This document shows positions 1 through 64,000 of a stretch of DNA of 64,000 nt, piece after piece (position 1 is the stretch's first letter; every line of letters begins with the position of its first letter). Under the pieces are notes generated by a model. That model had not been told where the DNA came from and ran no database searches. It saw only the letters and a list, made by a program, of their open reading frames with translations. Source of the stretch: Leptolyngbya sp. FACHB-261 (GTDB lineage: Bacteria; Cyanobacteriota; Cyanobacteriia; FACHB-261); assembly GCF_014696065.1 (NCBI RefSeq), contig NZ_JACJPL010000001.1, positions 310,001 to 374,000 of the forward strand, given 5' to 3'. The position numbers and the translations under genes were made by a program.

Positions 1-387
1 GTCAAGGATGCTGAGCGCAACGCTGCTACCGACAAGGAGCGTCGCGATCAGATCGAGGCCAAGAACCAAGCCGACTCTCTGGCTTACCAAGCCGAGAAGC
101 AGCTCAACGAGATGGGCGACAAGGTTCCTGCTGCCGATAAGACCAAGCTGGAAGGCATGATTAAGGATCTGCGCGAAGCGATTAGTCAAGAAGATCACGA
201 GCGCATCAAGACCTTGACCGGCGAGTTGCAGCAAACCCTGTACACGGTTAATAGCAACCTGTATCAGCAGGGCGCAACTCCCGATGCTGACGGTGCTGGT
301 GGCCCCACCCCTGATGGTGCTGGTGGCCCTGAGAAGTCTGCTGGCGGTGATGATGTCATCGACGCTGAGTTCTCTGAAACCAAGTAA
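1..387 (+). CDS. dnaK: Chaperone DnaK (Hsp70), C-terminal part only
   Basis: The reading frame is open from the first base, so the 5' part lies outside the window. The visible 128 residues are the Hsp70 helical lid: ERRDQIEAKNQADSLAYQAE followed by a charged helical bundle, then a Gly/Ala/Pro-rich disordered tail (GAGGPTPDGAGGP) and an acidic end (DDVIDAEFSETK). That lid plus Gly-rich tail plus acidic C-terminus is the normal DnaK ending. DnaK is the cytosolic ATP-dependent chaperone working with DnaJ and GrpE. A strong terminator follows, so it is the last gene of its transcript. Family assignment is firm; which dnaK paralogue cannot be told, since cyanobacteria have several. Confidence 0.93.
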   Translation, partial: VKDAERNAATDKERRDQIEAKNQADSLAYQAEKQLNEMGDKVPAADKTKLEGMIKDLREAISQEDHERIKTLTGELQQTLYTVNSNLYQQGATPDADGAGGPTPDGAGGPEKSAGGDDVIDAEFSETK

Positions 388-430
388 GTTTTAGATCAGT
401 CTTAGGAGCTTTCGGCTCTGATACGTTGAA

Positions 431-461
431 GCCCCCTAGCTAATAGCTAGGGGGCTTTTTT
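431..461 (+). terminator. Rho-independent terminator of dnaK
   Basis: An 11-bp perfect stem (GCCCCCTAGCT / AGCTAGGGGGC) with a 3-nt AAT loop is followed directly by six T. It starts 43 bp after the dnaK stop. Confidence 0.95.
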
Positions 462-541
462 GAGGTTCTAGCGAAGAAGTTAAAGCAATTAAAGGTCCAA
501 GCATTCTGGAGCATAGACTGTGTAAGCCTCGCACAGGCCTC

Positions 542-718
542 TCAACGTCGCTTAGCACGTCTTTTCCAGGTGCCACCATAGCGATAGAAGCGGTTGCTCT
601 GGCTCAAACTGGGCCAGCAAGCTGGGCAAACCAGCTTCCAGATGCCAGTGTCATCGTGTTGAATTCGATAGAGCAGGGGCGAAGCCTGCTGGCAGATTGC
701 GCAGGGCTTGGTCTTCAT
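542..718 (-). CDS. Small zinc-ribbon protein, 58 aa
   Basis: A short frame on the minus strand, ATG at 718 and TGA at 542-544. It encodes 58 residues starting MKTKPCAICQQ, with two CxxC pairs (C6/C9 and C31/C34) about 22 residues apart, an aromatic/basic middle (RFYRYGGTWKRR) and a basic tail. Two CxxC knuckles at this spacing are the usual signature of a single structural zinc site. It is transcribed away from ccs1, with 54 bp between the two start codons. No precise function is recognised; a nucleic-acid or protein-binding zinc ribbon is an inference from the cysteines and positive charge. Confidence 0.72.
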   Translation of the reverse strand: MKTKPCAICQQASPLLYRIQHDDTGIWKLVCPACWPSLSQSNRFYRYGGTWKRRAKRR

Positions 719-772
719 TCAGATTACGGAACCAGTACCGAATAATAGAGAGAGCACTGCACGTGGGTCGGC

Positions 773-2155
773 ATGACGGAATTGAGGCGGTTTTTTAAGC
801 ACGAGGTGTTGCCCCTGCTGGCAAACCTCAAATTGGCAATTGCGTTATTGCTCACAATTGCCCTATTCAGCGTTCTCGGCACAGTGATCGAGCAGGGACA
901 GACCCTTGAGTTTTACCAGACTAACTATCCTGAGAACCCAGCCCTGTTTGGCTTTCTCACCTGGAAACTACTGCTGACTCTCGGTCTCGACCATGTCTAT
1001 CGAACCTGGTGGTTTCTGACTCTGCTGATTCTGTTCAGCTCCAGCTTGGTGAGCTGTACCTTCACCCGTCAATTTCCCATGCTCAAAGCGGCGAAGCGTT
1101 GGAGCTACTACACCAAGCCCCAGTCCTTCCGCAAGCTTGCCCTTAGTACAGAACTGCCTGGGGCCCGTCTCGGCGATCTTCAAACTCGCTTGGCCTCAGC
1201 CCGCTACCAAATCTTTTCTGAGGACGGCAAGCTCTACGCCCGTAAGGGCATGATCGGCCGCATCGGTCCGATTGTCGTCCACGCCAGCATGTTGCTGATC
1301 CTTGTGGGGGCTTTATGGGGAGCGTTCACTGGCTTTCAAGCCCAGCAGATGGTACCGAGCGGAGCCACCTTCAAGATCACAAACATTACTGAGGCAGGCC
1401 CCTGGGCGAGTCCCCAGTTTCCCAAAGATTGGTCAGTGCATGTCAACCGCTTCTGGATTGACTACACCCCTAAGGGCAGCATCGATCAGTTTTACTCTGA
1501 CCTGTCGGTGCTCGACCTGAACGGCCAAGAGGTGATGCGCAAAACTATCCACGTTAACGAGCCTCTGCGCTACCACGGCGTCACACTCTACCAGGCTGAC
1601 TGGAGCGTGGCGGGCATTCGGGCCCAAGTTAATAACAGTCCTTTGTTCCAACTGCCGATGGTGCCGATTCAAGCGGCTAACGGTAGCCGCCTCTGGGGCA
1701 CCTGGATGCCAATCAACTTTGAGCTAAACCAGGGCATCACCCTCCTGACCCCAGACTTGCAAGGCACCTTGATTGTTTACGGGCCCGATGGGCAACTGCT
1801 AACCACGACCCGAGTAGGCATGCCCACTGAGCTTGCCATTGCTGGCATAGACAAGCCTGTGCGGATTACCGTTCGGGATGTGGTGGGCGCAACCGGATTA
1901 CAGATCAAGGCCGATCCGGGCATCCCGACCGTCTATGCAGGCTTTGGCTTGCTGATGCTGGGGGTGATGATGAGCTACGTCTCCCATTCGCAAGTATGGG
2001 CGTTGCAGGAAGGCGAACGACTGTATGTGGGTGGGCGCACGAACCGTGCCCAGGTTGCCTTTGAACGAGAATTAGTCGCTTTGCTGAGCCAGGTCGAACA
2101 ACCACAGACAGTGGTGAGGACCGCACCAGCAGCTCAGATGCCGATCTTGCAATAA
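773..2155 (+). CDS. ccs1: Cytochrome c biogenesis protein Ccs1/CcsB (ResB family)
   Basis: A 460-aa membrane protein of the System II cytochrome c maturation pathway. Ccs1 with CcsA forms the haem delivery and ligation complex that attaches haem to apocytochromes on the lumenal side of the thylakoid. Visible features: hydrophobic segments near residues 19-38, 78-97, 164-186 and 385-405, the family's N-terminal pattern [20 protein letters not shown], and a large soluble lumenal domain (about 190-380) before the last membrane helix. Length and topology match cyanobacterial/plastid Ccs1 (Ycf44). It starts with ATG at 773; no strong Shine-Dalgarno is visible. Confidence 0.93.
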
Positions 2156-2228
2156 AGTGCGCCCTTCCAAAGATAGGTTCGAGAGGTTGCTATACTGGGG
2201 GAAGCATAGACTGTAAAGTTTTATAAAC

Positions 2229-2930
2229 ATGGCTTCCCCCAACCTGATAGCGCTGGCTCAGCAGCTTGAAAGCGAAAATACCCGAGACAGAATGCTAGCT
2301 CTGGCAGCGCTTCGGGATGTGCCCCCTACAGATGCAGTGCCACTGATTCTGAAGGTCCTTGACGATCAAAACCTTCAGATCCGGTCAATGGCAGTCTTCG
2401 CTCTGGGTGTGAAGCAAACTGACCAAAGCTTTCCGATTCTGGTCAAACTTATAGAGAACGAGCCAGACTACGGCATCCGAGCCGATGCGGCTGGAGCCTT
2501 GGGGTATCTGGGTGACATCCGAGCCTTTGAGCCTTTGTTGCGTGCCTTCTATGAGGACACCAACTGGCTGGTGCGCTTCAGTGCAGCTGTCTCATTGGGT
2601 AATTTGGGCGATCCTAGAGCTCATGATGCGTTGGTCAGCGCACTCGACAGCGAAGAGGTCGTCTTGCATCAAGCAGCGATTGCTGCCCTAGGGGAAATTC
2701 GCGATTTGGATGCGGTCGATCACATTCTGCGCTTTGCTCAATCTGAGGACTGGCTGACCCGCCAACGCCTAGCCGAAGCCTTGGGCAATTTGCCCACTGC
2801 TAAGAGCCGTTCGGCCCTGACCTATCTCAGCAAAGATAGCCATTCTCAAGTCGCAGAAGCAGCTCGCCTTTCTCTGGAACGATTGAGCGAAGCACTGCTG
2901 GCTAGCAGTCCGGTTGGCTCAGAAATTTAA
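2229..2930 (+). CDS. HEAT-repeat protein, NblB-like
   Basis: 233 aa built almost entirely of roughly 31-residue HEAT/PBS-lyase-type repeats, recognisable as recurring helix pairs such as DYGIRADAAGALGYLGDIRA, WLVRFSAAVSLGNLGDPRA and VVLHQAAIAALGEIRDLDA. The E/Z-type phycobilin lyases and the phycobilisome-degradation protein NblB share this architecture. Length and an N-terminus without signal resemble NblB/sll1663-type proteins, which act in phycobilisome turnover in the cytoplasm. It sits alone 73 bp after ccs1. Fold certain; role in bilisome degradation is a family inference. Confidence 0.72.
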   Translation: MASPNLIALAQQLESENTRDRMLALAALRDVPPTDAVPLILKVLDDQNLQIRSMAVFALGVKQTDQSFPILVKLIENEPDYGIRADAAGALGYLGDIRAFEPLLRAFYEDTNWLVRFSAAVSLGNLGDPRAHDALVSALDSEEVVLHQAAIAALGEIRDLDAVDHILRFAQSEDWLTRQRLAEALGNLPTAKSRSALTYLSKDSHSQVAEAARLSLERLSEALLASSPVGSEI

Positions 2931-2972
2931 CTGTATCTTAATCCGAAGATGAGGCGAACGCATTGGCTGTGC

Positions 2973-3413
2973 CTATTGGCGAGCCAGTGCGTTTGCTTTA
3001 TGCGCCAGTTCAACATCCAAGTTAGTAATCCCGCCAGCATCATGAGTGGTGAGGTCAATGGTGACGCGGTTATAGACGTTGAACCATTCAGGATGATGGC
3101 CCATTGACTCAGCCACTAAAGCCACACTGGACATGAAGCCAAAGGCTTCGATGAAAGAGCCAAATTGAAACTGACGGTGCAGCTTACCGGCTTCCAGGCT
3201 CCAGCCTGAAAGGTTTTGCAGAGCAGCATTGACTTCCGGTTGGGAGAGGCGCACAGGAGCACTCATAGCGTATTTCTGACGACTGAAAGGGACAGGCTGG
3301 GCAGTGCTGCCTACGGTAGCACCCATAGCTGTAAGCACTAGAACACCTAAAACTAAGACAAGCATGAGCCTGTAAACCCAATATTGGGACTGGGCAAAAG
3401 CTTTAAGGTTCAT
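2973..3413 (-). CDS. Pterin-4a-carbinolamine dehydratase with N-terminal hydrophobic extension
   Basis: The C-terminal ~98 residues are a complete PCD/DCoH domain: [20 protein letters not shown] then [17 protein letters not shown], which includes the catalytic His-His-Pro-Glu-Trp segment and the second TH...G.T..D signature. The enzyme dehydrates 4a-hydroxytetrahydropterin. Before it lies an extra 47 residues with a strong hydrophobic stretch ([16 protein letters not shown]), like a signal anchor. An internal start at Met48 (ATG at 3272) would give a normal 98-aa cytosolic enzyme. Neither start has a convincing ribosome site. The longer form is listed because its frame begins with ATG and the extension looks like a real membrane segment. 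Confidence 0.82.
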
Positions 3414-3786
3414 CTTGCTCGCGTTTGCAGAAAGCTTAAAAGGATTTCACTGGCTTGCTCTTTAGAATAGGTGCTCCTTGGCTCTGAACTATTTCTGGGC
3501 CTTAACTCTAGTGGCAAGCGCAAAGACAGCAAGCTCAAAACCTCCAAGCCTCAGCTCACTATCAAGTAACTGTCAACTGCCAGCAACTATCCCAGATCGA
3601 CAAATCTCCTAAGATTGTCGTTTTTTGGTTTGTTGACGTAGTTACTAGGTAGTTTTCTCTAGAATGCTCTAGAATTGCGCTGATAGCAGATGCAGATAGG
3701 GAATGTCGAGGGCTGGTCCGCCAGCTTCAGGCATTCAGCGCAGAGTGAGTGTTGACGGTTCGGACTAGCAGAACTTCGGGTGACCC
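3414..3786. other. Intergenic region, 373 bp
   Basis: Divergent spacer between the dehydratase and the peptidoglycan-binding protein. AT-rich near 3600-3660 (a TTGACG and two CTCTAGAAT copies are visible at 3632-3675), which may be promoter material, but no -35/-10 pair of normal spacing can be assigned. No ORF or RNA gene seen. Confidence 0.4.
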
Positions 3787-5199
3787 ATGGAAACTTTGGG
3801 ATTTGTTCGAGCATTGCAGGCCTATGATCGGTCCTGTCCAGAGGGCAATGACTTAACTGAGGGACTTTACTCAGATCCGTTAGCTCCGGCAGACCAGTTG
3901 AGAAGCGAGTCCGGCTCCTGGACAGAAATTGAGGTCAAGAGATCCTTAGAAGCAGCGGGTCGAGTCAGTCGCCAACAGTTCTCACATCTAGCCACGACAG
4001 GTGCTCTCACCCTTTTGGTGACGGCGGCAGCCCTATCAGCAGGCTCGGCACAAGCCGTTAGCTTAGGCGATTCAGGATCCTACGTGGCTCAGATTCAACG
4101 AGCTTTGGGCATTCCGGCTGACGGTGTATTTGGGCCAGCCACGCAGCAAGCGGTTATTCGGTTCCAACAGCGCAATGGCATCTCACCGGATGGTGTTGTG
4201 GGCTCACGCACCAGCCAGGCGCTATTGGGTGTGGCTGTCCCCGATACCGGCGGTGGCAATGTTCCAGCCGTAAGTATTCCGGCCTCTACTGCTTCCTCTG
4301 CTTCCACTGGTGCCACATCAGGCAGTGTTGTCGAGTTGCAACGCCTGTTGAGCGACCGAGGCTTTAGTCCGGGTACCGTTGACGGTGTCTATGGTCCCAG
4401 TACAGAAGCCGCGGTTAGGCGCGCCCAGACCTTCTACGGGCTAAGCGTAGATGGTGTTGCTGGACCCGCCACCCTATCTGCTCTACGCGGTCAAACCTCA
4501 CCCCGAGATACGCCACAGTCTGTAAGTTCTGGAGCCTGTCTCAGCGGCCCAGCGGCAACTCAACAGCTCCTGGCCAACCGGGGCTTCTACGCGGGCGCTA
4601 TCGATGGCATCTGTGGACCTGCAACTCAAGATGCGATTCTGTCTGCGCAACGCTTTTATGGGCTGACTCCTGATGGTGTGGCCGGATCAGTGACACTCTC
4701 AGCCTTGCGCTCAGACACAGCGCAGGCTCGTGTGACGACCGAGCAGGCCGCCAGTGCCGCCAGCACTGATGTCGCTCAACTGCAGCGTTTGCTCCAGAAC
4801 CGAGGCTTCTACCTGGGCTCAATTGATGGAGTCTATGGCCCCGATACAGCGAATGCCGTCCGGAATGCGCAGTATTTCTATGGGCTAACTCCGGATGGTG
4901 TAGCCGGTCCAGCAACCCTCGCCGCCTTACAGGGGCAAGCGGTAGCCTACTATCCACCGCCACTCTCTCTGCCAGGACCCACTTACATCAGCTACAACAG
5001 CAACTCCAGTGCAGATTTGCCAGTGAGTACATTGCAAGAGCTGCTGCGGGACCGAGGCTACTACAGAGGTGCGGTTGATGGAGTATACGGTCAGGGCACT
5101 CGCAGTGCTGTGATCGCCTTTCAGAATGCCAATGACCTGTCTGCTGATGGCGTCGCTGGCCCCAATACGATTGGCTTGCTGCAATCACGCTATTACTAG
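3787..5199 (+). CDS. Peptidoglycan-binding protein with five PG_binding_1 domains
   Basis: 470 aa. Residues 1-65 are polar; residues ~70-90 form a hydrophobic segment ending in AGSAQA, which resembles a signal peptide placed unusually far in. Five PG_binding_1 (PF01471) modules follow at roughly 92-147, 180-235, 255-310, 328-385 and 412-470, each with the pattern LQ..L...G...G..DG.YGP.T..A, ending in DGVAGP.T...L. Linkers are Ser/Thr/Ala-rich. No catalytic domain is attached, so it is probably a cell-wall or envelope binding protein. One module (third) carries a Cys pair absent from the others. Many cyanobacteria have such multi-module proteins of unknown partner. Confidence 0.88.
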   Translation: METLGFVRALQAYDRSCPEGNDLTEGLYSDPLAPADQLRSESGSWTEIEVKRSLEAAGRVSRQQFSHLATTGALTLLVTAAALSAGSAQAVSLGDSGSYVAQIQRALGIPADGVFGPATQQAVIRFQQRNGISPDGVVGSRTSQALLGVAVPDTGGGNVPAVSIPASTASSASTGATSGSVVELQRLLSDRGFSPGTVDGVYGPSTEAAVRRAQTFYGLSVDGVAGPATLSALRGQTSPRDTPQSVSSGACLSGPAATQQLLANRGFYAGAIDGICGPATQDAILSAQRFYGLTPDGVAGSVTLSALRSDTAQARVTTEQAASAASTDVAQLQRLLQNRGFYLGSIDGVYGPDTANAVRNAQYFYGLTPDGVAGPATLAALQGQAVAYYPPPLSLPGPTYISYNSNSSADLPVSTLQELLRDRGYYRGAVDGVYGQGTRSAVIAFQNANDLSADGVAGPNTIGLLQSRYY

Positions 5200-5269
5200 C
5201 CTGCGATCAGCGTAATCTGACACATCCAGCCTAGAGAGTAAATAAGCAAGTAGCAAGCAAGTAGGAGGT

Positions 5270-6163
5270 TCACGGCTCAAAGGCCAGAACCCCTGCATCG
5301 CCATCCAACACCACAGGGCAACCAACGGGTAGGGCGGCGTTGACGCCATCATGCCCGAAGGGCAGTTCTGAAACAATCGGCAAACCCAGATCGCCTAGGC
5401 GATCCTGTAATACTTCGACCACACTCAAGCTGCGCTCCGGGTGCAAGGGTTCGCATTGGCTAAACCGACCCAGGGCGATGCCGCGCACGCCCGCAAAGGC
5501 TCCACACATACGCCACTGGGTCAACATACGGTCCAAGCGGTAGGGCTGTTCCCCCACATCTTCAAAAGCCAAAATCGTGCCAGTCAGGTCGGGACAGAGG
5601 GCTGTGCCCAGTAGATGCGTTGCCACTGTGAGATTGGCTGGCAGCAGTAGACCCTGTGCTCGGCCATTCCCCCAGCCTTGCCCATTGAGCGGAGCTAAGG
5701 CGCGTCCCTCGACCGCGTCGAACAAGCGATCTATAGACCAGTGGGGTTCGCGGCCGAGTGTGGTGAGTAAGGGACCATGTAGACCAGCCCGTCCTCTCAC
5801 GGCTTGCGCCCAGAGCAGGGCAGTGATGTCAGAAAACCCTACCAGCCAGCGGGGTTCTGCTTCAGGCCAGTGCCAATCTTCTAGCAGGCGAGCCCCGCCA
5901 TAGCCACCACGAACACATAGGATGGCATGGCAGGCGGGATCGCTCAGGGCTTGCTCTAGCTGAGAGCGGCGTACCAGATCAGCTCCAGCGAGATAACCAC
6001 GGCGAACGCGCAGGTCTGGGGGTAGCACCACCTCGTAACCCCGCGAGAGCCAAACGGCAACCCCAGCTTCGAAGGCCTCCAATTCTGATAAAGCACCACT
6101 GGGCAAAACCGCTATCAGGCGATTGCCAGGGACTAGGGCAGGCGGAAACTTGAGCAGGTTCAT
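5270..6163 (-). CDS. LD-carboxypeptidase (peptidase S66, LdcA family)
   Basis: 297 aa, the usual length for muramoyltetrapeptide carboxypeptidase. This family cleaves the terminal D-Ala from the tetrapeptide of recycled murein in the cytoplasm. The catalytic triad is visible: nucleophile Ser111 in VGFSDIT, Glu201 in AFEDVGEQPYRLDRML, and His271 in LPFGHDG. The CVRGGYGG..LL segment before the nucleophile is also conserved in S66. No signal peptide. It converges on the peptidoglycan-binding protein; the shared cell-wall theme may be coincidental. Some S66 members (MccF) act on microcin C, but the LdcA assignment fits better by context. Confidence 0.9.
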   Translation of the reverse strand: MNLLKFPPALVPGNRLIAVLPSGALSELEAFEAGVAVWLSRGYEVVLPPDLRVRRGYLAGADLVRRSQLEQALSDPACHAILCVRGGYGGARLLEDWHWPEAEPRWLVGFSDITALLWAQAVRGRAGLHGPLLTTLGREPHWSIDRLFDAVEGRALAPLNGQGWGNGRAQGLLLPANLTVATHLLGTALCPDLTGTILAFEDVGEQPYRLDRMLTQWRMCGAFAGVRGIALGRFSQCEPLHPERSLSVVEVLQDRLGDLGLPIVSELPFGHDGVNAALPVGCPVVLDGDAGVLAFEP

Positions 6164-6337
6164 GGTGATTGTCCAGTTGCAGACCTGAGCCAGCGTATAG
6201 ATCTATGGGTACCTTCAGAGGAAGTCTAACTGCGGTTGGGCGGCAACCTTTACTGCTTTTCTGGCTTTAGTTTTTTGGCCTAAATCCCTTGGCCTGAGTT
6301 ACTTGGCCTGAGTCACTAGCCTTTTTGGGGCCTGAGT

Positions 6338-7417
6338 CTATGACCCTTGAGTTTTTTCTCGCGCGGCCAGCACCGCTGCAAACCACTGCTCAAACCGATC
6401 ACCCAGCGCCGAGAGCGAGTATTCCTGTTCGGCCTGAGTTCGACAAGCCTGGCGTTCGAGCTGGTCGATTTGACCAATCGCCTGCACCAGTCCCTCAACG
6501 CTATCGGGTTCAACGAGCCAACCTGTACGACCTGGATCGACAATCTCAGCGGGTCCACCTCGTCGGTAGGCGATCACAGGTACCCCACAGGCAAGGGCTT
6601 CAATGGCGACGTTGCCAAACGCTTCGATCCATTTCGGTGTCATCACCAATGCCCGAGCGCGGCGCACGACTTGCTGCAATTCCAGGGTCGGCAAGAATCC
6701 CACGTAGTGCAATGGGGCTCCAGCAAATTCCTGCTGGATCTGCTGCCAGTAAGCCTCGTCCTGTAGCTTGCCGAGGATATCGAGCGTTATCCCAGTCGCT
6801 TGAGCAGCGGCGGCGGCGTCTTCCAGGCCCTTCTCAGGTGCGATCCTGCCGATCCAGCACAGGCGCGATTCCGGTACGGGATTGAAGTCGTACAGGCTGA
6901 GATCTAAGCCACTACTTAAGGGGCGACAGAGGTCGGCAAAGGCGAAGGTCTCGGCCTGGGTGCGCGTGTAAACACCAATACTGCCGGGGTAGCCTTTGGC
7001 CACTCGCTCAATGATCTGGTCGAGGGCATCGCTCAGCGACCCCATACTGACCAGATGGGCCATCGGTTTGTCGAGAAAGGGCGTCAGGTAAAAGGGCAGC
7101 CAATCGTAGGCGAAGTTGACGATTAAGTCATACTCCGATTGGACCTGGCGCACCAACTCCCACATGTTGGCCAGCACCGAGTTCTCAGGCATCAGAATCG
7201 GGGTTTCCCGCGTCTGGTTCTGGGCAAAAACCTGTGACTTGCCAGGGACTGGCAGCAATGGAATCTGCTCCGACTGCGAACCTTCGGGCGCAATCAGGTG
7301 CAGCAAGTGACCGCGTTGCAGCAACTCCTGGGCAACGTTTTGGATCGTTAATTCAACACCTCCACCAATACCAGAGCCGAAGGGGCCGACCGAGGTGGAA
7401 ACGAATAGCAGCTTCAG
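6338..7417 (-). CDS. Family 4 glycosyltransferase, probable non-ATG start
   Basis: A GT-B fold glycosyltransferase of the GT1/GT4 type. The C-terminal donor-binding half shows IGRIAPEKGLEDAAAAA and the EX7E motif within EAFGNVAIEALACGVPVIA. The first available TTG (7324) would cut off the N-terminal Rossmann strand. Reading upstream in frame gives KLLFVSTSVGPFGSGIGGGV, the normal start of this family with the Gly-rich acceptor loop, but the only candidate initiator before an in-frame TAG is CTG at 7417. That start yields 359 aa. Sugar donor and acceptor cannot be told. It is transcribed away from the methyltransferase. Confidence 0.82.
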   Translation of the reverse strand: MKLLFVSTSVGPFGSGIGGGVELTIQNVAQELLQRGHLLHLIAPEGSQSEQIPLLPVPGKSQVFAQNQTRETPILMPENSVLANMWELVRQVQSEYDLIVNFAYDWLPFYLTPFLDKPMAHLVSMGSLSDALDQIIERVAKGYPGSIGVYTRTQAETFAFADLCRPLSSGLDLSLYDFNPVPESRLCWIGRIAPEKGLEDAAAAAQATGITLDILGKLQDEAYWQQIQQEFAGAPLHYVGFLPTLELQQVVRRARALVMTPKWIEAFGNVAIEALACGVPVIAYRRGGPAEIVDPGRTGWLVEPDSVEGLVQAIGQIDQLERQACRTQAEQEYSLSALGDRFEQWFAAVLAAREKTQGS

Positions 7418-7485
7418 AGGACAGACTTTACAGGCACATCGCGTCTATCCTATCGCTAGGGGAATCGCGCTGGAGCAAGGGTTGA

Positions 7486-8106
7486 GTGGGATTTTATTCG
7501 CAGGTTATTTTTCCCCGCTTGATGGACTGGTCCATGTCTGGGTCTGGGTTGGCTCGGTACCGCCAAGAAGTTTTGGCCGAGGTGCGGGGTGATGTTTTAG
7601 AAATCGGTTTTGGCACCGGCTTAAATCTGCCCTACTACCCACCTGACGTTCAGGAAATTACGGTCATTGACCCCAATGCAGGCATGTCTGCACTCGCCCA
7701 AAAACGGATTTCCCATTCTAATATCCAGGTCCATCGTCAGGTTCTGAAAGGTGAAGAGCTACCGATGCCGGATGCCAGCTTTGATAGTGTAGTGAGCACC
7801 TGGACCCTCTGCAGTATTGCTGACCTTGACCGAGCCCTACAACAGATTTATCGAGTGCTCAAACCGGGCGGCAAATTCTTTTTTGTGGAACATGGTTTGA
7901 GCGATGACCCTAAGGTTCAGGTCTGGCAAAATCGTTTGACCCCTGTCCAAAAAATCGTCGCTGATGGCTGTCATCTCAACCGCAACATGCAACAATTAGT
8001 CGAAAGTCAGGGATTCAAATTGCTCAAACTAGAGCGTTTTTATGCTGAAGACTTGCCTAAATTTATTGGCTATTTATACAAAGGTATCGCAGTAAAGCCT
8101 GGTTAA
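7486..8106 (+). CDS. Class I SAM-dependent methyltransferase
   Basis: 206 aa with the Methyltransf_11 pattern: motif I EIGFGTGLNLPYYP, the acidic ribose-binding Asp in TVIDPNAGM, the post-motif segment FDSVVSTWTLCSI and the KPGGKFFFVEHG strand. Starts with GTG at 7486 behind a weak AGGG. The overall pattern resembles METTL7/UbiE-like small-molecule methyltransferases. Substrate unknown. It stands alone between the glycosyltransferase and the broken DUF1080 gene. Confidence 0.85.
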   Translation: MGFYSQVIFPRLMDWSMSGSGLARYRQEVLAEVRGDVLEIGFGTGLNLPYYPPDVQEITVIDPNAGMSALAQKRISHSNIQVHRQVLKGEELPMPDASFDSVVSTWTLCSIADLDRALQQIYRVLKPGGKFFFVEHGLSDDPKVQVWQNRLTPVQKIVADGCHLNRNMQQLVESQGFKLLKLERFYAEDLPKFIGYLYKGIAVKPG

Positions 8107-8183
8107 TTATCAGGGTAGTATCACTTGGTTGAGCAGCAGCCCAAATTGCAGAAAAATTATGCCTAGTTATGATTACACCTAAA

Positions 8184-8869
8184 TTACAAGGGTCTGATCC
8201 AGATATTGCGATACCTGACTAGATCAGCGTGCTCCTGTAATTTAAAAGGGGCTCTGGCCTTATGCGCAAGGTAGAGTGCTGGTCCGTGCCAGGTGTTGCC
8301 GTATATTTCCACATGGTTCTGAATTAACACACGATTGTGTAGCACGGTGATCCGGGCTCGTTCGGTTACTTTGCCTTGTTCATCGAACTTTGGAGCCTTG
8401 AAGATGATGTCGTAGCTCTGCCATCCGCCCGGTTTGCGGCTGGCATTGACCAGAGGAGCAGGCTGTTTATAAATTGCCCCCGCTTGACCGTGATAGTAGG
8501 TCTTGTTGTCATACGAATCGAGCACTTGCACTTCGTAGCGTTCCATCAAGAAAACACCACTGTTGCCACGCCCTTGACCTTCTCCCTTAACTTCAGCGGG
8601 AGAGCCCATTCAATATGCAACTGACAGTCGCCAAACTCTTTCTGAGTGGCGATGTCTCCCGTATTGGGTACAACTTCTAAGTAGCCATCTTTAACCTGCC
8701 ATTTCGCTTCACCGCCGTTGACACTACGCCACTGGAACAAATCCCGACCATTAAATAGCACAATAGCGTCAGTGGGTGGACTACTGTCAGTTTTGCCCGG
8801 TGTAACGATGGGGGGTTCGTTGTGAGGCGGGGGAAAAAGGCCAAGGTCTTGCATCAGTTCGCCTAGCAC
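8184..8869 (-). pseudogene. DUF1080 (3-keto-disaccharide hydrolase-like) gene with a frameshift
   Basis: Two overlapping frames together make one DUF1080/LamG-like beta-sandwich protein. The first part (8869 to about 8600) reads AIVLFNGRDLFQWRSVNGGE to [11 protein letters not shown]; the second (about 8605 to 8184) resumes with [20 protein letters not shown] and continues to the stop. The join is in GAATGGGCTCTCCCGCTGAA, where one missing base (GCT TCT in the intact form) shifts the frame. No ATG lies near the N-terminus; a hydrophobic LLLWLVLG stretch is in frame upstream without an initiator. It may be a real pseudogene or a sequencing error at a single base. The family acts on secreted or periplasmic sugars. 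Confidence 0.75.
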
Positions 8870-9117
8870 TAACCATAACAGCAGGGTTTACAGAGAGTCT
8901 AAATAATAGTGAATATCTCTTGGCCCTAATCATCTTAATGGTGAGTATTAAGGGTTCAACCAGAGGAAAGTCAGGAAATAAATTAGTTTTAGTCTCGATT
9001 GTGGGAGCAATGAGATGATAAATGGTAATTGTCTTTTCCCATGTCTTTTGCTTCAGTGATAATGTGACTTTGAGTGCAGTCTCAATACGCTAAAGAAAAC
9101 AAAAAAGAGGGTTCGCC

Positions 9118-9636
9118 ATGTCTGAGCCGTTCATTGGTGAAATTCGATTATTTGCAGGCAACTTTGCCCCTAGAGGTTGGGCCTTCTGCGATGGGCAACT
9201 CCTGCCCCTTGCTCAAAGCACTGCTCTATTTTCTATTTTGGGCACGACCTATGGAGGCAACGGAAAAACCACTTTTGCTCTGCCAGACCTCCGAGGTCGC
9301 GTGCCAATCCATGCAGGCACTGGGTCAGGTCTTAGCCCCTATGAGCTAGGGCAAGCGGGCGGACAAGAGCAAGTCATGTTGACGGTTGCCGAGTTGCCAA
9401 CTCATAGCCATGATGTGTCTGTCAATAGCAAGAAGGCCAATCAACTGGAGCCAGTTGGGCACATTCTTGCTGAAGCGGAACGACGCAAAATCTACAGCAC
9501 AGGCAATCCAGATGCGACCATGCATTCAGCCACAATTGCCAACACCGGTCACAGCCAACCTCACGAAAACCGGCAACCGTACCTCGCTTTGCATTACATC
9601 ATTGCCTTAGAAGGTTTCTTTCCACCGCAACCCTAG
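9118..9636 (+). CDS. Phage tail-collar domain protein (MdpB-like)
   Basis: 172 aa. The N-terminal ~55 residues are a canonical tail-collar domain (PF07484): GEIRLFAGNFAPRGWAFCDG and LPDLRGRVPIHAG. The rest matches the microcystin-dependent-protein-like family, with conserved ELPTHSHDV and a C-terminal QPYLALHYIIALEG. A good ribosome site (GAGGG, 7 bp) precedes ATG 9118. Such proteins are common in bacterial genomes as single genes outside prophages and in extracellular contractile systems; no other phage genes are near, so this is not evidence of a prophage. Function unknown. Confidence 0.88.
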   Translation: MSEPFIGEIRLFAGNFAPRGWAFCDGQLLPLAQSTALFSILGTTYGGNGKTTFALPDLRGRVPIHAGTGSGLSPYELGQAGGQEQVMLTVAELPTHSHDVSVNSKKANQLEPVGHILAEAERRKIYSTGNPDATMHSATIANTGHSQPHENRQPYLALHYIIALEGFFPPQP

Positions 9637-9736
9637 AATGACGGCACCAAAACAAGCTGTAAACGGGTGTGGGAGCTTCGGCCATTTCCACAGAAAGGTC
9701 CATTGCCAGAGAAAGGTAGAGTAGGCTTCACGGTGG

Positions 9737-9793
9737 CGCCTTAGTGCAGGCGAGATCCCAGAGCATCACCTAGGTCCCGCCTGCACTAAGGCG
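9737..9793. repeat. 16-bp perfect inverted repeat between convergent genes
   Basis: Arms CGCCTTAGTGCAGGCG (9737-9752) and its exact complement (9778-9793) flank a 25-nt loop. The flanks are also imperfectly inverted (GGTAGAGT...GGCTTCA on the left, TGAAGC...ACTCTACC on the right), extending the element to about 9714-9820. It lies between two convergent genes and may act as a bidirectional terminator, or be a small MITE. Confidence 0.75.
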
Positions 9794-9814
9794 ATTGCTT
9801 CTGAAGCAGTCACT

Positions 9815-10198
9815 CTACCCTTGCCATTGATTTGCTTCCTCAGCAAAGTTCGCTCGCTGAGGGCGAACGACACAGAATCGATGGCCAGTAGGAGCTTCCA
9901 TCACCCACCAAGTTTGCACCTGCCGAAGACGTTTTGCTCCCAGCTGTTCTAGCCGCCGAACTTCTGCTTCGATGTCATCTGTTTCGATGTCAATATGAAC
10001 TCTGCTGGGATGCTCTACCTTCTGAACTTCGATGTGTAAGTCCTCTGGTTTGGTTGCGAAAGGCACATAGTTTTGGTCTTCTGGCGCTGTTGAAGGCTTA
10101 ATGGCGTAGCCTAATGCCTGGCTCCAAAACTCCACAGCTTGATCGAGGTTTTCAGTTTGGCAGTCAATGATCAAACCGGCGAGTCGACTCTTATGCAT
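9815..10198 (-). CDS. VOC family protein (glyoxalase-like domain)
   Basis: 127 aa, one vicinal-oxygen-chelate module: GLIIDCQTENLDQAVEFWSQ at the start, HIDIETDDIEAEVRRLEQLG in the middle and APTGHRFCVVRPQ at the end. This is the Glyoxalase_6 pattern. Start ATG 10198 is supported by a strong AAGGAG 5-6 bases upstream. Members are metal-dependent or antibiotic-binding proteins; no substrate can be assigned. Confidence 0.85.
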   Translation of the reverse strand: MHKSRLAGLIIDCQTENLDQAVEFWSQALGYAIKPSTAPEDQNYVPFATKPEDLHIEVQKVEHPSRVHIDIETDDIEAEVRRLEQLGAKRLRQVQTWWVMEAPTGHRFCVVRPQRANFAEEANQWQG

Positions 10199-10284
10199 GA
10201 TGCATCTCCTTCAATACTTGTATTTATCGCTTAGTTACCTCTAAGTTAAGGCCTAGTCTACCTTTGGATACTCACGATTCAACT

Positions 10285-10716
10285 TTAGCGCACAATCAAC
10301 CACACCCCTATTAACAATATTCCCAAGCCTAGCAATTTTGTGGTTTCTAGAGGATGCGGAATTGCACCTAGTAGACCGAATTGATCGATCAAGGCAGCTA
10401 ATATAAACTGTGAGGCTACCATTAAAGTAAACCCTGTTGCCAATCCTAATCGAGGTGCTATGTACCCGATGGTAGCAACGATGAATAGTCCCAATAGCCC
10501 AGAGCTGAAAGCATACCAGGGGACATTCTGCCAGGCTCGCAAATTTCCCCAATTTGTCCCAAGCATGACTAAAGCCGCAACTACGCCACCACCCGAGTAA
10601 GTGATGAAGACACTTTCGAGAGTGCCCAGTTTTTGATCCATCACACTCATGAACTGGCTCTGTAATGTGACCACGACTCCTCCCAGAATCGCTAGAATTA
10701 CTGGAAGAATGTCCAT
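10285..10716 (-). CDS. DMT-superfamily transporter, YdcZ/DUF606 type
   Basis: 143 aa, five hydrophobic segments and no long soluble part. The start MDILPVILAILGGVVVTLQS and the GYIAPRLGLATGFTLMVASQ segment are typical of YdcZ (PF04657), a small half-size member of the drug/metabolite transporter superfamily that probably works as a dimer in the inner membrane. Substrate unknown. It ends 86 bp before the VOC start on the same strand, so the two could be cotranscribed. Confidence 0.85.
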   Translation of the reverse strand: MDILPVILAILGGVVVTLQSQFMSVMDQKLGTLESVFITYSGGGVVAALVMLGTNWGNLRAWQNVPWYAFSSGLLGLFIVATIGYIAPRLGLATGFTLMVASQFILAALIDQFGLLGAIPHPLETTKLLGLGILLIGVWLIVR

Positions 10717-11040
10717 TGGGTTACTTCTCTAGGTCTTAAAATAGGTCTTGAAAATCACAGAATGTTAGGCTTCGTATCTGGGCTGATTATTGCGCTTGAC
10801 GTACACAATTACCATACCTCGATACCAACCAGCATCAAGTAGGCTTTTTTAAGCCTCGACCATGGTTGGTAAGGGCTTCGTACTCAGCTCTGATCAGCTG
10901 ATTTTATCTAGAGAGGCTGGCTCACAGAAGCTCGGCTATCCAGGCTTTAGCAATGGCCCACTCCACGCCTCTATCAAGTAGACGCTATCATCAAAGAGCC
11001 GCAAGGCAACCACATAGTGGAATAGACAAGGGAGATGACC
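10717..11040. other. Divergent intergenic region with nested hairpin
   Basis: No coding sequence seen. At 10823-10871 a 9-bp inverted repeat (TACCAACCA / TGGTTGGTA) encloses a second one (AGGCTT tttt AAGCCT), forming a nested hairpin. It could be a leader structure for the DJ-1-like gene or a remnant of a small repeat. Confidence 0.5.
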
Positions 11041-11730
11041 ATGAAAATACTGATGGTGTTAACATCGCATGACAGACTCGGTGATACTGGCAAAAAAACG
11101 GGATTTTGGTTGGAGGAGTTTGCGGCTCCTTATTATGTATTTAAAGATGCAGGTGCCGAGATTACACTGGCTTCTCCCCAAGGTGGACAGCCGCCCCTTG
11201 ATCCTAAAAGTGACGAACCCGATTCCCAAACCGAGGCAACTATTCGTTTCAAGCAAGATACAGAGGCACAAACAGCCCTAGGTAACACCCTTAAGCTATC
11301 AAGTGTGTCGGGTGAGGATTACGATGCTATATTTTATCCCGGTGGTCACGGGCCTTTGTGGGACCTGTCTGAGGATAAAGATTCCATAGCTTTAATCGAA
11401 GCCATGTATGTTGCGGGCAAGCCTGTAGCTGCCGTTTGCCATGCTCCTAGTGTGTTGCGCAATACCAAAACTCATGAGGGATCTCCCCTAATTGAAGGTA
11501 AGTCTGTAACTGGCTTTTCGAACACGGAAGAAGCAGCTGTTGGTTTGACTGATGTTGTGCCATTTCTCCTTGAGGACGAGCTGAAAAAGAGCGGCGGCAA
11601 ATATTCAAAGGCAGAGAACTGGCAGCCCTATGTCGTTAGCGACGGCAATTTGATTACAGGCCAGAATCCGGCGTCATCTGAAGCAGGAGCAAAGGCAGTC
11701 TTGCAACAGCTAAGTATCGCTTCCTCATGA
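11041..11730 (+). CDS. DJ-1/PfpI family protein (type 1 glutamine amidotransferase-like)
   Basis: 229 aa from the second Met. The ribosome site AAGGGAG ends immediately before the upstream ATG (11035) but sits 5-7 bases from ATG 11041, so the latter is chosen. The protein has the Hsp31/HchA-like layout: MKILMVLTSHDRLGDTG start, FYPGGHGPLWDL oxyanion loop, and the nucleophilic Cys (residue 133) in AAVCHAPSVL. Members are glyoxalase III, chaperones or deglycases that handle methylglyoxal and stress damage; which activity applies here is not determinable. A strong hairpin follows the stop. Confidence 0.88.
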   Translation: MKILMVLTSHDRLGDTGKKTGFWLEEFAAPYYVFKDAGAEITLASPQGGQPPLDPKSDEPDSQTEATIRFKQDTEAQTALGNTLKLSSVSGEDYDAIFYPGGHGPLWDLSEDKDSIALIEAMYVAGKPVAAVCHAPSVLRNTKTHEGSPLIEGKSVTGFSNTEEAAVGLTDVVPFLLEDELKKSGGKYSKAENWQPYVVSDGNLITGQNPASSEAGAKAVLQQLSIASS

Positions 11731-11738
11731 AAAAGGCG

Positions 11739-11772
11739 TCGAGGCGAGTAGCTGGCTAGCTACTCGCCTCGA
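11739..11772 (+). terminator. Long perfect hairpin after the DJ-1-like gene
   Basis: A 15-bp perfect stem (TCGAGGCGAGTAGCT and complement) with a GGCT loop begins 8 bp after the stop. The following TTCTT is only a weak T-run, so termination may be moderate. Confidence 0.8.
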
Positions 11773-11985
11773 TTCTTAAGTACAAGGCTCAATGGTAAAT
11801 TAATCAATCCCTATCGCTACGCAAACACTTTGACCGACGCCAAGGTACGCTTCTATTGGAGTGGCAAGTTTTACAGTTGTGTAGCTGCGGAGGGAGTTCT
11901 CTCAGCCTTAGAACTGGCACCTGAAGCGAGAAAAGATATTCTGATTCTTTTAACGGATGGTCTCAGGGTTTGTTTGATCGTTTAG
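11773..11985 (+). pseudogene. Coding-like remnant without a start
   Basis: One plus frame is open for 70 codons up to TAG at 11983. It reads like real protein (NPYRYANTLTDAKVRFYWSG, then CVAAEGVLSALELAPEARKD), yet has no initiator and its upstream side runs into the terminator hairpin. The last ~35 bp overlap the 3' end of the HNH gene. It looks like the tail of a lost gene. Family not recognised. Confidence 0.3.
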
Positions 11986-12423
11986 GGATCGAAGTAGTTT
12001 ACTAGGACGTGCAGATTTCACAGCAAGATAGAGTACGGGATATCGAGTGAACATATAATGCTCATACTCATACCAATGCATATCCCCTTTTCTTTGGTTA
12101 CAGGCCCTGCAAATCACCCACAAATTTTCGAAGTTCAGTGACAACCAAGGATACTGTGCCCTGGGTAGTTTGTGATCGATAGTCTTACCGCCAGTTTTAG
12201 AGTAGCTTTTCTCACAAATTGGGCAATCCCAGTCGGAGTGGTCTTTTACCCAATCCTTACTCTCCTGGGTTGTTCCACACTCAAAGTCACCGCTCACATA
12301 GCGCCAGTAATCGAATCTCCTGTAGTCTTCAAAATCTTGAGGAGTTAATCTGTGATATCGCTTACCACCAATTTCGTCCGCGAGCCTAAATAGTTCCCCA
12401 AGTTCCTTCCCCTCAAGATTCAT
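11950..12423 (-). CDS. HNH endonuclease, last gene of a three-gene operon
   Basis: 157 aa. The HNH/zinc-ribbon core is complete: CPIC (C67, C70), the DH pair D83-H84 in KTIDHKLPRA, Asn100 in NFENLWVICRAC, second knuckle C105/C108, then Asn109 and Lys112. These residues bind the catalytic metal and structural zinc in HNH nucleases, which cut DNA. An N-terminal stretch (residues 8-35, LGELFRLADEIGGKRY) resembles a stretch in the upstream gene. Start 12423 is 11 bp after the neighbour's stop, so the operon reads coiled-coil, basic protein, HNH. Phage defence or mobile DNA processing are both possible; context favours a small defence-type module but there is no direct proof. Confidence 0.85.
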   Translation of the reverse strand: MNLEGKELGELFRLADEIGGKRYHRLTPQDFEDYRRFDYWRYVSGDFECGTTQESKDWVKDHSDWDCPICEKSYSKTGGKTIDHKLPRAQYPWLSLNFENLWVICRACNQRKGDMHWYEYEHYMFTRYPVLYLAVKSARPSKLLRSLNDQTNPETIR

Positions 12424-12434
12424 AGCCTCTCTCC

Positions 12435-12866
12435 CTAGGATCTAACAGTTCCATAGGACTTTTGATTGCGTTTTTTTCGAGCTTTTTGGTCAGCTTTAGT
12501 GCTGAAATCAATGGTTTCAACTTCAATGTCAGGAAACTGCCGATCGACCTCTTCTGCAATCTCGTTGACTTCTTCAGATAGCCTTTGATTAAACTCTTGT
12601 ATCTCTCGATTGGTAATATATTTGTTGCCGATGCGATCAGCTTCTAAAAATAGTTCCCCAAGGGTCAGCTCCTCTAATTCGTATTTATCTAAAAATTCCT
12701 GGATTTTCTGAAACAAATTGACAACATTGTCCCAACCAACATTTCTATAGCTATTGTCCCTCAGCCATTGCTGGTCTTCTTTGCGAAGTTTAGCTCGCTT
12801 CCTAGAGTTAGCACGCTGAACCTCGTGGTAGCTCATTGCGTTAAACTTTCTTTTTTGGCTTGCCAT
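12435..12866 (-). CDS. Unknown small charged protein of the HNH operon
   Basis: 143 aa, Lys/Arg-rich at both ends (SRKRAKLRKEDQQW at the start, KADQKARKKRNQK at the end) with an acidic, helical centre. Residues 69-95 contain LGELFLEADRIGNKYITNRE, a pattern that recurs at the N-terminus of the HNH nuclease next door. No known domain is recognised. Spacing to its neighbours is 12 and 11 bp, so the three genes are certainly one transcript. The basic ends suggest nucleic-acid binding; the shared motif suggests both proteins bind the same partner, possibly the coiled-coil protein. Both are inferences. Confidence 0.7.
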   Translation of the reverse strand: MASQKRKFNAMSYHEVQRANSRKRAKLRKEDQQWLRDNSYRNVGWDNVVNLFQKIQEFLDKYELEELTLGELFLEADRIGNKYITNREIQEFNQRLSEEVNEIAEEVDRQFPDIEVETIDFSTKADQKARKKRNQKSYGTVRS

Positions 12867-12878
12867 TAGTTTAAGTCC

Positions 12879-13463
12879 TTAACCTAGCGTTGAACCAAAC
12901 ATTTTAATGAGCGCCTTTCGAATTTCACTGTCTTCATATTGCAAAAGCTTCTTTGTGCTCATCGCTAGCTTGAGTCTAATTTCGTCAACCAAGTTCTTTA
13001 AGGCTTTGTTATCCTTTTTGAGTTGATCATTTGCTTCTGTCAACTCATTGTTCCGAGAACTTAGAGTTTTGACTTCAACCCCTAAATCTCTATTCTCAGC
13101 AGATAATTTTTGAATATCAGCTTCCAGCTTTTCTCTTTCCTGCTCTAATTGCTTTTTTCTAGCTCCAAGCGGTTCTTTGTTTTTCTCTAGAGTTTTAATA
13201 GACTCTTCTAAACCGCGATACTCTGTTTTCAGGGATTTCAGTTTACTTTCTGCCTGGTTACGCATCCTTGAGTAGTAGGAGTTCTTGTTCCCCAGGCTAG
13301 AATTCTTTTGAGCAAAAGATTCGACAAGTTTGATTGCACTGGGCTCTCTACTGAGAAGGTGAAGTATCTTCTGACATTCCTCCTTACTCAGTTCCTGGCT
13401 GATATTCTTATTGATACCGTATTTTTCTTTCAGTATACTTTGGAGCTCATCTTTTGACGCCAT
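12879..13463 (-). CDS. Coiled-coil protein, first gene of the HNH operon
   Basis: 194 aa. Residues 1-50 form a small globular part (MASKDELQSILKEKYGI...). Residues ~65-170 are a long, heptad-rich coiled coil (Lys/Glu/Leu-rich, e.g. ARKKQLEQEREKLEADIQKL and NNELTEANDQLKKDNKALKN). A short tail follows. No enzymatic motif. It begins the operon, 12 bp before the second gene. The pairing of a coiled-coil sensor or scaffold with a nuclease is a recurring layout in uncharacterised defence modules, but this particular trio is not one I recognise. Confidence 0.72.
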   Translation of the reverse strand: MASKDELQSILKEKYGINKNISQELSKEECQKILHLLSREPSAIKLVESFAQKNSSLGNKNSYYSRMRNQAESKLKSLKTEYRGLEESIKTLEKNKEPLGARKKQLEQEREKLEADIQKLSAENRDLGVEVKTLSSRNNELTEANDQLKKDNKALKNLVDEIRLKLAMSTKKLLQYEDSEIRKALIKMFGSTLG

Positions 13464-14110
13464 TAGTTACCTCCAGAAATTAGCATTTCAACTACATGGG
13501 GATAGATCATAAGATCCCAATTGCTATACCAAGCCAATCTACCGTAGCGAAAGAAACTTGCATATTCATGCTATACAGAGGTCAGGTCCCTGTGTGTGTA
13601 TTGTTCCCAGTTTTTACGTGGCTCAGCACGATTTTCATTTATTCTTCATTCAATCTTAGTGATATTGCGGTGTGGGTTGACTCCACCTGTCCTAAATCTA
13701 CTGAGATCATTCAGTTGCTTCAGAGGCAGTAATCTCCAGGCAGCAAAACCTATACAAAGCACCTTGTACCAAACTTTTTGCTTCGCATCGTCTAGCGCAA
13801 CTTCTTTGGTTAGTATAACAACGGCTCCTTTCGAGGCAGAATACACCGCCAAGAAAGGTTTAGAGACCAAATCATTGACACTAGAGATTATGATTCACAT
13901 AATGCAATCGCCACGCCTCTACACCTTCTGATGCGGCATTTAATAGATACTATTGAGAGCCGATTCCAGCCTAAGCAAGTTGTTCAGTCCAATCAGATTC
14001 GCTGTAACTGCAACTTAAAAGACAAAATAGTTTCACCGACTCAAGAGCGAATGGTACTTCGAATCGAGGGTAGCCTGATATTCCGCTCACTGAGCACAGA
14101 CGGGTTTGAA
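13464..14110. other. Gene-poor region with decayed sequence
   Basis: About 650 bp upstream of the HNH operon holds no intact gene. The only recognisable coding piece is the SDR fragment at 13745-13870. Short frames on both strands lack family features. Confidence 0.5.
13745..13870 (-). pseudogene. Short-chain dehydrogenase fragment
   Basis: About 40 codons read FLAVYSASKGAVVILTKEVA followed by LDDAKQKVWYKVLC. The YxxxK catalytic pair and its helix are unmistakably from a classical SDR, but the NAD-binding N-terminus and the C-terminus are absent. A remnant of a deleted gene. Confidence 0.7.
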
Positions 14111-14156
14111 TCCTAACGGTAGCTTCAGCTGTGCCAGTGTAGCGGGGTCGTTATAC
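14111..14156 (-). repeat. Candidate short attC-like site after the beta-lactamase gene
   Basis: Read on the minus strand, GTATAAC (14156-14150) lies 25 bp after the beta-lactamase stop and GTTAGGA (14117-14111) closes the site; AACG/CGTT can pair. The form resembles the better-supported sites further right, but at 46 bp it is short and the inner arms pair poorly. Confidence 0.25.
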
Positions 14157-14180
14157 TGTATTACTCAGAAAACAAAGCAC

Positions 14181-15134
14181 TCACAGCACTGCAAGATCCT
14201 TAAAGCAGCGACGTGTCAATTCTAGACGAGCGGCTGGATCTTTCTCACTGCGAATGTCAATATTAGTGGCAAAAAAGTAAGTATTTTCGCCTTTCTCCAA
14301 ATAGCCGACGTACCATCCAATTTTCGGCATTACATCATCCGCAAACCCTACCCAACCTGTCTTACCTCGGATTGTGTAGTCTGGAGTTTTCTCCATAATC
14401 ATAATGTCTTTGACAAGGGAGAAAGATCTCTCAGAGAAGGGTAAATCGTTATTGTAGAGACGGCGAAGAAACTGAATTTGCTCTTGAGGTGTGATGCGAA
14501 GTTCTCCCTCTAACCAGAATTTGTCAATGTCATCCTTACCACCAATTCTTCGATTGCCGTAGCCTAATTGAGCTACCCATTTTTGCATTTGCTCGTAGCC
14601 CACTCGACGAGCTAGCACTTGATAAAACCAAATGGCGGAAAGCTTGATTGCCTCTCTCATATTCAAGTCTCGGTTCCAGGCAGGAACCTTTCTTTGAATT
14701 CCATCCCAGGTTAAAACGGCAGCTTCATCTGAAATGACTCCAGTCTCCAACGAGATTAGAGAATTGAGAATCTTGAATGTTGATGAAGGTAAAAAAGCGG
14801 TTGAATTTCGATTGGGGTTATGTTGATAAGTCCGATTATTCTTCAAATCCTGGATTAGGATAGAGCCTTCTACGTTCAAGTCTCGAAAGTGCCTTGAAAA
14901 ATCGATTTCTCGATTAGCGTTTGATTGAGCGACTTCCGTACTAGAAGGTTGAACCTTTAGAGCTGGGAGCGTTGAAGCTACCTGTATAGACTGAAACAAG
15001 ACGGCAGCTATACAAGCCAAGGTTAGAAAAGCAGCAATAGACAAATGAAGGATTCGACCCGCAGGCTTCGATAGGGAAAGAAATCGTGAGCGGGATTGAA
15101 CTACTCTCACCCAATTTCTGATTCTAGAATTCAT
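14181..15134 (-). CDS. Class D (OXA-type) serine beta-lactamase
   Basis: 317 aa. Residues ~28-50 are a hydrophobic signal or anchor. The class D active site is complete: S118-T-F-K121 (nucleophile Ser and carbamylated Lys in PSSTFKILNSL), S166-A-I (second motif), Y192-G-N194, Trp208 in FWLEGELRITP, and K258-T-G260 in RGKTGWVGF. The enzyme opens beta-lactam rings in the periplasm; BlaR1/MecR1 sensor domains share the fold, but the Trp/WLEG segment and absence of a metalloprotease part indicate an enzyme. A candidate attC-like site lies just after its stop, which fits capture as a cassette. Spectrum of activity cannot be predicted. Confidence 0.88.
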   Translation of the reverse strand: MNSRIRNWVRVVQSRSRFLSLSKPAGRILHLSIAAFLTLACIAAVLFQSIQVASTLPALKVQPSSTEVAQSNANREIDFSRHFRDLNVEGSILIQDLKNNRTYQHNPNRNSTAFLPSSTFKILNSLISLETGVISDEAAVLTWDGIQRKVPAWNRDLNMREAIKLSAIWFYQVLARRVGYEQMQKWVAQLGYGNRRIGGKDDIDKFWLEGELRITPQEQIQFLRRLYNNDLPFSERSFSLVKDIMIMEKTPDYTIRGKTGWVGFADDVMPKIGWYVGYLEKGENTYFFATNIDIRSEKDPAARLELTRRCFKDLAVL

Positions 15135-15652
15135 GATACAGACGTCTCACCCAAATTTGAACGCAAAGAAATTGCTGAACCTGTTGTCCTAAAAGACAGC
15201 AAGTCGTCTGACCGTTGAACTTAACAACGTACAGCAAGCGTAGCGGATTATGCACCCGACGCACTAATTTGATGCGCGGCTGCTAGACTGCTTAAGATTA
15301 ATGATGAACAGTCGAATGTTGTCACAGGTATTGCTACAGATCACCCCCAAAATAGGTGAATAGGCAGAGGGTTTCTATCTATTGTTCTAAATTGAGCAAA
15401 CAGACAAAATTTTCATAGCTACAGGGGTAGTACGTTGCTTCTATAGCTAGTACTAAGCGCACGTTGGATCTTTCTAGCTATCCAAACCAGCACCCAGGTC
15501 AGCCTTTTGGCACGAGGACGAGACACAACTCAGTCAAGACATTACACCTACTGCGCAGAAACTTTTTCTGGGCAACAGATCAGATGCTACGGCATGCTGT
15601 GCTTTCACAGTTATTACAACAACTTCATTCAGGCTTGAATTACACTCGATTA
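15135..15652. other. Intergenic region, 518 bp
   Basis: No convincing gene. It contains CGTTG/CAACG arms around AACTTAACAACG (15204-15222), resembling a decayed recombination-site end, and at 15359-15386 one copy of the TAGGCAG short hairpin repeat also found near 37.6, 40.5 and 43.6 kb. Confidence 0.45.
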
Positions 15653-16144
15653 CTACTTCTCAAACGAAATTAAAAACTTGCGCAGCAATTGGGTTAGAGC
15701 TTTACGTTCCGCTTCCTCTAGGACGCTAAGGAGACGATGCTCATTAACAACATGAGCCTCAACTGCTTTTTCAATCAGGTTGAAACCTTTATCGGTCAAT
15801 TGAACCAGCATCCCTCGACGATCGCTTGAAACAGGAATGCGCTCCACAAGGTCCGCTTGTTCTAAGCGGTCAATACGATGCGTCATCGTACCAGACGAAA
15901 CCATCAAGGTGTTGAATAGCTCGGTCGGCGAAAGTTGGTACGGCTGACCAGAGCGGCGCAGTGTAGCCAGCACATCAAATTCTCCAGCATTCAAGCCAAA
16001 GTCTGAAAATGTCTCTTGAATCGCTCGGTCTAAGTATTTGGCCAGTCGCCCCATCCTGCCAATAATGCCCATTGGCGATACATCCAAGTCAGGGCGCTCT
16101 CTCTGCCATTGAGCCAAAATCGCATCAACTGGATCGGCATTCAT
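15653..16144 (-). CDS. MarR-family transcriptional regulator
   Basis: 163 aa from ATG 16144; a GTG at 16159 would add five residues. The winged helix-turn-helix is clear: FDVLATLRRSGQPYQLSPTE (helix 1-2), SSGTMTHRIDRLEQADLVER (recognition helix) and the wing DRRGMLVQLTDKG. Members repress efflux or stress genes and release DNA on binding phenolic or drug ligands. It is divergent from an EamA exporter, with two matching operator-like repeats in between, so it very probably controls both itself and the exporter. Confidence 0.92.
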   Translation of the reverse strand: MNADPVDAILAQWQRERPDLDVSPMGIIGRMGRLAKYLDRAIQETFSDFGLNAGEFDVLATLRRSGQPYQLSPTELFNTLMVSSGTMTHRIDRLEQADLVERIPVSSDRRGMLVQLTDKGFNLIEKAVEAHVVNEHRLLSVLEEAERKALTQLLRKFLISFEK

Positions 16145-16164
16145 CGAAATGCTACCCACCTAGA

Positions 16165-16238
16165 AGTCTTGACGCCAACTATCTTACCATCAAGATAAAT
16201 GCTAGAATCTTGACATCAAGTATCTTGAGATCAAGATA
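16165..16238. promoter_or_regulatory. Duplicated MarR operator region
   Basis: Two direct copies, 41 bp apart (16165-16197 and 16206-16238), of a roughly 33-bp block. The right copy ends in a near-perfect palindrome TATCTTGA-GA-TCAAGATA (16221-16238); the left has the imperfect equivalent (16180-16197). One copy lies by each divergent start, which suits repression of both genes by MarR. Confidence 0.82.
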
Positions 16239-16242
16239 AATC

Positions 16243-17145
16243 ATGAAGACAGCTACTGTTCGCCTGTCTAATATTCTGCTGACTGCTCTAGCACCGATGA
16301 CTTGGGGAACGACTTATGTTGTGGCAACTGAGCTCCTGCCGCCCAACCATCCACTATTGGTGGCTTCCTTACGTTCCCTGCCGATTGGTATTCTACTGAC
16401 AGCATGGTTGAGACAACTGCCTAAAGGTATTTGGTGGTGGCGTATTTTGATCTTGGGCAGCCTCAATATCGGAATCTTTCAGGCGCTATTATTTATAGCT
16501 GCTTATCGCCTTCCAGGTGGCGTTGCTGCAACAGCAGGCGCGATCCAGCCTTTATTAGTCGTATTGTTTTCCTGGACAATATTGAAAGAGAACCCGTCTA
16601 AGCTGTCTATTGTGGCAGCAATTGCTGGCTTTGTAGGTGTCGGGTTACTGGTTCTCGGCCCTACTGCGCGCCTTGATAGTGTTGGCATTGTTGCCGCGAT
16701 CGCTGGAGCCGCAACAATGGGTCTAGGAACGGTACTAGTCAAACGGTGGAAACGCCCAGTTTCTCTACTTGTCTTTACAGCGTGGCAGTTAGCAGTTGGC
16801 GGAATCGTTTTGCTGCCAATTGCTCTAGTGATTGAAGGACCAATCACTCATCTCTCAACAACCAATCTGTTGGGCTTTGTTTATTTGGGCTTAGTCGGGA
16901 CTGGAGTTGCTTATGCACTTTGGTTCCGGGGAATCGATAAACTCAAAGCATCGGCTGTTGCATGTTTGGGGTTAATGAGCCCTGTTGTCGCAACACTCAT
17001 TGGATTCGTCTTACTACACCAAACATTTACGCCAATTCAACTCATTGGGATTGCGATTGTGCTGATGAGTGTTTTGATCGGACAAGGACGTGGTCGATTA
17101 CGCCAACGCTCATCTAATACTTTCAAAGCACGGTTCAAAAAATGA
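16243..17145 (+). CDS. EamA-family (DMT) transporter
   Basis: 300 aa with about ten hydrophobic segments and the internal duplication of two EamA domains: first half starting LSNILLTALAPMTWGTTYVV, second half near VGIVAAIAGAATMGLGTVLV. A basic tail (RGRLRQRSSNTFKARFKK) lies inside. Family members export amino acids, purines or drugs across the inner membrane. ATG 16243 lies five bases after the right operator copy. Regulation by the divergent MarR is strongly suggested; the substrate is not. Confidence 0.92.
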   Translation: MKTATVRLSNILLTALAPMTWGTTYVVATELLPPNHPLLVASLRSLPIGILLTAWLRQLPKGIWWWRILILGSLNIGIFQALLFIAAYRLPGGVAATAGAIQPLLVVLFSWTILKENPSKLSIVAAIAGFVGVGLLVLGPTARLDSVGIVAAIAGAATMGLGTVLVKRWKRPVSLLVFTAWQLAVGGIVLLPIALVIEGPITHLSTTNLLGFVYLGLVGTGVAYALWFRGIDKLKASAVACLGLMSPVVATLIGFVLLHQTFTPIQLIGIAIVLMSVLIGQGRGRLRQRSSNTFKARFKK

Positions 17146-17289
17146 CTTGCAGTTTTGCACGCTCATGAAGGGACTACTCTGAGGCATTGCTCCACCGTTA
17201 AGTCTAAAACACTACGTCGTCGAGAATGTCACGCAAGTTAATTTTGAAATCAAAAGGCAGCTTTTAGGTTGCTGCCCGCGTAGCATTTT

Positions 17290-17715
17290 CTAATCGTGCC
17301 GGTTTTGCTGCTCATTTCCAAGAAAATCTATAAATACTCTCACCTTGGGCAATAGGTAGCGATGCCGTGGGAAGATGGCATAAATTCCTCCATCATTATC
17401 ATCTTCATAATCAGTTAGCAGCCGTATTAATCGCCCTGTCTTGAGGTCATCCTCTGCTAAAGCAGCTGCAATTCGACCAATTCCCAATCCTGTTAACACA
17501 GATTGATATAACGCGGCTCCACTGTTGATCTCAAGATTTCCCCGCACGCTGATTTCTCGTATTTCTAATTTATGTTTCAAGCGCCATTGATTGAGTGTTG
17601 TCCTTTGTGCATTTAATATCAGACAGTTGTGCTGCACCAAATCATCAGGGGGTTTTTGGAATGCCATATCGTTCAACGTACTTAGGAGCCGCACAGATAA
17701 TACGCCGATTCGGCT
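17290..17715 (-). pseudogene. LysR-type regulator, truncated and frameshifted
   Basis: Only the C-terminal half of a LysR effector domain remains. Upstream frame RRIICAAPKYVERYGIPKTP meets a stop at an A5C5 run (17649-17658); removing one C restores PDDLVQHNCLIL and the rest (LTGLGIGRIAAALAEDDLKT). The HTH domain is missing: the frame ends abruptly at a junction with the SDR piece to its right. Confidence 0.8.
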
Positions 17716-17961
17716 GGGCAGCTGGGGCTGATGCACTATTATGCTCAGCATTTGATATCTGAGGGAATCACAGCAAATGCAATTCCCCCTGCGTTAATAG
17801 ATACGGATATAATCGCGGCTCTAAGCGGCATTCCGATCACCATTCCGATTGGGCGTTTCGGAACACCCGAAGAAGTGGCAGAAGTCGCTGTGATGTTAGC
17901 ATGCAACGGTTACATCACAGGCCAGACAATCAATGTCAACGGAGGTTTGTACTTGGCATAG
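17716..17961 (+). pseudogene. SDR C-terminal fragment fused to the LysR remnant
   Basis: About 75 residues: YYAQHLISEGITANAIPPAL, then GRFGTPEEVAEVAVMLACNG and GQTINVNGGLYLA. This is the classical SDR ending (substrate-loop plus the C-terminal NVNGG motif), without the NAD-binding half or the YxxxK helix. Head-to-head abutment with the LysR piece near 17715 indicates a deletion removed both 5' halves of a divergent LysR/SDR pair. Confidence 0.8.
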
Positions 17962-17990
17962 CGGACTGCACGCGTGCCGTTATCGAAAGC

Positions 17991-18079
17991 CCTCAAATGA
18001 AGACCAAGATAAATGGCGATTGAAAGGCTTTGGTAAGTTGCCAAAGTCTTTCAACGTCCGCTTCATAAATTTGTCAGAT
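17991..18079 (-). repeat. attC-like site A (degenerate)
   Basis: Begins 20 bp after the SnoaL-like gene's stop. Minus strand reads TGAAGCGGACGTTGAAAGAC and later ATTTATCTTGG, aligned with the other sites, but both end boxes are degraded (CTGAC instead of CTAAC; no clear GTTRRRY). Confidence 0.55.
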
Positions 18080-18098
18080 AGTGTCAACCACCCCATCA

Positions 18099-18515
18099 CT
18101 ATGGCTCTAGAAACATTCCGATTTGCTTCAATACAGTAACAAGGTTGTAGTAATCCTTGTTGGTTTTGATTTTTCCATTTTCTAAGTCAATAAATGTAAC
18201 ACCGCGCACCTCGATCATTTGATTGGTAGCGGGTACATCATGAAAGGCTTCTCTGTGAGTCCCTTGCATGATCCATTCCACTGCTCCATTTTTTTCTGAT
18301 GCAAAACAGGACTGTACATTCATTTTTAAGTCAGGCAGTGCAGTGCGTGTAGAGGCAAAGAAGTTTCTCAGTTGCTCTTTGCCTTTGCTCACCATACTAA
18401 ACGCCACATCTTCGTAGTAGCAGTCCTCTGCGAAAAGTCCTAGAAACGATTCTACATTTCCAGAAGACCATAAACTTGCCCATTGCAGAAGCAGTTCTGT
18501 GTTCTTGTTGCTCAC
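18099..18515 (-). CDS. SnoaL-like polyketide cyclase / NTF2-fold protein
   Basis: 138 aa from GTG 18515, preceded by GGGGAG at a good distance; a longer frame running into the TetR gene is not used. The pattern is an ester-cyclase-like SnoaL domain: LLLQWASLWSSGNVESFLGL, FAEDCYYEDVAF, then RGVTFIDLENGKIKTNKDYY. Members are small cone-shaped proteins, some isomerases or cyclases, many of unknown activity. It is divergent from a TetR regulator with an inverted repeat covering the space. An attC-like site follows the stop. Confidence 0.82.
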   Translation of the reverse strand: MSNKNTELLLQWASLWSSGNVESFLGLFAEDCYYEDVAFSMVSKGKEQLRNFFASTRTALPDLKMNVQSCFASEKNGAVEWIMQGTHREAFHDVPATNQMIEVRGVTFIDLENGKIKTNKDYYNLVTVLKQIGMFLEP

Positions 18516-18528
18516 GTACTCATCTCCC

Positions 18529-18592
18529 CATACGGTAGCGTATTGATATAGATTAGTACCTAAGTAGATCAATGTCAATACGCTACCGTATG
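18529..18592. promoter_or_regulatory. 18-bp perfect inverted repeat, TetR operator pair
   Basis: CATACGGTAGCGTATTGA (18529-18546) and its exact complement (18575-18592) are separated by 28 bp. Each arm holds the partly palindromic TACGGTAGCGTA. The arms cover the starts of both divergent genes, as for two TetR dimers. Confidence 0.85.
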
Positions 18593-19153
18593 ATAAAGCG
18601 CCAAGAGAGCACAAAGCTTGAGCGACAGGACTGGATTAATGCTGGATTGACGGTTCTTGCGGAGAGTGGAATTGAAGCTGTCAAGGTAGAACCACTTGCC
18701 AAGCTAATCAAGGTGACAAAGGGTAGTTTTTACTGGCATTTCAAGAATCGAGATGATTTGCTAGAAGCGATTTTGCAGGAATGGGTTGGATGTGAAACCA
18801 ATAGTTTGATTGAGAAGGTTGAGGCAATGGGTGGAGATGCAACTACCAAATTGCTTCACTTATTTGAACTAGCGATTCAAATTGATGGTCGCTTAGAAAA
18901 TGCGATTCGGGCTTGGGCTACAAAAAGCACAAAAGTTGCTGAGGTTATGGTTCAAGTTGATCAGAGCCGTCTAGATTACACACGAAATTTATTTTTGGAA
19001 GTTGGCTTTACACCATTAGAGGCGACAGTTCGTGCTCAAATGGCTTACTACTCACTAGTTGGCGAATTCACGGTGGGAATAAGACCTAACCAGGCTGAAC
19101 GCCTAGCAGAGGTAAGAATTGAGCACGCTATCCTTACTAGACGAGATAAATGA
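18590..19153 (+). CDS. TetR/AcrR-family regulator
   Basis: 187 aa from ATG 18590 (an ATG at 18572 lies in front of the operator arm and would add six residues). The N-terminal HTH is canonical: WINAGLTVLAESGIEAVKVE, LAKLIKVTKGSFYWHFKNRD, DLLEAILQEW. The C-terminal helical ligand domain is unlike any well-known subfamily. It probably represses itself and the SnoaL-like gene through the inverted repeat. It lies opposite to the attC orientation. Confidence 0.9.
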   Translation: MIKRQESTKLERQDWINAGLTVLAESGIEAVKVEPLAKLIKVTKGSFYWHFKNRDDLLEAILQEWVGCETNSLIEKVEAMGGDATTKLLHLFELAIQIDGRLENAIRAWATKSTKVAEVMVQVDQSRLDYTRNLFLEVGFTPLEATVRAQMAYYSLVGEFTVGIRPNQAERLAEVRIEHAILTRRDK

Positions 19154-19271
19154 TCCACACATTTACGTCTCATCAGTAACATTTCAGTCATGCTCTGATA
19201 GCTTGATTAAAGCTGTCTAAGTTCGCACTTACCGGGCGCAAATAACTCTTCATCACAAAGATAGCTTGTGT

Positions 19272-19829
19272 TCATTCCGGTGTAGTGGGATGGTTAATTG
19301 GCTTTAACTCACAATGCATGACAACCCGCTTAGATATTGGTAATCCAGCTTCCAACTCTTTCAATCTAATCTCTTGAAAACCAATTGTCAGTTCAGATTC
19401 GTCCAGAATGCGAAATCCCAGCTTTGAGTAGAAAGGAGCGTTCCAGGGGATATCTCGAAAGGTTGACAACGATACTACACGATAGCCCTGAAGTTTTGCC
19501 CAAGCACAAACCGTATTAACCAAGGCAGATCCAAGCCCCCTCTGCCCATGTTCAGGATCAACATCTATTTGTTGGAGGTAGAGTGTGTCATCAACCTTGC
19601 AAGTGATAGCATACCCGACGACCGCATCATATTGGTCAACTGCAACCCATACCTGCCCGACATAGAATCGTTGCTGCACAAAGTCTAGTGGCAGTGGTGC
19701 AGCGTCAACCAAAAATGAATAGGGAGTATCAAGAAACAGACCAGCAGCTGACTGTTCGATGTAAGATAGCAGAGTTAATTCTTCAACACGAGCGGAGCGG
19801 ATTTTGTAGCCTGATTCAAGGGCTTTCAT
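19272..19829 (-). CDS. GNAT-family N-acetyltransferase
   Basis: 185 aa from ATG 19829. The acetyl-CoA-binding motif is visible: LYLQQIDVDPEHGQRGLGSA (motif A, Q/R-x-x-G-x-G/A), followed by LVNTVCAWAKLQGYRVVSLS and the NAPFYSKLGFRI motif B. A short C-terminal tail with basic residues follows. Acceptor (amine, antibiotic or protein) unknown. It stands alone in the array between the TetR gene and the kinase remnant. Confidence 0.87.
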   Translation of the reverse strand: MKALESGYKIRSARVEELTLLSYIEQSAAGLFLDTPYSFLVDAAPLPLDFVQQRFYVGQVWVAVDQYDAVVGYAITCKVDDTLYLQQIDVDPEHGQRGLGSALVNTVCAWAKLQGYRVVSLSTFRDIPWNAPFYSKLGFRILDESELTIGFQEIRLKELEAGLPISKRVVMHCELKPINHPTTPE

Positions 19830-19958
19830 GATGGCTTGCAAATATTATTCTTTCCGATTTAGCCGATTCATTTCACTCAACTGCTCTATCATCTAACCCA
19901 CCAACGTTTTGAAGGCGATGTTGCTAAGCTACTTGATTGCCCTAAAAGTAGAGCGGCG

Positions 19959-20503
19959 ATGAAGAAAGTAGCGGTGTTTGGCAATGCTGGAGGTGGTAAA
20001 TCAACTCTAAGCAAGAGACTATCAGAAATCACTGGTTTGCCACTTCACGTCTTGGACAAGGTTAAATATCAATCAGGGGCGTTGAGGTTCCATCTGAAGA
20101 CTATAAGCGAGCCCATCAGGAAATTCTGGCGACTGATCGATGGATTATTGACGGCTTTGGTTGCTTGGAGACCGTCTGGCTCCGGCTTAATGAGGCGGAT
20201 AGTTTGGTTTTTGTTGACCTACCGCTATATATACATTTCTGGTGGGTAACTAAACGGCTGATCACAGGCTACTTTAAACCACCCGAAGGCTGGCCGGAAA
20301 AGAGCCCAATATTTAAGAGTTCACTTAGCAGCTACCGTGTGCTTTGGCTATGTGATAAATATTTGACTCCAAACTATCGTGAGTATGCTGAGCAGGCTCA
20401 AAGTACCAAAAGGGTTTATCATCTTCGCTCGACTGAACAGATTTCGCAATTTTTTGAAGCAATCGAGAATGGGACAACCTTTAAAAGGGGTGCATCAGCG
20501 TAA
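19959..20503 (+). pseudogene. P-loop nucleotide kinase (FlaR/adenylate-kinase-like), frameshifted
   Basis: Starts MKKVAVFGNAGGGKSTLSKR with an intact Walker A, followed by ITGLPLHVLDKVKYQSG. In the G-run at 20076-20079 the frame shifts: adding one G gives VEVPSEDYKRAHQEILATDR and then ETVWLRLNEADSLVFVDLPL through to the stop. So one base was lost. As written it would make a 96-aa truncated product. Such proteins are related to topology-modulation protein FlaR. Its stop overlaps the outer box of attC-like site B. Confidence 0.8.
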
Positions 20504-20583
20504 CGACTGAGACAAGCGGCAGCAAACAACTTTTGCAATCCTACCAACATCTCTCAATCGTCCGCGTCATCGGCTTGTTCGAC
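20498..20583 (-). repeat. attC-like site B, 86 bp
   Basis: Minus strand runs from GTCGAAC to GTTACGC. Its interior (GCGGACG, GAGAGATGTTGG, TGCAAAAG, GCTGCCGCTTGTCT) matches site E base for base over much of its length, so orientation and membership are secure even though the end boxes differ slightly. Confidence 0.72.
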
Positions 20584-20618
20584 GGGTTCTGATGAGGCCA
20601 GACTATCTCATTGCGATT

Positions 20619-22259
20619 TCATAATTTGCTGTCATTTCCATCACTATCATCAGGGGTTGTATTGCTTCTTGATGAAATGCGATTACCTCCATCTTCTGCG
20701 CTATTGAGGCGATACAGGGAAACAACAAACCCGTTATCCTCAAATTGATTGGTAAGTTCCTGTCCAAGTTTTCGCTGTTTCAAAGCTGCTTGCAGGCGAT
20801 CGCTTGGATTATAGACAAACACATCACTAAATCCAGCGGGGATACTGAGCGAGTCTGGATTGGTTGTTAGCTCCATCTTGATATTTGAATTCAATCGATG
20901 GCTAAGCGGAATAATCATACCCAATGGCATGTCAGAAATGATAAGTGGATTTGGAGATTGATTGATGGTCTGAGACACATCTACATCAAACTCTGACCAT
21001 CCCCACCATGTACTTGCCTGAGAAGCAGTCGCGGAAGTCAAAACACTGGTGGAAACGAGCAATGCAATGGTGAGTTGGCATACCCTTTGTTGCAAGGTGG
21101 TTGTGAACTTAAAAGTCAGTGAATTAGCCAAAAAATAGGCGACTGCAATCGTGAGTCCTAAATAACTGGGCAGGAAGTATCGGATGTTAGTCGATCGTCT
21201 ACCTGCCCAAAGCAAATCTGGTAGAACTAAGGCAAGAGCCGTTACCCCAATTAATGTCAAGATAAACAACCAAGTTCGCTTCCAAGTTTGACGGCAGAGA
21301 AAGTAGAGCGCGAAGATCACTAGAATTAAAACCGGAATTGCTAAGCAAACAAACTCGTTGTCATATTTGAAATGCCAAGCAACAAACATTCGACTGAGAT
21401 GAACACCCCAGTATCTGATTAACGTGAGCAATGGTAAGGGTTGTTTTATCCAATCCGTTGTCTGCGTTAAAGCAGTCTTGTTCATCCAAGCAATCTGAAT
21501 CCAAGGAATGAATCCAATGACTGCAATCAGTGAGGCAAGAAGATAGCTGAGAACGGCTCGACTCAACCGAAATCGCTCGACCGCCACCACATAAATCCCA
21601 TGTCCTAGAAACACAAGACTCGATAGCAAATGACAGTACAGCCCTGCCACCACTGCAAGCGCGTAAATACTCCAACTGAACGCTGTCTGATACCGCATTG
21701 CTCGAATCAGCGCTGCACTAGACAGCAAAATGATCACAATCCATAAACTGTATTGCCGCGCTTCTTGGGCATACCGAATATAGATTGGAGATACCGACAG
21801 TAGAGCTATCGCAAACCAGCTCACGACAGGTGAGGCAAATAGTTCCCAACATAACCAATACATTGCCGGAAACGCTAATAAGCTAATCAGAGCAGGTAAA
21901 CTGCGCATTGCAGTGATAGAACCACCGAACCATTCCGCCCAGAATCGTGCCATTACGTAATACAGTGGAGGGTGCTGGGGTTCTTCGGCTGCCAACCCTT
22001 TGAGTGTGTCGGTCGCATTTCTTTCGGGTGAGGGTTGCTGGTACTTCAACACAGCTTGCGTATCAATTACTCGATCGCTATAGAGATCCTGAACAACTTC
22101 TGCTGTGCGATAACCAGACACGCGCATTGATGTATAAATTTCATCATGCCAGTATGGTTTTTGATCCAGATTCACAAATCGAAAGAACACGCCCAATGCC
22201 AGCACAATGACGAGCAAAACTTTCAACCACTTAACATGTGGTTGGTTATATAAAGACAT
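20619..22259 (-). CDS. GT39-type membrane glycosyltransferase (ArnT/PMT-like)
   Basis: 546 aa with about ten to eleven membrane segments in the first 420 residues. N-terminal VLALGVFFRFVNLDQKPYWH followed by the acidic DE (HDE) is the catalytic first loop of GT-C enzymes, and EEPQHPPLYYVMARFWAEWF the next conserved loop. A ~130-residue lumenal/periplasmic domain ends the protein. These enzymes move a sugar from a polyprenyl-phosphate carrier to protein or lipid. Substrate unknown. It lies inside the array segment between sites B and C. Confidence 0.82.
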   Translation of the reverse strand: MSLYNQPHVKWLKVLLVIVLALGVFFRFVNLDQKPYWHDEIYTSMRVSGYRTAEVVQDLYSDRVIDTQAVLKYQQPSPERNATDTLKGLAAEEPQHPPLYYVMARFWAEWFGGSITAMRSLPALISLLAFPAMYWLCWELFASPVVSWFAIALLSVSPIYIRYAQEARQYSLWIVIILLSSAALIRAMRYQTAFSWSIYALAVVAGLYCHLLSSLVFLGHGIYVVAVERFRLSRAVLSYLLASLIAVIGFIPWIQIAWMNKTALTQTTDWIKQPLPLLTLIRYWGVHLSRMFVAWHFKYDNEFVCLAIPVLILVIFALYFLCRQTWKRTWLFILTLIGVTALALVLPDLLWAGRRSTNIRYFLPSYLGLTIAVAYFLANSLTFKFTTTLQQRVCQLTIALLVSTSVLTSATASQASTWWGWSEFDVDVSQTINQSPNPLIISDMPLGMIIPLSHRLNSNIKMELTTNPDSLSIPAGFSDVFVYNPSDRLQAALKQRKLGQELTNQFEDNGFVVSLYRLNSAEDGGNRISSRSNTTPDDSDGNDSKL

Positions 22260-22760
22260 TTCGTTCTTCCTTAGTAATATTCAGGCTCTAAACAACGAAT
22301 CCTGGAACAAGCCCTTTTGTGCTTGCCTGTTGTATGCACAAAGTGCTGATCGAGCCAGCCGAAACGGCAATCACTGAATCAGTAATAAGCCCTCAATGCA
22401 GAAAACCGAGTTACTGTGGAGCAAATTGCATTGCGCCGAGCAATGAGATGATCAGCAACGCAGTGGATGCTTCTCATCTGCGAAACCTACACTGTACAAC
22501 TCGTTACTTCTTATATATAAAGGAATGGAAATTGCCATTTATGCAATCACACAAGGGCAATAGGGCAACCAGTTTGCTACGGGTTGGTCTTCATTAAAGG
22601 GCAGAAAACCCAGTTTTAAGGAGATAGATCACCTTTGTTATGACCTCAGACACTCCCAACATCTGCCACTCCGGTGAAGGGTTTGGCCTTCCGTTAATTG
22701 CAATAAAGTGGAGGGAAGAATTTTCTCCCCTCCTGTACATTTATTGATAACTGATACTGC
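22260..22760. other. Intergenic region, 501 bp
   Basis: Only weak short frames; none shows a family motif. No hairpin with a T-run and no attC-like site were found. Confidence 0.45.
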
Positions 22761-23753
22761 TTAAATCTTGCGGACAAAGAAGAACAAGGCATAGCGCCCT
22801 TCACCCTTCCTGCCTAGCCCCCAATCGAAATCAGACACGGGATCGCCGCCTTCAGACCGATTTGCCATCTGAATCAAAAAATCCCGCGTCAGCAAATCGG
22901 CACGTCTACCCACATCATCGTCGCCAGCCCCAGTCAGCTCACTCAGCTTATTGGACAGCAGGTTCACAACCTCACCAGGGACTGTAACACCGCCTGTTTG
23001 AGTAGCAAGCGCTGCATTCCCCATCTCCAGAATCGACTTGAAAGCACCAGCAAAAGCATGCGGATCGCCTTCATCGTTTTCGCGCATCACAGCTGCCAAA
23101 ATCACATCTCGCGCTGGACCAGAATATAATCTAGCAGCAGCGCGGATGACATCTCCTTTGTCTACTGAAAAGACTCCAGTTTCATACGGTGTCTGCGCTT
23201 CCCCAGAAGTAGATACTCCCAAGAATATATAAGGCTCATCGCTTCCCGAAATTTCACTGGACTCAACTATGCATTTAAACCCAGAAAACCAGATTTCTAC
23301 ATTGGTTTCAACTAAGTCTCCTTGAAATGCCACAGTATAGTTTCCGCTTCCGGCATGGTCATGTCTTCCACCAGATGGACATGCACCAGCATCCGCGTTG
23401 CCCGCAAACGCCAACGACTGACACTTATTGCACCATTTCCAGTTAGATTGACCAGGGGCAGTAGGATCATTGTATCTAAGCGTGTAATTTCCACTTCCGG
23501 CGTGGTCATGTCTTCCACCAGATGGACATGCACCGGCGTCCGCGTTGCCCGCAAACGCCAACGACTGACACTTATTGCACCATTTCCAGTCAGATTGACC
23601 AGGGGCATTAGGGTCGCTGTCGATAAGGATGTAATTTCCACTTCCATGGTGATCGTGTTGACCACCAGCAGAGCATGCACCAAGTGAAGCATTCCCGGCA
23701 AAAGAAAGACCTTGACACTTGTTACACCACTGCCAACCTTCTTGAATGGCCAT
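22761..23753 (-). CDS. WCxxC-repeat protein with unique C-terminal domain
   Basis: 330 aa. Residues 1-140 are three tandem 46-residue repeats, each WxWCNKCQxLxFAGN followed by GACxxGGxHDHxGSGNY. Each has three Cys and two His, a likely zinc site. The first is diverged; the second and third are nearly identical even at the DNA level. Residues ~145-330 form a separate beta-rich region (VEIWFSGFKCIVESSEISGS, YETGVFSVDKGDVIRAAARL) ending in RYALFFFVRKI. No signal peptide. Such repeats occur in bacterial proteins of unknown role, sometimes next to lectin- or toxin-like domains. Function unknown; recent repeat expansion is evident. Confidence 0.75.
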   Translation of the reverse strand: MAIQEGWQWCNKCQGLSFAGNASLGACSAGGQHDHHGSGNYILIDSDPNAPGQSDWKWCNKCQSLAFAGNADAGACPSGGRHDHAGSGNYTLRYNDPTAPGQSNWKWCNKCQSLAFAGNADAGACPSGGRHDHAGSGNYTVAFQGDLVETNVEIWFSGFKCIVESSEISGSDEPYIFLGVSTSGEAQTPYETGVFSVDKGDVIRAAARLYSGPARDVILAAVMRENDEGDPHAFAGAFKSILEMGNAALATQTGGVTVPGEVVNLLSNKLSELTGAGDDDVGRRADLLTRDFLIQMANRSEGGDPVSDFDWGLGRKGEGRYALFFFVRKI

Positions 23754-23832
23754 TGTTTATCTTCCTTACAACTAAAAAATTTTGATCGTAGAAATTGAAA
23801 CTGCACTTCGATGGCACCCACGAGGGCACCCT

Positions 23833-24165
23833 CTAGCTTGAAAAATAATTACCTCTCACCTTGCTGGCAATCTGCCAATCGAAGGCCAGAGTTTCAACTG
23901 CCAATGGTCGAGCAGGCGAACCATCACCTCTGTTTGACGAGGCTGTATTCCGAGGTACCGTCAAATTGAAAGAATCGGCTTGACGACCACCACTTGGTGG
24001 CACAGCTTTAGTAGGTAGGGCCACAATGGAGCTGCTAACATCCTCAGCTGTCTCAGAAGTTTGACGAGCTTATTTAGAGTTTTGTGCTTCTGTCCTAATT
24101 TGAGCAGCGCAATTTTTCGCATTCAGCAATGCTTTTGCAGGTAGGCCGCTAGAAGGGTTAGACAT
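23833..24165 (-). pseudogene. Small gene interrupted by one in-frame TAA
   Basis: From ATG 24165 the frame reads MSNPSSGLPAKALLNAKNCA and on to NSK, meets TAA at 24072-24070 (codon 32), then continues in the same frame with ARQTSETAEDVSSSIVALPT to TFNLTVPRN-like Ser/Thr-rich sequence, ending GNYFSS at 23833. No further stop in 110 codons. It lies 79 bp before the WCxxC-repeat gene on the same strand. Either a recent nonsense mutation or two tiny genes; composition is uniform across the stop, favouring one broken gene. Family not recognised. Confidence 0.45.
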
Positions 24166-24433
24166 TCATATTTTCTGGTTTAGTTCTTTTGAAGCCAATA
24201 CTTTAATCTTTCACACCATGGAGTGAATGTGAACGTCGTTTCTTCTCGTGCGCCCCACTCTAAATGAGTGCACATCTACTTCTCACTCTAAACAAACCAA
24301 GGCAAGCTTGATAGTACCCTGCCGGGTACTCTTGTCCTGAAAATTTCAACAACAGTAGAGCAGCGGGGGTGGAAAAACAGAATCCTTCGGTTTATTTTTA
24401 AGTGGGTAGGATGCTAAGAAATCGAATAAAGTA

Positions 24434-24550
24434 ATACCAATTTTCTAAATGAGAGCTACAAATCAAAACCCCACCGCCTACGGCTCCTCCCCTTAGCAAG
24501 CGGAGGTTAGAAGGGATCAATGTGTAGCCGATTAAAGTGTGAGTTGGTAT
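24434..24550. repeat. MITE-like element with ATACCAA / TTGGTAT ends
   Basis: A 117-bp segment is bounded by inverted ATACCAA (24434-24440) and TTGGTAT (24544-24550). The inside (ACCCCACCGCCTACGGCTCC and a purine-rich counterpart) is typical of short intergenic repeats in cyanobacteria. No transposase. Confidence 0.45.
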
Positions 24551-24607
24551 AAGGTATGTTGCAACGATCCCTGCTCAGGCATTACTGCTTGCGCCAAGGC
24601 GAGTTTT

Positions 24608-27600
24608 CTAGACTTGATTTGGGTTGAGCAGGCTCACGATCGTCCTGACAAATTGTTCTGGCTCCAAGGGCTTCGTCAGGTGGCTCTGAAAGCCAGCCTG
24701 GAGAGCTTTTTTCTTGTCAATTTCTGCGGCATAGGCAGTGAGGGCGATCGCGGGAATCTTGCCTCCCCGAGTCACTGGGCGTGAGCGAATCTGCTGCATG
24801 AGCCTGTAGCCATCCATTTCTGCCATGCCAATATCACTAACAATCACATCTGGCATGAACTGATCCAACACTTGCAACGCTGCTAAGCCAGAAGCAACCG
24901 CTATGACCTCTGCCCCATGGTGTTCTAGCAGAAAAGCCTCAAACTCGCGGGTATCGGTATCGTCATCGACGAGCAAAACTTGGATGTTGTCTAAGAGTAT
25001 GTCTGAGTTGGGTTGAGACTGGGTTGACTCAGTGAGGAGCGGCGCTGCTTTCTGCATCGCCGGAAGTTGCACGATAAAGATTGCACCTTGATGCTCACCT
25101 TGGCTCTCGACTTTGACTGTACCGCCATGCAGTTCCACAATTTGGCGCACGATCGCTAGCCCCAGCCCCAAGCCTCCAAATTTACGAGTGGTGGAGCCAT
25201 CCTCTTGTCGGAAATACTCAAACACATAAGGAAGAAATTGAGCCTTGATGCCAATGCCGCTATCCATCACCCGAATCTGCGCTAGTTGATTGCCTTGCCT
25301 CAGTTCAACCGTTACTTGACCACCATTGGGCGTAAATTTGACAGCATTAGTCAGCAGGTTCCAGACCACTTGCTGGAGCCGGGCAGCATCACCAAAAATG
25401 GGAGCGGTTTGCGGGTCGAGGTCAAGCGCGATCGCAACATGCTTGGCTTCTGCTGCCAAGCGCACGGTTTCAACCGCCTCAGAAATGACAAACGCCAAAC
25501 TTGTGGGAGTTGGAGTTAAGGTCATCTTGCCCTGCATAATACGGGAGATGTCGAGCAAGTCTTCGATTAGCTGCGCTTGCAATTTGGCATTGCGCTCGAT
25601 TGTTACCAATGCATCCGCTCTGCGGGCTGCGTCGAGTTTGCCGTTTTGCAGCAACCGGGTCCAGCCCAGGATGGGGTTTAGGGGTGACCTGAGTTCATGG
25701 GACAGCACAGCGAGAAACTCATCTTTGATCCGGTTCGCTCGTTCTGCTTCTTCTCGTACTGCCTGTTCGCGTTCTAAAACTTGTCTGCGTTCCGCTTCAG
25801 TCTGTCGCTGTTCAATCAGATCGGCCGCTTGACGCACCAACAGATCCAGAAAACGGAGTTCTTGCTCAGTCGGCCGGTGGTGCTTGCGCCAGTGAGTTGA
25901 AGCTATGCCGATCCATCTACCTGAACGACTGATGAGCGGAGTCGATTGTACAGAAATCAACCCAGTGTCTAGATGTAGACGGAAAAATCCATCAGGGTCT
26001 TCGCTTTCTGGTGCCTCAAAATCCACAAAGGCGCGCTTACCCGTTGCTAGAACCAAGCCACAAGATGTGATTGAACTGGCAGTTACTCGCTGGAACTGAT
26101 CGGTAACGGTTCGATCGATCCCCTGGGAAGCGATCAGCACTAGCTCTTGGGTCGATTCATCCAGCGCTTGAATTGAACCGGCATCTGCCCGTGTCAGGGT
26201 AATTGCAGCAAAGACAATTTCGTCGTAAAGCACCTGAATGTTGTCTTCAGCAATCATTCGTGCGCTCAAGTCGCGCAACAGCCGGGTATTTTCCAGATCG
26301 GTAGTAATGATGGCTTCAGCTTGTTTGCGATCGCTGATGTCGGTAAAGACGATCGCCACCTGGCGCATTGCTGCATCGCCAACCCGCGACACCAAAACGT
26401 CAAACCAGCGATCGAGCGCATCCGATCGCTCTTCAGTGCGGATAGACTCACCGGTGTGAATGACTTGGGCGTAAAGGTCATTCCAATACTGTTCCAGTCC
26501 CGGTACGAATTCACTTGCTGTTTTGCCTTCCGGGTTGGCAATCCCGGTCTGCCGCTCAAAGGCTGGATTCGCTTGTAAAACGCGGTGATCAAACGGCTTG
26601 CCATCGGCATCAAAGAGCACTTCAATCGTGCAAAAACCTTCGTCGATCGACTCAAACACAATGCGATACTGTTCTTCAGATTGACGTAGGGCGACTTCTG
26701 CCTGTTTGCGTTGGTCTTCGACGCGCACGCGATCGGTGATATCTACCGCCGTTGCGTAAAGCACTTGTGCTTCTAAGTGAGGCTGCGCTCTCCAGAGCAA
26801 CCAGTGGTAGGAGCCGTCTTTGTGCCGATAGCGGTTTTCAAACGCAAACGTTTCATTGCCTGATAACACGCTGACGCTTTCCGACACAGATGCGAGGATA
26901 TCGTCTGGATGCAGGAAATCAGTCCAGGGGCGGGATGTCATTTCCTCAGGTGTCCAGCCGAGAATACGCTCAAAAGCTGGGCTGACCCAGTGGAAATAGC
27001 CATGGCTGCTCATAATCACTTGCAAATCCGACCCGGCGGCAAGAAACCGATCTCGTTCCTGCTCAACTTTTTTGCGTTCAGTAATGTTGGTAAACAAAAC
27101 GGCGAACTGATGGTCTTGCGGCTCGCCGATGCAAAAAGCGTTGATGTCAAACCAACGATCTAGAGCACTTGCGTAATTCTCGAATCGAGCAGATTCCCTA
27201 CTTTGTACGACTCTGCCATAGATTTCAACCCAGTAAGCTTCAAGGTTGGGAGCGAGTTCCCGCATCCGTTTTCCTGTGGCTTGCTCCAATCCGGTGAGGT
27301 GTTCAAACACTGGATTAACTTCAAGAAAGCGGTAATCAGCGGGTTTACCGTTCTCATCAAACAGCATTTCGCAGATGCAGCAACCCTGGTCGGTCAACTC
27401 GAACAACGTCCGGTATCTTGCTTCGGATTCACGCAGTGCATCTGTTTGGGTACAGTTTTGCGACAGTACCGATGCTTGCTGCACTTGTTCGGGTCTTTGA
27501 GCTTGATTGAGTTCAGTCAAATGACTCTGCACCGCCGTTTTCAAGCTCTCTGACCAGGTTTCGATAGCGCCCAATGGCGTTTGTGACCAGTCGTGCGATT

Positions 27601-27673
27601 GCAGGAGGGCACCCATCGCACCACCGCCCTCGAAGAGGTTTTCAGTCATTCTCTTGCCTTCCTCTGCCCTCAT
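24608..27673 (-). CDS. Hybrid sensor histidine kinase (3 PAS, GAF, HisKA, HATPase, REC)
   Basis: 1021 aa, no membrane segment. Order: N-terminal linker; PAS 1 (~80-195), PAS 2 (~205-315), PAS 3 (~330-450); GAF (~470-625); HisKA with phospho-His in VLSHELRSPLNPI (~660); HATPase with VVWNLLTNAVKFTP, DSGIGI and GGLGLGLAIV; REC (~905-1020) with phospho-Asp in PDVIVSDIGM and LTKPLEPEQF. PAS 1 and PAS 3 are closely related (both with EVNPVFE/QANPAFE and ALDRWFD), suggesting internal duplication. It overlaps the upstream XRE gene by 4 bp, so the pair is cotranscribed and translationally coupled. Signal unknown. Confidence 0.93.
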   Translation of the reverse strand: MRAEEGKRMTENLFEGGGAMGALLQSHDWSQTPLGAIETWSESLKTAVQSHLTELNQAQRPEQVQQASVLSQNCTQTDALRESEARYRTLFELTDQGCCICEMLFDENGKPADYRFLEVNPVFEHLTGLEQATGKRMRELAPNLEAYWVEIYGRVVQSRESARFENYASALDRWFDINAFCIGEPQDHQFAVLFTNITERKKVEQERDRFLAAGSDLQVIMSSHGYFHWVSPAFERILGWTPEEMTSRPWTDFLHPDDILASVSESVSVLSGNETFAFENRYRHKDGSYHWLLWRAQPHLEAQVLYATAVDITDRVRVEDQRKQAEVALRQSEEQYRIVFESIDEGFCTIEVLFDADGKPFDHRVLQANPAFERQTGIANPEGKTASEFVPGLEQYWNDLYAQVIHTGESIRTEERSDALDRWFDVLVSRVGDAAMRQVAIVFTDISDRKQAEAIITTDLENTRLLRDLSARMIAEDNIQVLYDEIVFAAITLTRADAGSIQALDESTQELVLIASQGIDRTVTDQFQRVTASSITSCGLVLATGKRAFVDFEAPESEDPDGFFRLHLDTGLISVQSTPLISRSGRWIGIASTHWRKHHRPTEQELRFLDLLVRQAADLIEQRQTEAERRQVLEREQAVREEAERANRIKDEFLAVLSHELRSPLNPILGWTRLLQNGKLDAARRADALVTIERNAKLQAQLIEDLLDISRIMQGKMTLTPTPTSLAFVISEAVETVRLAAEAKHVAIALDLDPQTAPIFGDAARLQQVVWNLLTNAVKFTPNGGQVTVELRQGNQLAQIRVMDSGIGIKAQFLPYVFEYFRQEDGSTTRKFGGLGLGLAIVRQIVELHGGTVKVESQGEHQGAIFIVQLPAMQKAAPLLTESTQSQPNSDILLDNIQVLLVDDDTDTREFEAFLLEHHGAEVIAVASGLAALQVLDQFMPDVIVSDIGMAEMDGYRLMQQIRSRPVTRGGKIPAIALTAYAAEIDKKKALQAGFQSHLTKPLEPEQFVRTIVSLLNPNQV

Positions 27674-27969
27674 GCGTTTAGCTCTCTTACCGGAAAATAT
27701 TTTTCTCGCATTGCCTGACTGCGTTTCCTTAACGTGGCGTCAGACGACTCAGACAACTGGTTCAGGAGGGTATCAATTTGCCTGAGGGCTAAGGGAGAAG
27801 GGGTGGCATGTCCATTTTCCCAACGATTGATGGTGGGAAAAGTGACTCCGAGTTGAGTCGCAAACTTTTCCTGGGTCAGCTGCAAGGTTTGCCGGAGTTC
27901 CCGAATCAGTTGGCCAATGGCAGGCTGTCTGACCCCTAAATAGTCCTGATGAAAAGCCATATCATTCAC
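27670..27969 (-). CDS. XRE-family HTH protein coupled to the hybrid kinase
   Basis: 99 aa. Helix-turn-helix of the Cro/CI type: LIRELRQTLQLTQEKFATQL followed by GVTFPTINRWENGHATPSPL. A short basic tail follows (LRKRSQAMREKYF). The stop TGA overlaps the kinase ATG (ATGA). It may be the DNA-binding output of the kinase pathway, or an autoregulator of the operon; it has no receiver domain itself. Confidence 0.87.
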   Translation of the reverse strand: MNDMAFHQDYLGVRQPAIGQLIRELRQTLQLTQEKFATQLGVTFPTINRWENGHATPSPLALRQIDTLLNQLSESSDATLRKRSQAMREKYFPVRELNA

Positions 27970-28776
27970 TCTTTATAAAGCCCTTTATCTGTACGAGATC
28001 TAGCTAGTTTTGAAAAGAAATCAAGCTCTCTCAAGGTAGAGGTTGAATTAGACTAAGCTGGACAGTGGCTTGCCCAACTTGTCTGCAAAGCCGGACGTGA
28101 AGTCGGGTAGACGACCAAGGAGTCACTAGGGTTGACACTTTTCCAATCGCCCTCTCCAAACGACGCGACCGTTTCCAGAGCCCGTTGCTTTCCGGTCATC
28201 AATGTTCAGTACCGTCGTGAAGCTGCAACCAAGTGCTAGGTATCGCTCAGGGTAGAGCTTTCAAAAGCCGCTTAAGCGTTAGGTGCGACCAGCCGCGCAC
28301 CTAATTCGCGGAGTAGTTGCGCATCTTGTAGGTCTGCCGCGACAATCGTTTCGGTGCGGGCACGAACGACTGCCGCCCAAGTCTGCTCAGCGACTTCTTC
28401 CACCAGAGCCACTTTGTCCAGGGTCCAAACTCATGCGGTTCGGACAGCTAGACTCTCAGTCCAGCCATCAACTCACCACCCTTGACCAACCGTATGCCGA
28501 TATGGGTACCAATCTGGATGGCGGCGTAAGCGGAGCGCTGAGCCGGGGACAGAAGGGGTCGGTTGCCACATTCAGATACAGTTCGACCCGCACGATACGC
28601 CGCGATCAGCTCGGATTCAACAATCTTTCCTTACCCGATGCAAGCCAGGTATAGCGGCAAGGGAAGCATTGACGATACCGCAAACTTTATCGAGGTAATG
28701 CCTTCCCAAACCCCAAATGATTCTCTAGAGGGAAGGCTGTGCAACGCATTAATTGGATCGAAAATGACTCGTTTCA
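27970..28776. other. Decayed region without intact genes
   Basis: About 800 bp upstream of the XRE gene. It holds a 53-codon minus-strand fragment (28272-28430) and, on the plus strand near 28450-28653, a frame ending LGFNNLSLPDASQV that reads like a protein tail but has no family signature. Otherwise nothing recognisable. Confidence 0.45.
28272..28430 (-). pseudogene. C-terminal coding fragment, family unknown
   Basis: Immediately after an in-frame TGA, 52 codons read VWTLDKVALVEEVAEQTWAA to LRELGARLVAPNA and a stop. Amphipathic, regular composition indicates true coding origin, but no start and no known domain. A remnant. Confidence 0.4.
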
Positions 28777-28865
28777 GCCTCAATAATCTTAGAAGGCTTC
28801 AACACTGCTTGACGCATTAATCTCACCAAGATCTTTCGTCCGTCCGCTTCATTAACTTGCTAGGT
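28777..28865 (-). repeat. attC-like site C (right box degraded)
   Basis: Six bp after the VOC gene's stop the minus strand reads CCTAGCAAGTTAATGAAGCG then GACGG and AAGATCTTGG, matching sites E and H. The far box is decayed (ATTGAGGC instead of GTTAGGC). Confidence 0.6.
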
Positions 28866-28870
28866 TTCTG

Positions 28871-29242
28871 TTATGCAGAGACGTGACATACTGCCTCAAT
28901 GTTATGTCCATCTGGATCTAAAACGAAGGCAGCATAATAATTAGGGTGGTAGTGAGTTCGTAGACCCGGAGCACCATTGTCTCGACCCCCCACTGCTAAA
29001 GCTGTTTTGTAGAATGCCTGAACCATCTCGCGAGTTTCAGCCCGGAAAGCAACATGAATTCTAGGTGTGTTGAGCTCTCCCTGCCCAATCCAGAAATCTA
29101 GCTCTCCGCCTATTCCAAAACTTGCGGCAGAAATGGCATCAAACTCTCGCACTAATTGATAGCCAAGGGGGGCTAGGGCATTGACGTAAAACTCTTTGCT
29201 TTTCTCAAGATTGCTAACGTTAATGCCGGTATGGTCAATCAT
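28871..29242 (-). CDS. VOC family protein (glyoxalase/bleomycin-resistance type)
   Basis: 123 aa, one complete VOC module: MIDHTGINVSNLEKSKEFYV, LAPLGYQLV, IHVAFRAETREMVQAFYKTA, and VLDPDGHNIEAVCH. His5 (in DHTG) and Glu in IEAVC are the usual metal ligands, so it may be an active metalloenzyme. Target unknown. An attC-like site starts right after its stop, with GCATAAC overlapping the TAA, as in integron cassettes. It follows the SDR gene on the same strand after 88 bp. Confidence 0.87.
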   Translation of the reverse strand: MIDHTGINVSNLEKSKEFYVNALAPLGYQLVREFDAISAASFGIGGELDFWIGQGELNTPRIHVAFRAETREMVQAFYKTALAVGGRDNGAPGLRTHYHPNYYAAFVLDPDGHNIEAVCHVSA

Positions 29243-29330
29243 AACTTTCGCTTTTTACAGGGTTTGAATACTTCCTTGATTTATTATGCCGTCAACAGAA
29301 AAATTGTCAGCGCCATAGATTTAAGCTTCA

Positions 29331-30026
29331 TTAAGCTCCCTTACCTAACATTGCAGGTACGTCAATCTCTTTAATACAAGTAGCTCGTGATAAGGAGAGA
29401 ATACAGCCAAGAATGGAAAGAAGATCGCTTAGAGGAATCGCTTCACCGCCCGTCAGATTGCCTGCTGCCAGATCTGCCAAAACTTCGGGTGTGCCAACAT
29501 TGCCAGGGTTGATCACTGTTACACCGATTTGCTGCGATCGCAATTCTTCGCGCAACGAATGTACCACACCTCGCAGCCCAAACTTAGATGCACTATTGGC
29601 AACTTCCCGACCTGGAAAATTGTCCCGACCTGAGAGTGCCCCCATGAAAATAATTTTCGGATTATCGGATCTTCGCAGGGCAGGCAGCAAAGCTTTTACC
29701 AACCGAATCGGGGCTACCAAATTGACTGCAATCACTCGGGCAATGTCTTCATCAGAACACGCTTCAAAGCGGTACTGATTGGTAAATGCATGAGTCTCCC
29801 AAGTTCCTCCCATGTATAGCAAAGCATCTAAGCAATCGTCCCCAATTGCCTTGACCACCGTTTCTATCCCTGCCAAGTCAGACAAATCTGTTTGCACCCA
29901 TTCACCAACCGGAGCCGCTGTACGAGACACAGCTAATAAGCGATCGCACTGGTCTATGAAATGTTCTGCGACAGCAAGTCCAATGCCACGACTCGCACCT
30001 GCTACCAGAATCGTTTTGAAAGACAT
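29331..30026 (-). CDS. Short-chain dehydrogenase/reductase
   Basis: 231 aa from ATG 30026, behind GGGAGAAC; an upstream ATG at 30053 adds nine residues and abuts the GNAT stop. NAD(P) motif TGxxxGIG appears as ILVAGASRGIGLAVAEHF; an unusual Asp-rich middle lies in VQTDLSDLAGIETVVKAIGD; the active-site helix appears as NSASKFGLRGVVHS where the catalytic Tyr is replaced by Asn/Ser (NSASK rather than YSASK). That change argues against a normal SDR mechanism. Cotranscribed with the GNAT gene upstream, and probably under the divergent TetR. Confidence 0.85.
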   Translation of the reverse strand: MSFKTILVAGASRGIGLAVAEHFIDQCDRLLAVSRTAAPVGEWVQTDLSDLAGIETVVKAIGDDCLDALLYMGGTWETHAFTNQYRFEACSDEDIARVIAVNLVAPIRLVKALLPALRRSDNPKIIFMGALSGRDNFPGREVANSASKFGLRGVVHSLREELRSQQIGVTVINPGNVGTPEVLADLAAGNLTGGEAIPLSDLLSILGCILSLSRATCIKEIDVPAMLGKGA

Positions 30027-30053
30027 TTCTGTTCTCCCATCTAGTTCTCCCAT

Positions 30054-30728
30054 TTAACTAAGGCGAAGACCAAACTTGGTAACCCCTGGAAACTCGGTAT
30101 TGAACTGTTCCGAGAAGTAATCAGCGTGGAAGGTTTGGTAAGGCTTAAATCCGATAGATTCGTAGGTATAGCGAGCCACGTCGTTCCCATTGATCACCAT
30201 AATCCCTGCGTAAGCGTGCTGCTGAACTCGCCCTTCTTCTAGCAAGGCTCTGAGTAACGCTTTGCCAAGGCCTCGCCCCCGCGCCTCTGGCAAAACGGCA
30301 ACATTTTCAATAATCCAGGGAGCTTGGGGCGTGAGGAAAAACGGTCGCAAATCGCCTCCCCAAAGTTCCATATAGCGATCGTGAAAGATTGTTGTACTTT
30401 CTTTAGACCAATTCAAATCCTGCGCGATCGCCTCTAGACGAGACAGACGCAGCGGACAGTAGTCCTCTGTATTAGGCACATAGCCTGCTGCTGCTGCAAC
30501 TGGCTTTCCCTGCTCTTCCAGAATCAAGAAGTCAGCTACGTTGCCCCAATTAGAAGCATCTGTCCTGAGTTCTGCCTCAATAAACTGCAAGGCAGTGGTC
30601 CCGGTCCCTTGCAGCATATCTTCCCAGAAGCAGTGATTCGATGGCGGCAAAGATGCCTCGTACTCAATTCTGACGAGGAATGGAATATCAGCAGTCGTTG
30701 CTTTGCGGGTGCTTAGCATAGCTAACAT
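30054..30728 (-). CDS. GNAT-family N-acetyltransferase
   Basis: 224 aa from ATG 30728, which has GAAGGGG just upstream. Acetyl-CoA motif A is clear: ENVAVLPEARGRGLGKALLR, followed by ARYTYESIGFKPYQTFHADY as motif B. The N-terminal part (STRKATTADIPFLVRIEYEA) is normal for this family. Acceptor unknown. Its stop is contiguous with an ATG of the following SDR gene; with the TetR-controlled promoter in front it forms a two- or three-gene unit. Confidence 0.88.
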   Translation of the reverse strand: MLAMLSTRKATTADIPFLVRIEYEASLPPSNHCFWEDMLQGTGTTALQFIEAELRTDASNWGNVADFLILEEQGKPVAAAAGYVPNTEDYCPLRLSRLEAIAQDLNWSKESTTIFHDRYMELWGGDLRPFFLTPQAPWIIENVAVLPEARGRGLGKALLRALLEEGRVQQHAYAGIMVINGNDVARYTYESIGFKPYQTFHADYFSEQFNTEFPGVTKFGLRLS

Positions 30729-30758
30729 CAGAACCCCTTCGAGGAGAACCCTCACAAA

Positions 30759-30818
30759 AGATACAATCTGTATGTATCTCAAGATATGGGGGGTTTCTGC
30801 TCCTTGTCAAGATACATA
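30759..30818. promoter_or_regulatory. TetR operator region between GNAT and TetR genes
   Basis: AGATACA (30759-30765) and TGTATCT (30773-30779) form one 7-bp-armed palindrome; TATGTATCT (30771-30779) is also inverted to AGATACATA (30810-30818). Two operator-like boxes in a divergent spacer suit autoregulation by the TetR protein. Confidence 0.7.
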
Positions 30819-30849
30819 CTGTCTGAATGTTAGACGCAAGTGATTCACT

Positions 30850-31437
30850 ATGTCTGTCAAGCTAACCAAAGCCGAACAAACTCGACGTACTCGCTCTGCC
30901 ATTCTTGAGCGGGCGCGTCACTTATTTGCAACAAAGGGGTACGCAGCTACAGGAACCGAGGAAATCATCAGCGAGTTAGGGATTACGCGGGGAGCTTTGT
31001 ATCACCAATTCAACGATAAGCTTGGAGTCTTTAAAGCTGTCATTGTTGAAGCCTATAGCGAGATAACAGCCTATATCCAAACTAAAATCCGACCACTAGA
31101 TGACAATTGGCAGCAGTTAATAATCGGCTGTCAGGCATTTCTAGAAGTCGCTCAACAGGACGAACTGCGGCGTTTGGTGTTTATTGAGGCTCCAGCCATT
31201 TTGGCAGCAGACGACCTAGCTGAGATTGATCAATATGGCTTTGGTTTGCTCCGTGAGTCAATTCAGCTAGCCGTTGATGAGGGTAAGCTAAACACAATCG
31301 ATGCAGAGGGTTTTGCTCACTTAGTCAATGGTTCGCTCAGCGAGTTAGCCGCTTGGGTTGCGCAGTCCGATGATTCTGAGCGGTTGAAAACAGCGCAAAG
31401 CCTGGTCGAGACATTACTCACTCGGCACCGCAGTTAA
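30850..31437 (+). CDS. TetR/AcrR-family regulator
   Basis: 195 aa. HTH: AILERARHLFATKGYAATGT, EEIISELGITRGALYHQFND, KLGVFKAVI. The C-terminal domain is of the TetR_C_33/YfiR-like kind (IFIEAPAIL-like VFIEAPAILAADDLAEIDQY). Divergent from the GNAT/SDR unit with operator-like palindromes between, so it probably represses that unit and itself. It is on the strand opposite to the attC sites. Confidence 0.91.
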   Translation: MSVKLTKAEQTRRTRSAILERARHLFATKGYAATGTEEIISELGITRGALYHQFNDKLGVFKAVIVEAYSEITAYIQTKIRPLDDNWQQLIIGCQAFLEVAQQDELRRLVFIEAPAILAADDLAEIDQYGFGLLRESIQLAVDEGKLNTIDAEGFAHLVNGSLSELAAWVAQSDDSERLKTAQSLVETLLTRHRS

Positions 31438-31529
31438 GGTTACCTATCTACATTTCATTTAATCTGTCTGGCGATCGCCCCTTGTCTGACTAACAAGCTT
31501 CTGGATCCGCTTGACCAATAACTCCAGCA

Positions 31530-31625
31530 ACCTAACGACAAGCTAACCTGCTGCGGAGTGGAAGGAGCGCAGTGACTGGAACGTAGGCAGTCAGATGCAG
31601 CGCTTTGTCCGGCGGCTTGTCTAAT
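31530..31625 (-). repeat. attC-like site D, 96 bp
   Basis: Minus strand from ATTAGAC to GTTAGGT. GACAAGC / GCTTGTC (outer) and AGCGC...GACTG / CAGTC...GCGCT (inner) pair into a long hairpin typical of attC. It lies 105 bp after the NTF2-like gene's stop. Confidence 0.72.
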
Positions 31626-31729
31626 GGTAGGGTGGCGATGCTTGTTTAAAAAGATGGCTTCTAAAGGCACATCAGTTGAAACAAAAGCAAAATCACCGTG
31701 GCTGTGATAGTTGTAACCACAACCCATGG

Positions 31730-32113
31730 TTAGGCACCGACGCCAGACGATGGAAGTGAACAGACTTCCATAGCTTGAATCAAGCCATGCTCAATGGTGA
31801 AACGGTGGCCAACGTGTTCGTCGGCAAGTACGGCTCCGGCCAGATCGCGCACGACTTGATGCACCTCGACTAAGACCTGCCCAGCGTCCTTCGGGTAAAA
31901 GGCAATCGGCTCGACGTGTGGATTGATCTCGCTCCACTGCTCTGTCCAGTAAGTGCGGACTTCCTGAGGCCCACGGACAAAACCGCCTTTGAACGCCTTT
32001 GGCCAAGCCACATCGGGAGTCATGAGGGCGAGGGCAGCATCAATATCACGCGCGTTGAAGGCCGCATACGCTGCGCGTAGCAGCTCGATTTCTGGTGCAG
32101 GTTGATTTGGCAT
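31730..32113 (-). CDS. NTF2-like / SnoaL_2 family protein
   Basis: 127 aa from ATG 32113 (an in-frame ATG at 32161 near the recombination site would add 16 residues). Pattern: ELLRAAYAAFNARDIDAALA, LMTPDVAWPKAFKGGFVRGP, HVGHRFTIEHGLIQAMEV. A small single-domain protein, cone-shaped fold, activity unknown. Its stop TAA lies in GCCTAAC, a perfect integron R'' box, and it begins ~75 bp after site E: a standard cassette. Confidence 0.85.
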   Translation of the reverse strand: MPNQPAPEIELLRAAYAAFNARDIDAALALMTPDVAWPKAFKGGFVRGPQEVRTYWTEQWSEINPHVEPIAFYPKDAGQVLVEVHQVVRDLAGAVLADEHVGHRFTIEHGLIQAMEVCSLPSSGVGA

Positions 32114-32189
32114 AAGAGGTAGATGAATGAGACAGTGTTTAACATTTATGAGAGCGCACATAGCGAATGCATTTAAGCCACACGCAGCA

Positions 32190-32276
32190 GCCTAACAACC
32201 AAGATAAGCAGCAGCAGATAACCTTTGCATCACCGCCAAGATCTCTCGACTGCCCACTTCATCGACTTATTAGCTG
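32190..32276 (-). repeat. attC-like site E, 87 bp
   Basis: Eight bp after the azoreductase stop. Minus strand from AGCTAAT to a perfect GTTAGGC box. Internal GATGAAGTGGGCAG and CTGCTGCTTATC can pair; GAGAGATCTTGG forms the variable tip. Best-preserved example of the family. Confidence 0.85.
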
Positions 32277-32283
32277 GCTGGTG

Positions 32284-32904
32284 CTACCAACGGCCTACTA
32301 ATGCTTGAATTTTAGATTGTGCTTCGTCTAGTCCCCGTTTTCGTGCCTCGTCTCCCATATCTAGACCATTGGCATGAATGAACTGAATGTCAGTCACACC
32401 CATGAATTGAAAAGCATACCGGAGCGCAGGTTCCTGACAATCCCATCCTTCATAAGGAGAACCCGCTCCATACTCAACGCCTCGTGATGTAATGAACAAC
32501 ACTTTTTTACCGTTCGCAAGTCCTTTGATTTGCCCCTCCTCCTCCGTGAATGTGCGACCCACACGAATCACTTGATCAATGTATGCTTTGAAGTTGGACG
32601 GAATGCTGAAGTTGTACATCGGCACGCTGAACACACACCGATCAGCTGCCAAAAACTCGTCCACCAACTCATCGGAAAACTTCAACAGCTCAGCCATGTC
32701 TGCAGTCAGTGCTTCTGGTGGAGTAAGTTCAGCTGCAATCCAATCTTCGGTGACGTGAGGAACTGGCGTTTGCCTCAAATCACGATAGGTAATCACATCA
32801 TCAGGATGTTGGTCTTGCCACGCAGCGATAAACTCCTTGGCTAATTTGCGAGATTTGGAGCGATCGCCCCGTGGACTTGAATCAATATGCAGAATGTTTG
32901 CCAT
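32284..32904 (-). CDS. FMN-dependent NADH azoreductase (AzoR/flavodoxin_2)
   Basis: 206 aa. The start MANILHIDSSPRGDRSKSRK binds FMN phosphate; the second FMN loop is SVPMYNFSIPSNFKAYIDQV; RGVEYGAGSPYEGWD is the third. ATG 32904 is preceded by AAAGGA. These enzymes reduce quinones and azo compounds with NAD(P)H in the cytoplasm and protect against thiol and quinone stress. It is a single-gene cassette: site F precedes it by ~130 bp and site E follows its stop at once. Confidence 0.92.
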   Translation of the reverse strand: MANILHIDSSPRGDRSKSRKLAKEFIAAWQDQHPDDVITYRDLRQTPVPHVTEDWIAAELTPPEALTADMAELLKFSDELVDEFLAADRCVFSVPMYNFSIPSNFKAYIDQVIRVGRTFTEEEGQIKGLANGKKVLFITSRGVEYGAGSPYEGWDCQEPALRYAFQFMGVTDIQFIHANGLDMGDEARKRGLDEAQSKIQALVGRW

Positions 32905-33037
32905 AGTCCTTTAACCAGAAACTTCATCTATGAACTAGCTGTGCGCTGGTACGGCACTGATCAAAAAGCTGTTATCTGACTCAAACTTGAATAGCAACAG
33001 ATAATTTCCAAATAATGCACCATCTATAACCGAAGCC

Positions 33038-33124
33038 AGCTAACGTTTCCAATCACCGGACACAGATACCCTGTATAACCCACAAATTGCTTGACTTTGT
33101 TCTGGTGCATTGGGATTGTTGGAC
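33038..33124 (-). repeat. attC-like site F, 87 bp
   Basis: Minus strand from a perfect R'' box GTCCAAC to GTTAGCT. L'' CCAATGCACC pairs with L' GGTGATTGG leaving one unpaired G, the unpaired base that marks attC strand choice. It begins 24 bp after the Imm5-like stop. Confidence 0.82.
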
Positions 33125-33147
33125 AGTGCTCAACGCGCTACCGCGCA

Positions 33148-33663
33148 TTAGCAATCAAACACCGACCAACAGATGTCGTTTCGCAGCCGCTGATCATCCA
33201 GGACGAGATCCCGTATCGCTTCCGGGAGTTGTTCGCGCTGCCAACGGCACTCAAGCCTGCCGGCAAGCTCACCCTCGCCTTTGGGTACAGCGGCACGCGC
33301 TGCTTTGATCGCGTAGGCCGCCGCACCGAGCTCGTGTGCGGCAACATGCGCCACCACCGCCGACTGGCCAGCAGCATAAGCGGCGTGCCGAGCGGCTCCG
33401 CTCAGGTCTCTTGCCGCAGCCATAGCATGACCACCCGCCGCGCGGGCTTGAGACATCATGATCTCGCCGCGCGCCCATGCCCGGGTCTGCGCGATCGCCT
33501 GGCGGGGTCGCGGGTCCGAGGGCTGCACCGACTCGAAGAGGTGCAGAACGTGCTCTGCGCATGCGGCCGCCCACAAGGCCAAGAGCCGATGGTCGGAGTC
33601 CGCGAGCGTCCCCCCGCGGCGGATCGTGATGAAGCGAGGGTCACGGTCTTTGGAGAGGATCAT
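33148..33663 (-). CDS. Imm5-like immunity protein
   Basis: 171 aa from ATG 33663; upstream in-frame codons to 33693 lack a better start. It has the family's sequence style: RFITIRRGGTLADSDHRLLA, LWAAACAEHVLHLFE, RQAIAQTRAWARGEIMM, then Ala-rich helices ending HELGAAAYAIKAARAA. The Imm5-like family is predicted to neutralise toxins of polymorphic toxin systems, based on neighbourhood in other genomes. No toxin lies nearby. The gene is notably GC-rich and Ala/Arg-rich compared with neighbours, so it was probably acquired from a GC-rich donor. Single-gene cassette between sites G and F. Confidence 0.8.
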   Translation of the reverse strand: MILSKDRDPRFITIRRGGTLADSDHRLLALWAAACAEHVLHLFESVQPSDPRPRQAIAQTRAWARGEIMMSQARAAGGHAMAAARDLSGAARHAAYAAGQSAVVAHVAAHELGAAAYAIKAARAAVPKGEGELAGRLECRWQREQLPEAIRDLVLDDQRLRNDICWSVFDC

Positions 33664-33795
33664 GGTTGCACCCGCCCTGTTGCATCTGCCCAACTCCTAG
33701 TGTCCCGCAGGCCCGGCAGAACTCCGCCCATCGGCTAATATGCCTGATCCCGATACGGCTTGTGAAGCTCCGAATGTGGTGCGCATGCGCGAGCG

Positions 33796-33851
33796 GCCCA
33801 ACGATCTAGCTCAGCGCCAACTTGCTCTGCCGCTGCAGCGCATGGTTATAC
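33796..33851 (-). repeat. attC-like site G, 56 bp, different subtype
   Basis: Minus strand from GTATAAC (overlapping the HAD stop codon TAA) to a perfect GTTGGGC box. Short with GC-rich arms (GCGCTGCAGCGGC / GGCGCTGAGC), unlike the 86-bp family. Looks imported with its cassette. Confidence 0.82.
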
Positions 33852-34496
33852 GCCGAGCACGCTGAGAACTGCCTCTAGATCTGAGAGGTCTTCAAACTTG
33901 CGTGGGTGATCAACTCGGCCCCCTACTGCCAGAAAATCATAGCCAAGGTCAGCGCTCGCCTTCTTGTCCCATGGCGCATCGCCGAAGTATGTTCGCCGCG
34001 TAAAGCTGCCGAACACGCCTGCTTGCCGCTCGGCTAACCGCATAATCTCAGTTCGTGCTGCTGCGTCAGACGATGTAGCAAATGGTAAACCTTCGAATTC
34101 GATCCCGACTGAACTCAGTTTCATTTCGGCAGTCTCGCGCCAGCCTCCAGTCGCAAAGGCAATCACGACTTCGGAGCTTGAGCGAAGCTTGCGGATAAGC
34201 TCAGGAGCGCCGGGAATTGGTGCCAATCCCGTTGGCTGCCTTGCGATGTAATCCTGCACGAGGCCAATAAAGCAGCTCTTGACTCGCTCGGAAGCCTGCG
34301 GCCTCTTATCTACTGATACGTTGTTTTGCACCAGCACCTCTTCGAGAACACCACTATCCGTGCGTTGCTGATAGGACTGCCAAGTTTCATCAACCTGCAG
34401 TCCAAGCTCACGCCTAATCGCACGGGCGAATAGATCACCATCGACTCCGTGGGAATCTACCAGCGTTCCATCAATATCAAACATTACTAGATGCAA
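33846..34496 (-). CDS. HAD-superfamily hydrolase
   Basis: 216 aa. Motif I: FDIDGTLVDSHGVD (nucleophile Asp, second Asp). Motif II lies in VIAFATGGWRE; the Lys motif III in LSSVGIEFEG... region (TAEMKLSS); motif IV Asp in YFGDAPWDKKAS with WDKK giving the usual acidic-basic set. Cap domain between residues ~20 and ~85. Phosphatase/phosphoglycolate-phosphatase-like; substrate unknown. ATG is ~18 bp after site H, and the stop is inside site G: an exemplary cassette. Confidence 0.88.
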   Translation of the reverse strand: MHLVMFDIDGTLVDSHGVDGDLFARAIRRELGLQVDETWQSYQQRTDSGVLEEVLVQNNVSVDKRPQASERVKSCFIGLVQDYIARQPTGLAPIPGAPELIRKLRSSSEVVIAFATGGWRETAEMKLSSVGIEFEGLPFATSSDAAARTEIMRLAERQAGVFGSFTRRTYFGDAPWDKKASADLGYDFLAVGGRVDHPRKFEDLSDLEAVLSVLGV

Positions 34497-34514
34497 CGGT
34501 TACGCGTCCTCGGT

Positions 34515-34600
34515 GTATAACGCCTCAAATCAGCGGCGGCATATGGTGCTAGCAACCTGACCAAACTCTCTCGCCCGTCCGCTTCATCGACTTGTTAGCT
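34515..34600 (-). repeat. attC-like site H, 86 bp
   Basis: Minus strand from AGCTAAC (with AAGTCGATGAAGCGGACGG next) to GTTATAC, whose far side leads straight into the HAD gene. AAGCGGACGG pairs with CCGCCGCTGATT. Confidence 0.83.
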
Positions 34601-34846
34601 GGCTGCCACCCAATACAAAAACAAGCCTCTATCGTACTACCATCACTAATCGCCCTCTTAACACCAGCCTTCACTATTGACTTTCATGAATGTGCCTCAG
34701 TTTAAATTTTTGAGAATCGACCGATAACAGTTGATGAGTTATACCAATCTGAGACTTTAAATCTACGGTTCTGGATTACAGATGTCTTTCCAGAAGGTTA
34801 CAGAATCAGAATTTGTAGCCATCAGAAATTGAGAGGCTATGAAGGG

Positions 34847-34876
34847 TTGACAGAAAAACCGTCCAGACGGTACAGT
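34847..34876 (+). promoter_or_regulatory. Promoter with TetR-type operator in the spacer
   Basis: TTGACA (34847-34852), 18 bp, TACAGT (34871-34876). The spacer contains the palindrome ACCGTC-CA-GACGGT (34858-34871). It lies ~100 bp before the TetR gene and most likely makes the regulator repress itself and the downstream exporter and P450. Confidence 0.72.
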
Positions 34877-34972
34877 TAATCTATAGGCACTTCCACGCTT
34901 TTGGCAATCTAGCTCTTGATTATCCAGGAGTTTGCTGTACCTGCGTTCCCTGCTACTTTCTTGGTCATTTCT

Positions 34973-35539
34973 ATGGCTACTACCAAAAACCCAAAATCTC
35001 CATCAGCTACTCGTGAAGCACTTCTGCGAGCTGCCAGTCGAGTTGTAACTGACAAGGGTGTTGAGGCGTTAACGCTGGACGCTGTTGCGAAACAAGCTGG
35101 AGTCAGCAAGGGAGGGCTACTCTATCATTTCCCTAACAAAGATGCGTTGATGGGAGGTATGGTCGAGCAACTGATTCAGGATTTTGAATCGGTTCTGCAA
35201 ACTGAGTTTGACCAGGATGATGCACCAGGAACACCAGGACAGTGGGTGCGGGCATACATTAGGGCAACGCTACGCTTTAGCAAACAATCGCTGGCATTAA
35301 TTGCCCGTCTTACTTCGATCGCGGCTGACTCGCCCAATCTGTTTGAAGCTGCCAAAGTCTACGAACGGCAGTCACGACAGCGGATTGAAACCAGTGGGAT
35401 TAACCCCACAAAGGCAACGATTATTCTGTTGGCGACCGATGGTCTGTGGCTGTCAGAAGTGTTCCAGGTTGGCACTCTAGACGAACCTCGTCTCACTCAA
35501 GTTGTGGAAACGTTGCTTGCGATGACACGAACCGACTAA
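34973..35539 (+). CDS. TetR/AcrR-family regulator of the P450 gene set
   Basis: 188 aa from ATG 34973; an in-frame earlier start (34916) adds 19 hydrophobic residues and is not favoured. HTH: EALLRAASRVVTDKGVEALT, LDAVAKQAGVSKGGLLYHFP, NKDALMGGMVEQL. C-terminal domain of the TetR_C_37-like type. A matching palindromic operator lies in the promoter upstream. First gene of a plus-strand unit with the small exporter and P450. Confidence 0.91.
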   Translation: MATTKNPKSPSATREALLRAASRVVTDKGVEALTLDAVAKQAGVSKGGLLYHFPNKDALMGGMVEQLIQDFESVLQTEFDQDDAPGTPGQWVRAYIRATLRFSKQSLALIARLTSIAADSPNLFEAAKVYERQSRQRIETSGINPTKATIILLATDGLWLSEVFQVGTLDEPRLTQVVETLLAMTRTD

Positions 35540-35650
35540 TGAGGTAGCTAATTTTTTCAATCTGTTGATTCAACGCTGATGATTCCAGTTCATTCAGTCA
35601 ATTCATCCTGCGAATTTTCATGATTTACCACTTTAAATTGCATACTCATC

Positions 35651-36106
35651 ATGCTGATTATTCAGTACATGACCAAAGCACTCACAACCTGGTCAGTTGG
35701 TTTTTTTCCCTATTTTGAGGTTTACGCTGCAGTTGCAACGGGGATGGCAATGAAACTGGATGCGGTTTCATCGGTGGTTTGGGGAGTGTTTGGCAACTTT
35801 ACGCCCATCCCTCTGCTGTTGTGGGGCTATAGCCACCTGATGCATATTCCTCAATTACGCGCTTGGCTGTCACAGCTGGAAAGACGAGGTGGACAAAAAG
35901 TAAAGCGTGCCTTCGATCGCTATGGAGCCTGGTTTCTCATTCTCATGACCCCGATTCTCGGCAGTTGGACAATCGCCGTTGTTGCTCCCATCATCGGCAT
36001 TCATCCCAGACGAATACTCCTATTTTCGTTCATCGGTATCACGCTCTATGGAGTAGCTACAGCTGTGGCAATCGCATCTGGTGTGAACTGGTTCACGCAC
36101 CATTAA
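35651..36106 (+). CDS. Small multidrug export protein (Sm_multidrug_ex family)
   Basis: 151 aa with three to four hydrophobic segments. The family core YGAWFLILMTPILGSWTIAV and the amphipathic QLERRGGQKVKRAFDRYG before it are typical of PF06695. Start ATG 35651 (or 35669). Function as an exporter is by family name; evidence for the family as a whole is thin. It follows the TetR gene and precedes the P450, so a TetR-controlled modification and export set is plausible. Confidence 0.75.
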   Translation: MLIIQYMTKALTTWSVGFFPYFEVYAAVATGMAMKLDAVSSVVWGVFGNFTPIPLLLWGYSHLMHIPQLRAWLSQLERRGGQKVKRAFDRYGAWFLILMTPILGSWTIAVVAPIIGIHPRRILLFSFIGITLYGVATAVAIASGVNWFTHH

Positions 36107-36218
36107 GCTCCAACTCCAATATTCAGTCTCTAATTTGTTTGTCATCCATCTGTCAGATCGCGAGAATCTGGCTCGGTTCAACCTGCAAATTGTTTGTTCA
36201 TATACAAGGAGATTCATC

Positions 36219-37358
36219 ATGCAAACAAATCAGCAATCGGGTGTAATGCCAAACTCTGAATTGTTTGGCAATCCGTTTCCTTACTACGCCAAGATGCGAC
36301 GTGAATCGCCCGTATTCTATGACACAGAGCAGCAAAGCTGGATGGTGTTTCGCTATGAAGATGTGGAACAAGTACTTGCAGATTGGCAAACGTTTTCATC
36401 AAAAATTCCCCATCCACCAGAGCAAACAGATTTCACCCAAAGTCTGAATTACACCGATCCACCCAAGCATCGATCACTGCGATCGCTCGTTGCTAAAATA
36501 TTCACTGCTCGTCGGGTAGAAGAATTAGCACCGCGCATTACTCAAATTACCCACGAACTGATCGATAAAGTTCAGGGCCAAGAGCGAATGGACTTCATGC
36601 GTGACTTGGCAATTCCACTGCCAGTAATTGTAATCGCTGAAATTTTGAGTGTTCCCATTGAAGATCGAGATGACTTCAAACGCTGGACAGAAGGAATTGC
36701 GCTGCTTGATCCAGTAGCAATAAAAGCGATGGCTGACTACTTCCGGCATCTGCTAGAACAACGGCGACAGAATCCTGGTAAAGACTTGATCAGCGATTTA
36801 ATTGCCGCTCACGAAACGGGTAAAACCCTAACGGCTCAAGAATTGGTGGACTTTTGTATTGTGCTGTTGGTGGGTGGCAATGAAACTACAACTAATTTGT
36901 TGGGGAATGCCATTCTTTGCTTTAACGAATATCCAGAAGCCTTTGAGCGCCTGAAGCAGGAACCTCAATTGCTGCCGTTGGCGATCGAGGAAGTATTGCG
37001 CTATCGATCATCCATTCAGGGGATGGAACGGTTTACCAAAGTCGCAACCCAACTAGCAGGACAGACAATTCCCGCAGGACAAATGGTAACGGTTTGGATG
37101 GGATCAGCCAATCGGGATGAAACTCAGTTTGATCGTCCAGATGAGTTTGTCGTCGATCGCAACCCCAATTCACATCTGGCTTTTGGTAATGGCATTCACT
37201 TTTGTTTGGGTGCGCCCTTGGCTCGTCTAGAAAGCAAAATCGTGCTGAGTGCGGTGCTAGAACGCCTACCCAATCTACGCATTGACCCAAACGCCACGCT
37301 GGAATTTATTCCCTCAACGGGGATGCATGGCGTTAAGTCCTTGCCTGTCTTGCTTTAA
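36219..37358 (+). CDS. Cytochrome P450
   Basis: 379 aa from ATG 36219, preceded by AAGGAGA. Haem-binding motif HLAFGNGIHFCLGAPLARLE (FxxGxHxCxG, Cys ligand), I-helix GGNETTTNLLGNAI, and the ExxR K-helix as EEVLRYRSSI. Soluble bacterial class I P450 needing ferredoxin and reductase partners, which are not encoded nearby. Bacterial CYPs of this kind hydroxylate small hydrophobic compounds. Under the TetR unit upstream. After the stop a long hairpin (37502-37535) ends the transcript. Confidence 0.93.
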   Translation: MQTNQQSGVMPNSELFGNPFPYYAKMRRESPVFYDTEQQSWMVFRYEDVEQVLADWQTFSSKIPHPPEQTDFTQSLNYTDPPKHRSLRSLVAKIFTARRVEELAPRITQITHELIDKVQGQERMDFMRDLAIPLPVIVIAEILSVPIEDRDDFKRWTEGIALLDPVAIKAMADYFRHLLEQRRQNPGKDLISDLIAAHETGKTLTAQELVDFCIVLLVGGNETTTNLLGNAILCFNEYPEAFERLKQEPQLLPLAIEEVLRYRSSIQGMERFTKVATQLAGQTIPAGQMVTVWMGSANRDETQFDRPDEFVVDRNPNSHLAFGNGIHFCLGAPLARLESKIVLSAVLERLPNLRIDPNATLEFIPSTGMHGVKSLPVLL

Positions 37359-37501
37359 CAATCAGAGGCTGAGCTATCTGATATCTCGTTATCCGTGGCA
37401 CAGTATAGATGCGATCGCTCGGCAACCAATAAATGAGAGCGTGAACTTCTAAATAAATACTGCTAACGCTGTTAAGCCAGTAATCTGACAAAACACTCTG
37501 G

Positions 37502-37535
37502 GCGATTGTCAAAGGGTTAAGTCTTTGACAATCGC
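37502..37535. terminator. Perfect 13-bp hairpin downstream of the P450 gene
   Basis: GCGATTGTCAAAG and its exact complement enclose an 8-nt loop (GGTTAAGT), 144 bp after the P450 stop. No T-run follows, so it may be a bidirectional stop or a processing structure. Confidence 0.6.
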
Positions 37536-37625
37536 TCATCGGATTACAAATGCAAAGTTTTTGAACGAAGCCAGCTAACTATTATTAAACTGAAGGTTTC
37601 CGCATAACACCCTATAGCAGGTAGA

Positions 37626-37728
37626 TAGGCAGAACGATTCGGCATAATGTCTTTAATTAGGTGATTAGGCCGACACTTTTCGCAAAATATGCCAGCTCAG
37701 CTAAACAGGCAGAATTCTTCTGCATATT
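37626..37728. repeat. Pair of TAGGCAG short hairpin repeats
   Basis: Copies at 37626-37649 and 37706-37728, each GGCAGAA-loop-TTC(T/G)GCATA. Same family as at 15359-15386, 40545-40608 and 43652-43712. Confidence 0.65.
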
Positions 37729-37960
37729 TTCAGATTCAGTACACTCGCTTCTTGACGCATTGTTGGCTGGGTTTTAAGAGATGTATAGATGCTCCTTTAC
37801 TGACTTGTTCTCAGGATAGTGGAGTGCTCTTTTGCCTGGGTTAAGTGGTTTTTCGGGTTGAATCAGCGGCTGGACCGAGTAATTAGAAATCTGTCTGTGT
37901 TTCTACTGGTGAGATTGTTTCGGTTTGTTGCTTTGGCGGGACTGAAATCAACAACGGCGA

Positions 37961-38105
37961 CCGCCGAAATAACATCTGAGTACTCGGAAATAACTTCCGC
38001 GACCGCCGAAATAACTTCCGCGACCACAGAAACAGCTTTTGCGATCGCGGAAATAACATCTGCGACTGCCGAAATAGCTTTTGAGTACTCCGAAGTAATA
38101 AATAC
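37961..38105. repeat. 21-bp tandem repeat (about 7 units)
   Basis: Units resemble GACCGCCGAAATAACTTCC (GAAATA core). The plus frame gives heptads such as SATAEIT; a plus frame starting near 37819 (membrane segment then repeats) and a minus frame with YFGGRGS heptads both stay open because the unit is a multiple of three. Whether any is translated is uncertain. Confidence 0.7.
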
Positions 38106-38224
38106 TTACCGGGACGCTTGAGGTGCTGACGAGCAGCTCAAAGAAGCCTACGCCGTTGAACCTGCAACACCTTCTCAAATTCCAGCCGCTCAATCTAAAT
38201 TATGTCCTCAACAATACCCGAGCA

Positions 38225-38310
38225 GCCTAACGACAGAGGTCAACGGTGGCAGATATCATTGAACTCAGCACTACGACCGCTCGTTAATCCGCTGCGCTGA
38301 CTAGTTAGCC
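38225..38310 (-). repeat. attC-like site I, 86 bp
   Basis: Minus strand from GGCTAAC to a perfect GTTAGGC. GTCAGCG pairs with CGTTGAC. It starts 56 bp after the ABM gene's stop. Confidence 0.85.
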
Positions 38311-38365
38311 CGCAGCTGCTGTCACTGATGCCTTTAACTACCTTTTTATCTTTCGTCAGGTTACT

Positions 38366-38689
38366 TCAAGCTTGAGCTTGGGGTTGAAAATCTTCTACAA
38401 TCTCGTAATGCTCGACGTGGAGATCTGGAACTAATTCGTATTTCTCATCTTCGGGGTACAAAACTGCCTTTGATATATCTTGCCCCGCAAACGCAGTAAT
38501 ATCTTCTATTGAACGCCAAAAAGTTACTAAGACAAAGTGCACCCAACCATCGTTTTCATTTTTCAATATCCGTGCTCCAAGATTGCCAGAGATTTGAATG
38601 GTTTCACGTACACCAGTATCAATAAGGTGGTGAAAGAAACTCTCACTCAAATGTTGAGGTACTTTTCCGTGCCAACGGCGCTCAATCAT
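38366..38689 (-). CDS. ABM-type (antibiotic biosynthesis monooxygenase-like) protein
   Basis: 107 aa from ATG 38689 (an upstream in-frame start gives six more). Pattern MIERRWHGKVPQHLSESFFH, WVHFVLVTFWRSIEDITAFA, then HVEHYEIVEDF. This ferredoxin-like dimeric fold includes quinone monooxygenases and many small proteins of unknown role. It is a single-gene cassette between sites J and I. Confidence 0.82.
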   Translation of the reverse strand: MIERRWHGKVPQHLSESFFHHLIDTGVRETIQISGNLGARILKNENDGWVHFVLVTFWRSIEDITAFAGQDISKAVLYPEDEKYELVPDLHVEHYEIVEDFQPQAQA

Positions 38690-38869
38690 TGCTGCACTCA
38701 ATTTCACAGAACTAAACGATAATAATTTAACTTAATTTTGAACGCTTACATACAGTGCACGAATTTTGACTCAATTGGTGAATGCGAAGCAAAAAGTATA
38801 AGACATTACAGTGAATGATTGAGCAATCACAAGCAGTGCCTCAAACTATCCCAACATCTAATTGAAGCA

Positions 38870-38956
38870 GGCTAACGGTTCCGGTCAGCGGCTGTCAGTA
38901 ACTTTCGCTACACCACCAGCAACTCTTAGCAGTCCGCTTCACCAGGCTTGTTAGCT
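38870..38956 (-). repeat. attC-like site J, 87 bp (rightmost)
   Basis: Minus strand from AGCTAAC (AAGCCTGGTGAAGCGGACTG follows) to GTTAGCC. Arms CCTGGTGAAGCGG / CCGCTGACCGG pair. It lies 174 bp after the TIR gene's stop. Confidence 0.82.
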
Positions 38957-39129
38957 TGCTGAGTGATTTGCACAAGCGATCGTCCCTATCATCCTCGTGA
39001 ACATCGTTCGACCAGCTAATAACCATTATCAACTCAACTTAACACTGAGCGTAGTCCAGCATTATGGATCGCGACGAGGTTCAGCTCAGTTTCAAGGTTT
39101 GCGGAAACAATAGGAGACTTTTAGTGTAA

Positions 39130-40395
39130 TTAATTTGACGCTGCTAGCTTGAGCGAAAAGTCATCTAAAGAAACATATATAGTGCCTTGATCCTGAAAGA
39201 TTCTTTGTATACGTGTATTCGGTGGATTTTTGCTCAAAGCTGAATAAACCTCTGGCCAGTGAAGAACAATGTCGATCGGATTTCCAACAATCACAACTCC
39301 AATTATCGATTCTTCTAAATCTGAATCAGGTTGCTCCTTGTTATTGTTCCACCGATCTTGCCACTTCTCTTTGGCACTTGGAGCCCAAGAACTATCATTA
39401 CAGTCATACTGAAATCCATTCCCAAAATGAATGTAGTACACTCCCGGCTTTTTTGGAGCATTCAAACTAATGTCATGCTCGCCGTTATCATCTCCTCCCT
39501 TATAACCCTGAACTACGTCAACATCTATACAATCTGTTGATTCATTCTCACTTGGAATCCCAAACACGATTTGATTAATTGTACCAGGGCTACTATTACT
39601 CCAACGTTCTGCAAGTGCTTGGCTGTAAGAGAGCCCATATTTTGTGCTGCCGCTAATATGTTGCTCTGGTTGAGCAACAATTACGTTGGGTCGATGGCGC
39701 AAAGTCGATATAGTATTTCCTGCTAGTGTGAGTGGTACCGCAATAGCCGCCCCGACTGCTGCCAGAGTAACGCTAAAGGTCCGTATCTGATTGGCTCGTC
39801 GCGTTCTCTCTGCCTTCCGACTTGCTTCCACATAGGCGACCTGTAGCTCAGTCGGTTGTGGTTGTTTACTCGCCCCTTGCAACAACCAGGCTTCCGCGCT
39901 CTCTAAATTCGCCCCTCGCAGCAGGTAACTCTCATTTCGGTTTTTATTCTTCCACTCGATCGCTCCCACTTCCAAGCGTGTATGCTCCTGCACATACTTT
40001 AAATCAGTCTCGATCACTCGAATTAGTTCCGCAAACGTCGTCTCGAATTGATCGCTCTCCCGCATAAACAGCCAATTCAGCTTTCCCAGTGCTCCATGAA
40101 CAGTCTCAGCCTGCACCTCGCGATGGACGATCGGAACCAGTCGCTTGTTGTGTCTGACTGCGTGATTGATCTCAGCATTGCAGTGTTTAGAAGCCACAGA
40201 ATCGGGACTGATGACAAACACAAAGGTATTGGTGCCTTCGATGCCGCGCTCAATTGCCTGCCACCAATCTTCGGTCCACTCAATGCCATCCCAATCTACC
40301 CACGTTTTTTGCTGCTGGCTGCGTAGGGCATCGTGCAGCTTCTGGACGAAGGGTTTATCCTTGCGAGAGTAAGAGATGAAAACGCCACTCATCAT
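39130..40395 (-). CDS. TIR-domain protein with membrane segment and unknown C-terminus
   Basis: 421 aa. TIR domain (~1-135): MMSGVFISYSRKDKPFVQKL start, FVFVISPDSVASKHCNAEIN with the catalytic Glu75, VIETDLKYVQEHT end. A helical linker (LRGANLESAEAWLLQGASKQ, ~155-195) is shared with cyanobacterial TIR-WD40 signalling proteins. A membrane helix lies at ~205-226. The C-terminal ~190 residues are of unknown fold. Bacterial TIR proteins can be NADases of phage defence; this one may be a membrane-tethered stress or defence effector. No partner gene is evident. Site J follows the stop. Confidence 0.86.
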   Translation of the reverse strand: MMSGVFISYSRKDKPFVQKLHDALRSQQQKTWVDWDGIEWTEDWWQAIERGIEGTNTFVFVISPDSVASKHCNAEINHAVRHNKRLVPIVHREVQAETVHGALGKLNWLFMRESDQFETTFAELIRVIETDLKYVQEHTRLEVGAIEWKNKNRNESYLLRGANLESAEAWLLQGASKQPQPTELQVAYVEASRKAERTRRANQIRTFSVTLAAVGAAIAVPLTLAGNTISTLRHRPNVIVAQPEQHISGSTKYGLSYSQALAERWSNSSPGTINQIVFGIPSENESTDCIDVDVVQGYKGGDDNGEHDISLNAPKKPGVYYIHFGNGFQYDCNDSSWAPSAKEKWQDRWNNNKEQPDSDLEESIIGVVIVGNPIDIVLHWPEVYSALSKNPPNTRIQRIFQDQGTIYVSLDDFSLKLAASN

Positions 40396-40968
40396 AGGAA
40401 AATTGCGGCTTACTTCAAGGTGAATGGATTCTTAAGGTATTGTCAAAAAATGATTTTCACAGTTTGAACAGCATTCGACGTTCTTAAACGACAACTCTCA
40501 GAGATCGTATTGATCGCTTTTCGGACTGGCAGCATAACTAGTTATTAGGCAGGTTTCGTCTGCCTATGCACCCTGCTAGGGGTAGTTAGACTGCATTTTG
40601 TCTGTATATTGCTCTCCAGCAAGGAATTAGGCTGTAAACCTCTTTCTTCCGGGGGATCTTATTGATGAGATTGAGTAGGGTTTTATACAAAAGCACCCTT
40701 CTTTTTGTATATACCTACTTCTATAAAATCTCGTCCTCAGAAGTCGAATTCAAATGCCATAGCTTTAAAGCTATTTGAGAATGAGCCTACTCAGCTATTT
40801 AAGGTTGATGAGTTAAACAGACGGACTTCAAGCACCGCTATCACAGATGCCTCAAGCCACCTAATACCTCGCATTAGAGGGATTGCGCAGATACTTAGGG
40901 GACAATAAAAAACCCACTTAGCGGGCTCCGTTTATGCATTTGTTAAACCCACTTATATGGGCAGATGT
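40396..40968. other. Intergenic region, 573 bp
   Basis: Holds two TAGGCAG-family hairpins (40545-40567 and 40584-40608), a plus frame of 67 codons at 40705-40908 (ALKLFENEPTQLFKVDELNR... reads coding-like but has only a TTG start), and a weak hairpin with T6 on the minus strand at 40908-40930 that probably ends the next gene's transcript. Confidence 0.5.
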
Positions 40969-41868
40969 TCATTCTGCATTTAATGCAATCACTTCAAGAG
41001 TTTTAGAGATAGCTCTATGGCCATACTCTAGTCTTTTAGCTGCCTTCGTCAGACCGAAGCATTCAGCATAAGATATTGATGCCTTAATATAGTAACGAAT
41101 CCCAGAGTAAATTAGTAGGCGACTAAAATTTATTGTTTCAAGAGCAATTTTGTTGCGCAGATCCTCATTGCCCAGCGAGACAAACACGAAGTAGTTAAGC
41201 AAATCTTCTGCATCATTGTGTGTTTGTGAGCACATCGCGGCGTAAAGCGTCCGATGATCCAACTCAAGTCCCAAGATTTTGAACCTTTCGGAGATATTCG
41301 GCCATTTTCTGTTCTCTACTACCTTCAATCCTAGCTCTGACCTTGCCCTGTCAACAAATTCTTGTAGAAACTTGAGAGCCTTTCTCTTCTTTTCCGCGCT
41401 GGATCGGTGAACCTTAGCTCCGCTTTCATCTATAGAAGAGGTAAGCGCAAGCCACCGAACAACTTCTTTTTCTTCACCTTCAAAATAGTGCAAAAAGTAT
41501 TGATAGAGGCGGCTAATGCGATCTCCCTTCAGAATGTACATAATGTTGAGAGAAGATTCGACTGTTGTTCGAGAGATTACTTCTGACGATGCGGGTGATC
41601 CTGTAAGGTAAGAAACGATAGAAGCTTCTGCGTGTTCAAAGGTACGATCAAGCATCGAGAGCAACAACCCCCAAGTAGGCTCATTTTCTGTGACAAACTT
41701 GTTGGCATGTATCCTAAGCTCCTGATCGACTTCAAACTTCGTGAGAGCAGTCCAATAGATTGCTAGAAATTCTTGCTGCACAAAGCTAGTCATCACAAGG
41801 CTATGCCGTTCTAGAAACTGGTCACGTATTACTTCTGGCTCGTCTATATTACTACCCTTTGATTTCAT
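40969..41868 (-). CDS. DUF5677-like protein
   Basis: 299 aa from ATG 41868 (an earlier frame start at 41955 would run into the divergent gene). All-helical, with ISRTTVESSLNIMYILKGDR in the middle and CSQTHNDAEDLLNYFVFVSL near the end, resembling DUF5677-type proteins with a conserved H-N-D. Such genes are frequent in bacterial accessory islands and next to defence genes; activity unknown. Divergent from the 249-aa gene by about 115 bp. Confidence 0.65.
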   Translation of the reverse strand: MKSKGSNIDEPEVIRDQFLERHSLVMTSFVQQEFLAIYWTALTKFEVDQELRIHANKFVTENEPTWGLLLSMLDRTFEHAEASIVSYLTGSPASSEVISRTTVESSLNIMYILKGDRISRLYQYFLHYFEGEEKEVVRWLALTSSIDESGAKVHRSSAEKKRKALKFLQEFVDRARSELGLKVVENRKWPNISERFKILGLELDHRTLYAAMCSQTHNDAEDLLNYFVFVSLGNEDLRNKIALETINFSRLLIYSGIRYYIKASISYAECFGLTKAAKRLEYGHRAISKTLEVIALNAE

Positions 41869-41982
41869 CTCTTTCACTTCTAGATATGCTGAAATGATCT
41901 TAAGCGGTAGGCATCGCACTTTCAAGTTGAGCAAGCTAACTCGCAGTAAAATCATGTTGTGTACATCTCGCGACTACTAACT

Positions 41983-42732
41983 ATGGTTTTCGAAATTCAA
42001 GAACAATTGAATCCAGAAGATAAAAAGAAGATTCAGATGTTCATCAACCAAGCTAATAGGCTTGCCTTGTGCAAATTCCTCAAAAATGGACAACCTAGAA
42101 TGGCATTGGCTCTAGGTGATGAATCAACAAAAGCAATAGTTCCAGAGCGGCAAGAGTTTATAGAAATGCTCACGATCTTACGTCCCTTTATCATGGATAA
42201 AGACGACGTATTTTTTAGCAAAATTGTGGATAAAGTGAGAAGACGGGCTAGTCAAGATGAATCAAGCTTGAATTGTTTGAATTCAGTCCACGAAAAGTTT
42301 AAATTCTACAAGGGAGGGTACGACGAAAATCCAAATAAGTACCAAAAGAAACACTCTAACTACATTTCTCCATTTTCTGATATGACTTTCGATTTAGGGG
42401 AACAAACAATATTCAACATACTTAACTTAGTAATGAATGGGTATTACTTCCATTCAGATCTAGAAAAGCAGAGAAAAATTATTGACTTGATAAAAGAGCA
42501 GAAAAACAAGTGGATAGGCTCGTTAAGTGAAGATGATTTAGTGGAAGGAGGCTTCAGTGTAAATCGTGAAAGAATGAGAGAAGCATCTAAGTTTAGGTTT
42601 TATAGACTAATTACTGATGTAGTAAGCTGTGTGCTGGAGTTGAGAAGTTTGATTGAGAAACTGTTTGATCTTCCTCTGGACAAGGAATTACAGCAAGAAG
42701 CACAGATATTGTATGATTTTCTTGACATTTAG
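41983..42732 (+). CDS. Unknown protein, 249 aa
   Basis: Starts at ATG 41983 with no clear ribosome site. Charged, helical: VFEIQEQLNPEDKKKIQMFI, ANRLALCKFLKNGQPRMALA, then a region of mixed composition with YKGGYDENPNKYQKK. No known domain. The stop is TAG at 42730; the same frame then continues 50 coding-like codons to another TAG. Confidence 0.6.
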   Translation: MVFEIQEQLNPEDKKKIQMFINQANRLALCKFLKNGQPRMALALGDESTKAIVPERQEFIEMLTILRPFIMDKDDVFFSKIVDKVRRRASQDESSLNCLNSVHEKFKFYKGGYDENPNKYQKKHSNYISPFSDMTFDLGEQTIFNILNLVMNGYYFHSDLEKQRKIIDLIKEQKNKWIGSLSEDDLVEGGFSVNRERMREASKFRFYRLITDVVSCVLELRSLIEKLFDLPLDKELQQEAQILYDFLDI

Positions 42733-42885
42733 GTTGATTTCGCCAATATCTACAAGCAGAAGTTACCTACAGTTACGATTGCTAATGAACAACTTGCACC
42801 CCTGCTCCTTGAATTAAAATTCTTGCAGACAGATAAGATTGCTACGACCAATGCTGGTGATGTTATCAGCCTTCAATGGCCCTAG
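42733..42885 (+). pseudogene. 50-codon coding-like tail in frame after the TAG
   Basis: Directly after TAG 42730-42732, the frame reads VDFANIYKQKLPTVTIANEQ, LAPLLLELKFLQTDKIATTN and AGDVISLQWP before a second TAG. Either an old 3' end left by a nonsense mutation or a remnant of another gene. Confidence 0.35.
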
Positions 42886-42907
42886 ACTAGACCGCAATCA
42901 CCTTAGC

Positions 42908-43477
42908 CTACCTTCTAGAACTAGAGCGATGCCGTTTATTGAGAAGGCTTTTGTACTTGGCTTGGAGGGTATTTAGAGAACGTTGCACATCCTCCTCAAA
43001 CGTCTCAGGATAGGGAGCAAAGTTTCTGTCAGCTTTCTTGCTGATGTTCTTATCTTTCCACAATGTATATAGGCAGCTTGCTTGGGCAGTATGTTTCAAA
43101 AACTTCTCAAAGCTAAGTGGCATCTGACCATCTTCGAGAAGATGATTCTTAGAGTTAATCAGTTCAGCAACTTGTAAATTAATCTTCAGCAGATAGTTTT
43201 CGACAAGGAATCGCCAGGTTTGCCAGTCTGTATCACTCCAATTCTGCCGTAACTGGTTCTCACCGTCCGAAGGTAGTGCAGCCAATGACACCTCATAAAC
43301 ACTTTTGGATTGCTTAATCAGCCCCAACAAGGGTCCATACAGCTCCGCAATTTGAATGCTCAAATAGCTTATTTCTGCTTCTTGACGTTTCCTTTCCCGC
43401 TCTTGCCAAGAGTTATATACTGCAACCATCAGAGTACCAACAAGACCAATAAAAGCAACTTGCAGCGTGATATCCAT
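42908..43477 (-). CDS. Unknown membrane-anchored protein, 189 aa
   Basis: From ATG 43477: ITLQVAFIGLVGTLMVAVYN is one N-terminal membrane helix, followed by a cytoplasmic helical part (RQEAEISYLSIQIAELYGPL and WRFLVENYLLKINLQVAELI) and a basic end (NKRHRSSSRR). No domain recognised. Single-pass small proteins with this layout are common in accessory regions. Converges with the previous gene. Confidence 0.65.
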   Translation of the reverse strand: MDITLQVAFIGLVGTLMVAVYNSWQERERKRQEAEISYLSIQIAELYGPLLGLIKQSKSVYEVSLAALPSDGENQLRQNWSDTDWQTWRFLVENYLLKINLQVAELINSKNHLLEDGQMPLSFEKFLKHTAQASCLYTLWKDKNISKKADRNFAPYPETFEEDVQRSLNTLQAKYKSLLNKRHRSSSRR

Positions 43478-44073
43478 GAAGCAATTTCTTCTTACGTTAT
43501 CCAAGATTAAGTTAGCAATAATGTAGCGTGATGCAAAGCCAGTACAGCACCTGCCTCACAGATAATGTCGCAACTGCTCCCCGACAGATAATTTAGCACT
43601 CTAACAGTTTTTTAAATGGAAAATTCCCATATATCATTCCAGATCAGATGAATAGGCAGACAGCTTCCGTATATCAACTGTCGGCTAGATAGGCAGAACT
43701 CCGCATAGTATGTCGGATTGTGTGGAGACAGAATTTTCACATTTCCACAGCGGTACGACTGCCCTAAGTAGGGAAAAATTAATGAGGTGCAAAAGGCTGA
43801 ACCTCAGTTTCGACACTTACTCTAGTTTGTTTGCTGTAGTACAAAAATGATTTTTCGCTCCCCCCCTTGACTCCGGAATCCAGTCCCTGCTAATTTCCAC
43901 ACAGGCAACTGGTTCCCTAGGCGTCCCCCAGGGTCTTGTAGAAACTCTGGGGAACTAACCGTCAGGTTGTAATCATCAACCTGGCGGCTAGGGGGCAGTT
44001 TAGCACTTGCCTTTCTCGACCCTGAATAGGGGTCAAAGGCATCTATTGCCCTCAAATTTTTGGAGTTCTTGCC
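43478..44073. other. Intergenic region with hairpins
   Basis: Paired TAGGCAG hairpins at 43652-43675 and 43688-43712. At 43925-43951 (CCCCAGGGT / ACTCTGGGG) and 43958-43986 (CCGTCAGGTTG / CAACCTGGCGG, one mismatch) two hairpins follow one another just upstream of the next gene. No gene seen. Confidence 0.5.
43925..43986 (+). promoter_or_regulatory. Two consecutive hairpins in the leader of the 119-aa gene
   Basis: The first stem is 9 bp with one mismatch, the second 11 bp with one mismatch; they end ~90 bp before ATG 44074. An RNA leader with structural control is possible. Confidence 0.4.
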
Positions 44074-44433
44074 ATGCACCTCACCCAGGTGTTGCAGCCG
44101 CAGCTTTGCATTCCTTTGTCTCAAGTCGCTCGGTTTCTAGGCATTCCTGAATCGCTGATTTGCCGCATCGAACATTGGCTGCATGTGCTGTTCGTCCACC
44201 GTGCTGACCGAGGCGGACAATTCCTCAGCTACCGCAAATTCAACCAGTGGCTTTCCGCCTGTGCTCTCACCATCCAAGCCTGCAACGACCTGCACCTACT
44301 GGAATGGTTAGGCGAGGTGATCAAAACCGAAATCCAGCGCTTCCCCTATCCCGAAACCGTGCTCAATGACTGGCGACAACTCTGGCGACAACGACACTAC
44401 CAGTTGCGGCGATTCGGAGCAGAGAGCGCTTGA
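44074..44433 (+). CDS. Unknown HTH-like protein, 119 aa
   Basis: MHLTQVLQPQLCIPLSQVAR, FLGIPESLICRIEHWLHVLF then FLSYRKFNQWLSACALTIQA. The early segment (SQVARFLGIPESLICRIEHW) looks like a helix-turn-helix. No better assignment. It is followed by the 21-bp minisatellite and a winged-helix gene on the same strand, so the three may share a transcript. Confidence 0.55.
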   Translation: MHLTQVLQPQLCIPLSQVARFLGIPESLICRIEHWLHVLFVHRADRGGQFLSYRKFNQWLSACALTIQACNDLHLLEWLGEVIKTEIQRFPYPETVLNDWRQLWRQRHYQLRRFGAESA

Positions 44434-44444
44434 GGCATTTCGCT

Positions 44445-44725
44445 CTCCGACCGCTTCATTCCGTTACCGGACCAGTTCATTCCGGTCTTCAAGCACTTCA
44501 TTCTGGTCTCCGAGCACTTCACTTCGGTCCCAGACCACTCCATTTCGGTCCAGCACCTCTCCGTTTCGGTCCCCGACCGCTTCATTCTGGTCTCCGACCA
44601 CTTCGTTTCGGTCCCGGAAGACTTCATTCCGGTTCCCAACCGCTCCATTTCGGTCGTGCACCACTTCATTCCGGTCCCAGACCTCTTTGCTTCGGTCCAC
44701 AACCGCTTCCCTTCACAACTTCTGC
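44445..44725. repeat. 21-bp tandem repeat (about 13 units)
   Basis: Units resemble GACCACTTCATTCCGGTCTC. As 21 = 3x7, all frames stay open: one plus frame gives S/T-x-S-F-R-S heptads, a minus frame gives DRNEVVG heptads (coiled-coil-like). It sits between two genes and separates them by exactly this block. Confidence 0.8.
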
Positions 44726-44736
44726 CAACCCCAGCC

Positions 44737-45048
44737 ATGACCTCCCAGCTTCGCCTGCGCCTAGCCGATCACATCGTCCGTCGCCTGCAACTGCCCGCCC
44801 TGCTCAAACTCATGCTGCTAGTCATCGCCAACTACATCGAACCCAACGGCAGCCAATCCCGCGTCACTCTCGACCTGCTCAGCCGCAACAGCAACCTCGA
44901 CCCCGAAGAACTCAAGCTCCTCCTGGTCAGCCTCGAAGCCCGCGACCTGATACGCAAAGTCACCGTCCATCCCCAAGGCGGCGGCCCCACCATCCCCCTC
45001 TACAGCCTCTCCCCCAACCTGCTGCGAACCGTACAGCATGGCGATTGA
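44737..45048 (+). CDS. Winged-helix-like protein, 103 aa
   Basis: From ATG 44737: MTSQLRLRLADHIVRRLQLP, then LLKLMLLVIANYIEPNGSQS and RVTLDLLSRNSNLDPEELKL. The pattern of helices plus a short C-terminal beta pair (VTVHPQGGGPTIPLYSLSPN) is that of a winged helix; a DNA-binding role is inferred. Frames starting in the upstream repeat are not favoured. Confidence 0.6.
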   Translation: MTSQLRLRLADHIVRRLQLPALLKLMLLVIANYIEPNGSQSRVTLDLLSRNSNLDPEELKLLLVSLEARDLIRKVTVHPQGGGPTIPLYSLSPNLLRTVQHGD

Positions 45049-45116
45049 GGGCTTGACAATGCCAAGCCCCTACCAGAGGTCCCTTCACACATCACAGAAA
45101 AACCTTCCCTGCGCCT

Positions 45117-45141
45117 CCCCCTTCCCTCGCAGGGAAGGGGG
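45117..45141. terminator. Bidirectional hairpin between convergent genes
   Basis: CCCCCTTCCCT and its exact complement AGGGAAGGGGG with a CGC loop. Lies between the winged-helix gene and the GHL10 gene. Confidence 0.65.
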
Positions 45142-45156
45142 CCGGGGGGGGTTAGG

Positions 45157-46827
45157 TCATCGAGCCGCCTGAACCCGACAACTCCGCCGCTGAGCATCCG
45201 CTTGTGGATCCAACCAGGCATAAGAGAAATGACTCACCGCCTTCAAATCTGGATAAGCCCGTTGCAACGCCTGCATCTGATCCTCCAGCGAAGGACGCCC
45301 CTGCACCTGGCCCCAACGTCCCGCCAACGCTGGAATCACCTGTGTTCCTTGTGGCGCTGCCGCTCGCACCTTCCCCACCTGATCGACAATGCAACTCGTC
45401 GTTCCGCAAATGGCATAAGACATCGGGTGCCATTCCAGCGAGGGCGGAAACTGGTCCCAAGGTTGGAGCCGCGAGTCAAAGCCCCTGCCAATCGAGCGGT
45501 TTGCCTCTGGGAAAAACACCGCCCCCGCACTGATGCCCTGTTGCAGAACCGGTTGCGACGCCGCCGTCAGAAAACTCACTACCCCCTGCCGCGCATGCTC
45601 CACTGCCAGATTCCAGAGCTCGCGCTGAAAGCGAGCCTGATCTTGGGCTGGATTAGAGGGCGGCGGCGTAGTTGCTGGCAAGCTCGAACCCAGCGTAGTG
45701 CCAGTACCCGTATTTACGCCACCAGAATTCGCCCTGACCAGATTATTAGTTGTGGCAACCGGTTGGGGTGGCTGCGAGCCTTGCCACAAAGGTTCGCGAT
45801 CAGCCGGATTCTGCTGAGCAGCCACCTGCACATCATTCACAGTCACGAAGCCATTAACCAAAAAGCGATAGAGCAACTCCTGCCCGCGCCGATTAAACAC
45901 TCGACCAAAAATCTGCTCCCAGGACGACTCGCCATAAATCCACAGGTTTTTAGCAGAGGTAACAATCGAGGCCGCGCCACTGCTCTTGGGATAGCGAATG
46001 TAGTCGAACAGCACGCCATCCGGTCGTCGCTGCAAAACCGCCTGTACCAGTTGCGCCAGATCCGCCCGCGCTTGAGGGCTGTAGGGATCGACAAACACCT
46101 GGTCAGTCGTGCCCGAAACATCGGGCGTGCCATCATTCAGGGTCGGCTGCTGCAAACTGCTCTGCCCCAAGCGGTTGCGAGCCAGGGCATTCTGTCGGTC
46201 TGGGCGCTGGCCGTAGGAGTAGCCAAAATTCATGCTGAACATCCAGGCATAAACCGACAGCCCCCGCGCACGGCCTAACTGAATCGTACGGGCCAGCAGG
46301 TCAGTATTTTCGGCCCCCGGCACCCGGATTGCTGAAGGCCACACAGTTGGGTTATTGCCAGATGGCAGCAGCACCTGACCGTCATAGAACACCTCAACCA
46401 GCACTCGGTTGTAGCCCAGCGCAACAATGCGGTCGAGCACCCCCTCCAACACCCCCGGTTGCAAATCGCAGGGATACAGGCGCAGCCACACCGCTTGGGT
46501 TTGCGGCCAAGTCGTTGTTCGGCAACGAGTCAGGGCAGCGGCGCGTTCCTGAACCCGTTGCGCATAGGCAGACCGCGCCGTTGCATCTCCTGCGGCTGCC
46601 CTGCGACGCAACTGCTCATCCTCAGCTATGGCTGAGGCAGGCAAATGGCAAAAAGCGCCAGGGGCTCCTTCAGAGGCAGTAGCCCCAAATTGGGGTGATT
46701 GAAACTGGGGTGATTGAGCAGCAGCGGGCAAAGCCCCAGTCCACCCGACCAAGGCGGCAGCTAATCCCACTAATGCGCGTTTGGCTCTAGCCACGGTCCC
46801 TCTAGAAGCCCTTCCTCTGCAAGCCAT
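45157..46827 (-). CDS. GHL10-type (DUF187/YngK-like) putative glycoside hydrolase
   Basis: 556 aa from ATG 46827, with a signal peptide (RALVGLAAALVGWTG... ending ALPAAAQ). The TIM-barrel part shows VLDRIVALGYNRVLVEVFYD, RARGLSVYAWMFSMNFGYSY, DGVLFDYIRYPKSSG, and WHPMSYAICGTTSCIVDQVG with VSHFSYAWLDP at the end, as in the hypothetical glycosyl hydrolase family GHL10. A Pro/Thr/Ser linker insertion lies at ~355-410. Secreted or periplasmic; probably acts on polysaccharide. Substrate unknown. Confidence 0.83.
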   Translation of the reverse strand: MACRGRASRGTVARAKRALVGLAAALVGWTGALPAAAQSPQFQSPQFGATASEGAPGAFCHLPASAIAEDEQLRRRAAAGDATARSAYAQRVQERAAALTRCRTTTWPQTQAVWLRLYPCDLQPGVLEGVLDRIVALGYNRVLVEVFYDGQVLLPSGNNPTVWPSAIRVPGAENTDLLARTIQLGRARGLSVYAWMFSMNFGYSYGQRPDRQNALARNRLGQSSLQQPTLNDGTPDVSGTTDQVFVDPYSPQARADLAQLVQAVLQRRPDGVLFDYIRYPKSSGAASIVTSAKNLWIYGESSWEQIFGRVFNRRGQELLYRFLVNGFVTVNDVQVAAQQNPADREPLWQGSQPPQPVATTNNLVRANSGGVNTGTGTTLGSSLPATTPPPSNPAQDQARFQRELWNLAVEHARQGVVSFLTAASQPVLQQGISAGAVFFPEANRSIGRGFDSRLQPWDQFPPSLEWHPMSYAICGTTSCIVDQVGKVRAAAPQGTQVIPALAGRWGQVQGRPSLEDQMQALQRAYPDLKAVSHFSYAWLDPQADAQRRSCRVQAAR

Positions 46828-46946
46828 GTCGCATCCCCACACATCTCTATCTCTGACGACTGTTCCTCTAGCCTTCGTTCCCTGCTTAGGGTAGCCCGGA
46901 TGCTATTTAGACTCAGAAAAACTGCGCTCACAAAAAACGCAACTCA

Positions 46947-46976
46947 TAAAAAGGCCGGCTCCCTGAGGAACCGGCC
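46947..46976 (-). terminator. Terminator of the 78-aa gene
   Basis: On the minus strand GGCCGGTTCC-tcag-GGAGCCGGCC (46976-46953, nearly perfect) is followed by five T. It follows the stop at 47039 by ~60 bp. Confidence 0.88.
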
Positions 46977-47038
46977 AAGCTGGCGAAAAACTCTCACGCT
47001 CGAATCAACTCTTTAAAAGACTGTTTGGAAGCTGGAAC

Positions 47039-47275
47039 TTAAGACTGAACGCTGCGGGTTAGACGACCCAGGTAAGCATCACGGCGGAAGCTAGAAGCCC
47101 GGTTTGCATAGTCAACCTCACGGCCTGTAACCGCCACAGCTAAGCTATGGAACTCTGGAGAGCGCCAGTTGCGAAGGTGCACAGGGCGCGACTGCTCACC
47201 TAGAAAATAGGTCATCGTTCCCAATACTGCCGCTGCCGCCCAACCAACCACGATGAGTGCGATGCAGATCGTCAT
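47039..47275 (-). CDS. Small one-helix membrane protein, 78 aa
   Basis: N-terminal membrane helix MTICIALIVVGWAAAAVLGT followed by MTYFLGEQSRPVHLRNWRSP and a soluble tail rich in Arg. It reminds me of small single-helix photosystem II assembly factors such as Psb35, but I cannot confirm this from sequence alone. It has its own strong terminator, so is monocistronic. Confidence 0.6.
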   Translation of the reverse strand: MTICIALIVVGWAAAAVLGTMTYFLGEQSRPVHLRNWRSPEFHSLAVAVTGREVDYANRASSFRRDAYLGRLTRSVQS

Positions 47276-47452
47276 TTGGAACCACCTTGCGCTTGCTGCG
47301 CCGATTAGTTTATTTCTTTATGTAAATTAATGTAACAAATACTTTACAAAGCGTCAAGAAATCAGAGGTATTCCGGACCAGGACTAGAGTTGGGTTAAGT
47401 CGAGTGCCCTGTTCAGGGGAATACTGGGAACAGGCGTGTCGGACCTTGACAC

Positions 47453-48430
47453 ATGGATTCTGAATTGCAAGTAATTAGCAAGACTGCTTCTGGGACTGCA
47501 TCTCCTGCCGTTCGCACGGTCGGCCTCACCAAGGCTTATCGGGGTGGCTTTTGGTTGAAGAAACAGGTCCCCTCACTCAAAGATTGCTCCCTGGTCGTCC
47601 AACGAGGCGAAACCTTCGGCCTCCTGGGTCCCAACGGCGCAGGTAAAACCACGCTACTCAAGCTGTTGCTAGGAATTGTTCGGCCCACTTCCGGCTCCGG
47701 CGAACTGTTGGCTGCGCCGTTGGGAGACCGGCAGGTTAAGCAGCGCATTGGTTATCTGCCTGAGAATCCCTACTTCTACGATTACTTGACAGGTTGGGAG
47801 TTCTTGAAATTTGCAGCAGGGGTATTCGGCCTCAGCCAGCAAGTGCAAAAGGAACGCATTCCAATGCTGCTGGATTTGGTCGGTCTGGACCAGAAAGCCG
47901 CCCGCAAAAGGCAGTTGCGCCAATATTCCAAGGGCATGCTGCAACGCGTCGGCATGGCGCAAGCGCTGATCAACGATCCGGAGCTGGTGTTTCTCGATGA
48001 GCCGATGTCGGGGCTGGATCCCTTGGGGCGCTACCAGATGCGCGAAATCATCCTGTCGCTCAAGGCACAGGGCAAGACCATCTTCTTTAACAGCCATGTG
48101 CTGTCCGATGTGGAGGTGATCTGCGACCGGGTCGGCATTTTGTCTAAGGGAACGCTGATTTGCCTGGGCTCTCTAGATGAGTTGCTGGGCACTTCCCGTC
48201 GCTACCTGGTCAAAGGCAGGGGTGGCTCCCAGCGAGAGCTAGAAACCTGGTTAAGTCAGTTCAACCTGCAAGGCGAGCGCTGGCAGGGTTTGCTAGAAGC
48301 GCCACCCGAGAAGTTTCTGGCCGAGCTAACTCACCTGGGCGCTGAACTCACCTCAATGGATCTGGCTCGTCCCTCGCTGGAAGAGTTTTTTATTCAGCAG
48401 CTCAGCAAGCATAATCAAGACCAGAAATAG
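47453..48430 (+). CDS. ABC transporter ATP-binding protein
   Basis: 325 aa. Walker A LLGPNGAGKTTLLKLLLG, signature LRQYSKGMLQRVGMAQALIN, Walker B VFLDEPMSGLDPLGR, His-loop FNSHVLSDVEVICDRV. Layout is that of CcmA/Ybh-type exporters; the C-terminal ~90 residues form the extra domain typical of this group. No permease gene lies next to it, so its partner is encoded elsewhere. Confidence 0.92.
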   Translation: MDSELQVISKTASGTASPAVRTVGLTKAYRGGFWLKKQVPSLKDCSLVVQRGETFGLLGPNGAGKTTLLKLLLGIVRPTSGSGELLAAPLGDRQVKQRIGYLPENPYFYDYLTGWEFLKFAAGVFGLSQQVQKERIPMLLDLVGLDQKAARKRQLRQYSKGMLQRVGMAQALINDPELVFLDEPMSGLDPLGRYQMREIILSLKAQGKTIFFNSHVLSDVEVICDRVGILSKGTLICLGSLDELLGTSRRYLVKGRGGSQRELETWLSQFNLQGERWQGLLEAPPEKFLAELTHLGAELTSMDLARPSLEEFFIQQLSKHNQDQK

Positions 48431-48497
48431 GCAAGACCCGAAGAACTAGCAATCAGACAGAAAGCCCTGCTGCACTGAGGGATTAATGCACTTAGGC

Positions 48498-49010
48498 TTA
48501 GGCCTCACCGAGCCGGTCCATGTAGTCCAGCAAATCCCAAACAGTTTTGGTGAAAACTTCAGGGTGGATTTTGAGATCGCCCCAGATCTCAAAAATGCTC
48601 TGGGCAATGTATTCAAACTGCTCAGCATTGGCGGGCACCTCCTCCTGCCAACCAGTCTGCTGATCGTTGAGGATGTAGCAGAACAGCGAATCCACCGGGT
48701 CCCCGATTAAAATGCCATCAAACTCAAAAAAATCAACGCTTAAGGCGTTGATTTCTTTCTGCATCGCTCTCAAGTCATCGGCTGGCACGGATTCGAGCAG
48801 GCCATACAGTCGTTTTTGCTCAAAGCCAATTTCGATGTAGCGCTCTGGATGGTTGAAGCTGAAGCGGACGGCACCACTGGCCCAGCAATCTCGCAGTTCA
48901 ACCTCGCAGGTTGCCCCAGGAAACTGGTTGGCGTAGGCAGCGAGGGTTGCGCTCACCCGGTTGTCCACCTCTGGCAGAGCCAAGAATCCTGGCAGTTCTA
49001 GTGAATCCAT
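48498..49010 (-). CDS. Conserved unknown protein, 170 aa
   Basis: MDSLELPGFLALPEVDNRVS, then VELRDCWASGAVRFSFNHPE, RYIEIGFEQKRLYGLLESVP. A compact single-domain soluble protein, acidic. No assignment. It stands between the ABC ATPase (convergent) and tex (divergent). Confidence 0.6.
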   Translation of the reverse strand: MDSLELPGFLALPEVDNRVSATLAAYANQFPGATCEVELRDCWASGAVRFSFNHPERYIEIGFEQKRLYGLLESVPADDLRAMQKEINALSVDFFEFDGILIGDPVDSLFCYILNDQQTGWQEEVPANAEQFEYIAQSIFEIWGDLKIHPEVFTKTVWDLLDYMDRLGEA

Positions 49011-49167
49011 ATAATTGGCTTCCGCCTGCTACCTCTGGAACTGGATTTTTTATACAGTATTTTGACTGTACATGCCATGCCAAGAGACTGGCAGGAACGG
49101 GAATCTTACGGTTTACGGCTACCCCACTGTAGCGACTAAGACCAGATTCGTACCTCTACCGACTCCG

Positions 49168-51330
49168 ATGCTGAATATTCCTCAACAACTGGCCCAGGAA
49201 CTTTCGCTGAAACCCGCTCAGGTGCAAAGCGCCCTGGAACTGCTGGCAGAAGGGGCAACGGTGCCTTTTATCGCCCGCTACCGTAAGGAGCGCACCGGCT
49301 CGCTAGACGAAACTCAATTGCGTAACCTGGCGGACCGTTTTGCTTACCTGAGCGAACTGGAGGAGCGCAAGTCGGCAATTTTGACGGCGATTGCCGAGCA
49401 GGACAAGCTCACCCCAGAACTCCAGGCCAAGATCGAGCACTGCTTGCAAAAAAACGAACTGGAAGACCTCTACCTGCCCTATCGTCCTAAGCGCCGCACC
49501 CGAGCGACGATAGCTCGCGAAAAAGGCCTTGGACCTCTGGCCGAGTGGCTGAAAACGATGAACCGTCCCGGCGTCACTCCACCATCGCTAACCCAGGAGG
49601 CCAGCCACTACCTCTCCGAGGAGAAGGGCGTTAAAACAGCAGAAGATGCGCTCAAGGGCGCTGCCGACATTCTGGCCGAAACAGTAGCCGAGAAAGCTGC
49701 TTTACGAGCTTATCTGCGCGATTACCTGTTGAACCAGGGCCTATTCATTTCGCGCATCAAGGCGGATTATCCAGAGGGCTCCACCAAGTTTGAGCAGTAT
49801 CGCAATTTTCAAATTCGTGTCAAAGAGATTGCCCCCCACAGCCTGCTAGCTCTGTTTCGGGGTGAAACCGAGGGCATCCTCAGCGTGGACCTGGCTTTTG
49901 ACGAAGAGAGCGTCCTGGCTTATCTAGAAGCCCAAGAGATTCGCAGCAAAGCTCCGGCTGTGCGCAATTTTTATCAAGCCATGCTCAAAGATGCCTTTAA
50001 TCGTCTGATGAAAGCATCGCTGATCAGTGAAGTGCGCACTGAAAAGAAAAACTACGCCGATTTTGAATCGATCAAAACCTTTGCTACCAATCTACGGGAA
50101 TTGTTGCTAGCCAGCCCGGCGGGTCTTAAACCAACCCTGGCCATTGACCCAGGTTTTCGCACCGGCTGCAAGGTCACTGCCCTCGACCGCACCGGCAAGT
50201 TTTTGGAGTATCAGGCAGTATTTCCCCACCAGGCCGCCGCTCAAAGAGTTCAAGCAGCGCAAACCCTGAAACACCTGATTGAGAAATATCAGATCGAACT
50301 CATTGCGATTGGGAACGGCACAGCGGGACGCGAAACCGATGAGTTTGTGACTGAGGTACTAGCGACGCTAGACCGTCAGCCGGTGAAGGTCATGGTCAAT
50401 GAATCTGGAGCTTCGATTTATTCAGCCAGCGAAGTTGCCATTCAGGAATTTCCTGATTTGGATGTGACCGTGCGCGGTGCCATTAGCATTGGTCGGCGCT
50501 TACAGGATCCTCTGGCGGAGCTGGTTAAGCTTGATCCTAAATCGATTGGTGTGGGGCAATATCAGCACGATGTTGACCAGAAGCTGTTGCGCAAGCAGCT
50601 AGAAGAAACGGTTGAAAGTTGCGTCAATTTTGTGGGCGTAGACCTGAATACAGCGTCCAAAGAATTGCTGATCTTTGTGTCTGGAATTACACCAGCCATT
50701 GCCAACAATATCATTGCTTACCGCAACGAGCATGGTGCTTTTAAAAATCGCCGCCAACTGCTAAAAGTCGCTAAACTTGGGGCCAAAACTTTTGAGCAGG
50801 CAGCTGGCTTTTTGCGTATCCGCGAAGGCGAGAATCCCTTAGATAACACCGCGGTTCACCCCGAAAGTTACCCCATTGTGCAGGCGATAGCCAAGGATTT
50901 ACAGGTGCCGCTGTCGGAAATGTCCCAAATGGCTCAAAAGCTTAAATCTATCGACCTACGCAAATATGTTACTGCCGCAATCGGTGAACCGACACTGCGC
51001 GATATCATCAACGAACTCGAAAAGCCGGGCCGTGACCCTCGCGCTCAATTCACCTATGCCACCTTTAGAGCTGGGGTGAAAGAACTCAGAGATCTCAGTG
51101 TGGGGATGGATCTAGAAGGGGTAGTCACTAACGTGACTAATTTCGGCGCCTTTGTAGATGTGGGGGTCCACCAGGATGGTCTGGTGCATATTTCACAGTT
51201 GGCAGATCGCTTTGTCGCCGACCCCAAACAAATTGTCAAAGTGGGTCAGGTTGTGAAGGTTCGGGTGCTGGAAGTCAACGAAAAATTGAAGCGAGTTAGC
51301 CTATCGATGAAGGCACTCAACCAGTCTTAA
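49168..51330 (+). CDS. tex: Tex-family RNA-binding transcriptional accessory protein
   Basis: 720 aa from ATG 49168. Domains in order: helical N-terminal Tex domain (IPQQLAQELSLKPAQVQSAL, ATVPFIARYRKERTG), YqgF-like RNase H fold (LAIDPGFRTGCKVTALDRTG), helix-hairpin-helix (FVSGITPAIANNIIAYRNEH), and a C-terminal S1 RNA-binding domain (DLEGVVTNVTNFGAFVDVGV). Full length for the family. Tex acts with the transcription machinery on RNA in the cytoplasm; its exact role is still unclear in general. Confidence 0.95.
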   Translation: MLNIPQQLAQELSLKPAQVQSALELLAEGATVPFIARYRKERTGSLDETQLRNLADRFAYLSELEERKSAILTAIAEQDKLTPELQAKIEHCLQKNELEDLYLPYRPKRRTRATIAREKGLGPLAEWLKTMNRPGVTPPSLTQEASHYLSEEKGVKTAEDALKGAADILAETVAEKAALRAYLRDYLLNQGLFISRIKADYPEGSTKFEQYRNFQIRVKEIAPHSLLALFRGETEGILSVDLAFDEESVLAYLEAQEIRSKAPAVRNFYQAMLKDAFNRLMKASLISEVRTEKKNYADFESIKTFATNLRELLLASPAGLKPTLAIDPGFRTGCKVTALDRTGKFLEYQAVFPHQAAAQRVQAAQTLKHLIEKYQIELIAIGNGTAGRETDEFVTEVLATLDRQPVKVMVNESGASIYSASEVAIQEFPDLDVTVRGAISIGRRLQDPLAELVKLDPKSIGVGQYQHDVDQKLLRKQLEETVESCVNFVGVDLNTASKELLIFVSGITPAIANNIIAYRNEHGAFKNRRQLLKVAKLGAKTFEQAAGFLRIREGENPLDNTAVHPESYPIVQAIAKDLQVPLSEMSQMAQKLKSIDLRKYVTAAIGEPTLRDIINELEKPGRDPRAQFTYATFRAGVKELRDLSVGMDLEGVVTNVTNFGAFVDVGVHQDGLVHISQLADRFVADPKQIVKVGQVVKVRVLEVNEKLKRVSLSMKALNQS

Positions 51331-51413
51331 ACTTAAGTTTTTCTAGGGCTGGTTTGGTTGGCTAGTTTGGGCTAGTTCAGTTGGCTAATTAGCAAATTAG
51401 TTTGCCTATTTCA

Positions 51414-51707
51414 CTACCTTAGATTGCTCGAAATTTTTGAAACCAGACGATCAGCTTCAAAGGTGAGAATGGCTTGGCTGCCATCGCGATTCGTCCAGCG
51501 GTAAGTGATGGCTGGCTTGAGCCCTGGAATCTCTGAGCGGCTGCCCACAATACCAGGCTCGCCAGTGATTCTAGCGACTTGGGTGTAGGTCATTCCGGGC
51601 TGGATCCGGGCGTATTCAGCGGCTGTAATCACCGGAGGCCTGAGAAAAGGGACAATAGCCACACCGAACAGGATCAAGCAGACAATTTGAGTGTAAGTCA
51701 GGCGCAT
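51414..51707 (-). CDS. DUF3862-like / BamE-fold small exported protein
   Basis: 97 aa from ATG 51707. A hydrophobic N-terminus (IVCLILFGVAIVPFLRPPVI) as signal or anchor, then YARIQPGMTYTQVARITGEP and TYRWTNRDGSQAILTFEADR. The I-QPGMTY-x-QV-x-x-I-GEPG pattern is the SmpA/OmlA-like fold seen in DUF3862 proteins. No Cys lipidation site. Function unknown. Confidence 0.78.
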   Translation of the reverse strand: MRLTYTQIVCLILFGVAIVPFLRPPVITAAEYARIQPGMTYTQVARITGEPGIVGSRSEIPGLKPAITYRWTNRDGSQAILTFEADRLVSKISSNLR

Positions 51708-52010
51708 TCCGTGTATCAAAAGCTACATCAAAGTTGCCATTACGACTTGAGCTGAGGTCCTGACCTGGATCACAAGTAGAGCTCGGATATGAGGTCTGCC
51801 TGCCCTTGCTTGAGGAGGTTCGGACCTCGTAGTCAGCCCTTGACAAAATTTGATGCCAGGTCAGTGTACAGAACCTAAAGCAGCATTACGATCAAGGATT
51901 AGTCAGGGTGTGAGCTGAGCCTTTAAGCGAGCCGTGTAGTGGATCTAGGTGTAGCCCCCTGTCCAATCGCCGGTCAGTAGTCAAACTGATGACTCCAGCA
52001 GAAGTGCATT

Positions 52011-52526
52011 ATGATTGCCCCTGAGCAGATACCCACTCCAGCCCAAATGGCCTGCTGGCAAGCAGAAGCCGCACAGCGCTGGCCCGATTACCAGTTGCAC
52101 CTCGCCTTTCGCACTGCCGAGGATGGCACTGAATACAGTCTCTGGCTGAGCCCAAGAACAGCAGACCCGAAGGGAGCACTCCCACCTCTGGTGCCCAACA
52201 ATCCTAACTGGCAACCGATTGAGCTGTTCTGGAGTGAGCGTAGGAGCTATCTAGAGTTCCTGTTCGAGCAGTTCCCAGATCAGGCCGATCTAGCCAGTTC
52301 GAGTACTTTGTCCGGCACCTTGGAAGCTTGGAAACCGGTCTGGGTTTGGGCGGGCCTACCAGCTGTCGCGCTAGCCGTACTGGTATGGCGAGTGGGAGTC
52401 CCGGTGCCCTATGTGAAGCTAGTACCGATCCGAGGCATCACAGTTGAAGTGCCTAAGCCGGTCCCTGAGGGCGTTGGAACTAACTCCGGTCCAACCCTCA
52501 TTCAACCTCGCAGGGAAACCCGCTGA
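52011..52526 (+). CDS. Unknown protein with one membrane helix, 171 aa
   Basis: N-terminal soluble part (MACWQAEAAQRWPDYQLHLA, FRTAEDGTEYSLWLSPRTAD), then one membrane helix (WKPVWVWAGLPAVALAVLVW) and a Pro/Val-rich tail (VKLVPIRGITVEVPKPVPEG). Not recognised. Confidence 0.6.
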   Translation: MIAPEQIPTPAQMACWQAEAAQRWPDYQLHLAFRTAEDGTEYSLWLSPRTADPKGALPPLVPNNPNWQPIELFWSERRSYLEFLFEQFPDQADLASSSTLSGTLEAWKPVWVWAGLPAVALAVLVWRVGVPVPYVKLVPIRGITVEVPKPVPEGVGTNSGPTLIQPRRETR

Positions 52527-52584
52527 GATTATACCTGCGGACTAGTTTATTTCCTAACTAGTGCTTTGGCTAGTGAGACTGTGG

Positions 52585-53688
52585 CTAGCGAGGAATGATT
52601 TTAAACAGGAAACGCTGCTTGACCATCAACCAGACAATTGCCAGAATTGCTGAACTCAATAGGGTAGAAACGACAAACCCCGCTGTCCCCAGCGGTCTGG
52701 CAATATGGTCCGGATCCAGAACGGCTACAAACAGACTTTGCACGATATAAACATAAAGCGAGTTTTGGCCAAATTGCAGCAAAAAATCGCCCCAGTGCTG
52801 CTCAATCCACTTTTCATAGCGCTTCACCAGCAAATAGAAAAAGCTGATCCAAAGCGCAAATACCAGCAGTCTGCCCGGTCCTATACCGGGTGCTTTGCGG
52901 AATAAATCCTCAAGCACGGACTGATGTTCAGGCAAGAAAGCCTTTTGAAAGCGGTCTAACCAACTCAGAAAAATCGTAATCGCAGTCGTTGTACCCAGGC
53001 CGAAGAAAATGATCTCTCGTTGTGCCGGTTTGAGCTGCCACCAGCGTTCCTTCAGGTCATCGAAGTGATAGCCCAAAACTGCACCTGAAAAAAAGACAAA
53101 CTGCCAAGACATTGGCGAATAGTAGCTTTTGATCAGAGGCAGAGGCTGATGTAGCAGCAGATCAACCAGCCAAAGTGCAGCAGAAACGCCAAGAACTAGC
53201 CAAGTTTTTCCCCTGATAAGCGCCATGATCACTAGGGGGGCAGCTATTAAATACAGGGTATAAGCCGATAGAACATCTTCATGTTTGTACTGAAGAGTTA
53301 GAAATTGCAATAGAATGACGACTGGATTTTTTTGTCCGAAATCGGTTAGTAGGTCGGACTCATCGCCAAAGGCATAACGGACGATTGTGTAAAGCACAGT
53401 TAGAACAAGAGTGGTGAGATACAAGATCCAAGCTCGGCTCAAGAGCTTATCGCGTACTACCTCAAATCCTTTCTTCAGCGCTTCTCGACCGCGTACATGG
53501 CCTACCAAAAGCCCAGACATAAAGAAGAAACCCTCTGCCGCTGAAACCCACATCTTGCCTCGACCCGTGACTGGATCAAACAAGGTTGGATCGTCGTTGA
53601 GGTGATTGATAATAATCGCAAATAGAAAATACCCTCTCAATAGATCCAGCGTCAGGTCACGCTTCTTGGTTGCCAAGGGCAGCTTCAT
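52585..53688 (-). CDS. OpgC-like membrane acyltransferase
   Basis: 367 aa from ATG 53688 (a GTG at 53745 would add 19). About ten membrane segments. Starts KKRDLTLDLLRGYFLFAIII with NH following (the R-G-x-x-x...NH loop carries the catalytic His of this superfamily), then GFFFMSGLLVGHVRG. OpgC succinylates periplasmic glucans in proteobacteria; in cyanobacteria the related proteins' target is unknown. Confidence 0.82.
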   Translation of the reverse strand: MKLPLATKKRDLTLDLLRGYFLFAIIINHLNDDPTLFDPVTGRGKMWVSAAEGFFFMSGLLVGHVRGREALKKGFEVVRDKLLSRAWILYLTTLVLTVLYTIVRYAFGDESDLLTDFGQKNPVVILLQFLTLQYKHEDVLSAYTLYLIAAPLVIMALIRGKTWLVLGVSAALWLVDLLLHQPLPLIKSYYSPMSWQFVFFSGAVLGYHFDDLKERWWQLKPAQREIIFFGLGTTTAITIFLSWLDRFQKAFLPEHQSVLEDLFRKAPGIGPGRLLVFALWISFFYLLVKRYEKWIEQHWGDFLLQFGQNSLYVYIVQSLFVAVLDPDHIARPLGTAGFVVSTLLSSAILAIVWLMVKQRFLFKIIPR

Positions 53689-53908
53689 GAATTCAGGGAA
53701 AGAGGTGGGGGCTACAGCAGACTCGTCGCAAGCCAGTAATTTCACGTAGGCAGGCCGACGCTTTAGCCTATTGTGAATGCAAGCTTTAGCCTGTGTTCAA
53801 CATCATTGACAGAGCGATGTGCAGATGTCTGTGCATCGCAACGACTATTTGCGGTCAAGCTGAGGGCGAGGGCAGCAGACTTTGGGCTAGGTAGGTCACA
53901 GCTCGTCG

Positions 53909-54691
53909 CTAGCTAGCCGAGTCTGGCTCAATACCCAGCGCTCGTAATTGAGCGGCTAACCGCTCAGCTCGCTGGCGCTCTTGTTCAGCTCGCTGGCGTT
54001 CCTGGTCTGCCCGCTGGCGCTCTTGCTCTGCCTGTTGACGTTCCTGTTCAGCTCGCTGGCGTTCTTGCTCTGCTCTGGTTTCTGCCTGTTGGCGAGCTAG
54101 GGTTTCCTGTTGCAGGGCCTGAGCTAGTTCCTCGGGAATCAACAGCTTTTCGCCCGTGTCTTCACGATAAAAGCTGATTAATTTTCCCTCGACTACCAGG
54201 CGGAGTTGCAATGGCTCACTGCGTCCATCGGTAATTGGCTCGTAAACCTCTCCCTGCAGCCGATAGCCCCGCAATTGCCCCTCGACCCATTCCCCCGTTG
54301 GGTCAAACAGCCAGTATTCCTGGACGCCCAACTGCTCGTACAGAATTTTTTTGAAGCTTTGGTCTTGCTCTTGAGTGCTTTTCGAAGTCATCTCAAAAAT
54401 GACCGTTGGCACCTGGCCTTCTTCCCAAACTTTGTAGTTGTCTCGTCCACCCGGCACGACATCAAAAATGACCATGACATCAGGAGCCACCCGCAGTTTG
54501 GGCAGACCCTGAGCGTAGTAAAGAAATTGATTGCCTAAAACCGTCGCTTGCCGCCCCAGCAGATATTGCCTGAGCACTTCTAGGGTGACCAGCAAGACAT
54601 AGAGATGGGCATAGGTCTCAGCCAAAGGTTGACCGTCAGAACTGGGGTAGACGATGTTAGCGTCTTGAGCGGCTGGCACGAGGGCAGTCAT
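53909..54691 (-). CDS. Uma2-family (DUF820) protein with coiled-coil tail
   Basis: 260 aa. Uma2/PD-(D/E)XK core: KLRVAPDVMVIFDVVPGGRD and VPTVIFEMTSKSTQEQDQSF (the E-x-x-S-K-S/T of the nuclease-like fold). The last ~65 residues are a coiled coil made of 7-residue AEQERQR/Q repeats encoded by 21-bp DNA repeats. These proteins are highly amplified in cyanobacteria; nuclease activity is inferred from fold only. Confidence 0.88.
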   Translation of the reverse strand: MTALVPAAQDANIVYPSSDGQPLAETYAHLYVLLVTLEVLRQYLLGRQATVLGNQFLYYAQGLPKLRVAPDVMVIFDVVPGGRDNYKVWEEGQVPTVIFEMTSKSTQEQDQSFKKILYEQLGVQEYWLFDPTGEWVEGQLRGYRLQGEVYEPITDGRSEPLQLRLVVEGKLISFYREDTGEKLLIPEELAQALQQETLARQQAETRAEQERQRAEQERQQAEQERQRADQERQRAEQERQRAERLAAQLRALGIEPDSAS

Positions 54692-54806
54692 GGCTACGGC
54701 AAGCGCTATCTGTTCATCTTAAAACGACTCTGCAAACTACCTAGGCCGAGCAGTTTGCGGAGCAGTGGCAAAATAGGGGGACGATGCCCTCTTTCGGACC
54801 GTCTCC

Positions 54807-57374
54807 ATGCCCGTTCCTGTTGAGCAACTAATCACCCCTGAAATTCTCAAGCCTGCCCGCTATCTGGGTAATGAGTTAGGGGCTGTGCATAAGCCCTGGA
54901 ACGAAGCAACGGTGCGCTGGTGCCTCACCTACCCAGAAATCTATGAAGTTGGGGCGTCCAATCTGGGCCACATCATTCTCTACAACATTCTCAATACCCA
55001 GCCACGTCAGCTCTGCGACCGAGCTTATCTACCAGCTGCGGATTTGGCTGCGAAGTTACGCGAAACAGGCACACCACTGTTCGCCGTGGAGTCTAAGCGC
55101 TCGCTCTTGGACTTCGATATTCTGGGCTTTAGTCTGAGCTACGAGTTGGGAGCCACCAATATTCTGGAAATGCTGGATCTGGCAGGCGTTCCCTTAACCT
55201 GGCAGGCCCGCACTCTGGGTGTAGGGGCATCTGAGAAAGAGCAACTTAGCCCGTATCCCCTGATTTTTGCGGGGGGACCGACGGCGACCTCCAATCCTGA
55301 ACCTTATGTAGACTTTCTCGATTTCATCGTGCTGGGCGATGGCGAGGAGGTTCTGCCAGAGATTGGCCTGGTGTTGGAAGAAGGCAAGCAGGCCGGACTG
55401 ACGCGCGAAGCCCTGTTGCTGGATCTGGCTCAGGTGCCTGGGGTTTATGTGCCTCGGTTTTACGACATGCGCCCAGATGGTTCAGTCGTGCCCAATCGGT
55501 CCGATGTACCAGAGCGGATCCTGCGTCGAGTGGCGGCACCGATGCCAGAGTATTCGATTGGCCTAGTGCCCTACGTGCAAACGGTCCATGATCGTCTGGC
55601 AATTGAAGTGCGGCGCGGCTGCACCCGTGGCTGCCGCTTCTGCCAACCGGGGATGCTCACCCGTCCGGCCCGAGATGTGGAGCCGGAGGCAGTGGTTGAC
55701 GCGATTGAAAAGGGCATGCGAGCCACGGGCTACAACGAGTTCTCGCTGCTGTCGTTATCCTGCTCGGATTACCTGGCCCTGCCTGCGGTGGGCATGGAGA
55801 TCAAGAACCGACTCAAGGACCAAAACATTTCGCTGTCCTTACCCAGCCAGCGAGTTGATCGCTTCGATGAAAACATCGCCAATATCATTGGTGGCACGCG
55901 GCAGTCGGGTCTGACGTTTGCGCCCGAAGCCGGGACGCAGCGCCTACGCGATGTGATCAACAAAGGCTTGACCAACGAGGAACTGCTGCGAGGCGTGAAG
56001 ACGGCCTATGAGCAGGGCTGGGATAAGGTCAAGCTCTACTTCATGATCGGGTTGCCCGGTGAAACTGATGTCGATGTTATTGGCATCGCTGAGACGATTC
56101 ATTGGTTGCAGCGCGAATGTTACGCACCCAATCGCAAGCGGCTGAATGTCACGATCACGATCTCTAATTTCACCCCCAAACCGCACACTCCTTTCCAATG
56201 GCACAGCGTTTCAACTGAGGAATTTGAGCGCAAACAAGAGTTGCTCAAAGCAGAATTCCGTCGGCTAAGAGGCGTGAAGGTGAATTTCACCGACGTTCGC
56301 ATCTCGGCCATGGAAGACTTCGTGGGTCGCGGCGACCGGCGACTGGGGCCGGTCGTACAGCGAGCCTGGGAGTTGGGTGCAGGCATGGATTCCTGGTGGG
56401 AGAGCCTGGACCGAGCTTTTGGAGCCTGGTCCCAAGCCATTGCCGAAGCTGGGTTGCCCTGGAAGTTACCGGCACCCTCCCTAGAAGACGATCTGCCCTG
56501 GGACCATCTGGATACTGGCATCGACAAGCAGTGGCTCAAGGAAGACTACCAGCGAGCCCTGAACGAGGCAATTGTGCCAGATTGCTCGTTTGAAGGTTGC
56601 TCCCACTGTGGTGTCTGTGGCACCGAGTTTGGTCACAACATTGTGCTGGAGGCACCGCCCATTCCTCAGTTTGAGGGGCACTTCAAGCCAGAAACTGCTA
56701 GAGTTCAGCGCCTGCGCTTAGCCTTTGGCAAGCGGGGTTCGATGGCTCTGGTCAGCCATTTAGATCTGGTGCGTTTGTTTGACCGGGTGATGCGGCGGGC
56801 AGCCTTGCCCATTGCCTTCACTGGCGGTTTTCATCCGAGCCCACGCATTGCAATTGCCAGTGCGCTGGCTTTAGGCGCTACTAGTAACGGGGAAATTGCC
56901 GATTTTGAATTGACTCGTCGCGTTGACCCCGATCAGTTCCTAACTGCGATCAAGGCTCAACTGCCAGAGGATTTACCGGCGTTCTCAGTCAGTGAAATTC
57001 CGCTAGCTGCTCCATCAGCAACGCAGGCCTTGCAAAAGGCAGAATACCAATTGACAGTGAGCAGCGAGCAGCCAGTGAGCTGGTCGGAGCTAATCGATCG
57101 AGTAAGAGCAGCCGAGTCATTGCCTTTAGAAATGACCAACAAAAAAGGCAAGACTTACATCGCTGAAATGCGCGACCGCCTGTTTGAACTGGACTGCTTA
57201 ACTTCAGATTCAAATTCAGCAGACAATCAGGCTACTGTGCATTACATCGGCAGTCTGCTCAACGACGGCACTACCTTGCGCCCCGAACAGTTAGTCACGA
57301 TCCTGGGTCAGTTTGCCGAGGCTGAATTAGATCTGGTTCAAGTGCATCGTCAGCGTTTGCTCCTTGACGCCTAG
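54807..57374 (+). CDS. TIGR03960-type B12-binding/radical SAM protein
   Basis: 855 aa. N-terminal cobalamin-binding-like domain (~1-240: WCLTYPEIYEVGASNLGHII). Radical SAM core with RGCTRGCRFCQPGMLTRP (CxxxCxxC cluster ligands, ~270). C-terminal DUF2344 (~640-850: RLRLAFGKRGSMALVSHLDL, PIAFTGGFHPSPRIAIASAL). The whole protein is the known fused form of this family. Radical SAM enzymes of this group modify RNA or proteins; exact reaction unknown. ATG 54807. Confidence 0.93.
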   Translation: MPVPVEQLITPEILKPARYLGNELGAVHKPWNEATVRWCLTYPEIYEVGASNLGHIILYNILNTQPRQLCDRAYLPAADLAAKLRETGTPLFAVESKRSLLDFDILGFSLSYELGATNILEMLDLAGVPLTWQARTLGVGASEKEQLSPYPLIFAGGPTATSNPEPYVDFLDFIVLGDGEEVLPEIGLVLEEGKQAGLTREALLLDLAQVPGVYVPRFYDMRPDGSVVPNRSDVPERILRRVAAPMPEYSIGLVPYVQTVHDRLAIEVRRGCTRGCRFCQPGMLTRPARDVEPEAVVDAIEKGMRATGYNEFSLLSLSCSDYLALPAVGMEIKNRLKDQNISLSLPSQRVDRFDENIANIIGGTRQSGLTFAPEAGTQRLRDVINKGLTNEELLRGVKTAYEQGWDKVKLYFMIGLPGETDVDVIGIAETIHWLQRECYAPNRKRLNVTITISNFTPKPHTPFQWHSVSTEEFERKQELLKAEFRRLRGVKVNFTDVRISAMEDFVGRGDRRLGPVVQRAWELGAGMDSWWESLDRAFGAWSQAIAEAGLPWKLPAPSLEDDLPWDHLDTGIDKQWLKEDYQRALNEAIVPDCSFEGCSHCGVCGTEFGHNIVLEAPPIPQFEGHFKPETARVQRLRLAFGKRGSMALVSHLDLVRLFDRVMRRAALPIAFTGGFHPSPRIAIASALALGATSNGEIADFELTRRVDPDQFLTAIKAQLPEDLPAFSVSEIPLAAPSATQALQKAEYQLTVSSEQPVSWSELIDRVRAAESLPLEMTNKKGKTYIAEMRDRLFELDCLTSDSNSADNQATVHYIGSLLNDGTTLRPEQLVTILGQFAEAELDLVQVHRQRLLLDA

Positions 57375-57398
57375 CCGGTACGTTCCTAATTAGGAGGT

Positions 57399-58523
57399 AT
57401 GCAAGGGTACCCGCAGCGGGTACTGCCAGAGGTGCAGGTTCCTGTTAGCATCGTGCCTAAATCTTCATCTGTTGTAGGTACGCCAGTGGCGACTGACTAT
57501 ATCCTGTTTATCCACGGGGTCAGCACTCGAAAAGACCGCGAGAAGCCAACCTATGCTGACGAGCTGATTGCCAAACTGCAAGCAACGGTTGGCAAGCAAC
57601 TCAACCTCAAGCCGGTACCCCTCTATTGGGGTGATGTCAACCAAGAGGCCGAGGAGCGGCTGTTAAGCCAGCTGAAGGATAAACAGGGCTGTTGGGAACA
57701 GCTGTGGTTTAGAGAGTTTCGCGAAAAGCAACTGCTGCAATTTGTGGGCGACGCTGCACTCTATATCAGTCGTCAGGTCGGCTCGAAGGTGATCCAGCAG
57801 CTAGAAACCCAAATGAGGGAGCAGCTCGCAGGCTATCAGCCCCAAGATCGTTTGCATCTGGTCACCCACAGTTGGGGCACGGTCATTCTGTTCGACCTGT
57901 TGTTTGCCGCCCGTTGGACCGATCCTCGCATTCCTGGTCACCAAAGTGCCATGGCGATTCGCAGGCGGTTCTATGGAGTTGAGCCGAACCCCGAGCAGGG
58001 TATTCGCCTCGCCAGCGTTCACACGATGGGCTCGCCGATTGCGCTGTTCAGTTTGCTCGACGTAGTCAAAGGCGAGGCCCAAGCCGCAGGGCAGCCAGAG
58101 TTAACGGCACCTGAAGCCAGTCGCACCGCTAGTCATGACATCACCCCCAGCCTGGAAAAGCTGCTGGAGAACCTACACCAGGAGCTAGACGGTAAACCAT
58201 TACCCTGGCGCAACTTCATTCACCCTGGGGACCCGGTTGCCTGGCCCTTGCAGCCGCTGATCTTCAGCTTGGTAGATGGCTTGCGGCAATACCTCGATTT
58301 GCAGGATGTAGTTACGCGCGACAATGACGGCCCACTAGAATTCCTGGCCCGCTTAACCAACCAAAACCCTGTGGCCGGTCTGCTCAATGGCGGCAACGCC
58401 CACGGCAGCTATTGGAAAAGCCAGGAGGTCGCCCGGAAAATTATCCAAACCATTCCTGGGGCTACTCCCTTACCTCCTGTGAAGAAGCCCTCCCCCAGTA
58501 TCTCCAAAATGCTCAACGATTAG
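57399..58523 (+). CDS. Alpha/beta-hydrolase-like protein
   Basis: 374 aa. DYILFIHGVSTRKDREKPTY (oxyanion loop), nucleophile elbow HLVTHSWGTVILFDLLF (H-S-W-G), IRLASVHTMGSPIALFSLLD (near the acid) and NFIHPGDPVAWPLQPLIFSL (His region). No signal peptide. Serine hydrolase of unknown substrate (lipase-like). Probably cotranscribed with the radical SAM gene (24 bp spacing). Confidence 0.82.
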   Translation: MQGYPQRVLPEVQVPVSIVPKSSSVVGTPVATDYILFIHGVSTRKDREKPTYADELIAKLQATVGKQLNLKPVPLYWGDVNQEAEERLLSQLKDKQGCWEQLWFREFREKQLLQFVGDAALYISRQVGSKVIQQLETQMREQLAGYQPQDRLHLVTHSWGTVILFDLLFAARWTDPRIPGHQSAMAIRRRFYGVEPNPEQGIRLASVHTMGSPIALFSLLDVVKGEAQAAGQPELTAPEASRTASHDITPSLEKLLENLHQELDGKPLPWRNFIHPGDPVAWPLQPLIFSLVDGLRQYLDLQDVVTRDNDGPLEFLARLTNQNPVAGLLNGGNAHGSYWKSQEVARKIIQTIPGATPLPPVKKPSPSISKMLND

Positions 58524-58528
58524 GCTGC

Positions 58529-60001
58529 TTAAGGGCTAGGCTGAGGCTGGTTAGGTTGGGGATGACTGGGCTGAGGTATTGCCTGTGAGGCGATATCCTC
58601 CGGAGCTAGCGTTTGCACCGTGAGCACCTGAGGGGGCGTTGAGTCGGGCGGGTAAATGAAATCCACCTCCAGCAAGCGGCGGTCACCGGCAGGCATATTC
58701 AGCACTACCAATGGCTGCCCCTCTTCCCCGCGTCGCTGCACTATATGTACATAGCGCGTCTGAGGCTGTCCTTGATCATCGCTGTAGCGAACCCGGACCG
58801 TACCCCGGAAGAAGACTTGGCGGTCAGGGGGCTCAAAGAAGCGTAAACCCTGCTTGGTCAGTTTGTCTTCTTTGATTGGGGTTTGAATGGCTAGGGCTAC
58901 GCGCTGGGTCTGATTGGTAGTGTTGTGAAGTGGCAATGTAAGGTTGTATTGCACCCCGTAGTTGCCGTGGGCGCGATAGGCAGTATCGGGATAACGAACC
59001 AGCATCGGCGCACTCTGCACTTGGCCCGTGCCCAAAGTGCCCCGGTTCAGAGTGCTGAGCCCGTAGGAAAATGCCTGACCCCGTTGAGGAATGGTCAAGG
59101 CTGAGGCGCTAGGGCTATCGGTGATCCGCGCCTGCCATTGCGAGCCCAGGGCAATACCGGCCACCCGACCATAGAAAAACCGGCTCACCGTTGGATCTGT
59201 CGCCGCTTCTAAAGGCGAGGGTGGTAAATCTCTCGGGGAGGCTAGATCGCCCTCATCCAGTAGGACTTGCCACTGCTCTAGGGTGGGTACACGCTCAGTA
59301 CCGTCAGCTGCCAGAGGAGCATACATTGCCAGGCTGGCCAGGTAAACCGGAGCACTACTCCACAGGCGCATCATGGTCGAGCGGCTGTTAGAGCTGGGAA
59401 TGGGCAAGTTCACCAACATTTGACGGCTGTGAGCAGGGATCACTAAACGCGAGGGCCAATTGCCCTGCCGCCGCCCCCGCAGCACATCACTCATGGCGCG
59501 GCTGCCCGGTCCCGCGTAGACTCTGCCCAGCGGATCTTCTAGGTAGGATGGCAGATCGATAAAGGGCGCATCATGAGTACTGAGATAGCTGGCCGCCTGC
59601 ATCACTTCTACTGTGATCGGTTGTGAGCTGGGGTTCTCGATGATGACGCCAAAGAATAGCGTGCGCGCATCGGCTGTTGTTGCCGTTCGCGCAATGTGAT
59701 GCGCAAACACATCGAACCGACCCTGTAGGGGGGAGTTCAGATGCGCAGTAGCGTGACGCCTTGACTGAGACGGGAAAGTAGAAAGCAAAATGCCTTCAGT
59801 CTGCACCACCTCTGGGCTGTTGCTGTTGAATACGGGCACGGTATCCAACTGGCCTGGTAAGGTGCGCACCTCCTGAAGCTGCAAAACTTCCTGAGGCGCA
59901 GACACAGGTACAGACAGGGCGGTGGGCACAGGTGCAGCCACAGGTGTAGCAGGCACCACGAACAAGGTCGTCGGCAAAAAAGGCAGCATGCTGGATGGCA
60001 C
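58529..60001 (-). CDS. DUF3370 family protein
   Basis: 490 aa. N-terminus hydrophobic/Pro-Ala-rich (LFVVPATPVAAPVPTALSVP), consistent with export. Core pattern LPGQLDTVPVFNSNSPEVVQ, TEGILLSTFPSQSR, FDVFAHHIARTATTADARTL, NPSSQPITVEVMQAASYLST. DUF3370 proteins are nearly confined to cyanobacteria and are beta-rich exported or surface proteins; some were found in S-layers or glycoprotein contexts. Function unknown. Ends 6 bp after the convergent hydrolase gene. Confidence 0.85.
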   Translation of the reverse strand: MPSSMLPFLPTTLFVVPATPVAAPVPTALSVPVSAPQEVLQLQEVRTLPGQLDTVPVFNSNSPEVVQTEGILLSTFPSQSRRHATAHLNSPLQGRFDVFAHHIARTATTADARTLFFGVIIENPSSQPITVEVMQAASYLSTHDAPFIDLPSYLEDPLGRVYAGPGSRAMSDVLRGRRQGNWPSRLVIPAHSRQMLVNLPIPSSNSRSTMMRLWSSAPVYLASLAMYAPLAADGTERVPTLEQWQVLLDEGDLASPRDLPPSPLEAATDPTVSRFFYGRVAGIALGSQWQARITDSPSASALTIPQRGQAFSYGLSTLNRGTLGTGQVQSAPMLVRYPDTAYRAHGNYGVQYNLTLPLHNTTNQTQRVALAIQTPIKEDKLTKQGLRFFEPPDRQVFFRGTVRVRYSDDQGQPQTRYVHIVQRRGEEGQPLVVLNMPAGDRRLLEVDFIYPPDSTPPQVLTVQTLAPEDIASQAIPQPSHPQPNQPQPSP

Positions 60002-60315
60002 TCGCTCACACCTAACAAGGGTCTGCTGTCACAGCCAGACCCTCTTCAATCGACTGTGGTCAGTGTATAGCAAGATACCCATGACTAGGCGTTATTGACC
60101 GGCTAATTCTCCATCTCTATCGAAGCTTCAAATTGCCAGTTCTGGGTCAGCTCTAAAACAGCTCTAGAGCAGCTCTAAACCAGTTTCAGGTCAGTCTGAA
60201 TTTCACGTTAATCCTGGTTAATCCTTGGGGTTTCTATCTTTAGAGGATGCTTAGCAACTGAGCCAGGCTTACTATCCAGCTAGAAGTAGCCCCTAAACCT
60301 GATGGAGGGTAATCC
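60002..60315. other. Intergenic region, 314 bp
   Basis: Divergent spacer. At 60148-60180 three direct 11-bp copies of CAGCTCTAAAA-type (third base run varied) occur in a row. No gene seen; the triplet could be regulator-binding sites. Confidence 0.45.
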
Positions 60316-61785
60316 GTGCCTGAGGTGCAAACGCAGTTGCTGCAAACGCAGCCCATCCACACACCCAATTGGGTTAAGCATGCGGTGTTCTATCAAATTT
60401 TCCCTGACCGTTTTGGGCGCAGTCCGCGTCGGACGCAGCTTACGGCCCTAGAAAGTTGGGAAGGTCCACCAACTTTACAAGGCTACAAAGGTGGCGATTT
60501 GTTAGGTGTTGCTGAGAAACTAGACTACTTTAAGGATCTAGGCGTCAACGCCATTTACTTTACGCCGATTTTTCAATCTGCTAGTAATCACCGCTATCAC
60601 ACTCATGATTACTATCAAGTTGATCCCATGTTGGGCGGCAACGAAGCCTTCATGGAATTACTAGAAGCAGCCCATCAACGCGATATTAAGGTTGTCCTAG
60701 ATGGCGTGTTCAATCATGCCAGCCGAGGTTTTTTTTACTTCCACGATATTTTAGAAAACGGTCCTTATTCGCCCTGGCTGGACTGGTTCGTCATCCATGG
60801 TTGGCCGTTATCAGCCTACGACGGCTCGAAACCAGCTAACTACGACTGCTGGGACGAAAACCGAGCATTGCCTCGTTTCAACACCGACAATCCTGAGGTG
60901 CGCGAGTACATCATGCGCATCGCTGAGCACTGGATCAAAGTCGGTATTGACGGCTGGCGGTTAGACGTGCCCTTCTGCATCACCACGCCCGGCTTCTGGC
61001 AAGAGTTTCGCGAGCGGGTTAAGGCGATTAACCCTGAAGCTTATATCGTCGGCGAAGTCTGGCGCGATGCACGTGAATGGCTAGATGGCAGCCAATTTGA
61101 TGGCGTGATGAATTACTTGTTTACCGCACCCACAATTGCCTTTACAGGGGGTGATCGGGTGATTCTCGAAACTGTCAAGGACCGTAGCTACGAGCCTTAT
61201 CCTGCGCTGGATGCCAAAGGCTATGCCCAAAAAATTGCTGCCCTCCTAGAGCTATATCCCTGGGAGATTCAGCTTACGCAACTCAACTTGCTGGCCAGCC
61301 ATGACACCGCTCGTCTGCTGAGCATTGTTGACGGCGATGCAGCCTCAGTGGAACTGGCTACGCTGCTGCTGTTGACCTTTCCGGGTGCCCCCAGCATCTA
61401 CTACGGCGATGAAGTGGGTCTCTTGGGTGCTCTAGATCCCGATTCGCGCCGCAGCTTTCCGGCTCCGGACCAGTGGAACCAGGATGTTTTGGCGTATCAC
61501 CGTAAGCTGATCGCACTGCGTCACGAGCACCCAGCGCTGCGGACTGGCAGCTACCACACGCTCTACGCTGAAGGCGATGTCTACTGCTTTACTCGAATTT
61601 TGGACAACGATCGGCTGCTGATCGCAGTAAATGTGGGCCTGGAGGCGCAGAGTGCCAGCGTTCAGGTAGCCCCTGAATTGCAAACCCTGCAACCGCTCTA
61701 CGGTCCAGGCCAAGCTCAGCTGATGTCGGAAGGGCAGTGGCAGCTAACCCTGCCACCCCGGACTGGTCTGATTTTAGGAACCTGA
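60316..61785 (+). CDS. GH13 alpha-amylase/neopullulanase-like glycoside hydrolase
   Basis: 489 aa from GTG 60316 with GGAGGG 6 bp before. (beta/alpha)8 barrel: DRFGRSPRRT, YFKDLGVNAIYFTPIFQSAS, VVLDGVFNHAS. Catalytic set: nucleophile Asp in GWRLDVPF, acid/base Glu in VGEVWRDARE, third Asp in LASHDTARLLS. No signal peptide, so cytosolic, fitting glycogen/maltodextrin use. C-terminal beta domain present. Convergent with the amidase gene; the stop codons are only 7 bp apart. Confidence 0.94.
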   Translation: MPEVQTQLLQTQPIHTPNWVKHAVFYQIFPDRFGRSPRRTQLTALESWEGPPTLQGYKGGDLLGVAEKLDYFKDLGVNAIYFTPIFQSASNHRYHTHDYYQVDPMLGGNEAFMELLEAAHQRDIKVVLDGVFNHASRGFFYFHDILENGPYSPWLDWFVIHGWPLSAYDGSKPANYDCWDENRALPRFNTDNPEVREYIMRIAEHWIKVGIDGWRLDVPFCITTPGFWQEFRERVKAINPEAYIVGEVWRDAREWLDGSQFDGVMNYLFTAPTIAFTGGDRVILETVKDRSYEPYPALDAKGYAQKIAALLELYPWEIQLTQLNLLASHDTARLLSIVDGDAASVELATLLLLTFPGAPSIYYGDEVGLLGALDPDSRRSFPAPDQWNQDVLAYHRKLIALRHEHPALRTGSYHTLYAEGDVYCFTRILDNDRLLIAVNVGLEAQSASVQVAPELQTLQPLYGPGQAQLMSEGQWQLTLPPRTGLILGT

Positions 61786-61791
61786 ATGATT

Positions 61792-63258
61792 TTAGGAACC
61801 GGAAACAGAGGCAGCTTCAATCACGGCTCCTGGAAAGTTGTCCGCTAACCACTGCGCCTTTTTCTGCTCGGCAGTTTTTAGGTCTGGGTAAGCAGCAACT
61901 TGAACGTAAGCCTTGCCGTCAACCGTGCGCTCAAAGGCGTCAGGAGCCAACTTCCTTGCCTGTCGTAGTGTGCGGTTGTCGTAGCGGGGCACTAGCAACC
62001 GGTAGACCGTCTTGGTGTTGGGCGGCAGAGGTTGAGGCTTATCGCCTCCTGCCGTTCCTGTCAGCACACTGCGGTAGGCCCGAGCCCGCTGAGCGATCTG
62101 CTCGGCTCGGTCTAGCGCATTGACAATTTTGCGGGCCCGAACAAAGTCGTAACTGCCAGAAGCCTGGCCGAAGTCGCTGAGCTTGTAGCCCGTGAAGGTG
62201 CCCTTGAGCATGCCATTGACTAGAATTTCCGAGGCCACGCGGGGATCAGAGGCGAGAGTCGGATTATTAACCAGGTCCAGCTTTAGAAAGTCGGTGTACT
62301 TCTGATAGTTCACGCGTCCTGTCAGTTGTACAAAGCCACGCCCCTTATAGCGTCTGCCATCACCTGGTTGCGTATTGCCTAAGTCGCTGCGGCCCTCATA
62401 TTGGCTACCATCGGCGATCTCTTCCATCCAACGACCCAGGTGAGACTCGTGCTCGGCTGTGGCAATCACATAGGCAACGTAGTCGGGGTTAACGACGCTG
62501 TACTTCGACAGCGACGCCAGAATAAACGGCAAGCTCAACCTGGCATAGGACTGCATCTGCTGGGGCACCTGAGCCAGCAAGACTTTGCCCAGCACATCCA
62601 GTTCTTTAGGCTGGAGGACTGGGGGTTGGGGAGTTGGGTTGGGAGTAGGAGTTGGGGTGGGCTTCGGATCCGGCGTTGGTTGGGGTGTTGGTTGAGGTGG
62701 AGTTTCGAAGGCTTTGAGGCGAGCCCGTACTGCCTGGCGCAGGGTGGGCAATTGGCTGTAGAGCCAATCACCAGGGCAAGCGGTCGCTACAAATTCCCGG
62801 TGCCCAACGATCTGGTTCGGGTCTAAGCGGCAGCTCCGGCAGAGGTAGGCACAGAGACTAACGAGTTGGTCCCATTGAGCCTGGGGCATCTTGGCAACCA
62901 TAAAGTTGCCTTCGTTCTCAATACCGGGCGACTCATTGCCAAGGGGCGTCCCCGCGTGAGCACCGCGCACCGATTTACCCTGCTGCGCAGCGGCCCAGGA
63001 GCCTTGCCGGCCTTCGAGCAGAAAGCCACCGGTGGAGTTGAGGAAGTTATGGCCCGAATCGAACCAGCCCTTGTTGTCTAAAGCGTCAGATTGAAGCTGG
63101 CGTGCAAATAGTTTCGCCCCATCTAACGTGCCACGTGAGGTGTTATTGGTGGCAGTGTGGTGGACGACGATGTATTTGGGCGTTGTCTGTGTGGAGGGAC
63201 CGTTAGGGGCACGGGCTCCCCACTCGGTTGCGGTGATAACCCGAAGGTCAAAGTCCAT
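61792..63258 (-). CDS. N-acetylmuramoyl-L-alanine amidase with GH19-like and SPOR-like domains
   Basis: 488 aa. Amidase_2/PGRP domain (~1-185): KYIVVHHTATNNTSRG (zinc His pair), GHNFLNSTGGFLLEGRQGSW, VGHREFVATACPGDWLYSQL. Pro/Thr-rich linker (~190-220). GH19/lysozyme-like domain (~225-395: YVAYVIATAEHESHLGRWME, GDGRRYKGRGFVQLTGRVNY). C-terminal SPOR-like domain (~420-488). Cuts peptidoglycan. No signal peptide visible at the chosen start; another exit route or an upstream start may exist. Confidence 0.9.
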   Translation of the reverse strand: MDFDLRVITATEWGARAPNGPSTQTTPKYIVVHHTATNNTSRGTLDGAKLFARQLQSDALDNKGWFDSGHNFLNSTGGFLLEGRQGSWAAAQQGKSVRGAHAGTPLGNESPGIENEGNFMVAKMPQAQWDQLVSLCAYLCRSCRLDPNQIVGHREFVATACPGDWLYSQLPTLRQAVRARLKAFETPPQPTPQPTPDPKPTPTPTPNPTPQPPVLQPKELDVLGKVLLAQVPQQMQSYARLSLPFILASLSKYSVVNPDYVAYVIATAEHESHLGRWMEEIADGSQYEGRSDLGNTQPGDGRRYKGRGFVQLTGRVNYQKYTDFLKLDLVNNPTLASDPRVASEILVNGMLKGTFTGYKLSDFGQASGSYDFVRARKIVNALDRAEQIAQRARAYRSVLTGTAGGDKPQPLPPNTKTVYRLLVPRYDNRTLRQARKLAPDAFERTVDGKAYVQVAAYPDLKTAEQKKAQWLADNFPGAVIEAASVSGS

Positions 63259-63410
63259 GGGGCAGGAGCGGACAGGGTCTTCTACAGGGTGCCACGAATC
63301 ACTTTGCAGACAACAGGCTAGCCTAAGTTTCTAGCCGTATCGCACGATACTTTCAGTCCTCGCTAATACTCAGTCCCCAGCCTTCAATCTCTGACTCCAA
63401 CCTCTAGTCT

Positions 63411-64000
63411 CTAAAAAGTCCGAGCCGTGCGCACGCCTTGAGCAGCTTGTCGCACGGTCTGAGCACTATCGAGAAATTGCTCAATTGCGGCTAGCAGCAG
63501 CGTGCGGTTGGCCTCATTGCTGCGGTCTAATTCTGCCGATAACAGCTCTGCCGCTCGGCGATATGAGCGCTCTAGCCGCCGCAGTTCTGAATCGCCTGAG
63601 CGGGCATTGAGCGCGTTCAGTTGGGTCTGGATCTGGGTCAAAGCAGCCAGAGTTTCTACACTGACCACACCCAATGCGCTTGGAGCAACAGCAGTCGCAT
63701 TTGGAGTTGGTCCAGAAGTCACAGCATCGGGATTAGCAGCACCAGAATTCGTAGCACTAGGAGCTGTAATCGCAGGATTTGTAGTGCCAGGATTCACAGC
63801 ACCAGGATTGGTAGCACCAGGACTTAGAGCTTCAGGATTTGGAGCTTCCAGTGTACCTTGGGCTGGTCCTGTCTCCGGAATGCCTGTACAAGCATCAGGC
63901 GTCGTAGGGCTGAGCACGCCACTGGTACTAGCAGGGCCAACGGCTGCAATCACACTCTGCATGAGACACTCAGCCCGACCAACCAAGGTCTGATTAGCAC
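63411..64000 (-). CDS. Low-complexity exported-type protein, 5' part outside the window
   Basis: The minus frame is open to the window edge (ANQTLVGRAECLMQSVIAAV before a long NPGAxNPG...-type Pro/Asn/Thr/Ala region), then a helical C-terminal part: LAALTQIQTQLNALNARSGD, RRLERSYRRAAELLSAELDR and AIEQFLDSAQTVRQ. Probably an extracellular or envelope protein with disordered linker. The starting TTG/ATG nearby are likely internal. Family not recognised. Confidence 0.65.
   Translation of the reverse strand, partial: ANQTLVGRAECLMQSVIAAVGPASTSGVLSPTTPDACTGIPETGPAQGTLEAPNPEALSPGATNPGAVNPGTTNPAITAPSATNSGAANPDAVTSGPTPNATAVAPSALGVVSVETLAALTQIQTQLNALNARSGDSELRRLERSYRRAAELLSAELDRSNEANRTLLLAAIEQFLDSAQTVRQAAQGVRTARTF

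Follow-up and report, generated by a model that had tools for sequence, protein, structure and literature searches.

A co-inherited CC-BAS-HNH nuclease module of cyanobacteria: a mobile three-gene unit with a possible role against invading DNA

Organisation of the locus

The window analysed here is a stretch of 64,000 nucleotides from Leptolyngbya sp. FACHB-261 (contig NZ_JACJPL010000001.1, positions 310,001 to 374,000), and coordinates refer to it unless another locus is named. Three open reading frames with ATG starts follow one another on its reverse strand as a single unit (13463-11950 (-)), with a hairpin beyond its end:

12879-13463, (-): gene 1, CC, a coiled-coil protein of 194 aa
12435-12866, (-): gene 2, BAS, a basic helical protein of 143 aa
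11950-12423, (-): gene 3, HNH, an HNH nuclease of 157 aa
11739-11772, strand not assigned: perfect 15-bp inverted repeat, a terminator-like hairpin beyond the end of HNH

The genes are separated by 12 nt (CC-BAS) and 11 nt (BAS-HNH), in agreement with a first-pass annotation of the window that had described three same-strand genes with gaps of 11-12 bp. Its description of the products, as a 194-aa coiled-coil protein and a 143-aa charged protein of no recognised family together with a complete HNH endonuclease, is also upheld. CC gives generic coiled-coil matches only and falls into no convincing family in Pfam, PHROGs, NCBIfam or PADLOC; no convincing family was found in these four collections for BAS either, which is basic at both ends. 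The product of the third gene belongs to PF01844, scoring 31.1 bits against a curated cut-off of 21.4.

The hairpin lies between the trio and a convergent gene (11035-11730) which we take to encode a DJ-1/PfpI-like protein, and an Rfam search found no RNA near the trio. An open stretch (AEGVLSALELAPEARKDILILLTDG; 11788-11985 (+)) overlaps the end of HNH and is possibly a gene fragment bordering the unit; the HNH protein of the window exceeds its relatives in length by about 8 aa. Upstream of the trio are a short stretch similar to a short-chain dehydrogenase (YSASKGAV; 13646-13870 (-)) and a gene with a product that reads like a class D beta-lactamase or penicillin-binding domain (14181-15134 (-)).

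Recurrence and distribution of the trio

Reading of the DNA showed all three genes complete, in the order CC-BAS-HNH, at 39 cyanobacterial loci. Plasmid pMB01 of Acaryochloris sp. 'Moss Beach' carries one of these, and in 25 of the 39 CC and BAS are exactly 12 nt apart. The recurrence of both order and spacing places the trio far beyond chance. Strong homologues of BAS (E <1e-25) and of HNH (E <1e-60) were found in an identical set of 11 of the 386 sampled cyanobacterial genomes. Within one family, the BAS profile matches in 37 of 218 genomes, always as a single copy except in one genome with a second copy, of type 2. CC-BAS-HNH is almost certainly a co-inherited three-gene nuclease module. 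Co-occurrence in other genomes had been proposed as a check on the first-pass annotation, with membership of a known housekeeping operon as the alternative; the trio recurs, and corresponds to no known housekeeping operon. Literature searches returned no description of this trio or of a system like it.

The sampling covers cyanobacteria, with the chromosomes of other phyla represented by one exact-pattern scan. Searches of viruses, phages and plasmids yielded the type 1 module on Acaryochloris pMB01 only; no copy of the trio was found in phage or IMG/VR records, and no type 2 BAS in phages, so that these records give no sign of counter-defence or of an origin in phages.

The neighbours of the trio differ between most sites, and it occupies unrelated positions on different chromosomes. 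Many copies are solitary, their neighbours being ordinary genes (recA/xseA, purH, smc and hemB, for example). About 12 loci of one genus have recA on one side of the trio and xseA/xseB on the other, and smc adjoins it at two loci; about two thirds of the recA-site genus lack it.

Selection, transfer and loss

Each of the three genes is under purifying selection, with dN/dS of 0.1-0.3 in most comparisons. The tree of CC conflicts with that of BAS and HNH in only one of 15 strongly supported splits, whereas the BAS and HNH tree conflicts with the RecA tree in five of 13; the one obvious artefact of the RecA tree, the long branch of genome G174, lies outside the listed conflicts. This pattern indicates that the three genes travel together. 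Two genomes of different genera, G153 and G419, share a trio of at least 99% nucleotide identity while their recA genes are 88% identical, and their smc-side flanks are 94% identical, so that the exchange took in flanking DNA. In the otherwise unrelated sites L071 and L073, the common segment is 1.94 kb long and extends past the trio by roughly 50-110 nt in each direction.

Loss can be followed as well. Beside recA, at the position of the complete trio in sister species, three genomes of one genus carry only a decayed piece of CC, and HNH was not found in the partial locus L088. The partial locus of Chlorogloeopsis fritschii PCC 6912 (L022, which seems to be identical with L099) retains an intact HNH but has lost CC and the initial third of BAS; since the promoter region probably went with them, the survival of HNH carries little weight. 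Transfer, shared segments and remnants together indicate that the module is acquired, transferred and lost in one piece.

The movement of a unit of ~1.9 kb between unrelated sites would also suit a selfish element, in which the three-gene cassette is propagated by HNH acting as a homing-type nuclease; homing enzymes often contain HNH domains. This reading is very improbable. The module is normally present in one copy per genome, a common target site was not seen, and a homing gene would not usually come with two additional conserved genes. Terminal repeats did not exceed chance expectation in the majority of 23 loci and were convincing in none, which, with the low copy number, also sets the module apart from transposons and insertion sequences.

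Two observations on the flanks may be added. XisI genes lie near the trio at three sites (L025 6903-7238, L073 4275-4610 and L087 4496-4843), and the CC gene of L027 (7094) starts with an XisI-like stretch; the genomes concerned hold only 3-12 XisI copies, the proximity was noted post hoc, and two of the sites may share ancestry. At L024, additional copies of the smc 3′ end (16953-17565, 17661-17917 and 11125-11340) are found on the same contig as an early-ending smc reading frame that adjoins the trio, and reflect either an interrupted gene or an assembly effect.

Genomic neighbourhood and known defence genes

The 146 proteins encoded within 4.7 kb of 20 trio sites matched nine PADLOC families at E 1e-15, mostly generic ones. 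In 20 regions chosen arbitrarily, for the most part in these genomes, 140 proteins matched 63 families. With so small a number of control regions, a single rich one can have a large influence, and the comparison rules out strong enrichment only. The module thus lies outside defence islands. The first-pass annotation had envisaged an undescribed defence or DNA-processing system, with closeness to known defence genes as a further check: an uncharacterised unit with a nuclease is indeed what the locus holds, but the expected closeness did not materialise, the trio sites having fewer such matches than the random regions. The many copies that stand alone among housekeeping genes likewise count against a defence role.

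This lack of enrichment counts in favour of a rival explanation, an accessory DNA-processing or repair complex in which HNH would be a structure-specific nuclease and CC and BAS its loading factors, with foreign DNA not involved. The strong purifying selection and the positions beside recA-xseA/xseB and smc are in keeping with such a complex. However, the trio is patchy (11/386 in the phylum) even within the recA-site genus, the linkage to recA is inherited within that one genus and the neighbours elsewhere are unrelated, and the trio is carried on plasmids and has been repeatedly lost. A repair function is considered unlikely.

The HNH nuclease and its nearest known systems

Residues C67, C70, C105 and C108, the pair D83-H84, N100, N109 and K112, which include the metal and catalytic residues, are invariant in 33 HNH homologues; the structure model of the protein has a mean pLDDT of 60. 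Among defence proteins, the models nearest to the HNH domain are PtuB (E 2e-10) and PDC-M01B (E 9e-12). The core layout DH..PR..P...f.NL...C..CN..K is common to the module protein and to the PtuB-type nucleases of Septu and retrons, and Septu resembles the trio further in being a small multi-gene module with a partner protein. The PtuB match, though, extends little past the HNH core, and the module protein scores 13.5 bits where the PtuB equivalog cut-off is 150, and 20.5 bits where that of TIGR02646 (retron HNH effectors) is 52.15. Nor does the trio have a PtuA-type ATPase: a P-loop motif is absent from every CC and BAS protein examined. Its operon has three genes only, without the reverse transcriptase of retrons, and in contrast to both systems it includes two partner proteins without a known family. 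The PADLOC candidate PDC-M01B is the best-scoring HNH model, but its profile has 285 positions and the match is limited to residues 57-115 of the module protein, so the likeness is confined to the HNH core. Type II HNH restriction enzymes are similar in combining an HNH nuclease with mobility and a patchy distribution; they differ in their methyltransferase, which is absent both from the trio and from the PADLOC families matched by the 146 neighbouring proteins at 20 sites.

The matches to PtuB and PDC-M01B raise the alternative of an abortive system that cleaves RNA, for example tRNA, and would be Septu-like with a sensor other than an ATPase. The cleavage site of Septu is reported to lie in the variable loop of tRNA-Tyr (PMC13096335). 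The score far under the PtuB family cut-off and the missing ATPase make such an RNA-cleaving system decidedly improbable for the module.

The two partner proteins and a shared motif

The C-terminal ~70 aa of CC are conserved among its homologues, with a constant pattern (LKNxVDxIxLxLAxxTKxLLQYEDSEIRKAL...G) and an invariant Gly as the last residue. On this constant C-terminus, the N-terminal ~75 aa occur in two unrelated forms, which suggests an exchangeable recognition part. The apparent interchangeability of CC N-termini is a new observation of this analysis. A match of the CC N-terminus to IF2_N (E 0.0015) was rejected, as other members do not reproduce it.

The net charge of BAS alternates along its length, from +7 (residues 1-62) to -13 (residues 63-120) and back to +7 (residues 121-143). 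Structure prediction, which the first-pass annotation had recommended for the two unassigned proteins, gave a confident result for one part of BAS only, an N-terminal domain of three helices that spans about residues 8-65, with pLDDT mostly >90. Seven residues within this domain (Y13, Q17, N20, L27, Y40, N42 and W45) are invariant across BAS types 1 and 2. Comparison of the predicted structure with the PDB gave no match at E 0.001; the best VIA-align Z of 5.3, over 56 residues of a small helical domain, may reflect a common arrangement, and no function is drawn from it. Weak matches to one AbiEi model of the AbiE system were obtained for BAS of 17 of the 39 members (best E 1e-5), covering residues 71-117 of the window protein. 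In contrast to AbiE, the match is confined to the helical second half of BAS and the module has no AbiEii partner.

Profile alignment of BAS with HNH (hhalign) relates a segment of each protein at P ~1e-6:

12591-12680, (-): motif copy in BAS, residues 63-92 (LxELFxxADxIGNKYxT..EF)
12322-12420, (-): second motif copy in HNH, residues 2-34

On this alignment, a motif of ~30 aa appears duplicated between the two genes, and this duplication is likewise a new observation. In the window the two copies also share 15 identical nucleotides (12388-12402 in HNH, 12648-12662 in BAS), an identity that is missing in most homologues.

A wider family of three-gene modules

Distant relatives of BAS are found in other trios, which consist of a helical protein, a BAS-like protein of 105-117 aa and an HNH variant. 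Cyanobacterial chromosomes carry such trios, as do four plasmids of cyanobacteria, and in one plasmid case type I restriction genes lie next to the trio. Their HNH cores are related in profile comparisons (P 2e-5 to 3e-17). In a third type, at L116, a related HNH is accompanied by a protein that replaces BAS and weakly matches DUF3173 (E 0.036); its start is presumably helix-turn-helix-like. Homology of the first gene is suggestive only between types 1 and 3 (P 6e-4) and was not detectable by profile comparison with types 2a and 2b. A wider search with the type 3 first gene gave no convincing second example. In one genome, the N-terminal domain of BAS is found on other tails (L033 6577-7152, Pro/Gln-rich, and L038 3838-4377), and no HNH neighbour was detected at either site.

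One nucleotide past the type 3 module, L116 4048-4401 and 3613-4017 are read as an MNT nucleotidyltransferase and a HEPN-like partner. This neighbouring pair speaks for a toxin-antitoxin or addiction-like explanation, according to which CC and BAS restrain an HNH toxin that is freed when the cell is stressed or the module is lost. Genes of RelE, VapC and BrnT type near several loci point in the same direction, and the module is small, mobile, patchy and found on plasmids, as such systems would be. On the other hand, it has three genes with the putative toxin last, none of which gave a convincing match to a toxin-antitoxin or antitoxin family, and HNH persists in L099/L022 although CC and the initial third of BAS are deleted, a point that is not decisive given the probable loss of the promoter. 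We consider an addiction function distinctly unlikely.

Proposed function

Patchiness, horizontal transfer, loss, plasmid carriage and the presence of a nuclease fit a conflict module. The reading that we favour, tentatively and at somewhat short of even confidence, is that the trio is a mobile, dispensable three-protein nuclease module whose products act together, most likely against invading DNA of phages or plasmids. Considered by itself, intracellular defence against foreign DNA may be the likeliest role, an assignment that is made by analogy and is likewise provisional.

If the trio does act in this way, CC and BAS would be partners that position HNH or switch it on. CC could serve as a coiled-coil scaffold, its exchangeable N-terminus sensing or recognising and its constant C-terminus docking, and nucleic acid might be bound by the basic N-terminal three-helix domain of BAS. 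The duplicated motif may then dock BAS and HNH on the same partner surface, or BAS may gate HNH; finally HNH, with its conserved active site, would cleave nucleic acid. A more far-reaching proposal, which we regard as doubtful, is that of an undescribed class of cyanobacterial immunity, in which a CC scaffold with exchangeable sensors and an adaptor bearing the nuclease's own docking motif control HNH, and in which the wider family, with its other small middle proteins, works alike.

The module would extend the accessory genes of cyanobacteria, whose conflict systems have been little tested, by an undescribed nuclease system and two protein families without an assigned function. Direct predictions on sensing and on control of the nuclease follow from the exchangeable N-termini and the duplicated motif.

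Two further genes of the window are recorded separately. By reading, 9118-9636 (+) encodes a tail-collar-like protein (GEIRLFAGNFAPRGWAFCDGQ) with no visible prophage around it, and 39130-40395 (-) a protein with a TIR-like domain at its start (FISYSRKDKPFV) and, after it, a hydrophobic segment that looks membrane-like.
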